Shown here one piece after another: positions 1 through 32,531 of a DNA stretch of 32,531 bases (position 1 is the stretch's first letter; every line of letters starts with the position of its first letter). The stretch spans positions 1 through 32,531 of IMG/VR virus record IMGVR_UViG_3300042453_003460, one strand, 5' to 3'. Origin of the DNA: a virus. The translations under genes were made by a program, and so were the position numbers. Under the pieces are notes generated by a model. The model was given only the letters and a program-made list of their open reading frames with translations. It was not told the DNA's origin and did not search any database.

Positions 1-4
1 ACAA

Positions 5-928
5 ATGTCTTTTGCTGATCTTAAGAAACAGTCTCGTGCTGGTTCACTGACTGAAAAACTGATCAAACAAGTCGAAAAACTGAATAGTGGAGAAGGTGGT
101 GCTGATGATCGTTTCTGGAAACCCGAAGTAGACAAAGCCGGAAATGGTTACGCAGTCATCCGATTCCTCCCTGCACCCGAAGGATGTGAACTTCCTTGGG
201 CACAAGTTTGGAGTCACGCATTCCAAGGCCCTGGCGGTTGGTACATCGAAAACTCTCTGACGACTCTGGGACAGAAAGATCCTGTGTCCGAACATAATCG
301 TGTTCTGTGGAACTCTGGATCTGATCGTGATAAGGAGATTGCTCGGAAACAGAAACGCAAACTCTCCTACTATGCCAATATCTATGTGGTGAGTGATCCT
401 GCACACCCTGAGAATGAGGGTCGTGTGTTCCTCTATAAGTTCGGTAAGAAGATCTATGACAAGATTACCGAAGCGATGCAACCTCAGTTTGCAGATGAAG
501 AAGCTGTCAATCCTTTTGACTTCTGGACTGGTGCTAACTTCAAACTGAAGATTCGTAAGGTTGAAGGTTACTGGAACTACGATAAGTCGGAGTTTGAGAA
601 GCCTTCTGTTCTTCTGGATGATGATGACAAACTGGAGAAGATCTACAAGAATCTGAATGATCTCAATGAGTTCAGTGCTGCATCAAACTTCAAGTCCTAT
701 GATGAACTGAAGAAGCGTCTGGATTATGTCCTGGGTGCAAAAGTCCCCGCACGACAGGATCCTGAGATCGTTGAAGAGGATGAACAGTGGGAAGCAGAAC
801 GTCGTGGTGAATCCACTCCGAAACGTTCTACTCCTTCCTTTGAGATTGCTCGTCCTGGAGTTCAGGAAGAAGATGATGAAGATGCAGATGATGCTCTGAG
901 TTACTTCCAAAAACTCGCTGAGTCCTGA
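5..928 (+). CDS. gp32: gp32-like single-stranded DNA-binding protein
   Basis: This 307-residue protein matches T4 gp32 (301 aa) in order and length. It has a basic N-terminal self-association segment (about 1-20), an OB-fold core containing NGYAVIRFLP (48-57) and the aromatic/basic stretch KRKLSYYANIYVV (about 117-129), and an acidic C-terminal tail rich in D/E (about 285-300) that in T4 recruits replication proteins. It would coat single-stranded DNA during replication, recombination and repair. The T4 zinc site is not conserved: the His survives (H71), but the T4 Cys positions are S84, D92 and S95 here (DPVS instead of CPVC). The gene starts at ATG position 5, so its promoter and most of its leader lie outside the window. 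It ends just before a terminator hairpin and is convergent with gp53. Confidence 0.95.
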   Translation: MSFADLKKQSRAGSLTEKLIKQVEKLNSGEGGADDRFWKPEVDKAGNGYAVIRFLPAPEGCELPWAQVWSHAFQGPGGWYIENSLTTLGQKDPVSEHNRVLWNSGSDRDKEIARKQKRKLSYYANIYVVSDPAHPENEGRVFLYKFGKKIYDKITEAMQPQFADEEAVNPFDFWTGANFKLKIRKVEGYWNYDKSEFEKPSVLLDDDDKLEKIYKNLNDLNEFSAASNFKSYDELKKRLDYVLGAKVPARQDPEIVEEDEQWEAERRGESTPKRSTPSFEIARPGVQEEDDEDADDALSYFQKLAES

Positions 929-934
929 TAAACT

Positions 935-963
935 AAAAGGAGGGATAAAACCCTCCTTTTTTT
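935..963. terminator. Bidirectional rho-independent terminator between gp32 and gp53
   Basis: Ten-base stem AAAAGGAGGG (935-944) pairs with CCCTCCTTTT (951-960) around the six-base loop ATAAAA. A T-run follows on the plus strand and the A-run at 935-938 gives a T-run on the minus strand. It sits between two convergent genes, so it can stop transcription from both sides. Confidence 0.9.
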
Positions 964-3292
964 ATATTCTCATTATTCTTTCGTTATAAGTTTTCTTCAA
1001 TTTATCATTAATATAGTTCGGATCATCTGCATCATATGTCATAATATTTCTAAGATCAGTTATAATAACAGATAAGTACTCTGGTTTTATAATTAAGAGT
1101 TTTCGTTTATCTTCATTTAGTTTAGATTCATATTCATAATTTGTAATTGGTCTTGCTAATGCAGATCCTGGAATTCTTATAATTGAACTAGTATTTGGAT
1201 CAAAATATTGGAACTCTTCTGTAACTTTTTCCTGCCATTTAGTTCCATCCCATCTCCAAGTTCTCAAATTTTGTGAATAAGTTTCATTAACTTCGACATT
1301 CAATATGTCTTCTGGTGGATCTAATGTAATTGTCGGACCATTAACATAGTTTAGTCCTCCATCAAATATTCTAAATGTAGAAATTCCAGTGTTTGATAAT
1401 TCCACCGTTATAACCGCTTGTCTAGATATAGGAGCATCTGCAATAGTTATTGTTGGTGCAACAGTGTAACCAAATCCAGAGTTTGTAATTGTAATGCTGG
1501 TAACAATACCCGCACTTATGTTTGCTGTTCCAGTAGCTCTTACAGATGGATATGGAGAACCAATAGTAATAGTTGGTGCTTCAGTGTAACCAAAACCCGC
1601 TTGAGTTATAATAATATTACTTACAGATCCATTATTGACTTGAGTTATCCCCTTTGCAGTTGAAGTTAAATTATATTCAAATATTCTATCTAGTGGTCCT
1701 CCTGCAACAACAAATTTTTCTCTATCTGATCTTACAAAAATATCCGATGGAGATTGGAGTCGATCGCCAACAAAGAAAGAGTATGTTAAAACAGCGGTAT
1801 CAATTTGCCAAGAATCCATGTCAAATTCATAGATACTTGAAGTACCCTCACTTGTTACAAATAATTTTGTTCCATCAGAGTTAAAGTTAAATCCCAGGAT
1901 TGCATTATCGCCAGAAATTGTAGTAATATTTAAAGTACGAATCGCAGATCCACTCCTTGTTAGAAGATTCCATGGACCTGAAAGAGTGTACTCTCTAATT
2001 ACATCTGGATTTATAAAGTCCAGAATGAATACCGAAGTTCCATCTGGTTTAAATCTTATTCCACCAGGAGCATTTATAGTAATTTGACTTAGTTTTGAAG
2101 CAGTGGAAAGATCCCATGCTGTTGATAATTCATATGTAACAATTTTATAATCTAATGATAATCCACCAGTGACATACATTAATGTTCCATCTGGTTTAAA
2201 TTCTACACCAGTCGTATAACTAAAGTCGGAACTTACGTCTAGTTGAGCAGCTAAGGAAACCGTAGACACTTTCCAACTCTCAGTTAAATTGTATTGTTTA
2301 ATTTGATTTAATCCTGTAAAACTTGCGGTGTATAGTTTTGCCCCATCTTCTCTAAAGTAGAATCCTTCAACATCATTCCCAACAGCACCACTGGATTGAT
2401 TATTATAAACACCATAAACAACTATTGGAGAAGGTGAAAAGGTTATTGTAGGTGATGTTAAACCATAACCAATTCCACCTACCAAATCTGTTATGGAAAC
2501 AACTTTATCAATATTAATGCCAGTACCTAACGTACAATTTGCAGTTGCTTGAATTGGTGGAGTAGGATCAGAAAAAACTACTTCTGGGGAAAAATTATAT
2601 CCTTGACCACCATTTATAGTAGTAATTCCAGATACTCTAAAATTAGAAATGGAACATGCTGCAGAAGCATTTGATGTGATTGGTGGAGGAGATATATTAA
2701 CAGTCGGAACAGTTTTATAACCTAAACCTGGATTATTAATTTGAACAGATACGATTGTATTTCCTGCGCCAACTACGGGAGTTAAAAAGGCTTGAGTCCC
2801 TGGAATGTAGATTGGTGGAAGAGTTATTCCTGGAGGAATTTCTGTTATATCTTCATATTGGGGAGAATTGTAAAAAGTTTCATCAACTATGAGTCCTCCA
2901 GGAAAAACTTCTCTTCCGAATGAATCGGTGGTAGATATAGTTTCATAATGGTGAATATCATTATAAGCATCTTCTGAACCATACTTGTCCAATAGGTATT
3001 TGTTGAAACTATCCAAATTTAACGGCCATTGATCTTGCAAATTGATGATATTATTAATGGTTAAAATAACCCAATCTAATTCAGGATCTCCATAAATCTT
3101 TTCTGCAATTTGTTCTGGTCTTTCATCTGCAGTAACAATGTAATATTCAAAGGCGGATACTACTGAACCAATATCTTCTCTGAGTTTAGCTCGTTTAAAA
3201 AAGTTCTTTACAATTAAAGTTTCATCATTAGAAACTTGATTTTTTGTTCTATTTAATACTTGTAAATTTGGTAATTCTCTAAAATATGCCAT
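962..3292 (-). CDS. gp53: gp53-like baseplate wedge protein with beta-propeller-like insert
   Basis: The N-terminal ~110 residues have the gp53 signature: a short strand, then ADERPEQIAEKIYGDPELDW (residues about 55-74) and a NNIINLQDQWPL segment, a LysM-like fold in T4. T4 gp53 is 196 aa; this protein is 776 aa. The extra part holds GxGY..xPT repeats (about residues 190, 228, 275, 565, 605 and 638). Between them, at about 295-545, are five or so repeats of the type F(K/R)PDGT.(M/L)(Y/F)V..., each followed by a Y.LS..WD/N pattern, as in YVTN/WD-type propeller blades. The C-terminus (about 675-776) returns to a gp53-like region with RTWRWDGTKWQEKV and LIIKPEYLSVIITDLRNIM. The ATG at 3292 is 2 nt after the gp48-like stop. 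It is last in a minus-strand operon. The core call is secure; the propeller is inferred from repeat pattern. Confidence 0.85.
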   Translation of the reverse strand: MAYFRELPNLQVLNRTKNQVSNDETLIVKNFFKRAKLREDIGSVVSAFEYYIVTADERPEQIAEKIYGDPELDWVILTINNIINLQDQWPLNLDSFNKYLLDKYGSEDAYNDIHHYETISTTDSFGREVFPGGLIVDETFYNSPQYEDITEIPPGITLPPIYIPGTQAFLTPVVGAGNTIVSVQINNPGLGYKTVPTVNISPPPITSNASAACSISNFRVSGITTINGGQGYNFSPEVVFSDPTPPIQATANCTLGTGINIDKVVSITDLVGGIGYGLTSPTITFSPSPIVVYGVYNNQSSGAVGNDVEGFYFREDGAKLYTASFTGLNQIKQYNLTESWKVSTVSLAAQLDVSSDFSYTTGVEFKPDGTLMYVTGGLSLDYKIVTYELSTAWDLSTASKLSQITINAPGGIRFKPDGTSVFILDFINPDVIREYTLSGPWNLLTRSGSAIRTLNITTISGDNAILGFNFNSDGTKLFVTSEGTSSIYEFDMDSWQIDTAVLTYSFFVGDRLQSPSDIFVRSDREKFVVAGGPLDRIFEYNLTSTAKGITQVNNGSVSNIIITQAGFGYTEAPTITIGSPYPSVRATGTANISAGIVTSITITNSGFGYTVAPTITIADAPISRQAVITVELSNTGISTFRIFDGGLNYVNGPTITLDPPEDILNVEVNETYSQNLRTWRWDGTKWQEKVTEEFQYFDPNTSSIIRIPGSALARPITNYEYESKLNEDKRKLLIIKPEYLSVIITDLRNIMTYDADDPNYINDKLKKTYNERIMRI
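1441..1610 (-). repeat. 120-bp-period repeat inside gp53 (GxGY unit)
   Basis: The DNA at 1441-1490 and 1561-1610 is nearly identical over its first ~36 positions, exactly 120 bp (40 codons) apart. Both encode a GFGYT.APTITI unit on the minus strand. More diverged protein-level units occur at both sides of the propeller-like insert. The nucleotide similarity suggests relatively recent duplication or gene conversion. Confidence 0.75.
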
Positions 3293-3294
3293 TT

Positions 3295-4767
3295 TTAGTA
3301 CCCCACTGATCCGTTACTTACAGACGAAAGATCATCTCTTCCACTAAAAATATTATTTGATTGATAATCAGTATCATAAATTGGTTCTAGTTCATTAAAG
3401 GCCATAGTAAAAACTGTTGATACTGGTTGACCCGAATCATAAGCAGCCCAAAGACCTTCTGGTGTGTAATTACAACTAAAAGAAGTTAATGCACAGGTTT
3501 TAAATTTATTTACACCATCAATAGCTTTTGTTCCATTTCTGTATTCCAATCGAAATACATTTGGAGCTCCTAAAAAGAAAGATGCTTGACCAGATTTTCC
3601 TCTTTGTTTTTTTGCTGCCATACCTTGTTTAAAAAATCTTATAATTCTTCTTACCATTGCAGCTTCCTCTGCACTTCTTGGAGAAAGCCTATATGAAAAA
3701 CTGAATGACCTTAACTCTGGTCCACTGAATAATAATTCTAAATTTGAATTTGGAACTATTCCAGCACCTCTTGCAAGAATTGACTCAGATTCGACACCAT
3801 ATCCCTGCATTTTTACCATTTTTGAAGTTACATCAGAAGTTGCTAATGATGCTAACTCTGGACTAATTTTACCGTCTGTCAGTAATTTAAACAGATTACT
3901 AGTTTGCAAGGCTGCGGCTGCAGCCGATTTAAATCCCATTCCCAATATACCGCCTGCCATTCCAGCTACTGCTGCAGTTGCACCCTGACTAGCAACATTT
4001 GTCATGGTATTTGCAGTAACAGCTGCAGCCATATTACTCATTTCATCTCTACCCCAACTTACAGCATTGTTATCTGATACACTTTGGGGCATTGGTAAAA
4101 TAACTGTTCCTATCTTAGATTCTAAGGTGGTATTTTTTTGAATGCCGCTTGCAGCAATTACGAGTCCACCTTGAGACCCTCCACCAAAAAGTGCTTGTTG
4201 ATTTGGTGGTTTATATGAGTACATCGTAATAACAAGATGATCCTGTTGAGGTGTCATTAAATCAACAGGATATTTCATAGGAGTTGCAAATAAATCGCTT
4301 TCATTTGAAAGACCGAAGTTGCCTCCATTTACAGAAACATTTTTAAGTGTTTCAGTAGGATTTAATAAAGCTGATGTTAATATTCCAAAATTTTCTCCAA
4401 TACCACCACCGCCGCTGGTTCCAGATGTTGAATTTGAAGGAGTAACGGATGTTTGTCCTGGAGTTCCGTTTGTAAAACTTTTAGTTGCCCATTGAGGTAA
4501 TTTAGATCCAGAGTTTACTCCACCAACACTATTATATGCTGCCTGAACTGCTACGATTGTTTGTTGATGAAGTTGTGTTTTTTCGGAATCCGCAAATCCT
4601 AATTCAGTCGCAGAAGCATTCCATTTACCATCCTGATAAATTGGTTTTGTTCCTGCAGGTGCATTTTGTTGAATAATTTGTACGTTGCCGGTCTTTAAAT
4701 CGTACTGCAAATTATACGGCACGCCATTTTTTGTTACTAATGGGTTTTTAACGTTTGTGTACGACAC
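3295..4767 (-). CDS. gp48: gp48-like baseplate tail-tube cap protein
   Basis: A 490-residue protein whose C-terminal half resembles T4 gp48 (364 aa): FSFSYRLSPRSAEEAAMVRR (about 353-372), FFLGAPNVFRLEYRNG, then a FKTCALTSFSCNYTPEG region and MAFNELEPIYD near the end. In T4, gp48 caps the baseplate hub and, with gp54, starts tail-tube polymerisation. The N-terminal ~130 residues are Gly/Ser/Thr-rich and low complexity, followed by a segment around 235-290 rich in Ala/Gly. The start is GTG at 4767, placed directly after the TAA of the preceding gene (4768-4770). Strong context support comes from gp53 downstream and gp54 in the divergent operon. gp54-type proteins share the fold, but 5761-6732 fits gp54 better. 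Confidence 0.75.
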   Translation of the reverse strand: MSYTNVKNPLVTKNGVPYNLQYDLKTGNVQIIQQNAPAGTKPIYQDGKWNASATELGFADSEKTQLHQQTIVAVQAAYNSVGGVNSGSKLPQWATKSFTNGTPGQTSVTPSNSTSGTSGGGGIGENFGILTSALLNPTETLKNVSVNGGNFGLSNESDLFATPMKYPVDLMTPQQDHLVITMYSYKPPNQQALFGGGSQGGLVIAASGIQKNTTLESKIGTVILPMPQSVSDNNAVSWGRDEMSNMAAAVTANTMTNVASQGATAAVAGMAGGILGMGFKSAAAAALQTSNLFKLLTDGKISPELASLATSDVTSKMVKMQGYGVESESILARGAGIVPNSNLELLFSGPELRSFSFSYRLSPRSAEEAAMVRRIIRFFKQGMAAKKQRGKSGQASFFLGAPNVFRLEYRNGTKAIDGVNKFKTCALTSFSCNYTPEGLWAAYDSGQPVSTVFTMAFNELEPIYDTDYQSNNIFSGRDDLSSVSNGSVGY

Positions 4768-5292
4768 TTAAGGCTTGCTCCAGGCTTTGTGATTTGGGAA
4801 AGGTTGACCTCTCATATCAACAAATTTTTCAGTGGGTAATGATGCAACGGAGGGCCAATCTTTTTCTGGAACTTTCAAAAATCCTCCAACAACCCCAGAA
4901 AAAAAGTAACGATGAATAGTATTTCGAGGTACACCTACGGTACTGCCTTTATTTATTAGACCTTTTGCGATCCCTTCACGATATTGTCTCCCAACATAAT
5001 GTAAATTAATGCCAATAAAATATCCTTGATTAAAATTAATGTCGGTGATATATGCTAAGGGTTGTCTATCAAAGAATGATAATTTTGGTGTACTCGCTCC
5101 ATAGATGAAAAAATACATTCGTCCAACTTCAATTCCACCAGTATCGGAAAGGTTTATATCATCTTTTTGAAGTTCTCCAAGAACTTGTCTTAATCTTCCA
5201 CTGTACCAATCACCACTGCGATTTTTCTTTCCCGCTTCTCTTACAATCTGATCGCCAATGCCTTTTCCTCTTTCATATGGAACGTCTCTCAT
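4768..5292 (-). CDS. Conserved T4-like virion assembly protein of unknown role
   Basis: A 174-residue protein beginning MRDVPYERGKGIGDQIVREA. It has a central segment GRMYFFIYGASTPKLSFFDR (about 57-76) followed by QPLAYITDIN, GYFIGINLHYVGRQYREGI and a basic region. The pattern of a short beta strand, 'FDRQPL', then 'G(Y/F)(F/L)G(I/L)NLHY' recurs, to my recollection, in structural clusters of T4-like marine phages, but I cannot name its T4 counterpart with confidence (gp2, gp3 or a hub protein are possible). It overlaps the gp4 stop by 4 nt (ATGA) and abuts the gp48-like start, so it is co-translated with morphogenesis genes. No signal peptide or membrane segment is visible. Confidence 0.7.
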   Translation of the reverse strand: MRDVPYERGKGIGDQIVREAGKKNRSGDWYSGRLRQVLGELQKDDINLSDTGGIEVGRMYFFIYGASTPKLSFFDRQPLAYITDINFNQGYFIGINLHYVGRQYREGIAKGLINKGSTVGVPRNTIHRYFFSGVVGGFLKVPEKDWPSVASLPTEKFVDMRGQPFPNHKAWSKP

Positions 5293-5732
5293 ATTCCTAA
5301 ATCCTCCTCGGTCATGATTCGGAATTCATAGTTACGATCTGCACAATATTCTCTTGCTGCTTTCCACTTCGCTTGGTTCTTAACCCAAGTTTGAACCTTG
5401 TAAGCCCATGCCTTTGTTCGTCTTTTAGGATTTTGTTCTGGCATTTCTAGTTCTTTTTTGGGTTTAATTTCTATTACAACTGTTCGTGTATTTCCATCTT
5501 TATCTTTATATTTGACAAAGAAATCTGGGAAATATCTATGAACTTTTCCATCAAGAGGAGATTTATAAGGTATCCAAAATTCTTCTGATTGCCATTGGTT
5601 TACATTTTCATTTAAATCGCAGTACCTCATGAACTTTCGTTCCCACAAAGAACGATAGATAATATTTGTGGGATCACCTTTGTATTTTTTTGGATTTTCT
5701 GGACGATATTTTCCCTTATAACTCATATACAT
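5289..5732 (-). CDS. gp4: gp4-like head completion protein with nuclease-type motif
   Basis: A 147-residue protein close to T4 gp4 (gene 50/4, 150 aa), including YRPENPKKYKGDPTNIIYRS near the start and the SLWERKFMRYCD helix (28-39). It shows a PD-(D/E)XK nuclease pattern: E31, P69-D70 in RYFPDFF, and E88-I-K90 in VVIEIKPK. In T4, gp4 is needed to finish heads so that tails can attach; its biochemical reaction is not settled. It is the first gene of the minus-strand operon, about 20 nt downstream of a TATAAATA late promoter. ATG at 5732 gives MYMSYKGK; the second ATG at 5726 (MSYKGK) is an alternative. Confidence 0.92.
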   Translation of the reverse strand: MYMSYKGKYRPENPKKYKGDPTNIIYRSLWERKFMRYCDLNENVNQWQSEEFWIPYKSPLDGKVHRYFPDFFVKYKDKDGNTRTVVIEIKPKKELEMPEQNPKRRTKAWAYKVQTWVKNQAKWKAAREYCADRNYEFRIMTEEDLGI

Positions 5733-5751
5733 ACTATAGATACCTAAAAAA

Positions 5752-5759
5752 TATTTATA
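5752..5759 (-). promoter_or_regulatory. T4-type late promoter for the gp4 operon
   Basis: The minus strand reads TATAAATA, an exact match to the T4 late promoter -10 consensus (recognised by gp55 sigma with gp33/gp45 in T4). It lies 20 nt upstream of the gp4 ATG and inside the 28-bp gap that separates the divergent gp4 and gp54 genes. Confidence 0.75.
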
Positions 5760-5760
5760 G

Positions 5761-6732
5761 ATGGCTGAACCATTTAGGCCTGATTTTCCTGCAAATCAGT
5801 ACAGAGTAGATCCAATCTACGCAAGGATGACTCTGCCTAGAACTACGAATGATAATCGTTATTCTCTACCCAGTGTAAGAGAACTATTTGGTGAACTATC
5901 TGTAACTAGTCAATTCAAGGTTACACTATTCCTTGGAGATACTAACCCAAAAGAAAATTCGGACTCTGATATTAATGCCTGGTTAATAACTTGTGGAGTT
6001 TTGGGTTCACTTTTGCCAGGCGGAAAAGGATACATAAATGGACTTCGTTATGAATTTATGTGCAATGAAACTGCTCTTCCAGGGGTTTCATTGAGTATGG
6101 CGGAAGAAACTGGGAGTAGACAAGGAATTGTAGAAAGATTTCCAGTCAGAAGAGATTTTCCAGATGTCACTATGACATTTTACGTTGACGCGGAATATGG
6201 GATCATCCGTTTATTTGAAGAATGGATGAATTTCATTAATCCACTTTACAATACTAAAGGTAGATTAATTTCTGGAAATCCCAGAGGTGGTATTGGTCAA
6301 TTTGGTGAGGAACAATTTTTTAGATTTAGATATCCAAACACATACAAGAGAGATATAGCTATTACAAAATTTGAAAGAGATTTTTATATCGATCCAAATA
6401 CCAGAGGTGTAGAGAAGACACCTTCCATGTTGACCTATAAGTTTATTAATGCATTTCCAACTAATGTTACTGCATTGCCAGTAACTTATGAAGGCAGCAC
6501 CATTACGAAAACCACGGTAAGTTTTAACTATGATAGATATGTGATCCTAAATCATTTTGGTACAGGTCAAAATAATTACGAGAATTTAAATACCACAGAA
6601 AATGGAGAAACTGTGAGTTTTGCCAATCCTAGTGTTTCTTGGGCAGGAAATAACACCAATAGTGTTTTCGATAATCCGACATTTGGATTTAATTCTGGAA
6701 TTGACGTTTCACCATCTTTAAAACCACTCTAA
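5761..6732 (+). CDS. gp54: gp54-like baseplate tail-tube initiator
   Basis: A 323-residue protein, the same size as T4 gp54 (320 aa). Diagnostic segments are RYEFMCNETALPGVSLSMAE (about 98-117), ERFPVRRDFPDVTMTFYVDA, GIIRLFEEWMNFINPLY, YPNTYKRDIAITKFERDFYI and NAFPTNVTALPVTYEGSTIT followed by KTTVSFNYDRYVI, the tail-tube fold shared by gp19, gp48 and gp54. It initiates polymerisation of the tail tube on the baseplate hub. The last ~50 residues are Asn/Ser-rich and likely flexible. It is the first gene of the plus-strand baseplate operon. The ATG lies 1 nt from the late promoter element of the opposite strand, and no Shine-Dalgarno sequence is visible. Confidence 0.85.
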   Translation: MAEPFRPDFPANQYRVDPIYARMTLPRTTNDNRYSLPSVRELFGELSVTSQFKVTLFLGDTNPKENSDSDINAWLITCGVLGSLLPGGKGYINGLRYEFMCNETALPGVSLSMAEETGSRQGIVERFPVRRDFPDVTMTFYVDAEYGIIRLFEEWMNFINPLYNTKGRLISGNPRGGIGQFGEEQFFRFRYPNTYKRDIAITKFERDFYIDPNTRGVEKTPSMLTYKFINAFPTNVTALPVTYEGSTITKTTVSFNYDRYVILNHFGTGQNNYENLNTTENGETVSFANPSVSWAGNNTNSVFDNPTFGFNSGIDVSPSLKPL

Positions 6733-6735
6733 ATA
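6728..6735 (+). promoter_or_regulatory. Late promoter motif TCTAAATA before gp26
   Basis: TCTAAATA matches the T4 late consensus TATAAATA at 7 of 8 positions and overlaps the gp54 stop codon (6730-6732). It lies 25 nt before the gp26 ATG. The same octamer occurs before the tail fibre gene (20993-21000), which supports its role. Confidence 0.55.
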
Positions 6736-6759
6736 AATTTAACTGATTACATCATTAAT

Positions 6760-7488
6760 ATGCCATTACCAAAAATTGCGACTCCAACTTATGAACTTGA
6801 GTTGCCATCTACAGGAAAAACGATAAAATACAGACCATTTCTAGTTAAAGAAGAGAAAGTTCTAATTTTAGCTTTAGAAAGTCAAGATGTAAAACAAATT
6901 ACTCTTGCAATCAAATCTGTTTTAAAAGATTGTATCATTACAAAGGGAATCAAAGTAGAAGAATTACCTTCATTTGATATTGAATATATTTTCTTGAATG
7001 TTCGTGGAAAATCAGTAGGAGAATCCATCGATCTGGTAGTAACTTGTTCAGATGACGGTGAAACTGAAGTTCCTGTAAAAGTTTACGTTGATGAAGTTAC
7101 AGTTAAAAAAGATCCAGAACATACTACAGAAATCAGAGTTGATGATAAAATCGTAATTAAAATGAAATATCCATCTTTGGATCAATTTATTAAAAACAAT
7201 TTTGATTTTACTGCACAAGAATCAGTTTCTACGATTGAAAAGTCATTTGATATTATTTCTGCGTGTATTGAATCAATCTTTACCGAAGAAGAAGCTTGGG
7301 CTGCTGCAGATTGCACTAAAAAAGAACTCATTGAATTTATTGAAAGTATGAATGCAGATCAATTTAAGAAGATCGAAAAGTTCTTTGAAACTATGCCCAA
7401 ACTTTCACATACATTTAAGGTAGTGAATCCAAATACTAAAGTTGAAAATGAAGTAACTCTGGAGGGTCTGACAAGTTTTTTCGGCTAA
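6760..7488 (+). CDS. gp26: gp26-like baseplate hub subunit
   Basis: A 242-residue protein of the T4 baseplate gp26 family (T4 gp26 is 208 aa). Recognisable parts are MPLPKIATPTYELELPSTGK (1-20), TIKYRPFLVKEEKVLILALE (about 21-40), and FDIEYIFLNVRGKSVGE. The C-terminal helical part ends in a SHTFKVVNPNTKVENEVTLE segment and LTSFFG. It belongs to the central hub assembly pathway of the baseplate. It is followed after 2 nt by the gp51-like gene, the usual T4 order (26-51). Confidence 0.88.
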   Translation: MPLPKIATPTYELELPSTGKTIKYRPFLVKEEKVLILALESQDVKQITLAIKSVLKDCIITKGIKVEELPSFDIEYIFLNVRGKSVGESIDLVVTCSDDGETEVPVKVYVDEVTVKKDPEHTTEIRVDDKIVIKMKYPSLDQFIKNNFDFTAQESVSTIEKSFDIISACIESIFTEEEAWAAADCTKKELIEFIESMNADQFKKIEKFFETMPKLSHTFKVVNPNTKVENEVTLEGLTSFFG

Positions 7489-7490
7489 TT

Positions 7491-7676
7491 ATGGCTCATA
7501 TTGATCTTGAGTCATATTTCCGTATTAACTTTGCCCTCATGCAGTTCCATAAATACTCTTTGACTGAGATTGAAAACATGATGCCTTGGGAAAGGGATAT
7601 TTACCTTACCTTGTTGAGAATACATATTGAAGAAGAAAACCTAAAGGCACAACAGGCAGCAAATCGTGGCAGTTAG
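7491..7676 (+). CDS. gp51: gp51-like baseplate hub assembly protein (short form)
   Basis: A 61-residue protein containing FRINFALMQFHKYSLTEIEN (about 10-29) followed by MMPWERDIYLTLLRIHIEEE. The helical pattern with a PWER.IY.. core recurs in the short proteins placed after gp26 in cyanophages. T4 gp51 is much longer (249 aa), so the name rests on position and family resemblance. In T4, gp51 acts catalytically in hub assembly and is not in the virion. The stop overlaps the next gene by 11 nt. The position just before tape-measure-like genes is also that of tail assembly chaperones in other phages. Confidence 0.65.
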   Translation: MAHIDLESYFRINFALMQFHKYSLTEIENMMPWERDIYLTLLRIHIEEENLKAQQAANRGS

Positions 7677-9435
7677 TTCAGTACTCAATCCATCTAGTAT
7701 TGTAAGAGAAAGATCTACCACGGCTGCAGCTGCACAGAATTTTATTACTGGCGGATCTCCTCTGGGTGAGGGTGTTATCGCCATGGCTGCAAATAAAATT
7801 GTAGGCTTCCAAAGAGGTGCTGCTGGAGTAGCTGCAAGACCACCAGATCTTCAAGGAATTATTCAGACATTATCCACAAGTATTCTGAATAACGTAGAGA
7901 ACCGAGTACAATCAATAAATCAAAACGTACAACAAACTGTTGTTAAAACAATTAAGGGTCTTGGGGAAGATTATAAAGGACGATTGGATAAGATTGATGC
8001 AGCTAAACCAAATTCAATCTTACAAAATTTCTTAAACTTATATAAATCTGCTCTTGAGTACATTCAGTTTTTAGGAAATAGAAAAAACGTAAGAACTCTT
8101 GGAGATAACTTAAAAGCCTTACAGAATATTTTTACAGAAACTTTTAATGTTGCGAAGTTAATTCGTCAAACAATTGTAAAAATAGTAAAACAACTTTCTA
8201 GTTTACCCAAAGCAACTCCAGGTGGGCCTGGATTAAATTTAGATATTGAAGTGCCTGGAGGTGGTTTGAAAAAAAGTGCTCCAACAGGACTGATGAGGAT
8301 GATGCGTCGCCGTCCAGGACTCATGTTGGGTGGTGCTGCATTAGCTGGAGGTTTGGGCACTCAAGTAGTCAGTGGGATGTTGGATGTTGGTGGAGATGTT
8401 CAAGCTGCACCGATGTCTGAGGGTACAATACCTACCACATTATTAGATAGATTTAGTGGTATTTTAGATAGATTTTCTGCAGCGATTAATTCACTTGGTC
8501 AGACCAGACCTAAAACTCAAGCAGCTACAATGGCTCCTTCAACTTCTACCCCTCCGCCGCCAGATGATAAAAAACCACCTGGACCCGGTGCAGGCGAAGT
8601 TTCTGCAGTAAGTTCTGCACCTGGAGATGAAAAATTAGCCGCATTTGTTGCAAGTATGGAGGCATCATCTCCAGAGAATGCTGCTGATGCTCTACAAGTC
8701 ATGTTAAATCGTGCATCATCTGGATACAGCAAACAAGGATTAGCTGGAGTTATATCAGGTAGAGAACAATTTTCGCCTTTATCTGCAGCAATATATGGAA
8801 CAAGTGCTGATCGAGCAGCTGCTAGAAAATATGGACCAATTGCTGCAAGATTGCCTGGAAATACTCCTCAAGAAAAATTTAAGTATTTGCAACAAGTTGC
8901 TTCACAACCTGATGGATTAAATAAACTTCAACAAATTTTTGGAGGCGGATCCCCTGGGGTTGCAGCAACAATACTAAACGATCCAAAATATTTGGAAATG
9001 TCTAGAAAAAATGTGAAGGGTGCTTTAAATTTCGGAGCAGGATCAATTGCAAAACCAGGAGACGTTAAAATTAGACAGGGTGGAAATTATTTCTATAATT
9101 TTACAGGGAAAATAGGTACTTTAAGTGGAAAACCGACTGGAGTTGCACAACCACTACCACCATCTAAAGTTGCACCCGCACCTACTCCAGCTGCGACTCA
9201 ACAACAAGTTGCACAAACTGTTTCTAGACCACCAGTTCAACAAGCACCGCAAATTACTGTTGCTCCAATGAACATGGCAAGCCCACAAACTCAATCAACT
9301 GAAACTGGTGGAAGAGTTATACCACCACCACAAAAGATTAATGGTGGAGTGAGTGTACCATTTTTATCTTCGTCCAACGACGATAACTTCCTTTCTTTAT
9401 ATTCTAAGTTAGTTTATAACATCGTAGACGGATAA
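7666..9435 (+). CDS. Virion protein with SleB-like cell-wall hydrolase domain, tape-measure candidate
   Basis: A 589-residue protein started by GTG at 7666. Residues about 60-185 are helical and likely coiled. A hydrophobic Gly/Ala segment (about 215-245) follows, then a Pro-rich linker (about 285-315). Residues about 325-440 resemble the SleB/hydrolase_2 fold: VASMEASSPENAADALQVML with candidate catalytic E332, then NRASSG, GVISGREQFSP and a helical tail. That family cleaves peptidoglycan glycan strands. The C-terminus is Pro/Gln-rich. Its length is nearly that of the T4 tape measure gp29 (590 aa), and its position in the hub cluster supports a role inside the tail. Whether this or the next gene is the true tape measure is not decided by the sequence. 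Confidence 0.7.
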   Translation: MAVSSVLNPSSIVRERSTTAAAAQNFITGGSPLGEGVIAMAANKIVGFQRGAAGVAARPPDLQGIIQTLSTSILNNVENRVQSINQNVQQTVVKTIKGLGEDYKGRLDKIDAAKPNSILQNFLNLYKSALEYIQFLGNRKNVRTLGDNLKALQNIFTETFNVAKLIRQTIVKIVKQLSSLPKATPGGPGLNLDIEVPGGGLKKSAPTGLMRMMRRRPGLMLGGAALAGGLGTQVVSGMLDVGGDVQAAPMSEGTIPTTLLDRFSGILDRFSAAINSLGQTRPKTQAATMAPSTSTPPPPDDKKPPGPGAGEVSAVSSAPGDEKLAAFVASMEASSPENAADALQVMLNRASSGYSKQGLAGVISGREQFSPLSAAIYGTSADRAAARKYGPIAARLPGNTPQEKFKYLQQVASQPDGLNKLQQIFGGGSPGVAATILNDPKYLEMSRKNVKGALNFGAGSIAKPGDVKIRQGGNYFYNFTGKIGTLSGKPTGVAQPLPPSKVAPAPTPAATQQQVAQTVSRPPVQQAPQITVAPMNMASPQTQSTETGGRVIPPPQKINGGVSVPFLSSSNDDNFLSLYSKLVYNIVDG

Positions 9436-9439
9436 TATT

Positions 9440-11335
9440 ATGGCAGTAAAAAAATCCGAGCTTTTACAATCACCATTAGCATCAGCATTTAATAATATTG
9501 TAAGTATTAGTAGATCTCGAACTGCAATGAGATCTACTCAAAATTCATATGATGATTTTTTGAGGTTTATGAATGTTGAAATTAAAAATATAGAGGCAAT
9601 AAAACTACCAGAAAGTAAACAGATCAAAAAATTAGAGAATATTAACGTTTCAACAACTTTTGGATCTGCTGGAAATTTATTATCAAGTTTAGCAAGTGGT
9701 GCGTTAGATGTTGGAGGTTTTATTGGAAATTTTTTTGGTGGTAGAAAGAAACCGAGTCCAAATGCAGGAAAAGCAATACCAAGAAATAAAGGTTTTAAAC
9801 TAGGTGGAGTAAAAGCTCTTGGAGTCGTAAATGCAGCTTTTGCTGGATTGGATTTTGTTCAAGGTCTTCAAGAAGGAGAAAGTATGAGTAAAGCTGCCGC
9901 AGGTGCAGGTGGTAATCTTGCTGGTAGTTTGATCGGTGGTGCTATTGGACAAGCATTGGTTCCAATTCCAGGATTGGGATTTGTTTTGGGTAGTATGGCT
10001 GGAGGTATGTTGGGCGGATATCTTGGAGATCGTGCTCACGAAGTTGTAACAGGAGAAGGGGGAGGGGATGTAAAAGAAAAAACAGAAAGAAGATTAAAGG
10101 AACAAGAACAACGACAAAAGGCTGCAGCAGCTGCATCTCTTACTGCAATAACATTTCCAGAAGTTCTTGATAAGTTTGATGTTGTAGTAACTCAATTTGA
10201 AAGAATGATCCAAAATCTTGCTGCAGGAACTACAGAAACTTCTGATGAATGGGAAATGGGAGAAACTGATGAAGATAAAATAGATTATAGACCACCAGGC
10301 GCTGAAGAATTTACTCCAGGAGCTCCAACAGGGTCCGGTGATGAAATATTTCCTCTAGTTGGTGGTAGACCCACCTTTACTATGGGCCCAGGTCTTTTTA
10401 ATGCTTCTCGTGGTAGGAGAAGACATAGTGCTCAAGATATTGGAGTAGACCCAAACACCCCTGTAGTTGCATCCAGGTCTGGGAGAGTTTTAGATGCATA
10501 TTCAAGTGGATATGGTAGTGCTGGTGGTGCAGTAATTATAAGATATGATAATGGACAACAAGGTCTTTATGGCCACGTTGATCCAAATGTAAGAACAGGA
10601 GATAATGTAAAAGCTGGACAAAGAATAGCAAAAGTTACTCCAGATGGGGGAAATACGCATTTACATTACATGCGTAAAGATACTCGTGGTAATTATATTG
10701 ATCCTTTACCAATTTTACAAAAAAGTAAATCCGGAGTACCAATTGTTCAAGGACAAAAACAAGAATCGAAAAAAGATTTACAACAACAATCTCAATTCGG
10801 AAAAGATACTGGAGATGCCATGTCAATGGTATCTAAAAAAAGTCCAATGATGACAAAACCAGGATCTGCAACCGCAAAACCATCTCAAGATCTTTCCCAA
10901 ATGTCAACGGATCAACTCAAAGGAATGTTGGATCCAACAATGACTGGTGCTGCAAATCCTGCAGTATTCAGAGCCTCACAAGAAGCTAGAATGAAAGGTC
11001 AAGAATCTGGATTAACTGGAGAAGATCTTGAACGAGCAGTGATGATTGCAACAATTAGAGCAAGAAATGTAGAATCACAAGTCATGGCAATGGCACAACA
11101 ACCCGTAGTGCCTCAACAACTTGAACAATATCCAGATTATAATTTACCACAATCGAGTGTAATGATTATTCCAATGATGATGGGAGGATCTGGTGGAGGT
11201 TCGCAACAAAGACCGATGGTAGTTTCTTCGGGTGGAGGTGGTGGAGGAACTACAATCATGCCTCCAGTTCCTAAAGGTCAAGTGTTAAATAGTTTATTTA
11301 AAACCTTATTATTGACTAATTTATCGGGAGCATAA
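9440..11335 (+). CDS. Virion protein with M23 (LytM-type) peptidase domain, tape-measure candidate
   Basis: A 631-residue protein. Residues about 110-200 are Gly/Ala-rich and hydrophobic (for example LVPIPGLGFVLGSMAGGMLG), as in membrane-inserting parts of tape measures. A charged helical region follows. Residues about 310-425 form an M23 metallopeptidase domain with all expected residues: H329 and D333 (HSAQD), H379 (YGHVD), and H407 and H409 (THLHYM). M23 enzymes cut the peptide cross-links of peptidoglycan. The C-terminal third is Met/Gln/Gly-rich and low complexity. It begins 4 nt after the SleB-like gene and both start MAV. Together they would let the tail breach the cyanobacterial wall. 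Confidence 0.85.
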   Translation: MAVKKSELLQSPLASAFNNIVSISRSRTAMRSTQNSYDDFLRFMNVEIKNIEAIKLPESKQIKKLENINVSTTFGSAGNLLSSLASGALDVGGFIGNFFGGRKKPSPNAGKAIPRNKGFKLGGVKALGVVNAAFAGLDFVQGLQEGESMSKAAAGAGGNLAGSLIGGAIGQALVPIPGLGFVLGSMAGGMLGGYLGDRAHEVVTGEGGGDVKEKTERRLKEQEQRQKAAAAASLTAITFPEVLDKFDVVVTQFERMIQNLAAGTTETSDEWEMGETDEDKIDYRPPGAEEFTPGAPTGSGDEIFPLVGGRPTFTMGPGLFNASRGRRRHSAQDIGVDPNTPVVASRSGRVLDAYSSGYGSAGGAVIIRYDNGQQGLYGHVDPNVRTGDNVKAGQRIAKVTPDGGNTHLHYMRKDTRGNYIDPLPILQKSKSGVPIVQGQKQESKKDLQQQSQFGKDTGDAMSMVSKKSPMMTKPGSATAKPSQDLSQMSTDQLKGMLDPTMTGAANPAVFRASQEARMKGQESGLTGEDLERAVMIATIRARNVESQVMAMAQQPVVPQQLEQYPDYNLPQSSVMIIPMMMGGSGGGSQQRPMVVSSGGGGGGTTIMPPVPKGQVLNSLFKTLLLTNLSGA

Positions 11336-11336
11336 T

Positions 11337-12635
11337 ATGTCAAATGCGGTAACAACTTTAAAATATAATTCTGTTATAATTCAATCTTCGGATGGTAATA
11401 AAAATATTGATTTAACGAATTCTATTATATTTTGTGATTATTATGAGGATATTCTATCCCCATGCGTAATGATGACAATTCAAGTTGCTGCAACATATTC
11501 CATTTACAATGGACTACCAATTCGTGGTGGAGAAAGAGTGGACGTAGATATTGAAACTTATAGTGGAAATTTTAAACTCACTGGTGATTATGCAATGTAT
11601 GTTTATAAAGTGAGTGGAATTGTTTCAGATGGAGCAAAAGAATATTTTACATTACATTTATGTTCTAGAGAAGGTCTTACAAATGAAACCGCAAGAGTTC
11701 AAAAGAAATATGAGAAAAAACCAATCAATGAACATGTAGAAGCAATTCTTAAAGATGTTTTACTAACGAAGAAGTTCAAGTCGCAAAATATAGAAAGAAC
11801 ATCAAATTCTTATAGTTTTATTGGTACTCTTAAAAAACCATTTCATGTTTTAACTTGGTTAGGCCCAAAAGGTGTCCCAACAACATCATCTTCGGGAAAT
11901 AGTGGAAAAGTTGCAAAAGGAGTTGCTGGATTTGTTTTTTATGAAAACAAAGATGGATTTCATTTCAGAAGCATTGATACTTTAGTTTCATCCACACAAA
12001 CTCAAAGTGGAAGTACATCTAAAGAATCTATTCCTCAATACAAATATAGCCCAAATGTAACTGAAGCTAATAATCCAGAAAATAACTTTAATATCCTCAA
12101 TTATAATTTTGAAAAAAATACAGATCTTATGAAATCACTGAGGGTTGGTATGTATGCGAATATAACATATTTTTATGATCTTTATGAAAATAAAATTGAT
12201 AGGATTGACTATAGAATAACAGATCAAATTAAATCAAAACTTGGTAGTTCTAAACCACCATTTCCAAAAGTATTTGGAGATAAACCATCTAGAATTCTTT
12301 TCAGATCTTCAGATGTTGGAATGTTAGATGCAAGTGGAGAAACGGAAGATTCTGGTAGAGATAATACTGATATGGCTAAGTCATTTTCTCGTTATAATTT
12401 GCTGTTCACACAAGCACTAAATATGATAGTACCGATGAATATTAATTTAAAAGCGGGAAACATAGTTTATGCACAGTTCCAGCAAATTGATGCGGGAAAA
12501 TCGGGTGAAGTTGACCCAGAACAAAGTGGAAACTATTTAATCAAAGAAGTGAGACATCATTTTGAAGGGGGTCAAATGATTTCTTCATTAAAACTTATCA
12601 GAGACTCCTACGGACTATATGGAGCAAAACAATGA
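11337..12635 (+). CDS. gp27: gp27-like baseplate hub protein
   Basis: A 432-residue protein (T4 gp27 is 391 aa). Features include IIFCDYYEDILSPCVMMTIQ (about 31-50), the NSYSFIGTLKKPFHVLTWLG stretch (about 157-176), GFVFYENKDGFHFRSID, and a late NLKAGNIVYAQF plus SGNYLIKEVRHHFEGGQMIS strand pair. gp27 forms the trimeric torus at the hub centre that adapts the sixfold tail to the threefold gp5 spike. Its stop overlaps the CP12 start by 4 nt (ATGA), so the metabolic gene is translationally coupled to it. Confidence 0.82.
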   Translation: MSNAVTTLKYNSVIIQSSDGNKNIDLTNSIIFCDYYEDILSPCVMMTIQVAATYSIYNGLPIRGGERVDVDIETYSGNFKLTGDYAMYVYKVSGIVSDGAKEYFTLHLCSREGLTNETARVQKKYEKKPINEHVEAILKDVLLTKKFKSQNIERTSNSYSFIGTLKKPFHVLTWLGPKGVPTTSSSGNSGKVAKGVAGFVFYENKDGFHFRSIDTLVSSTQTQSGSTSKESIPQYKYSPNVTEANNPENNFNILNYNFEKNTDLMKSLRVGMYANITYFYDLYENKIDRIDYRITDQIKSKLGSSKPPFPKVFGDKPSRILFRSSDVGMLDASGETEDSGRDNTDMAKSFSRYNLLFTQALNMIVPMNINLKAGNIVYAQFQQIDAGKSGEVDPEQSGNYLIKEVRHHFEGGQMISSLKLIRDSYGLYGAKQ

Positions 12636-12844
12636 GTAACATAGACGAACACATCCAAAAAGACAAAGAAATTCTTGATAATCCTGTGACTTCTCCACAG
12701 GCAAGAAGACATACTCAAGAAGAATTAGAAGCTTTAGAAGCTTACAAAGTCAATCATCCCGATGATGATCATGATCCAACTCCCTTTGAATTGTATTGTG
12801 ACGCAAATCCCGATGCTTTAGAGTGTAGAATTTACGAAGACTGA
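12632..12844 (+). CDS. cp12: CP12-like Calvin-cycle regulatory protein
   Basis: A 70-residue acidic protein whose C-terminal third matches CP12: FELYCDANPDALECRIYED (52-70) with the cysteine pair C56 and C65 in the C-x8-C spacing of the GAPDH-binding loop. Residues 28-40 (TQEELEALEAYKV) correspond to the helix carrying the CP12 core motif. The N-terminal cysteine pair of plant CP12 is absent, as in several cyanobacterial forms. CP12 ties GAPDH and phosphoribulokinase into an inactive complex; cyanophage CP12 is proposed to block carbon fixation and favour the pentose phosphate route. It sits between gp27 and gp5 with overlaps of 4 and 1 nt, so it should be expressed with late baseplate genes. 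Confidence 0.82.
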   Translation: MSNIDEHIQKDKEILDNPVTSPQARRHTQEELEALEAYKVNHPDDDHDPTPFELYCDANPDALECRIYED

Positions 12845-15063
12845 TGATTGATGAATCTTTTATAAAATCTAATTTTTTAGGTAAAGACGGTTTCATTTGG
12901 TGGGTTGGCCAAGTGGCTGACCCCAAAGTTTGGCGTAATGATAAAACACGTATTGATAACGGAAAAGACGCTTGGGGATATAGATGCAAAGTAAGAATTA
13001 TTGGATATCACAGTTTTGATAGTAATGAATTAAAAGACGACGATTTACCTTGGGCCCATATATTAACAAGTGCATCTGATGGTGCTCCAGGTCAAGGAGG
13101 TTTCGGAAAATTACCATTACTTGTTGGTGGAGAATCTGTAGTTGGATTTTTCTTAGATGGAGAAGAAGCTCAACAACCTGTTGTCATGGGTTGTTTCCAT
13201 AGAAGTCCAGCAGTAGTAAATGTAGATAACGGAGAACCTTTCCAACCTTTTACTGGAAGCAAAGCAACTGCTCTTAGAACTGGACCACAATCAACAAGAA
13301 ATAAAGCCCAAGATGACGGAACTTCTAAAGAAATAGAAGAAAATCTGGGGCCAGGATCTCAATTTGAAATGCTCTCAAATCCAAAGTTTGGGGTGGATTC
13401 CGAAGGTAGTTTAGATTTGGATCCCGCATTTAGTCCGTTTACTACAGATACCAGTAGTAACGCTGGTGCAACTTTTGGAGCTCCAAATATACCCCAAGAT
13501 CAACTATTTTATACCGACAAAGCGGAAGCTGGATTTTTGACGGAAGTAAAAAATCTCGGTCCAGTTGAAGGAGAAAATGGATGTGGAAATAATATTCTAG
13601 CTCAAATAACCAATGCTTTACAAACATTCATTCGCACAATCAACGGTCTTGAAAAAACTGCTTTAGGATTTATAGATCCAGTTAGAAATGTTGTGGTAGA
13701 TATTCAACAAACTATTAGGTCTGTAGCTAGATTAGTTGCATCCATCATGAAATTTGTAATTAATGGTATGCGTGATGGCATTTTTAAATTGATTGGAAAG
13801 TTGTTCAAGCTTCTAGGAATTACGATTCCATCCCCACTACAGTTACCTATTTCTGAAGCTGCAAAGAATATTATGAATATAATTTTTTGCATCTTTGAAA
13901 AATTATTTGGACCTTTAATGGATTACATTATGGGACTTTTAAATGGTGTAATAGGCAAAAGTCCAAATATTCCTAGATGTGCAGTTGAAGAAATTACTGG
14001 TGCATTGGTGAATAAACTTGGTGATATGATAGATGGTGCTCTATCTTCTATCTTATCTGGTTTAGATTGGTTAGCAAATGGAATTAGTTCTATTGCTGGA
14101 GCTCTTACATCTGGTTTGGACCTGATTGGACAACTTCTAAGTTTCTTAAGTTGTGATTCATTGGCATGTAAGAGTACTACATCATGGGATCCTTTTGCTG
14201 GAGTAGCTTTCCCATCAATGGATAGTTGGAACAATGTTCTAGGAAATATGGATATTCTAAATGGTCTTGGGTCACCTGATCTAGCTTTGGGATACCTCTC
14301 AGCATTTGGTTCTTCGGATACTCCATTTAAAAACTGCAGAAAAACAATTGTAAATCCACAGACACAAGATGATCTTGGTGCAATGCCGATTGGAGTTAAA
14401 TTCTATAAGTGTATTCCACCAGAAGTTAGAATATACGGGGATGGTGTTGGTGCAAGAGCAAAAGCTGTTGTTTCTGAAGTTGACGGATCAATTGTCACAT
14501 TTTTATTATGCGATCCAGGAAGAGGGTATACTTATCCACCAGAGATTAAAATAGTCGATAACTCTAATTATGGTAGAGGTGCTCAGGCAAAAACTAAAAT
14601 AGTAAACGGAAGAATTGAATCAATTTATATTGAGAATCCTGGTAGCGGATATTGTCAAACCAACTTAGTGGAAGAAACTTCTCCAAAAACTAGTGAGGAT
14701 GGTCTAATAATTCCACCATGTCTAGATGTTGGAGAAAGTAGAATAGGAACAAATGTAGTAGGAATCAATACCAATCTTGTTATAGAAAGACCAGGAATAG
14801 GGTACACCTCTGGAGACACAATACAAGTTGGGGATTGTTTTTATCAACCAGTTCTTACCGAAGGTGGATCTATCATTGACTTCAAATCGAGTTCAAGTTG
14901 CAAACAAACGTTTAAGAGCCCTCCAGTAGTGAGCATAAATACAAAGACGGGTGAAGGTGCTGTAATTTATCCAGTTCTACAATTTGTTCCACAATTTATT
15001 GTAGATAATCCCAATTTGAGTGTTGGAATAACTTCAGTTATAAATGTAGTAGATTGTGTGTAA
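12844..15063 (+). CDS. gp5: gp5-like baseplate hub protein with OB fold, no lysozyme domain
   Basis: A 739-residue protein. Residues 1-130 fit the gp5 N-terminal OB domain: GFIWWVGQVADPK, WGYRCKVRIIGYHS, DLPWAHILTSASDGAPGQGG, a glycine turn, GFFLDGEEAQQPVVMG. T4 gp5 then has a lysozyme domain, but nothing like the T4 lysozyme motif is visible here. Instead residues about 246-442 form a long, hydrophobic, helical stretch with several Cys. Residues about 530-739 carry GxGY repeats (PGRGYTYPPEIKI, PGSGY, PGIGYTSGD) like those in gp53. The triple-stranded needle that is C-terminal in T4 gp5 seems to be encoded by the next gene. Called as the spike/hub OB protein on N-terminal similarity and context. 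Confidence 0.75.
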   Translation: MIDESFIKSNFLGKDGFIWWVGQVADPKVWRNDKTRIDNGKDAWGYRCKVRIIGYHSFDSNELKDDDLPWAHILTSASDGAPGQGGFGKLPLLVGGESVVGFFLDGEEAQQPVVMGCFHRSPAVVNVDNGEPFQPFTGSKATALRTGPQSTRNKAQDDGTSKEIEENLGPGSQFEMLSNPKFGVDSEGSLDLDPAFSPFTTDTSSNAGATFGAPNIPQDQLFYTDKAEAGFLTEVKNLGPVEGENGCGNNILAQITNALQTFIRTINGLEKTALGFIDPVRNVVVDIQQTIRSVARLVASIMKFVINGMRDGIFKLIGKLFKLLGITIPSPLQLPISEAAKNIMNIIFCIFEKLFGPLMDYIMGLLNGVIGKSPNIPRCAVEEITGALVNKLGDMIDGALSSILSGLDWLANGISSIAGALTSGLDLIGQLLSFLSCDSLACKSTTSWDPFAGVAFPSMDSWNNVLGNMDILNGLGSPDLALGYLSAFGSSDTPFKNCRKTIVNPQTQDDLGAMPIGVKFYKCIPPEVRIYGDGVGARAKAVVSEVDGSIVTFLLCDPGRGYTYPPEIKIVDNSNYGRGAQAKTKIVNGRIESIYIENPGSGYCQTNLVEETSPKTSEDGLIIPPCLDVGESRIGTNVVGINTNLVIERPGIGYTSGDTIQVGDCFYQPVLTEGGSIIDFKSSSSCKQTFKSPPVVSINTKTGEGAVIYPVLQFVPQFIVDNPNLSVGITSVINVVDCV

Positions 15064-15066
15064 CTC

Positions 15067-15618
15067 ATGTCAGAACAACCAAAAGAGTATTACGAAAAGA
15101 AACCAGGATTTGTAGTAAAGTCAGGTACAAAACAAGAATTGACAGGAAAAACTACAGATTATGCAGTTTTTACTGATAATTCTCAAGGTTTTCAATTTAC
15201 TACAGATGGAGAACATACTCAGGTAACCAGAAAAACTTCTTATGATATTTCTGGTTTAGATGGTAAAGATGGAGTTCCTGGAAAAGTCATAAGAGTTAAG
15301 AAAGGTGATATTATAATTGAAGCTATGGATGGTGACATTATCATCCGAGGAAACAATATAAGATTTGTTGCATTAGATGGTGCTGGAGAAGTGACTGTAA
15401 ATGCAGGAAAACAATTTGCTGTAAATTCTCCGGTACAAAACATGAAAGGTGGTACATCAAATACAGTAATGTCAAATAGTGTTTCTGTTGGTGCTCAAGC
15501 AGTAGACACCACTGGAAATATGCAAAATACCCAATCCTCTGGGGTAGAAGAAGCCCAATCATCAATACTAAGCCGACTATTAGGAATTGTCAAAAAATTC
15601 CAGAATTGGTTAGAATGA
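15067..15618 (+). CDS. Beta-helical spike (gp5 C-terminal needle-like) protein
   Basis: A 183-residue protein. Residues about 75-120 show alternating short strands, KKGDIIIEAMDGDIIIRGNN then IRFVALDGAGEVTVNAGKQ, the pattern of the intertwined triple-stranded beta-helix in T4 gp5 and VgrG-type needles. The C-terminus (about 165-183) is an amphipathic helix ending in WLE. It follows the gp5 OB gene by 3 nt, as expected if the T4 gp5 architecture is split into two chains. The function (membrane-piercing needle) is inferred from pattern and position. Confidence 0.65.
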   Translation: MSEQPKEYYEKKPGFVVKSGTKQELTGKTTDYAVFTDNSQGFQFTTDGEHTQVTRKTSYDISGLDGKDGVPGKVIRVKKGDIIIEAMDGDIIIRGNNIRFVALDGAGEVTVNAGKQFAVNSPVQNMKGGTSNTVMSNSVSVGAQAVDTTGNMQNTQSSGVEEAQSSILSRLLGIVKKFQNWLE

Positions 15619-15619
15619 T

Positions 15620-15628
15620 AGGAGGTGA
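15620..15628 (+). promoter_or_regulatory. Near-perfect ribosome binding site AGGAGGTGA
   Basis: AGGAGGTGA is complementary to nine bases of the 16S rRNA 3' end and lies at normal distance from the ATG at 15632. It is the strongest such site I see among the structural genes, most of which have none, and suggests high translation of the 289-residue protein. Confidence 0.8.
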
Positions 15629-15631
15629 AAT

Positions 15632-16501
15632 ATGCCTGCAGAACCCGTAAAGTATATTGGTGACAAACTAGTAGTAGGTCAAATTGATTATTCATTTTTA
15701 CCAGCAACTCCATCAATTCCTGGGTCAACTGTACTAAATGGTCCTGTTTGGATTGGTGCTGGAGGTCCACCGTTACCTGTAGCCAATTGCATGATTGGTC
15801 CAGGAATTCATCCAATCACCTTACAAGTAACTGGAGTATCAAATATTTTTGGAGTTGTTAATAGAGCTGCAGTATCGAATGTCACTGGATTAACTTCAAA
15901 ATTAGGAATAACCCTAAGAAATGCTCTAAGTTTAACAAATGGAATTAATATTAAAAATTCCTTGAATGAAGGAAGTGCAATTAATAACTTTAAAAAAGTA
16001 AATGTTGATACTACACTAGATTGCCCTCTAATTAATTGCGAATCTTTAAACTTTACCACTAAAATATTTGGTCAACATATCGATGTTGCTTCCATTAGAG
16101 CTTCATTTGGGGCTTTTTCATCAGTAGCAGCACCATTTAAACAATTTAATATTCCCCATCCAACAAAAGAAAACATGAGATTGGTTCATGTTTCATTAGA
16201 AGGTCCAGAAGCTGGAGTTTATCATAGAGGTAGATTAGTTAATTCAAATACCATTCAACTTCCAGATTATTGGAAAGGATTAGTTGATGCAGAAACAATC
16301 ACAGTTAACTTAACTCCACATGGATGTTATCAAGAATTATATTATGAAATTGGTAACTGGGGATCCGAAATCAAGGTAATAAATAATTCAGGTGGAAAAA
16401 TTGATTGTAGTTATATTATCCACGCAGAAAGAAAAGATATTCAAAAGATTGTTGTAGAACAACCAGTAGAAGAAAATAAAGTTTATCCAGAATCTCTATA
16501 A
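15632..16501 (+). CDS. Virion protein with tail-fibre/spike C-terminal beta domain
   Basis: A 289-residue protein. The N-terminal half (about 1-165) has short repeats of hydrophobic beta strands with Gly/Pro/Asn turns. The C-terminal domain (about 165-277) reads NIPHPTKENMRLVHVSLEGP then EAGVYHRGRL, LPDYWKGLVDAETITVNLTP, GCYQELYYEIGNW and CSYIIHAERKDI. To my recollection this IPHPTK..RL.H..LEGPE..VY.RG module occurs at the ends of fibre-like proteins in marine and cyanobacterial phages. Its place after the needle gene would also suit a spike-tip protein, but I see no clear PAAR motif. It has an unusually strong ribosome binding site, so it may be abundant. Confidence 0.65.
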   Translation: MPAEPVKYIGDKLVVGQIDYSFLPATPSIPGSTVLNGPVWIGAGGPPLPVANCMIGPGIHPITLQVTGVSNIFGVVNRAAVSNVTGLTSKLGITLRNALSLTNGINIKNSLNEGSAINNFKKVNVDTTLDCPLINCESLNFTTKIFGQHIDVASIRASFGAFSSVAAPFKQFNIPHPTKENMRLVHVSLEGPEAGVYHRGRLVNSNTIQLPDYWKGLVDAETITVNLTPHGCYQELYYEIGNWGSEIKVINNSGGKIDCSYIIHAERKDIQKIVVEQPVEENKVYPESL

Positions 16502-16507
16502 ATTATT

Positions 16508-18250
16508 ATGTCAATAGGAACGATTGGAATAGGAACCACAAGTGTTCCAAAAACGAGTGATGAAGAAAATAATCTTATTAAGAGTACTCTAGGATTGACT
16601 CGTGGAGAAATAAGTTCTAAAGGAATTATTCAATCATTAAAAGAAGATAGAGAATCAAAAATAAGACAAAGAGATGCTACAAAAGATCTCTTATTATTAA
16701 CTGATGTAACAATTGATGGTTACGATAAACTTATCGTAAATATGGACAAACCTTTGCCAGGTTTACTTGAAGAAATAAATGATAAGATTACCGATGTAAA
16801 AACTGCTTATGATGCAAGAATTGTTGCAGATTGTTTAAGTGATTTAAAGTGGATCAAAATTGCAGAAGAAATACGAAGAGTTATTTTTTGGGGAACATCT
16901 ACTAGTGGTAAAGGTTATGTTGGTGCTGCTAAATCGGTAACATATCAAACTTGGCAGGTCAAAAAAGATCCTGCACAATATAGACAAATTAATTATTACG
17001 GAGCAAAATACTACCGAAGGCCTCACAATAGAGATTATGGTGCGAATCTAGTCAAAGAACTACCAAATGCTTCCGTAGGAATTGGAAGTACTTATATAGT
17101 TGTTTTTGGTGATTTAAACACTGCATTATATAATTTAAGAATCAATGATACTATCACCGATAATCTCGAAAATCCAACAGTATTCCAAATAGGAAATCTA
17201 CCAGAAATAGTTGGATTTGGTTCTACAGCAGTTGTTGGTGTATCAACAAGTTTTTCTGGTGATATATCCATAGGATCCACTATTCTACTTCATACTGGAG
17301 TAGGTATAGTTACTGTAGGAATCAATACAGGAGATTATATCATCAGAGTCGGGGTAACATCTTCAGATACTGTAGTAGTAGGATTCGGTACAACTGAGAC
17401 ACAAATTGAAATATTAGATGATGAGGGTGATCCTGGAATTACAACTGCCACAGTAAATACCATAATTTTAAGTAAACCTGCTGTTGCTACAACTAGTTTG
17501 GGTGAATTTACTGTAGGAATCTCTACCATTTATCCAACCATTTTTATCAGTACAACTACATCAACACAAGTGGACAATGGAAGGTTCTTAGTTATCCGAC
17601 CAGATGAAGATGTTAATGATAACTTTAATCCAAGTTTAAATGGATCAAGTCCAGTAGAAATATCTTTGATAAACAATAATAAACTAGGATATGGTCACAC
17701 TTTACAAATAATTAATAATGGAGATCCAGATACTTCTGTCCAATGGAGAGATGTAATAGATCCAGAACCCGCTGTAGGTGCTGGATTTGCTCCATATTAT
17801 GTTGGAGCAGCAAGTTGGCCAGTACAATTAGTACCAGTTTATAGTTTTTCTGGAGTAGGTGGAACCATTAGAACTATTGTTGGATATACGACTGAGTACA
17901 GACCAGAGGGTTATACAGTCGTCATTGGATTAGGTTTGACAACTCCACAACCTATTTTAAGTACAACCAGTGTAAAACCTCCTGGAGCACCAGATAATGC
18001 AACATGCACCAATACGTACACTGCAAATGTAGTTTCTGCAGAAAATCAATTAGGAATAACATCATCAGAAGTTTTACCAAAACTCAATTATTATTCAAAT
18101 GCTTCAGATGCTCTTCGTGATGTTAGAGATGAAAAGGAAAATAGAGCCTTTTCTCTGCAAAGAGGAATAGGATTTCTGACTCAAGAAATAAATACCATGA
18201 AAAATCAAATAGATGTTTTAGAATCTGTTGACTTTACTGAATTTGAGTAG
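16508..18250 (+). CDS. Cyanophage structural protein, unknown function
   Basis: A 580-residue protein with helical ends and a beta-rich middle. Residues about 25-110 and 535-580 are charged helices (the latter ends in EINTMKNQIDVLESVDFTEF), likely coiled coils. The middle is rich in Gly/Thr/Val/Ile with recurrent GIGST/VGIST-type turns, as in fibre shafts. A basic, Tyr-rich segment, YRQINYYGAKYYRRPHNRDY, lies near 158-177. It is the last gene of the baseplate operon, 6 nt after the preceding stop. I do not recognise a T4 homologue; a baseplate-attached fibre or fibre adaptor is plausible. Confidence 0.7.
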   Translation: MSIGTIGIGTTSVPKTSDEENNLIKSTLGLTRGEISSKGIIQSLKEDRESKIRQRDATKDLLLLTDVTIDGYDKLIVNMDKPLPGLLEEINDKITDVKTAYDARIVADCLSDLKWIKIAEEIRRVIFWGTSTSGKGYVGAAKSVTYQTWQVKKDPAQYRQINYYGAKYYRRPHNRDYGANLVKELPNASVGIGSTYIVVFGDLNTALYNLRINDTITDNLENPTVFQIGNLPEIVGFGSTAVVGVSTSFSGDISIGSTILLHTGVGIVTVGINTGDYIIRVGVTSSDTVVVGFGTTETQIEILDDEGDPGITTATVNTIILSKPAVATTSLGEFTVGISTIYPTIFISTTTSTQVDNGRFLVIRPDEDVNDNFNPSLNGSSPVEISLINNNKLGYGHTLQIINNGDPDTSVQWRDVIDPEPAVGAGFAPYYVGAASWPVQLVPVYSFSGVGGTIRTIVGYTTEYRPEGYTVVIGLGLTTPQPILSTTSVKPPGAPDNATCTNTYTANVVSAENQLGITSSEVLPKLNYYSNASDALRDVRDEKENRAFSLQRGIGFLTQEINTMKNQIDVLESVDFTEFE

Positions 18251-18306
18251 ACAGTTTAAAAACTGGCACATATCCAGTTGACACCCCAACCATCCCTTGG
18301 TATGAT
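18250..18306 (+). promoter_or_regulatory. Shared 21-bp element plus strong sigma70 promoter
   Basis: The element GACAGTT-n4-AACTGGCACA occupies 18250-18270. Downstream are a perfect -35 TTGACA (18278-18283), a 17-bp spacer, and -10 TATGAT (18301-18306). The predicted start is near 18313, after the GTG at 18309, so the small gene must begin at the ATG at 18333. Sister copies lie at 29341, 30415 and 31462. Confidence 0.85.
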
Positions 18307-18332
18307 AAGTGGGTTCTCTCAACGACCTCCAC

Positions 18333-18503
18333 ATGCAAATTGATCGTGATGTACTAAAGTCACTTCAACATCTACAAGAAGACACCGCAGAGTATTTCTG
18401 TCATGAAAATTTTCCCGTCAGTGGTGAAGTTTATTGGACTGCGGTAGAATGTCTTGCAACTGCGAAACTCGCAGAGCTTCGTGGTGAGGTTGTTGCTGAC
18501 TGA
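18333..18503 (+). CDS. Small hypothetical protein
   Basis: A 56-residue acidic protein starting MQIDRDVLKSLQHLQEDTAE. It is probably helical throughout, with a CHENFPVSGEVYW centre and a helix ending LAELRGEVVAD. No domain is recognised. The ATG at 18333 is chosen because an in-frame GTG at 18309 would lie upstream of the transcription start predicted from the promoter at 18278-18306. It is the first gene behind that strong host-type promoter, so probably early. Confidence 0.65.
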   Translation: MQIDRDVLKSLQHLQEDTAEYFCHENFPVSGEVYWTAVECLATAKLAELRGEVVAD

Positions 18504-18529
18504 ACTTAATGTTCATTATTGCAGACATT

Positions 18530-18679
18530 ATGAAGTATAAGGTTCAGTATCTTAAACCTAAGAAAAAAGGTCTTGCCAAACACGAAGTCGTGTTCTACAA
18601 TATAGAAGACGCAATGAGATGGGAATCTTACGTTAAGACCGAACTCAATGCACAAAATCTGGAGATTGTTCCAATCTAG
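18530..18679 (+). CDS. Small hypothetical protein
   Basis: A 49-residue basic protein, MKYKVQYLKPKKKGLAKHEV followed by VFYNIEDAMRWESYV and a C-terminal LEIVPI. The alternation suggests a small beta-alpha-beta fold. An in-frame ATG at 18509 would add seven residues. No family is recognised beyond a resemblance to short proteins seen in cyanophages. It lies 26 nt after the previous stop and ends 1 nt before the next start, consistent with one transcript. Confidence 0.6.
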   Translation: MKYKVQYLKPKKKGLAKHEVVFYNIEDAMRWESYVKTELNAQNLEIVPI

Positions 18680-18680
18680 T

Positions 18681-18890
18681 ATGAATCCATTTAAAATCAG
18701 TTACAAAAATCTTTATGAATATCCAGTAAAAACAACTCCAGAGAATGTTCGTGAAGCCAATGAAGGATTGTTTCATGCTAAGATGACCTTACCCTCTGCA
18801 GCAAAACACTGCGGAATGACTCAAAAAGAAATGAAGTTGACATTCTTTGAGTTTTTAAAGTATAATCCTAAAACCTACAAACAAGAGTAG
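18681..18890 (+). CDS. Small hypothetical protein
   Basis: A 69-residue protein beginning MNPFKISYKNLYEYPVKTTP. The later part (LPSAAKHCGMTQKEMKLTFFEF) looks like a helix-turn-helix-type segment: a short helix, a turn at CGM, then a second helix. DNA binding is possible but unproven. The ATG at 18681 follows the preceding stop by 1 nt; an upstream in-frame ATG at 18648 lies inside the previous gene and is less likely. It is the last gene before tRNA-Leu. Confidence 0.6.
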   Translation: MNPFKISYKNLYEYPVKTTPENVREANEGLFHAKMTLPSAAKHCGMTQKEMKLTFFEFLKYNPKTYKQE

Positions 18891-18899
18891 GATTTTTAT

Positions 18900-18983
18900 G
18901 CGAGTATGGCGGAATCGGTAGACGCACCGGACTTAAAATCCGTTGGGATAAAACCCGTGGGAGTTCAAGTCTCCCTACTCGCA
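18900..18983 (+). tRNA. tRNA-Leu (anticodon UAA)
   Basis: Acceptor stem GCGAGTA (18900-18906) pairs fully with TACTCGC (18976-18982), with discriminator A at 18983. The anticodon loop CTTAAAA gives anticodon TAA, reading UUA. A long variable arm (TGGGATAAAACCC) marks a class II tRNA, and the T-arm contains GTTCAAGTC. No CCA is encoded. UUA is common in this AT-rich phage and rarer in GC-rich marine Synechococcus, which may explain its retention (inference). Confidence 0.95.
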
Positions 18984-18990
18984 CTAAATA
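18983..18990 (+). promoter_or_regulatory. Late promoter motif ACTAAATA before cpeT
   Basis: ACTAAATA matches the T4-like late octamer TATAAATA at 6 of 8 positions, starts on the tRNA-Leu discriminator base and lies 20 nt before the cpeT-like ATG at 19010. Confidence 0.5.
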
Positions 18991-19009
18991 AATCAAAAAT
19001 GTTTGTAAT

Positions 19010-19492
19010 ATGACAATTAAAAGTAAATTCATTTCTTACTTTGAAGGATACTTCGATAACCAAAAACAAGCATTTCATATGCCTAGAGAGTTTGCTCTCA
19101 TTGAGGTTAATCACAGAAAACTTTCTACAAATAAATTCACTGTAACTCAAAAATACGTTATTGATGAAAATCCATACAGAGAGTCCATCATTGAAGTAAC
19201 CCAAGAAGATCAAAAAATTATTTTAAAATCTTATAAAGAGGAAGGTAAAAAACACATATATCTTCCTGGGTGTGATATTGAATTCCTATATAATAAGGAA
19301 AAAGATGAATTTACTGGAAGAAACAATTGTAATGAGTGTTTCATTGAAAAAAATGGGAGAAGATCTTACTTGATGACTGAAGCAATTCTCGGAAATAATT
19401 ACTATCATGTAATAGATCGGGGATTGAGTCCAGAAACAAATGAACAACTCTGGGGTTCATTTTATGGAATGTTCCAATTTGATAGAAAATAA
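19010..19492 (+). CDS. cpeT: CpeT-like phycobiliprotein lyase
   Basis: A 160-residue protein of the CpeT/CpcT (T-type lyase) family. The C-terminal signature is clear: C103 and C106 in CNECFIEKNGRRSYLM, a TEAILGNNYYHVIDRGLSPE segment (about 121-140) and EQLWGSFYGMFQF (about 144-156). The N-terminal FEGYFDNQKQAF fits the start of the beta-barrel. Host T-type lyases attach bilins to cysteine 153-type sites of phycobiliprotein beta chains. Cyanophage CpeT binds phycoerythrobilin but is shorter, and its lyase activity is uncertain. It would act in the host cytoplasm on light-harvesting antennae. It lies between two tRNAs behind a late promoter motif. Confidence 0.88.
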   Translation: MTIKSKFISYFEGYFDNQKQAFHMPREFALIEVNHRKLSTNKFTVTQKYVIDENPYRESIIEVTQEDQKIILKSYKEEGKKHIYLPGCDIEFLYNKEKDEFTGRNNCNECFIEKNGRRSYLMTEAILGNNYYHVIDRGLSPETNEQLWGSFYGMFQFDRK

Positions 19493-19504
19493 TCAAATTT
19501 TTAT

Positions 19505-19576
19505 GCCCTTGTAGCTCAGTGGTAGAGCAACGGTTTTGTAAACCGTTGGTCGCTGGTTCAAATCCAGTCGGGGGCT
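19505..19576 (+). tRNA. tRNA-Thr (anticodon UGU)
   Basis: Acceptor GCCCTTG (19505-19511) pairs with CGGGGGC (19569-19575) including two G-T pairs, with discriminator T at 19576. D-arm GCTCAGTGGTAGAGC. Anticodon stem ACGGT/ACCGT with loop TTTGTAA gives anticodon TGT, reading ACA. T-arm CTGGTTCAAATCCAG. No CCA is encoded. Confidence 0.93.
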
Positions 19577-19609
19577 TGAGTAATTTAAGAATTAATGATC
19601 ATAAATCTC

Positions 19610-19618
19610 TGGTATAAT
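19610..19618 (+). promoter_or_regulatory. Extended -10 promoter TGGTATAAT
   Basis: A consensus -10 TATAAT (19613-19618) is preceded by an extended TGn. No good -35 lies at 16-18 bp. The expected start (about 19625) falls on the ATG of the 42-residue mini-gene, so that message would be leaderless or nearly so. Confidence 0.65.
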
Positions 19619-19624
19619 AAAGAT

Positions 19625-19753
19625 ATGAACCAATGGAGATGGACACTTACTGATCCAGCTACAATGGAACAACATGCTGGAGGACAAAAAGATCTTCGTA
19701 TTGCTATGAATGATATTGCCAATACTGTCGAATATATTTTAGAATCGAAGTGA
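19625..19753 (+). CDS. Mini-protein of unknown function
   Basis: A 42-residue reading frame, MNQWRWTLTDPATMEQHAGG then QKDLRIAMNDIANTVEYILESK, with an aromatic N-terminus and a predicted amphipathic C-terminal helix. It fits exactly between an extended -10 promoter and the next gene, and its stop overlaps that gene's GTG (GTGA), which supports it being translated. No family is recognised. Confidence 0.5.
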   Translation: MNQWRWTLTDPATMEQHAGGQKDLRIAMNDIANTVEYILESK

Positions 19754-20301
19754 GTAATACGGATTTATACTACAAAAAATTAAAAGATAAATCCATATTC
19801 CTGTATGATTTTTGTAATAAAGCTGTAAAAAATCTTACTTACGAACAACGAAAGAAGTTAATAAATCGTGCTGACTTTAAGACAATTAGAATAAACAAAG
19901 ATTATTTTTTACAAGAACCCATTCTTAAAAAAATACATGAACAATTTGAAATAAGTTTTGCAGGTATTTTTGTACTGGAAAGAAATACTGGATGTAATTT
20001 TCATATTGATGAACCAAGAAATGTGGCTGTCAATATGTTAATATCATCTGGTATAAGTCACAGTATCTTTAAAAAAGATGTAGATTCTACAAACATGTAT
20101 CAATATGAGTTTGAGGAACTAATATTTGAAGAAAAAACCTTTTACTTGTATAATGTATCAAACGAACATTGTGTAATAAACTTCGATCAACCAAGATATA
20201 TGTTTACAATTAAGTTCAAGGATGGTAAGTTATCTTACAATGAATTATTTGAATGGTGCGAAAAAAACCATTTATTAGAAAATCAAAACATTAATGAGTA
20301 A
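19750..20301 (+). CDS. 2-oxoglutarate/Fe(II) oxygenase-like protein
   Basis: A 183-residue protein with GTG start overlapping the mini-gene stop. It shows the facial-triad pattern of 2OG-Fe(II) oxygenases: H85-I-D87 in NFHIDEPRN, distal H140 in NEHCVINFDQPRYMF, and R149 nine residues later, suited to bind the 2OG carboxylate. The size and the N.HCV.N...R spacing resemble aspartyl/asparaginyl hydroxylase-like and cyanophage 2OG oxygenase proteins. The substrate is unknown; protein, nucleotide or lipid hydroxylation are all possible. It lies upstream of the Mom-like gene with a 9-nt gap, probably in one transcript. Evidence is motif-level only. Confidence 0.55.
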   Translation: MSNTDLYYKKLKDKSIFLYDFCNKAVKNLTYEQRKKLINRADFKTIRINKDYFLQEPILKKIHEQFEISFAGIFVLERNTGCNFHIDEPRNVAVNMLISSGISHSIFKKDVDSTNMYQYEFEELIFEEKTFYLYNVSNEHCVINFDQPRYMFTIKFKDGKLSYNELFEWCEKNHLLENQNINE

Positions 20302-20310
20302 TTATACCCA

Positions 20311-20922
20311 GTGAAGAGTGATTTTTATATAGATAAAGTTGGTAAGGATGAAATTAAAGATCTTCTTTATACTCATCATTATCTAAAAGACGAATCCAAA
20401 GATTTCAAATCTGGGTACAATTATGGACTTTTCAGACATACTGAATGGGAATGTCCCCTTAGAATTGGCAAGTGTCTTGCTGCTTGCGTTTTTACTGGTC
20501 TCCCAGTCCCAGAAATTGCAGTAGGGGCTTTTGGTTTACAAAGAGATGAACAAGAGGGTTTATTTGAACTATCTCGTCTATGCGTAGATCCAGAAGTTCA
20601 AAAAGAGGAATATAATATTACTTCATGGTTCGTTAGTCGTTGTATTAAGAGGTTTAGAAAAGATGCCCGCGTTCATTGTATTCTTAGTTACGCTGATGCT
20701 GATCACCACAATGGAACTATATACAGAGCTTGTAATTTTAAGTATTACGGCTTAACAGACCCTAAAAAGGATTTTTATTACAGTGACGGGACTAAACACT
20801 CTAGAGGTAGCATTAGAGGTATTGATGGTGAGTGGAGGGATCGCTCTCGTAAACATCGCTATCTTGTGGTGTTTCAAAAGGAGTTAAAAGAAAAACTTGC
20901 CTGGAAAGAAGTTAAGTGGTAG
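20311..20922 (+). CDS. Mom-like DNA-modification acyltransferase candidate
   Basis: A 203-residue protein started by GTG. The middle part (about 85-165) resembles phage Mu Mom and related GNAT-fold proteins: FELSRLCVDPEVQKEEYNIT, then SWFVSRCIKRFRKD, CILSYADADHHNGTIYRACN (about 128-147) and FKYYGLT, ending with a TKHSRGS segment. Mom has a SYADPA..HVGTIYQA.NW.Y.G stretch at the equivalent place. Mu Mom converts adenine in DNA to a carbamoylmethylated form that blocks restriction. The best inference is a related modification enzyme or GNAT acetyltransferase. No DNA-binding partner (Com-like) is evident next to it. A palindromic terminator follows 41 nt downstream. Confidence 0.6.
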   Translation: MKSDFYIDKVGKDEIKDLLYTHHYLKDESKDFKSGYNYGLFRHTEWECPLRIGKCLAACVFTGLPVPEIAVGAFGLQRDEQEGLFELSRLCVDPEVQKEEYNITSWFVSRCIKRFRKDARVHCILSYADADHHNGTIYRACNFKYYGLTDPKKDFYYSDGTKHSRGSIRGIDGEWRDRSRKHRYLVVFQKELKEKLAWKEVKW

Positions 20923-20963
20923 GATATAAATTCCGTGTGAAGGAATTTTAATTGTGTTAATCT

Positions 20964-20988
20964 AAACCTCCCCATGGGGAGGTTTTTT
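20964..20988 (+). terminator. Palindromic terminator after the Mom-like gene
   Basis: A perfect 22-bp palindrome (20964-20985: AAACCTCCCC, centre AT, GGGGAGGTTT) is followed by more T residues to 20988. It folds as a CCTCCC/GGGAGG stem with a CATG tetraloop and lies just before a late promoter motif. Confidence 0.85.
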
Positions 20989-20992
20989 AGTG

Positions 20993-21000
20993 TCTAAATA
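20993..21000 (+). promoter_or_regulatory. Late promoter motif TCTAAATA before the tail fibre gene
   Basis: TCTAAATA is identical to the motif before gp26, 7 of 8 against the T4 late consensus. It lies 36 nt upstream of the fibre ATG and 4 nt after the terminator T-run. Confidence 0.6.
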
Positions 21001-21035
21001 TAAAAAGAATAGATTTGTCACTGTAGGATAATCCG

Positions 21036-24000
21036 ATGCCCCTAAGTAGATTAGAGAATTTTCTAAAGAATGCAGAAGGTAATATTCTTTATGTAAATCC
21101 TTCGGACTTCGACGCTACTGATAGTATTGAAAATAGAGGTAATTCATTAACAAGACCGTTCAGAACTATTCAAAGGGCAGTCATTGAAGCCTCAAGATTC
21201 TCGTATTTACAGGGAAGAAATAACGATAAAATTGATACAACTACAATTCTAGTTTATCCAGGTACACACTATATTGACAATAGACCTGGACATTCGATTA
21301 CAAATCAAGGTGGTACAGCAGAATTTAAAAGGCTTGTAAATGGTAGTTGGACTACTTCTGGAGCAACTTTAACAGAATTTACATTAAATTCCAATTTTGA
21401 TATCTTCGATGAAGATAATGATTTACATAAATTTAATTCAGTTTCTGGTGGTGTAATCTTACCTAGAGGTACTTCTATTGTTGGTCTGGATCTTAGAAAA
21501 ACAAAGATCCGCCCAATGTATGTACCGGATCCTTTAAATGATAACGTAGATTCTACAGCCGTATTTAAAGTAACTGGTACTTGTTATTTTACTGCGTTTA
21601 CCATTTTTGATGCAGATCCACAAAGAGCATGTTATAAAGATTCCACAGGAAGAAAAGTTGTTCCAAACTACTCTCACCATAAATTAACTTGTTTTGAATA
21701 TGCAGATGGTGTCAATGAAGTAGTATTAGGTACAGAACAAGCAGGTCTTACCGACCTTGAAATGTATTACTATAAAGTAACTTATGCTTATGGTGATACT
21801 TCCGGAAGAGGACTACCAAATTATCCAGTCAATAATGTTTCCGACTTTGAACCATCTGTAGATGAATATAGAATTGTTGGAGATCTCCGTGCAGATCCTA
21901 TTGGAATTACAAGTATCAAATCCGGTAATGGAATTGTACCTACAACTACAGTTACTGTAACTACATTAACGCCACACGGTTTATTTAAAGATACGCCAGT
22001 TCTAATTAGTGGAATCACAACGAGTGTTGATGAATATAATGGATCTTTCCTAGTAAGTGATGTAAGTGGCCCTAATGAATTCCAATATATTGCACCATCT
22101 ACACCAGTAGTAGCGTTACCAACTCCAGTACAGATTCTAAATGCAAGAACAATTGTAGAATCTGATAGCGTATCTTCTGCATCTCCATATATTTTCTCAT
22201 GTACTTTGAGATCCGTATATGGTATGAATGGTCTTCATGCAGATGGATCGAAGGCAACAGGATTTAAGTCCATGTTGACTGCACAGTTCACTGGTATTTC
22301 TCTACAAAAGGATGATAATGCCTTTATTCTTTATGATCCAGCTACAGGAATTTACAACGATAACTTAACTGTATCCGATTCACAAAAACCTTTACACACA
22401 AACTCAAGGGCAATTTATAAGCCTAATTGGGAAAACGTACACATGAAGTGTAGCAATAATTCTATTATTCAGTGCGTTTCTATCTTTGCTATTGGTTTTG
22501 CAAAACATTTCGTTGCTGAAGCTGGTGGAGACCAATCTATTACAAACTCAAACTCCAACTTTGGTGCTGTATCATTAGAATCGGTTGGATTTAGACCAGA
22601 ATCATTTGACAGAGATGATGTTGGTTACATTACTCATGTCATTCCACCTAGAGAATTAGTATATAGAGAAACTAACGTAACGTGGCTACCACTAGACGTA
22701 AACAAGATCATTTCCGCAGGTAATACTGCTCGACTTTATATTTCTGGGTATCAGAGTCCGGATGTCCCACCACCTTCTCAGATTGACTCATTCAGAATAG
22801 GTGCTAAGCAAGGTGAAGAACTTTACCTATCCGTAATCATTGGTGCTCAACAAAACAATTTTAAAGCTCCAATTTTAATGCCAGTTCCAAGTGGAATTGG
22901 AACTTCTTCGAGAAAAGTGTTCACGGTTGGTAGAACTGCAGGTATTAATAGTATAACTACCAATATTTTAACTTTAACATCAAACCATACATTCTTCAAT
23001 GGAGAAAAAGTACGTCTATTGAGTGATAATGGAAGCCTTCCAGAAAATCTTTCCGCAGATAAAGTATACTATGTGTCTACAGCTGGATTGAGTGCGGATC
23101 AAATTAAATTATCATCATCACTGAATGACGCTAATGCAGGAAACACCATTTCAGGAATTTCAAATGGTGGAGGAAGATTAGAAGTTATTAGTTATGTTTC
23201 CGATAAATCTCCAGGTGAAGTTGGTCACCCAATACAATACGATACCAGTGAAAATCAGTGGTATATTCAGAGTACTCCTGTTACTCTTTTCAATACAATT
23301 TATGACGGCATTGTTGGGATTGGATCAGTTATCTTAGGAAATCAAACTGGATCCACCTTTATTACTAGAAGAATTGATAATAGAGGGTTAGAAGAAAGAA
23401 TTTATAAATTACGTTACGTTATTCCAAAAGAATTCATCAATGCTCGCCCACCAACTGATGGATTTGTTCTCCAAGAATCAAAATCAACAGGTATTAGTAG
23501 CGTATCTCTATTAACATCGGCACTTTCTGATACAACTCAGTTAAGAAATCCAAAAATAATTGCTAATATCAATTACTCTGTAGGAGATGCATTTGTAAAA
23601 ACTGAGCTACCTCATTACTTAGTAATCGGAGACACCGTAAAGATTTCCAATGTGGTGAGTTCAAATGACTCTGTAGAATCATATAATGGTTCATATCTAG
23701 TTAAAGATGTAATAAGTCCTAGAGAGTTCTCTGTAACCGGATTTAGTTCAAGTCCAGGAACGTTCTTAAATCAAGTAAACCAGAGATCTACTCAACAACA
23801 AATTGAAGCCTTACCAACCATACAAAAAGAGAAATCAAAAGACAGTATCTATATTTACAGAAGTCAGGAAATTAAACAATTAATTCCTGGTGCTGGTGGT
23901 CAAGATGGTATTTACAATATTACAGTTCTGTCTGGAAGTATAAAACCACAATCTATTATTGGATTTGGTTTAAGTGAAAGAAACTTTAATCAGGATATCA

Positions 24001-27000
24001 AAAACCTATATCCTCAAATTGATAGAGATAATTTTGATTCAGATCCATTACCAACATTAAGTTATGCTGAATTATCTCCGCAAGGTGTTGTTAGAACGAG
24101 TAATAAGAGAGATTCTCTTACAAAAGAAGCTTTAAACCATTTCTTTGATAATACCAGAGTAGGTTATGCAATTACTGGAGCAATAATTACTGGAACGGGT
24201 AATACAACAATTACTCTATACACAGATATTGAACATAATCTCAATTCAGTCAAGTCATTAACACTAACCAATCCTGGCGCAGGATACAATAATAATGCTG
24301 GAGTTACGAGTACAATATATTCTGCAGAACTAATTAACAACTCCATAAATGGAAGAAATGCTTCAGCTAAAGTAAACATTTCTGTTGCAAATACTATCAC
24401 GTCTGTAGAAATTGTTGATGGTGGTGGCGCATACGGTGTTGGAAATACTATGATAATTTCTGCAGATCCTGCAGGAACTCCAACAACTTATGCTATTGTT
24501 CAAGTTGCACAGATTAATAATAATATTGGAGATTCTTTAGAATTGAGTGGTTTTATGGAACCACTTATGAATGGAACATTTAGAATTGTGGATGTTCCAT
24601 CATCTAACAGTATTTCTGTACTTAGAGATGGAGGCCTACCTTCATCAATTTATAGAACAAGAAATGATGAAAGGAATCCTATTGCTTATTTGGGTCCAAA
24701 AGGTGTAGGTATAAGTAGCATAAGATTCAATGGAGTAGTTGGAATTACAACCATTGTTTGTAATGAAGGTCATGGATTAATTCCAGGAAATACATTTGTC
24801 CTTGTAGGAACTGGTAACACATATTTCTCCAAAAAATTCGTAGTTGATGAATCTTTAGGAATCACTTCATTCACATTCTCATCTGGAATCACAACTCTAT
24901 CTCAAACTTGGAATCTAACTGGAGCAACTGTACAAAAATCTGCGGTTGCTGCAAACGGAAGAGCTCTAGGTTTAGGTGAAGAGAACTTAGGAGGAAGAGG
25001 AAACTTTATTTACGCAGGTGTTACAACATCCTTAAGTAATTCAATTACATCTACAGATACAACCATAGTTTTAACAAGTTCCGATGGATTTAGAAAAGGT
25101 GATTATGTTTCAATAAATTCAGAACTTCTTCGTCTTGTAAGTGATCCAGCAGGAAACGTATTCAATGTTCTAAGAGGACAATTTTCTACTGTAGCTTCTG
25201 CAACAGCTTCTGGTGCATTGGTAAGAAAGGTCCGTATTCTCCCAATGGAGATTCGTAGACCATCTATTCTTCGCGCTTCTGGCCACACATTCGAATATCT
25301 TGGATATGGCCCAGGTAACTATTCAACTGGTTTACCAGTCAAACAGGATAGAATCCTAAGTGCAGAAGAAGTACTAGTTTCTCAAGCTAGAGAACAAGAT
25401 GGAGGTACTGTTGTTTATACAGGTATGAACGACAGAGGTGAATTCTACTCTGGTGCTACAAAGATTAATGGTGCAACTGGTGAAGAAGAAACTATCGAAG
25501 CTCCAGTAGTTACATTCTTTGGAGATGACATTGCAGGAACAATTAAAGCAAATAGTGGTGTTTTTGACGACTTAGTTGTTAAAGAAAGAATAACTGTTGA
25601 AGGTGGTGAAAATAACAACCAAACATCACAATTCTACGGCCCTGTTAACTTCTCACAAAAAGTAACCAGTTCTGCAGAAGATGGTTTAGAGACCAGAGAT
25701 TTCTATATTAAAGGTATTGCATCTCAACCTAAACTTTTCACAGTAGGAATTTCTACTCCTACGGATGCTAAAAAAGTTGGAGATATTTCATTCCTAGCAA
25801 ATCCAGATCCAGCAGGATTTATTGGACATGTTTATGTTGATGGGGATTGGCGTCGTTGGGGAATGATTTCTCAAGACAAAGATAGAGATTATTTGAAACT
25901 AGATCAGATTGCGATAGGTCAAAGTGCTGGTATCTATAACTTTAACGATGCTCTTGAAGTCAATGGTACTGTAAAAGTTAGAAACCTCTATGTTGGTGGT
26001 GCAGTTACTTTTGCTGGTGCTCAAGCGATCGGAAATGCTTCTTTTGATGTCATCACGGTAAACAGAGCAATTAATTTTAGTGGAGTTGGTACTGATTATA
26101 CAATTCGTACTACAAATGCAAACACCATTGCACAATTCCAAAACTTAGAAGTTACTGGAACTGCTGCAACATTTACAAACGCAAGAGTAAGATTCGAAAA
26201 TTCATTCAATTCTGTATTTACTGGAGTATCAACCGTTGCTGGAACTTTGGTTGTTAATAACTTAGTTTCAACTTCTGGTGTAATTACGTCAGCAAACATG
26301 ATTGTAAATAATCTAAATGCTGGCAATCTCTCAATAGGTACAGAAGCTTACATAACTTCTGGCATTATCACTGCAATTCGTACTAAGTATATTGGTGGTC
26401 TTGGAAATGCAGGAATTGGTGAAACAATTGCACAAGCAAATCTCAATGTTGGTATTATAACCTCAATCATTGGTACTGCTTGTACAATTACAACAATTAA
26501 TGGTACTGATGCTTTCATTACAGGAATCAGAGCTAATACGGCTCTCGCAACTCCTCTTGCTACAATTAATACTGGTATTATTACTAACTTCAGAAGTACA
26601 AATGCAGGTATTGTAAGTGCATATGTAAATGTTGGTGTCGTTACTACTCTTATTGTTCCTTCTATTGGTTATCAGGGAGCATCAGTTGATGGTTGGATGG
26701 GTGCTCCAGTTGCTTATGTAAATACTGGATTCACAACTAATGCTGTTGTTACAAACTATCTAAGCGCTCCAACTGGTTATGTTAATACTGGTGTTGTTAC
26801 TACCCTATCTGGATCAAACTTTACATATACTCACGGTATTGTAAACGGTGATTTAAGATTAACTGCAACTGGTGCTGCTCAAGGTTTATATGCTAACGCT
26901 GGTATTATTACAAACTTTGGATTCAGTGGATCAAGACCAACCTTCATTCATTGTGGAGATGGTGCAACTGGAAATCCTATTGGTGTTGTTACCGCTGGTC

Positions 27001-27590
27001 TATTCCGATCTGCAGTCCCCACTGGCACATCGCCAATCACTGTGCAATCTACAACGGTATGTACTAACCTAAACGCAGATTTACTTGATGGTAGAAACGG
27101 TACTGGATACCTCAGAGGTGCAAATGATGTATGGCAATTATCTGATGATGGCCAGCAAAGGCTCTACTTTGCAGCCAATTCTACAAGTTATTACAGAGCT
27201 CCTGCGGGTGGTCATGAATTTAGAGGAAGTGCAGGTACAGCAATATTCACAATAGGTAACACTGGAAATTGTGTTGCTGCTGGTGAAGTAAGTGCAAACT
27301 CTGATGAAAGAATCAAAACCAACATTAAAACTATTGAAAATGGTCTAGAAAAAGTTCTTCAACTTCGTGGTGTTGAATATGATCGTATTGACATTGAGAA
27401 ACATCAAATTGGTGTAATTGCACAAGAAGTTGAAAAAGTCCTTCCAGATGTTGTTCACACAGATGAAAGGGGAATGAAGTCAGTTGCTTATGGAAACATC
27501 GTTGCTGTTCTAATTGAATCCATTAAGGAACTTAAGGGTGAGATTTCCGAACTTCGTGCAGAACTCAATGAATTAAAGGGTAATAAATAA
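21036..27590 (+). CDS. Giant tail-fibre-like protein with S74 intramolecular chaperone
   Basis: A 2184-residue protein. The N-terminus (MPLSRLENFLKNAEGNILYV, then NPSDFDATDSIENRGNSLTR and TTILVYPGTHYIDNRPG) is, as I recall it, a conserved head of large cyanophage structural proteins, with a right-handed beta-helix-like start. The middle has at least four divergent Ig-like units of pattern HGL..GD.V.ISG...YNG.(F/Y).V.DV....F (about residues 320, 865, 1170, 1245). Residues about 1740-1970 carry tandem (Y/A)VN(T/V)G(V/I)(V/I)T repeats. The C-terminal ~96 residues are a peptidase S74 chaperone, with S2089 in NSDERIKTNI, downstream Lys residues, and GVIAQEVEKVLPDVV; it would trimerise the fibre and cut itself off. 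The final helix is a coiled coil. It is probably host-recognising; late promoter upstream. Confidence 0.88.
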   Translation: MPLSRLENFLKNAEGNILYVNPSDFDATDSIENRGNSLTRPFRTIQRAVIEASRFSYLQGRNNDKIDTTTILVYPGTHYIDNRPGHSITNQGGTAEFKRLVNGSWTTSGATLTEFTLNSNFDIFDEDNDLHKFNSVSGGVILPRGTSIVGLDLRKTKIRPMYVPDPLNDNVDSTAVFKVTGTCYFTAFTIFDADPQRACYKDSTGRKVVPNYSHHKLTCFEYADGVNEVVLGTEQAGLTDLEMYYYKVTYAYGDTSGRGLPNYPVNNVSDFEPSVDEYRIVGDLRADPIGITSIKSGNGIVPTTTVTVTTLTPHGLFKDTPVLISGITTSVDEYNGSFLVSDVSGPNEFQYIAPSTPVVALPTPVQILNARTIVESDSVSSASPYIFSCTLRSVYGMNGLHADGSKATGFKSMLTAQFTGISLQKDDNAFILYDPATGIYNDNLTVSDSQKPLHTNSRAIYKPNWENVHMKCSNNSIIQCVSIFAIGFAKHFVAEAGGDQSITNSNSNFGAVSLESVGFRPESFDRDDVGYITHVIPPRELVYRETNVTWLPLDVNKIISAGNTARLYISGYQSPDVPPPSQIDSFRIGAKQGEELYLSVIIGAQQNNFKAPILMPVPSGIGTSSRKVFTVGRTAGINSITTNILTLTSNHTFFNGEKVRLLSDNGSLPENLSADKVYYVSTAGLSADQIKLSSSLNDANAGNTISGISNGGGRLEVISYVSDKSPGEVGHPIQYDTSENQWYIQSTPVTLFNTIYDGIVGIGSVILGNQTGSTFITRRIDNRGLEERIYKLRYVIPKEFINARPPTDGFVLQESKSTGISSVSLLTSALSDTTQLRNPKIIANINYSVGDAFVKTELPHYLVIGDTVKISNVVSSNDSVESYNGSYLVKDVISPREFSVTGFSSSPGTFLNQVNQRSTQQQIEALPTIQKEKSKDSIYIYRSQEIKQLIPGAGGQDGIYNITVLSGSIKPQSIIGFGLSERNFNQDIKNLYPQIDRDNFDSDPLPTLSYAELSPQGVVRTSNKRDSLTKEALNHFFDNTRVGYAITGAIITGTGNTTITLYTDIEHNLNSVKSLTLTNPGAGYNNNAGVTSTIYSAELINNSINGRNASAKVNISVANTITSVEIVDGGGAYGVGNTMIISADPAGTPTTYAIVQVAQINNNIGDSLELSGFMEPLMNGTFRIVDVPSSNSISVLRDGGLPSSIYRTRNDERNPIAYLGPKGVGISSIRFNGVVGITTIVCNEGHGLIPGNTFVLVGTGNTYFSKKFVVDESLGITSFTFSSGITTLSQTWNLTGATVQKSAVAANGRALGLGEENLGGRGNFIYAGVTTSLSNSITSTDTTIVLTSSDGFRKGDYVSINSELLRLVSDPAGNVFNVLRGQFSTVASATASGALVRKVRILPMEIRRPSILRASGHTFEYLGYGPGNYSTGLPVKQDRILSAEEVLVSQAREQDGGTVVYTGMNDRGEFYSGATKINGATGEEETIEAPVVTFFGDDIAGTIKANSGVFDDLVVKERITVEGGENNNQTSQFYGPVNFSQKVTSSAEDGLETRDFYIKGIASQPKLFTVGISTPTDAKKVGDISFLANPDPAGFIGHVYVDGDWRRWGMISQDKDRDYLKLDQIAIGQSAGIYNFNDALEVNGTVKVRNLYVGGAVTFAGAQAIGNASFDVITVNRAINFSGVGTDYTIRTTNANTIAQFQNLEVTGTAATFTNARVRFENSFNSVFTGVSTVAGTLVVNNLVSTSGVITSANMIVNNLNAGNLSIGTEAYITSGIITAIRTKYIGGLGNAGIGETIAQANLNVGIITSIIGTACTITTINGTDAFITGIRANTALATPLATINTGIITNFRSTNAGIVSAYVNVGVVTTLIVPSIGYQGASVDGWMGAPVAYVNTGFTTNAVVTNYLSAPTGYVNTGVVTTLSGSNFTYTHGIVNGDLRLTATGAAQGLYANAGIITNFGFSGSRPTFIHCGDGATGNPIGVVTAGLFRSAVPTGTSPITVQSTTVCTNLNADLLDGRNGTGYLRGANDVWQLSDDGQQRLYFAANSTSYYRAPAGGHEFRGSAGTAIFTIGNTGNCVAAGEVSANSDERIKTNIKTIENGLEKVLQLRGVEYDRIDIEKHQIGVIAQEVEKVLPDVVHTDERGMKSVAYGNIVAVLIESIKELKGEISELRAELNELKGNK
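26560..26920 (+). repeat. Tandem VNTG(V/I)(V/I)T coding repeats in the fibre shaft
   Basis: Near-repeats of 'gtaaatactggt...act' encode ATINTGIITNF, AYVNVGVVTTL, AYVNTGFTTNA, GYVNTGVVTTL and ANAGIITNF. Several copies are similar in DNA as well as protein, so this shaft segment could change length by recombination. Confidence 0.7.
27582..27589 (+). promoter_or_regulatory. Late promoter-like AATAAATA
   Basis: AATAAATA overlaps the stop of the fibre gene and lies 32 nt before the ATG at 27621; it matches TATAAATA at 7 of 8 positions. As AT-rich text it could also be chance. Confidence 0.35.
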
Positions 27591-27620
27591 ATCGTTAGAG
27601 TTAATTAACTTTTGAAATTT

Positions 27621-27782
27621 ATGACTGACAAAGCAAAAGAGATGGCTGTCACCTTGACAGAGAGAGCAGAAAAACTGAGAGAAGAACTAATTGAACTAGA
27701 AAGAGAATTCAATATCAAAAAAGAAGAATTCTTTAAAGTACAAGGAGCTCTAGAAGCAATTCAAGCTATGTCTCAGGATTGA
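27621..27782 (+). CDS. Small coiled-coil protein
   Basis: A 53-residue protein, MTDKAKEMAVTLTERAEKLR then EELIELEREFNIKKEEFFKV and QGALEAIQAMSQD. Heptad-spaced hydrophobic residues across nearly the whole length and a high Glu/Lys content predict one long coiled coil. No family is assigned. A terminator follows 32 nt after the stop, so it can be co-transcribed with the fibre or from the late-like motif at 27582. Confidence 0.65.
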   Translation: MTDKAKEMAVTLTERAEKLREELIELEREFNIKKEEFFKVQGALEAIQAMSQD

Positions 27783-27814
27783 AGCTCCACAGAGTTATTA
27801 TAAAGATATTCGGG

Positions 27815-27847
27815 GGGCTTTGTCAACTTGACAAATGCCCTTTTTTT
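27815..27847 (+). terminator. Rho-independent terminator
   Basis: GGGC-TTTGTCA (27815-27825) pairs with TGACAAA-GCCC (27829-27840, one bulged T) around a 3-nt loop, followed by seven T residues (27841-27847). It ends the transcript of the fibre/coiled-coil genes. Confidence 0.9.
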
Positions 27848-27857
27848 AGTTTATAGA
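27828..27857 (+). promoter_or_regulatory. Putative sigma70 promoter overlapping the terminator
   Basis: TTGACA (27828-27833) lies on the descending arm of the terminator and is followed, 18 bp later, by TATAGA (27852-27857). The ATG at 27877 is about 20 nt downstream. This is the compact stem-loop-plus-promoter layout seen in T4-type phages. Confidence 0.5.
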
Positions 27858-27876
27858 TAAATTATTTGTTATTATT

Positions 27877-28152
27877 ATGTCCGATAAAACTCCAGAATTT
27901 ATAGATCCTAAACAATACCCAGATTTCTGGGAACAAATGAAAAACTTCAAAGAGTTTGCTCAATCTGTGGGACAAGAATCAGTACAAGGAAATGGAATTC
28001 TTGTATCTGAAGAAAAGAAAATGAGTAGAGAACAAACTTGTAATGATTGTTCTCAGTTTAATAGAGAAAGTAAAAGATGTTATCTCTGTGGTTGTCACAT
28101 GGAAGTTAAATGGAAATTTAAAGCTGCTTCTTGCCCAATATCCATGTGGTAG
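27877..28152 (+). CDS. Small Cys-rich zinc-ribbon-like protein
   Basis: A 91-residue protein. The first half is acidic and helical; the second half has C55-x2-C58, C68-x2-C71-G-C73-H74 and C86 in CPISMW. The C..C...RC..CGCH....K.....CP...W arrangement matches small phage/bacterial zinc-binding proteins of the DUF6171 type, which have no known function. It likely binds one or two zinc ions. It stands alone between a terminator/promoter pair and the next promoter. Confidence 0.7.
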   Translation: MSDKTPEFIDPKQYPDFWEQMKNFKEFAQSVGQESVQGNGILVSEEKKMSREQTCNDCSQFNRESKRCYLCGCHMEVKWKFKAASCPISMW

Positions 28153-28155
28153 CCC

Positions 28156-28184
28156 TTGACAGAACCCTAAATACCTGTTATCGT
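28156..28184 (+). promoter_or_regulatory. Overlapping sigma70 and late promoter signals
   Basis: A perfect -35 TTGACA (28156-28161) is spaced 17 bp from TATCGT (28179-28184). Between them sits CCTAAATA (28166-28173), a late-type octamer. The downstream ATG is at 28206, so both would give short leaders. The gene could be read both early and late. Confidence 0.55.
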
Positions 28185-28205
28185 GGTATCAAATCCATAA
28201 GACCA

Positions 28206-28661
28206 ATGAAAAAACTCCTCCTGGTTCCACTGGTGATGTCACTATTTTCGGTGCCAGTTCAATCCCAACAAGTGAATGAGTATCAAACCTGCATAAAGTA
28301 TCGTGAGGTTTATACTCCTGGGTATTATGATAACTATGGAAGATATATTCAAGGGGGAGTAGTGACTCAGGAATATCGTGCAAATTGCCAAACTGGAGCA
28401 GCAATTAGCCCTTCAGTTGCAGTTGTTCAACAACCTTATGCAGCTCCAGCTCCATATGCTGCACCTAGACCATACTATAATGGATATGGTTATCCTGGAT
28501 ATTATCGGGGTGGTGTATATTGTAATCCCACTAGAACTTCATTGGGTGCTCTTTTGGGTGGAGGAATCGCTGCTAGTATGAGTCGTGGAAATGGTTATTA
28601 TTGGTCTGTTCCTGTGGGTGCAGCAATCGGTGGTGCTTTGTTCGGATGTAATAGGTATTGA
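28206..28661 (+). CDS. Exported Tyr/Gly-rich protein with glycine-zipper end
   Basis: A 151-residue protein. Residues 1-21 (MKKLLLVPLVMSLFSVPVQS and Q) are a typical Sec signal peptide, which fixes the start at ATG 28206; longer versions in frame would destroy it. The middle is Ala/Pro/Tyr-rich (YAAPAPYAAPRPYYNGYGYP). The C-terminus has two Gly-rich hydrophobic segments (SLGALLGGGIAASM and VPVGAAIGGALFGC), a glycine-zipper pattern like that of bacterial outer-membrane 17-kDa-type proteins. Four to five Cys residues could form disulfides outside the cytoplasm. It may sit in the host periplasm or outer membrane; superinfection exclusion or lysis are possibilities only. Confidence 0.7.
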   Translation: MKKLLLVPLVMSLFSVPVQSQQVNEYQTCIKYREVYTPGYYDNYGRYIQGGVVTQEYRANCQTGAAISPSVAVVQQPYAAPAPYAAPRPYYNGYGYPGYYRGGVYCNPTRTSLGALLGGGIAASMSRGNGYYWSVPVGAAIGGALFGCNRY

Positions 28662-28663
28662 TT

Positions 28664-28945
28664 ATGAAACCAATTAAATTTTTTCAAGTTGCTAAATGTT
28701 TTCATCGTGAGGACTTTGGACATGAATGGTACGTTCAGGTTTTATTTACAGACCGTTGGGCATTCTTTCAAGGTTCTGTAAGTTGGAATGATTATCCTAG
28801 TTGGCCCTATATTCAAATTAAATCAGGAAGTGGTAACACTTTGAGTATTCTATTCTGGGCATATAAGTTTGGTCTGGACATTGATGTTCTTTCTAGAACC
28901 TGGAACTGGAATCACTTGAAAGATGATGAAATGAATGAGGAATAA
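28664..28945 (+). CDS. Hypothetical protein, aromatic-rich
   Basis: A 93-residue protein, start ATG 28664 (2 nt after the previous stop). It is unusually rich in Trp and Phe (FHREDFGHEWYVQVLFTDRW, SVSWNDYPSWPYIQI). The strand pattern suggests a compact beta fold, with an acidic C-terminus. It has similarity in style to the 85-residue protein at 30493 (both contain a W..GV/V..F.F...W pattern around a beta sheet). No function is recognised. It overlaps the next gene by 1 nt. Confidence 0.65.
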   Translation: MKPIKFFQVAKCFHREDFGHEWYVQVLFTDRWAFFQGSVSWNDYPSWPYIQIKSGSGNTLSILFWAYKFGLDIDVLSRTWNWNHLKDDEMNEE

Positions 28946-29352
28946 TGATGTATAGTACACCAGTTAAAGGAACACACCCCAACAAAACCAAAATGAATTG
29001 GTTTGAGTATTGGATTGGTCATTGTTGGATGACAGGATGGCAGAGTATTCGTGGAGCATTCCGAATCTGGGCTGATCTGATGACATCTAACTATGCAGAT
29101 TATGCTCTACTAAGAACTGTAGAAGATCCAGAAGAAGAATGTAAAGAATGGTTCTGGGCAACTCTCGGAGAGGATGAATGTTATCCAAAAGAGTTTCTTG
29201 AACATCTAATGCAGATGGTTGATGATATTGAAACTGGTAAAGAAAAACTGATTCCAATGGATGAAGTGATGGAAAACTTGAGAAAATGGTCAGATGAAAT
29301 TCTGGATGGTGTAGATTTAGATGAGGAGTTGCCTGACGAGGACACTTTGTAA
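28945..29352 (+). CDS. Hypothetical acidic protein
   Basis: A 135-residue protein. The first 50 residues are Trp-rich and may be membrane-interfacial (NWFEYWIGHCWMTGWQSIRG). The rest is acidic and helical, ending DEELPDEDTL. The final codons for DTL and the TAA are part of the 21-bp element shared with three other sites, which may explain the D-T ending. The first of two adjacent ATGs is used in the coordinates. No family is assigned. Confidence 0.65.
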   Translation: MMYSTPVKGTHPNKTKMNWFEYWIGHCWMTGWQSIRGAFRIWADLMTSNYADYALLRTVEDPEEECKEWFWATLGEDECYPKEFLEHLMQMVDDIETGKEKLIPMDEVMENLRKWSDEILDGVDLDEELPDEDTL

Positions 29353-29395
29353 ACTGTCCACTACTTTGACATTTCTTCCAAATCCGATTTATTAT
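29341..29395 (+). promoter_or_regulatory. Shared element plus sigma70 promoter
   Basis: GACACTT-n4-AACTGTCCAC (29341-29361) covers the stop codon of the upstream gene. TTGACA (29366-29371) is followed after 18 bp by TATTAT (29390-29395), within the string TTTATTATAGCC that recurs with one change at the 30466 promoter. It drives the gene at 29417. Confidence 0.75.
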
Positions 29396-29416
29396 AGCCC
29401 CAGATGAGTTGAGGTC

Positions 29417-29599
29417 ATGAAACCAAAATTTCGTGTCATTTTAGAACAAGCAATAGAAGAAGGTGTACGTCGTGGGTATTCACGGGCTCATAAACATGTG
29501 GAGAATCCCACTGAAGATGCTATCATAGAACAAATTGAGGATTGTGTAATGTCTTCAATTTACGAATACTTTACTTTTGATGAGGAAGATTATCAATGA
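29417..29599 (+). CDS. Small hypothetical protein
   Basis: A 60-residue acidic, helical protein, MKPKFRVILEQAIEEGVRRG with YSRAHKHVENPT and a C-terminal DEEDYQ. GAGGT lies just before the ATG. It is the first gene after the promoter at 29366-29395 and overlaps the next gene by 4 nt (ATGA). No domain is recognised. Confidence 0.65.
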   Translation: MKPKFRVILEQAIEEGVRRGYSRAHKHVENPTEDAIIEQIEDCVMSSIYEYFTFDEEDYQ

Positions 29600-29874
29600 G
29601 TTTTTCCAAGACCATTTCTGTTGTTGCTGCCCTTGCAAGTATCTTCAGTGTTGGTGTTGCAAGTTGGAAAATGTCTGAGGGAATTAAATCTGAACAAACT
29701 GCACCTTTGGAAGAAAAAATTCAACAACTTGAAAAACAACTTGAAGAAACAAAACAATCTCAAGTAACTCCGCAACCCGTTATTCTTCCTACTCCAACTC
29801 CTCAAGTTGCACCCCCACCATCTCAACTTCCTCCTACTCCTCCACCACCAGTTACTGAAAATGTCACTCCTTGA
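29596..29874 (+). CDS. Membrane-anchored coiled-coil/proline-rich protein
   Basis: A 92-residue protein. Residues about 6-24 (TISVVAALASIFSVGVASW) form a membrane anchor, 32-55 a Glu/Lys/Gln coiled coil (LEEKIQQLEKQLEETK), and 58-92 a Pro-rich tail (PTPTPQVAPPPSQLPPTPPP). The layout of an N-terminal anchor, coil and Pro-rich extension recalls spanin-type or TonB-like periplasm-crossing proteins, but no such family can be assigned from sequence alone. Its end overlaps the next gene by 14 nt in another frame. Confidence 0.7.
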   Translation: MSFSKTISVVAALASIFSVGVASWKMSEGIKSEQTAPLEEKIQQLEKQLEETKQSQVTPQPVILPTPTPQVAPPPSQLPPTPPPPVTENVTP

Positions 29875-30055
29875 CACTCTAGAATACTTCATACAAGACC
29901 AAGAAGGAGATCTTCAATGTTATGAATGGGATATTAGGGAAGAACTTAATCACGAAGTTAATGATGTTGATTGGTATTGTGAAAGATACGATGAAACCAA
30001 ACAACGAATAGAAGATCTTAAAACCATCAAAACTATCTTGGAGAATCAACAATGA
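29861..30055 (+). CDS. Small acidic protein
   Basis: A 64-residue protein, MSLLDTLEYFIQDQEGDLQC..., acidic and helical, ending TIKTILENQQ. ATG 29861 is preferred over an in-frame upstream start, which would run through the Pro-rich coding region of the preceding gene. It overlaps that gene by 14 nt and the next by 4 nt. The YEWDIREELNHEVNDVDWYC segment looks helical. Unknown function. Confidence 0.6.
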   Translation: MSLLDTLEYFIQDQEGDLQCYEWDIREELNHEVNDVDWYCERYDETKQRIEDLKTIKTILENQQ

Positions 30056-30423
30056 GTGGCGGACATTTTGGTAATTGTGGATATGACTACTACAAAGTAG
30101 CTCAGTTTGCTGATGAATTGGAAGAAGAAATTCAAAACAATTTTATGAATGATGAATGGGGATACCATCATGGATACCCAGAAGAAGTAATTGAGTGTAT
30201 GAAATCGTATCTGCCACAGATGCGTAAGATGTCAGAGATCATGCGTCACATTGATTATCTCTATAGTGGCGATCATGGGTTTGATAGTTTTATGGAACGG
30301 GTGAAAGAAGTAGAGAAGAAGTATAATGACCCTCTGCAACAAATTCTCAATGATCCTGATGATACTTTGAATGATAGAATTGTTGCTGCCCTCCAAGAAA
30401 CAATAGAAGAGTATGACACTTGA
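30052..30423 (+). CDS. MSGGHF-type hypothetical phage protein
   Basis: A 123-residue protein beginning MSGGHFGNCGYDYYKVAQFA, a start I recall as conserved in small phage and bacterial proteins of unknown role (MSGGHF-Y..). The rest is helical and acidic with a GYHHGYPEEVIE segment and an ETIEEYDT end. The gene start overlaps the previous stop by 4 nt. Its last codons and TGA form part of the third copy of the shared 21-bp element. Confidence 0.7.
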   Translation: MSGGHFGNCGYDYYKVAQFADELEEEIQNNFMNDEWGYHHGYPEEVIECMKSYLPQMRKMSEIMRHIDYLYSGDHGFDSFMERVKEVEKKYNDPLQQILNDPDDTLNDRIVAALQETIEEYDT

Positions 30424-30471
30424 AAAACTGGTACACGGGGTCTCCATAAGACCCCTTTTTTGGTTTATCAT
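30415..30471 (+). promoter_or_regulatory. Shared element plus -10 promoter with embedded terminator
   Basis: GACACTT-n4-AACTGGTACA (30415-30435) precedes -10 TATCAT (30466-30471) by 30 nt. No good -35 is present, but a terminator hairpin fills the interval. It drives the gene at 30493. Confidence 0.65.
30437..30461 (+). terminator. Rho-independent terminator
   Basis: GGGGTCT (30437-30443) pairs with AGACCCC (30449-30455) around loop CCATA, followed by six T residues (30456-30461). It ends the 29417-30423 operon and lies directly before TATCAT of the next promoter. Confidence 0.92.
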
Positions 30472-30492
30472 AGCCTTATACACAACAAACCG

Positions 30493-30750
30493 ATGAAACT
30501 CTTCCAATACGACAAAAAAGTTTGGGAAAATGGTGAAACCTCTCATACTTGGCAGTTTGGTGTCTTCAAAAATCATTCATTTCTGTGGGTGAATTATGAA
30601 AATCCTACCAATCATCTTTATCATTCTGGTGGATTTCATATCACACTTTCTTTTCTTGCCAGTTCTTTTTTTGGTGTAGAACTTAATAACAACAAACAAT
30701 CTCTTGCTTTTGAATTTTTCACTGAATACTTTGAGGGATGGAATGAATAA
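30493..30750 (+). CDS. Hypothetical protein
   Basis: An 85-residue protein, start ATG 30493, about 15 nt after the predicted transcription start. MKLFQYDKKVWENGETSHTW begins a beta-rich fold with aromatic residues (WQFGVFKNHSFLWVNYEN), then a hydrophobic stretch and an acidic FFTEYFEGWNE end. No family is recognised. The first gene of the third small-gene operon; it overlaps the next gene by 8 nt. Confidence 0.65.
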   Translation: MKLFQYDKKVWENGETSHTWQFGVFKNHSFLWVNYENPTNHLYHSGGFHITLSFLASSFFGVELNNNKQSLAFEFFTEYFEGWNE

Positions 30751-30982
30751 GGACGCATACTATGACTGGATTGCTGAAAACGACACCTACCCAGAACATT
30801 CTCATAAGTGGATAGTGGGACTTTATAACAAATATGAAGGTGTAGAGGGACTTCACCGATACTTTGGAACATTTGATACAAGAGAAGAAGCAAAGGTATT
30901 CGCAGCAGATTATAAGGACAAATATACAAAACCAGGATTTATTTCAAGTGTAAGAGTGTTTCCATTGTGTGAGGTATTATGA
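30743..30982 (+). CDS. Hypothetical protein
   Basis: A 79-residue protein, MNKDAYYDWIAENDTYPEHS then HKWIVGLYNKYEGVEGLHRY, with a FGTFDTREEAKVFAADYKDK segment near residues 44-63. The pattern strand-helix with 'FDTREEA..FA..Y' is typical of small alpha/beta phage proteins. The ATG at 30743 lies inside the preceding gene (8-nt overlap) and is preferred over longer in-frame starts. Unknown role. Confidence 0.65.
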   Translation: MNKDAYYDWIAENDTYPEHSHKWIVGLYNKYEGVEGLHRYFGTFDTREEAKVFAADYKDKYTKPGFISSVRVFPLCEVL

Positions 30983-31134
30983 CTTACCCAACTGATAAAG
31001 TAACCCGTGTAGAAGTGATTGACCAAGATGGAAGGTCTTATGTAAATTGGGACGACAATAATAAGGTAGAGTTGTCCTTTCAGGATGACGGAAGAACTCT
31101 CAAAGTTTTTATTAGTAATCGGGAAGAAAAATGA
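30979..31134 (+). CDS. Mini-protein
   Basis: A 51-residue protein, MTYPTDKVTRVEVIDQDGRS followed by YVNWDDNNKVELSFQDDGRT and LKVFISNREEK. Four to five beta strands with turns at DG and NN suggest a small beta-meander. It is linked by 4-nt ATGA overlaps on both sides, which supports translation. No family is recognised. Confidence 0.6.
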   Translation: MTYPTDKVTRVEVIDQDGRSYVNWDDNNKVELSFQDDGRTLKVFISNREEK

Positions 31135-31307
31135 CTAAACTCTACGATCGTCCTATGAACTTCTTTGAGAAAATCCAAGTTGGTTGGTGGTGGATTGGGC
31201 AAATCTTTGAAGAATGGTGCTATACTATGAGAAGTGAAGACGGAGAGTTCTTTAACTATCTTCAAAGTGATTATGTCCGTTATGAACAGGAGATGTATTA
31301 TGACTGA
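31131..31307 (+). CDS. Mini-protein, Trp-rich
   Basis: A 58-residue protein, MTKLYDRPMNFFEKIQVGWW then WIGQIFEEWCYTMRSEDGEF and a Tyr-rich end. A Trp-rich amphipathic helix (about 10-32) could bind a membrane surface. It overlaps the preceding gene by 4 nt and the next by 8 nt. No family is recognised. Confidence 0.6.
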   Translation: MTKLYDRPMNFFEKIQVGWWWIGQIFEEWCYTMRSEDGEFFNYLQSDYVRYEQEMYYD

Positions 31308-31473
31308 TTGGTTGTCTGGTTTTAGAGAAGAAATCAAACAAATTAGAGAAGACAACAAACAAATTAGAAAGGAAGTTGAAAGATTGCGAAAAGAAAATGA
31401 AGCACTTCGTTCCATTACTCCCAAAAAATTATTAGAGATTGTGGAGAAATCTATAAAGGAGGACACTTTCTAA
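31300..31473 (+). CDS. Small coiled-coil protein
   Basis: A 57-residue protein starting MTDWLSGFREEIKQIREDNK, then QIRKEVERLRKENEALRSI, a leucine-zipper-like coil, and ending KSIKEDTF. ATG 31300 is chosen since upstream in-frame starts lie deep in the preceding gene. The final DTF codons and the TAA belong to the fourth copy of the shared 21-bp element. Dimerisation is likely; the role is unknown. Confidence 0.65.
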   Translation: MTDWLSGFREEIKQIREDNKQIRKEVERLRKENEALRSITPKKLLEIVEKSIKEDTF

Positions 31474-31517
31474 ACTGGCACAAGACCTCACCACAGACCC
31501 TGTGGATGCCTTATAAT
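31462..31517 (+). promoter_or_regulatory. Shared element plus -10 promoter with hairpin
   Basis: GACACTT-n4-AACTGGCACA (31462-31482) is followed 29 nt later by a consensus -10 TATAAT (31512-31517). The -35 region is poor. A short hairpin CCACAG-ACC-CTGTGG (31491-31505) lies between. It drives the gene starting at ATG 31539. Confidence 0.7.
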
Positions 31518-31538
31518 ACTCTCACACACAGAAACTTT

Positions 31539-31715
31539 ATGACTGAAATGAAACTCTACCGATACAAGAAAGACGGACACCTTTATACTCTCTATGAGCA
31601 GTTAAGACCATTCTATAATCTTGTAGCAGTTCCTTATTTTCCAAATCAAGGTATTCTTGCTAAAAGTAAGAGGAGTATTTCTATGAATGACTTTATCGTG
31701 GTTGCTGAACGATGA
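31539..31715 (+). CDS. Small hypothetical protein
   Basis: A 58-residue basic protein, MTEMKLYRYKKDGHLYTLYE... with SMNDFIVVAER at the end; likely a small beta fold. ATG 31539 (or the ATG at 31548, MKLYRYK) is used. An upstream in-frame ATG at 31506 overlaps the -10 box and cannot be on the message. It overlaps the next mini-gene by 4 nt. Confidence 0.62.
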   Translation: MTEMKLYRYKKDGHLYTLYEQLRPFYNLVAVPYFPNQGILAKSKRSISMNDFIVVAER

Positions 31716-31795
31716 CTGGAGAACAAATTGGACATTTAGTAAGTATTGTATCTCTGATTATGTTATTCACTTTAAAACTGAAATACGATGACTGA
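31712..31795 (+). CDS. Possible 27-residue membrane micro-protein
   Basis: The frame encodes MTGEQIGHLVSIVSLIMLFT and LKLKYDD: one hydrophobic helix (about 6-20) with a charged C-terminus. It is joined to both neighbours by overlaps (ATGA before, 8 nt after), which argues for real translation, but it is very short. Confidence 0.4.
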   Translation: MTGEQIGHLVSIVSLIMLFTLKLKYDD

Positions 31796-31922
31796 CAAAG
31801 AATGGGAAACCGCACTCAAAAGTATGAATGAGGGTGTGAAGAAGTGGGTGAATGAAGAAATTGATAAAATTAAGTATAGTATCATCAAAGACATTATTAA
31901 TGGAGATTTGGAGGCACTATGA
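31788..31922 (+). CDS. Mini-protein
   Basis: A 44-residue helical protein, MTDKEWETALKSMNEGVKKW then VNEEIDKIKYSIIKDIINGD. It overlaps the micro-protein frame before it and the next gene by 4 nt. No family is recognised. Confidence 0.5.
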   Translation: MTDKEWETALKSMNEGVKKWVNEEIDKIKYSIIKDIINGDLEAL

Positions 31923-32101
31923 CTGAACGAGCACAAAAGATTATGGAAGCATTCCTGTGGAAACCAAAGTATTCAGAAAGGACTGAGAAGTATGCTCTCA
32001 TTCTTGCTCTCCGTGAAGTCATCAACCAACTCCAACAAAGCCCTGGTGTGATTATGTGTGCTGATGTGTTAGAATTGTGTGAGGAGATTGAAAAACTATG
32101 A
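31919..32101 (+). CDS. Small hypothetical protein
   Basis: A 60-residue helical protein, MTERAQKIMEAFLWKPKYSE..., with a LALREVINQLQQ helix and a C-terminal VLELCEEIEKL helix. It is linked by ATGA overlaps on both sides. Function unknown. Confidence 0.62.
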   Translation: MTERAQKIMEAFLWKPKYSERTEKYALILALREVINQLQQSPGVIMCADVLELCEEIEKL

Positions 32102-32352
32102 AAAACCTTGATTGGGAAGCACTACTCATTCCAGTTCTTATGATTGGAAGTTTATTTCTTACTATTCTTTTGGGATTTGGAACGGATGCTTATGGTAAGT
32201 ATCTGGATATTTACAATACTCAAAAGGACAGGGAGATGTTTGTGAAAACTTATGAGATTGTGATAGAATGTAGGAAATCTTATGCTGCGAATGATACTGC
32301 GGCAACTAAAATGTGTGGTGAAGTTCCTGTATTTTATAATGAGGTGAAGTAA
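32098..32352 (+). CDS. Small membrane protein
   Basis: An 84-residue protein. Residues about 7-27 (EALLIPVLMIGSLFLTILLG) make a transmembrane helix. The following soluble part has two Cys (in IECRKSYA and TKMCGEV) and would lie on one side of the membrane. Unknown function; 4-nt overlap with the previous gene, 1 nt before the next. Confidence 0.65.
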   Translation: MKNLDWEALLIPVLMIGSLFLTILLGFGTDAYGKYLDIYNTQKDREMFVKTYEIVIECRKSYAANDTAATKMCGEVPVFYNEVK

Positions 32353-32353
32353 A

Positions 32354-32531
32354 ATGAACGATGATTTTGCTATTGGAACAGTTTGTTTTGGTATTCTTGC
32401 AACCATTGGTGTTGCATTTCTTTTAGGCACTCGGTTTGGTTTTGATGATGGTGTCATAGAAGGGAAAAATGAAGGTATTGTGTATTGTGTAGAGAAACCC
32501 AAAGAGTGTAAGATTGCTTATGATTATTTGA
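32354..32531 (+). CDS. Small membrane protein, incomplete at window end
   Basis: At least 59 codons are present and the frame is open at the window edge. A transmembrane helix spans about residues 6-25 (AIGTVCFGILATIGVAFLLG), followed by a basic/acidic tail with VYCVEKPKECKIAYDYL. The pattern YC...P..CK..YDYL recurs, to my recollection, in small cyanophage membrane proteins of unknown role. It is adjacent to another membrane protein, so the pair may work together. Confidence 0.6.
   Translation, partial: MNDDFAIGTVCFGILATIGVAFLLGTRFGFDDGVIEGKNEGIVYCVEKPKECKIAYDYL

Follow-up and report, generated by a model that had tools for sequence, protein, structure and literature searches.

The 32.5-kb stretch of an IMG/VR virus record analysed here (the window) carries a T4-type gene set, comprising gp32-like, tail tube, baseplate hub, gp48-like and gp5-like genes and a gene for a tail fibre of 2184 aa. 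The gp48-gp53 pair lies beside gp32 in a cyanophage-like order that is identical in S-SSM7. The reading frame at 962-3292, which an earlier sequence-only reading had listed with no strand assigned, proved to be genuine and sits on the minus strand. The gene, its parts and its neighbours are arranged as follows:

962..3292, minus strand: gp53-like baseplate wedge gene, 776 aa, ATG start (open reading frame and translation)
2858..3292, minus strand: gp53 N-terminal core, residues 1-145 (Pfam, PHROG and PDB sequence matches; alignment with compact gp53s)
1217..2866, minus strand: insert relative to compact gp53s, residues about 143-692 (compact gp53s of 217-291 aa; same insertion point in S-H9-2 / S-RIM32)
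2423..2797, minus strand: GxGY array I, three repeats, residues 166-290 (three-stranded repeats in the AlphaFold2 model)
1652..2422, minus strand: predicted five-bladed beta-propeller, residues 291-547 (AlphaFold2 model, VIA-align, profile match)
1313..1651, minus strand: GxGY array II, three repeats, residues 548-660 (PHROG structural-protein matches, model, alignments)
962..1216, minus strand: gp53 C-terminal core, residues about 693-776 plus stop (aligns with the C-termini of other gp53s)
3295-4767, minus strand: gp48-like gene adjoining the gp53-like gene (PHROG 230)
5-928: gp32-like gene (PHROG 224)

Elsewhere in the window we noted a 631-aa tail-region protein with a Peptidase_M23 domain (9440-11335; residues 328-422, 2.9e-17) and, among the tail genes, a CpeT-like antenna protein gene (19010-19492, PHROG 488) and a Mom-like DNA modification gene (20311-20922, PHROG 1384).

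Both ends of the 776-aa protein are recognisable as gp53, as the sequence-only reading had suggested. Residues 22-115 match Pfam Phage_gp53 (PF11246; 1.1e-8, 35.5 bits against a curated cut-off of 21), PHROG 232 baseplate wedge is matched in two stretches of the protein (2.6e-54), the solved gp53 chains 9f4a and 5hx2 are matched by sequence, and BLASTP aligns both ends with compact gp53s. The N- and C-terminal cores and the gp48 neighbour are thus held in common with T4-type gp53 (PF11246, PHROG 232), whereas T4 gp53 has 196 residues and the window protein adds about 550 between its cores, the surplus that had been estimated from the letters and that now falls at residues about 143-692. T4 gp53 is reported to contain a LysM domain (PMC10966104). 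The gp53 of Shigella phage Sf14 (PMC11821841) was considered as a relative and rejected, as it is a tail fibre that shares the number only.

The insert reads, in order, three GxGY repeats, the propeller, three further GxGY repeats and a short arm, so that the GxGY repeats noticed earlier on both sides of the blades are indeed there. Each repeat is about 40 residues long with three strands, and in array I the motifs lie at residues 189-192, 229-232 and 273-276, with G and Y invariant across 34 sequences. PHROG matches show such repeats to be common to many virion proteins. GxGY-type repeats also occur near the C-terminus of the gp5-like hub lysozyme of the window (12844-15063, residues about 517-681), which puts such repeats in more than one protein of a single baseplate. 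Array II of the window protein was also considered as a rusticyanin-like domain (matches of 0.014 and up), which we rejected because the copper-ligand pattern is absent there.

For the centre of the insert an AlphaFold2 model was built on an alignment of 34 relatives. Its mean pLDDT is 85, with the propeller block mostly at 91-97, while the pTM of 0.52 leaves the relative placement of the GxGY arrays uncertain. DSSP assigns five four-stranded blades to the model within residues 291-547; the blade strands span 308-542, and a strand at 294-299, ahead of blade 1, completes blade 5, which is the usual propeller closure. The blade-like pattern at about 295-545 that had been read from the sequence thus corresponds to five modelled blades. 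The nearest solved fold in VIA-align (about 290-545) is YjiK (3qqz; Z 20.9, rmsd 2.7, 225 residues), with glutaminyl cyclases at Z 17.5-20.3 (3mbr 20.3, 3nol 19.2, 2faw 17.5); fold ranges were taken from VIA-align, as the whole-model Foldseek TM-scores were poor because those alignments span several domains. The propeller profile moreover matches an archaeal YVTN surface-layer propeller (1l0q, 5.5e-12), and this match together with many full-length homologues indicates that the blade pattern is not due to chance. A closed five-bladed beta-propeller is therefore well supported as the predicted centre of the insert, and we consider it nearly certain that the 776-aa protein is a gp53 that carries a propeller.

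The fold, along with its PDG turns, is shared with YVTN, SMP-30-like and glutaminyl-cyclase-type propellers, the closest in three dimensions being 3qqz, 3mbr and 3nol, but identity is only 12-15% and the window propeller is embedded in a phage baseplate protein. These likenesses raise the question of whether the propeller modifies the host surface, as an enzyme or small-ligand binder akin to glutaminyl cyclases or to the SMP-30/lactonase group. Besides the cyclases among the nearest folds, the SMP-30/gluconolactonase (SGL) Pfam family gives a weak match, which misses its cut-off (15.8 bits against 26.3, E 0.011), and three residues on the innermost strands, E364, R413 and D517, are invariant or nearly so. 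However, the majority of the invariant residues are Gly, Trp or Tyr with a structural role or belong to Asp-Gly turns, and with the low identity to these folds an enzymatic role appears improbable.

Scans of IMG/VR yielded many full-length homologues in other contigs, with 34-83% identity, and one locus (L008) is identical to the window over the 1572 nt shared. ORFs with a gp53 N-terminus are mainly either compact (217-291 aa) or of the propeller form (about 745-906 aa), with a few of 326-494 aa that carry other inserts or tails; since the sample leans to the kin of the window, these proportions are not prevalences. The other cyanophage gp53s in the sample are mostly compact, such as the 251-aa gp53 of S-SSM7, which has no insert. 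The comparison of cyanophage gp53s that the sequence-only reading had called for thus finds the insert in some relatives and not in others. In S-SSM6b (L214, 326 aa) a long Ser/Gly-rich C-terminal tail is found in place of an internal insert. Among 856 records of cultured phages with a gp53 N-terminus at E below 1e-3, Synechococcus phage S-SCSM2R was the only one found with this propeller family in gp53. Its 780-aa protein (XQU49932.1), annotated merely as baseplate wedge protein 53, shares the full architecture and has identical gene neighbours, but its propeller is just 39% identical to that of the window. In the open-licence literature searched, we found no T4-type gp53 described as bearing a propeller.

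The contents of the insertion site differ even between close relatives. In the cultured cyanophages S-RIM32 (L212) and S-H9-2 (L210) the DNA around gp53 is 82-90% identical and the gp53 cores are 91% identical over 199 tree columns, while the proteins differ by one 456-residue insert: gp53 of S-RIM32 is bare (219 aa), and that of S-H9-2 (QPB08430.1, 675 aa) carries GxGY arms around a central domain, inserted at the same point as in the window gp53. The GxGY and C-terminal parts of the S-H9-2 protein match the window gp53 (E 2e-25 for the second stretch), but its centre is Reelin-like rather than a propeller, with a weak Pfam match to Reelin subrepeat B (E 0.15). At a further locus (L063) the same Pfam family is matched at 1.9e-5, below the cut-off, and that domain is without GxGY matches. 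The S-RIM32 / S-H9-2 pair indicates that the gp53 core works without the insert and that the slot accepts different domains. The S-H9-2 module has a counterpart with 48% identity in a wedge gene of S-SCSM1.

L009/L011 and L130 carry a further, cupredoxin-like domain, placed at one shared site that separates repeats one and two of array II (L009:6780-7160, L130:3838-4230; also L011). It has a His ... Cys-x2-His-x2-Met pattern and weak matches to Pfam Copper-bind (0.051) and plastocyanin (1kdi, 0.0049); as the AlphaFold2 model of the L009 GxGY-II/cupredoxin stretch reaches a pLDDT of 38, the assignment of this fold rests on the residue pattern and those matches. Akin domains are present in other cyanophage proteins.

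In the tree of gp53 cores the propeller forms fall into two clades with compact forms between them, and a single propeller-form clade is rejected (AU p 3.8e-6, and 5.6e-8 after nine cultured gp53s had been added). In the propeller tree, on the other hand, the gp53 propellers cluster together, apart from nearly all free-standing ones; the six rows labelled 'other' in that tree are four 5'-truncated gp53 fragments and two long-branch bacterial proteins. Movement of the propeller module between gp53 lineages, or several losses, would fit this conflict between the trees, and with considerable confidence we regard the slot as modular and exchanged between lineages.

The propeller is under purifying selection. 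Its dN/dS ranges from 0.07 to 0.24 in ten pairs, dS being near saturation in some, and in the larger clade its identity follows that of the gp53 core (r 0.90 for the N-terminal and r 0.91 for the C-terminal core). Conservation is below that of the N-terminal core and similar to that of the C-terminal core and the arms. The propeller and the GxGY arms have equal mean entropy, and loop entropies show no propeller face that stands out as conserved. In view of the arm-like entropy, the core-tracking identity and the low dN/dS, the idea of a hypervariable tip was dropped. In the genomes compared, the propeller is 64-80% identical to its homologues and the tip of the long fibre about as much (60-77%), so that rate cannot separate an adhesin from a structural part.

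The same data bear on whether the insert might be selectively neutral, carried along as recombination shuffles structural genes rich in repeats. The GxGY repeats of many virion proteins could act as recombination points, and the S-SCSM1 counterpart of the S-H9-2 module would be in line with such spread. Against this speak the low dN/dS, the retention of one architecture across deep lineages and a reading frame that is open in nearly all propeller-form copies, the exception being L127, where decay or a sequencing error has broken the gene into several ORFs. We consider a neutral passenger very improbable.

A clue to function comes from free-standing relatives of the propeller, which are phage ORFs of about 290-1320 aa. 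In Lentibacter phage vB_LenP_ICBM2 a protein with homologous blades (AYP28110.1, 37% identity) adjoins tail-fibre chaperones; in contrast to the window gp53, propellers of this type are separate tail-fibre-like ORFs, unfused to a wedge protein, and form a distinct branch of the propeller tree. A chaperone-matching ORF lies directly downstream of the free propeller in 21 of 33 viral or phage loci (gap -27 to 22 nt), a count that used a model seeded on the ICBM2 chaperones and iterated once, and that is inflated by near-copies among the loci (e.g. L149, L152, L159, L160, L162). Pfam Phage_tail_APC is matched by six tested ORFs and three in ICBM2, with values from 1e-13 to 1e-24. By comparison, such a chaperone is found at 0 of 150 gp53 loci, a weak control as it concerns other phage types. 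Two or three free propeller ORFs stand in tandem in L139, L170, L145 and L181, like duplicated fibre subunits. A fibre subunit that comes with a dedicated chaperone is typically a receptor-binding protein, and because the free relatives look like such subunits an adhesin role is favoured for the gp53 propeller as well. The earlier proposal of a host-binding propeller is in this respect strengthened, while a fast-changing receptor domain does not agree with the correlation of 0.90 and the low dN/dS.

The strongest competitor is a structural or docking role, in which the insert braces wedges or clamps a tail fibre or another virion protein and makes no host contact. In its favour, propellers are common protein-docking folds, and the insert has diverged along with the gp53 core (r 0.90) under purifying selection. 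In Anabaena phage A-1(L) the baseplate wedge protein gp31 likewise has an insertion domain with a role outside the core, where it holds the long tail fibre (PMC10966104), although both the wedge protein and the insert differ from those of the window. But related phages manage without the insert, including S-RIM32 with a core nearly identical to that of S-H9-2, another domain can occupy the slot, which is unexpected for an essential brace, and the free relatives of the propeller resemble fibre subunits. We therefore rank an adhesin role first and bracing or docking, which we hold to be a possible but rather unlikely account, second.

On balance we lean towards a swappable display slot in the baseplate, filled here with a propeller that would serve as an additional adhesin of low variability. 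By homology the two cores would hold the place of gp53 in the baseplate, and from the domain order the GxGY arms would set the propeller outside the core fold, from where it would help to give the baseplate, alongside the long tail fibres, a hold on the host surface. That the propeller is exposed on the virion is likely; for binding to the host surface we would put the chances at about even. The T4 baseplate contains six gp53 copies, and several propellers per baseplate would follow if this copy number applies. A wider proposal, put forward tentatively and with somewhat less than even confidence, is that marine cyanomyoviruses use gp53 quite generally as an exchangeable slot, holding a propeller, a Reelin-like domain, a cupredoxin-like domain or nothing, mostly on GxGY arms.

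The display-slot idea could be examined in cultured systems, for which S-H9-2 / S-RIM32 and S-SCSM2R are well suited. Gp53 is usually viewed as an ordinary internal subunit of the baseplate in contractile tails. If the general slot holds true, it would represent a second kind of baseplate adhesin that is independent of the tail fibres, and if gp53 doubles as a plug-in slot, models of host recognition in marine cyanophages that consider only tail fibres would miss a component.

Follow-up and report, generated by a model that had tools for sequence, protein, structure and literature searches.

Why does a viral gene for CP12 lie among baseplate genes, and when would it be expressed from such a place? 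Auxiliary metabolic genes are usually assumed to be expressed early or middle, and in current models cyanophage CP12 blocks the Calvin cycle soon enough to supply nucleotide synthesis. We examined a stretch of viral DNA of 32,531 nucleotides (the window; IMG/VR record IMGVR_UViG_3300042453_003460) in which a sequence-only reading had placed cp12 inside a baseplate operon and treated that position as an anomaly. The reading that we favor, and hold to be likely, is that cp12 is here a late, promoterless, operon-borne gene for a GAPDH-directed CP12, with ribosomes passed from gp27 to cp12 and from cp12 to gp5.

The ORF at 12632-12844 (+ strand) starts with ATG and encodes 70 amino acids. Its product matched Pfam PF02672 well above the cut-off (E = 1.5e-14; 54.9 bits, cut-off 22.7; aligned over positions 5-70 of the 70 in the profile) as well as phrog_627 of PHROGs (7.6e-29), and its earlier identification as CP12 was borne out. 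The protein has two cysteines in all, C56 and C65, which form the C-terminal pair. The N-terminal cysteine pair is absent and so is the AWD_VEE core, the aligned region reading RHTQEELEAL with no AWD. The segment encoded by codons 50-70 (12779-12841, + strand) has a counterpart in host CP12 that binds GAPDH, and 15 of its 21 residues are identical to the CP12 peptide of PDB 3zdf. Residues C56, P60, E64 and C65 were invariant across 30 aligned CP12 sequences from phages and host MAGs. According to the available part of PMC3906501, which shows cyanophage examples, cyanobacterial CP12 classes are set by which of the classical features remain. Because the N-terminal cysteine pair and the AWD_VEE core are missing, we filed the window protein as CP12-C-like rather than classical. 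Judged from its sequence, it is best read as a CP12-C-type GAPDH inhibitor that would be synthesized late, and it most likely docks its C-terminal loop on GAPDH as host CP12 does, damping the Calvin cycle.

The neighboring genes were assigned by profile and by fold. The upstream gene (11337-12635, + strand) encodes a gp27-like baseplate hub protein, with a match to phrog_350 ("tail protein", 5e-100). An AlphaFold2 model of this protein was of moderate confidence (mean pLDDT 66.5, pTM 0.73); its best VIA-align matches were T4 gp27 chains, with 1k28_D first among the 994 chains aligned (Z 23.2, 329 residues, rmsd 4.0), and Foldseek ranked T4 gp27 third. The downstream gene (12844-15063, + strand) encodes a gp5-like hub and tail lysozyme protein according to phrog_1922 ("baseplate hub subunit and tail lysozyme", 6.8e-106), the sole Pfam support being a Gp5_OB match below cut-off (0.007). 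The names gp27 and gp5-like, previously given from sequence alone, were thus right, and the genes for the gp27-gp5 puncturing complex have cp12 between them.

These three genes belong to a longer run on the + strand. The first gene of the putative operon (6760-7488) encodes a baseplate hub protein, whose homolog is named "baseplate hub" in DSL-LC03 and "T4 gp26-like" in Syn9. It is followed by a gp51-like baseplate hub assembly catalyst (7491-7676; phrog_634, 1.7e-26), a gene of unassigned function with a weak, sub-cut-off cell-wall hydrolase match (7666-9435) and a gene with an M23 peptidase domain (9440-11335; PF01551, 2.9e-17). The M23-domain protein is possibly a tail-associated lysin. Downstream of gp5 lie two further genes of unassigned function, at 15067-15618 (an ORF) and 15632-16501 (phrog_17490). 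The gaps from gene to gene between 6760 and 18250 are 2, -11, 4, 1, -4, -1, 3, 13 and 6 nt. With gaps of 13 nt at most an intergenic promoter would not fit before cp12, and such tight packing agrees with the earlier claim that the gene is embedded in a structural operon.

Synteny of cp12 in other cyanophages had been put forward as a check on this arrangement. By tblastn, 372 of 50,697 phage records contained a CP12 relative, at one place per record. Among 25 cyanophage isolates (a non-random sample of best matches and an evenly spaced list, plus P-HM2 and Syn9), cp12 lay between gp27-like and gp5-like genes in 22 and outside this slot in S-SRM01, S-TIM5 and P-HM2. The gp27-cp12-gp5 slot was also found, by tblastn of gp27 or gp5, in 38 of 80 viral contigs, these being the best 80 of 122 related IMG/VR stretches. 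It spans many Kyanoviridae genera, and in P-HM2 and P-SSM2 gp27 is joined directly to gp5 with no cp12 between them. Variable cp12 positions, "near gp5" among them, are reported in the available text of Sullivan 2010 (PMC3037559). The slot is already known in outline and is ordinary for Kyanoviridae, and the view of the position as an anomaly does not hold. Outside the slot, the gene 5' of cp12 encoded a small conserved phrog_14124 protein of unassigned function in four of four loci tested (L045, L047, L051, L056). In one locus (L063) a ferredoxin-dependent bilin reductase gene (PF05996; 6354-6980) lies directly 5' of cp12.

NATAAATA is given as the cyanophage late promoter in the available part of PMC2984593. 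Positions -60 to -9 relative to gene starts were searched for the relaxed motif (A/C/T)TAAATA, which was picked after the junctions had been viewed. This element stood 5' of cp12 in 15/15 slot isolates with a gap of at least 12 nt, at -26 to -33 (for L100 the annotated cp12 start, with a gap of 1, was used in the slot-isolate count). Shuffled sequences, which here and in the sigma-70 tests preserve base composition only, gave a mean of 0.8 of 15 and a maximum of 5. Other starts with a gap of at least 12 nt carried it in 20/53 cases (Fisher p = 1e-5 vs cp12); for strict ATAAATA the figures were 7/15 for cp12 and 12/53 for other starts. When starts were sorted by annotation, the relaxed motif was present at 16/20 structural genes vs 4/33 others. 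Beyond the slot, 28/28 distinct cp12 loci had the element vs 20/273 other starts in the same stretches, with repeated proteins collapsed and with S-TIM5 and P-HM2 outside the set. With slot and non-slot loci taken together, its usual distance from cp12 is about 25-33 nt. The sequences flanking the element have diverged (14 clusters at 70% identity for 15 slot isolates, 12 clusters for 42 non-slot loci); the motif columns are invariant by construction, and the divergence of the flanks alone is informative in this comparison.

The element was not universal. Slot contigs with a gap of at least 12 nt had it in 1/5 loci (1/3 distinct), no (A/C/T)TAAATA was present before S-TIM5 cp12, and none stands directly before cp12 in the clade of the window. 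Two trivial origins were considered and rejected. A TAA stop codon could supply part of TAAATA, but the rates of 20/53 and 20/273 at other starts mean that stop codons alone do not explain the cp12 rates of 15/15 and 28/28. A promoter taken over from the host was set aside on the evidence of the host-like cp12 loci (L092-L096; MAG contigs, 53-56% identity), which are without the element. In the psbA-cp12 region of P-HM2, 11/37 starts carry (A/C/T)TAAATA, psbA and cp12 among them, and both are middle genes in that phage according to the part of PMC5082946 available; we therefore treat the element as a late-type signal and not as proof of late timing. Since most relatives with non-coding space carry it directly before the gene, late-type control would seem to be a general feature of cp12 in cyanophages. 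In the literature searched we found no report of a late-type element 5' of cp12 in phages both with and without the slot, and the available texts of PMC3037559 and PMC10452541 do not link cp12 with the late promoter.

A gp27 tree of 53 proteins separated phages with the late-type element from phages with the coupled arrangement, with 5 label changes over four groups where shuffled labels gave 17.3; repeated proteins were collapsed. Clustering of this sort is inflated by near-copies, and support at the deepest split is low (42/60). It follows from this separation that the two arrangements are lineage-wide and that the coupled one is not an accident of the window contig. One locus (L030) was omitted from the gap counts and the tree on account of a broken gp27 frame; at 5707-7001 its longest open part at the start is 115 amino acids, which reflects either a sequencing error or a decayed gene.

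With no element of its own, cp12 in the window would be transcribed by read-through from CTAAATA at 6729-6735 (+ strand), a one-base variant of the NATAAATA family that lies 31 nt 5' of the first hub gene and is the putative start of the transcript that bears cp12. A late-type element precedes the hub gene in 36/37 loci, P-SSM2 and S-RSM4 included and P-HM2 excepted. The lineage of the window may thus obtain late-type control of cp12 via fusion into the operon. Elsewhere in the window, a perfect TATAAATA at 5752-5759 on the minus strand stands before a leftward gene (ORF 5289-5732), and the rightward gene at 5761, back to back with it, has no TATAAATA-type element. Two entries in the list of gp19 elements (L018 and L022) were artefacts caused by a start at the edge of the locus.

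The strongest competing explanation is early or middle expression of cp12 by way of a cryptic promoter inside gp27, its place in the operon being incidental. On the + strand of the window, the interval 11551-13565 contains no start of a sigma-70-like site that scores at least 9 of 12. Within 110 nt 5' of cp12 the highest score is 8 of 12, no better than shuffles (p = 0.515), and synonymous divergence at the 3' end of gp27 stays within the range of the remaining gene, with no drop in synonymous rate. No excess of sigma-70-like sites was seen either, and none of these tests gave a sign of a cryptic promoter in gp27. Strong sites do occur within 110 nt before cp12 in other phages (11 of 12 in S-ShM2, 12 of 12 in S-CAM8 and S-TIM4), and because of these sites cp12 of S-ShM2, S-CAM8 and S-TIM4 may be early or middle. 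Syn9 (BSV9_gp17) and P-TIM40 (PTIM40_23), for which infection transcriptomes have been published according to the available part of PMC7238727, both have a slot cp12 with a late-type element, and 5' of the P-TIM40 gene we found no sigma-70-like site. The idea also gains from the statement, in the available part of PMC2984593, that early cyanophage promoters may not all match the sigma-70 consensus, and from the middle expression of cp12 in P-HM2 (PMC5082946, in the part available); P-HM2 cp12, however, is located elsewhere in its genome. There (L115, position 27302) TTGACA directly overlaps ATAAATA 5' of the cp12-talC pair, as expected if middle transcription relies on early and late elements that overlap, a view reported in the available part of PMC2984593. 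Altogether we consider a cryptic promoter unlikely for the window. Sigma-70-like sites are present just past the structural operon, at 18278-18306 (11 of 12) and 18837-18866 (12 of 12); they precede small ORFs, tRNA-Leu (18900-18984) and tRNA-Thr (19505-19576), and a block of early or middle genes probably begins there.

The operon is packed and has no sigma-70-like site near cp12, so the gene is most simply read as being expressed late, together with those for the hub proteins. Of the sequence-only reading, the part that tied cp12 synthesis to the structural genes stands on these grounds, and the framing of this tie as anomalous does not. Its premise that such a gene is expected early is doubtful, since the slot is widespread and relatives with room for a promoter mostly carry a late-type element; the sole timing that we found for cp12 is "middle", in the part of PMC5082946 available, and concerns P-HM2, whose cp12 adjoins talC and not hub genes.

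Translation may bind the gene still more closely to its neighbors. As had been noted from the sequence, ORF coordinates give overlaps on both sides: 4 nt (ATGA) with the upstream ORF 11337-12635, and 1 nt (TGATG) with the downstream ORF 12844-15063, the last base of the cp12 stop being the first base of the gp5 start. Gene overlaps of this kind are common in phage operons, and the notable point is the conservation of the junctions, not the overlaps as such. Among 18 distinct close relatives, the window included, the overlap of 4 nt with gp27 was found in 13, and that of 1 nt with gp5 in all 17 in which the gp5 start is present. A possible Shine-Dalgarno core of cp12, GGAG, lies inside gp27 at 12621-12624 (+ strand). 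Such a core (GGAG, GAGG or AGGA) stands 5' of cp12 in 8/18 distinct relatives and 5' of gp5 in 0/18. The cp12-gp5 junction is compatible with termination-reinitiation, which would tie gp5 synthesis to translation of cp12; ribosomes would be handed from gp27 to cp12 at ATGA and then from cp12 to gp5 at TGATG. Since the gp5 start shares a base with the cp12 stop and has no Shine-Dalgarno core before it, cp12 is probably locked in place, and its loss should probably impair gp5.

The same two features, TGATG in 17/17 relatives and no Shine-Dalgarno core before gp5 in any of 18, could also mean that ORF 12632-12844 is kept chiefly as a translational linker to gp5 and that CP12 activity no longer matters. 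The protein is too well kept for this to be at all probable. Median pairwise dN/dS was 0.079 for cp12 (177 pairs; 20 distinct close-clade genes) vs 0.163 for gp27 (190 pairs), which is under weaker constraint, and these values are rough, with synonymous sites near saturation (pooled pS 0.55). The gene is under purifying selection, and its low dN/dS indicates a protein retained for its sequence and not merely as a spacer. The cysteines and, by comparison with 3zdf, the GAPDH-contacting C-terminus are kept, and P-HM2 and P-SSM2 manage the step from gp27 to gp5 without any linker.

Very improbable indeed, the weakest of the readings considered, is that CP12 is made late and travels with the virion, within or close to the gp27-gp5 hub, to be injected and act in the next infection (if true, it would stop carbon fixation ahead of any phage gene expression): its position between the puncturing-complex genes in 22/25 isolates and its late-type elements speak for it, but the 30 proteins tabulated for the S-SZBM1 virion (Table 1, PMC9146016) do not include CP12 (which from gene order should be S-SZBM1_64) and do include the gp27-like S-SZBM1_65 (536 amino acids, matching its gene) and a 9.06-kDa protein, CP12 of S-SCSM1 lacks the "virion protein" note that two cp12 neighbors have (the gp27-like gene also lacks it), and many cp12 genes lie far from hub genes.

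Late, operon-borne expression thus remains the reading that we prefer, and from sequence comparison the pattern suggests that many cyanophages make CP12 late rather than early. Should the majority of cp12 genes in cyanophages prove to be under late-type control or fused to the late hub operon, the timing and purpose of the shut-off of carbon fixation would need rethinking; CP12 could, for example, act as a brake late in infection, while virions are assembled. The relatives form a natural series, from a late-type element with a sigma-70 site, through a late-type element alone, to a coupled gene with no promoter, which allows regulation of one metabolic gene to be compared between phages.

How far the window resembles known systems depends on which part is compared. 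Its cp12 belongs to the same gene family as that of the marine T4-like cyanophages (T4-GC 337 in the available part of Sullivan 2010, PMC3037559), and Syn9, S-ShM2, S-SM2, S-SSM7 and others have cp12 in the same gp27-gp5 slot. Most T4-like slot phages, however, have at least 12 nt and a late-type element before cp12, whereas cp12 of the window overlaps both neighbors and lacks the element; in these phages cp12 and gp5 are also often separated by cpeT or other genes, which is not so in the window. The coupled slot phages DSL-LC03, S-T4, Sf-CH5 and DSL-LC02 have gp27-cp12 gaps of -1, 2, -1 and 1 nt and, like the window, a 1-nt overlap with gp5. Their CP12 proteins are 71%, 67%, 51% and 63% identical to that of the window, respectively, and sequence divergence is the sole difference. 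The cp12-talC cassette of P-HM2 (PHM2_227-228) encodes a CP12 with the same C-terminal features, but this gene, unlike that of the window, is next to talC, with psbA, nrdC and td around them, and is middle-expressed according to the part of PMC5082946 available. Host cyanobacterial CP12 (PDB 6gfo/6gve, 3zdf) shares the C-terminal cysteine pair and the GAPDH-binding segment with the window protein, which in contrast to it has neither the N-terminal cysteine pair nor the AWD_VEE core.
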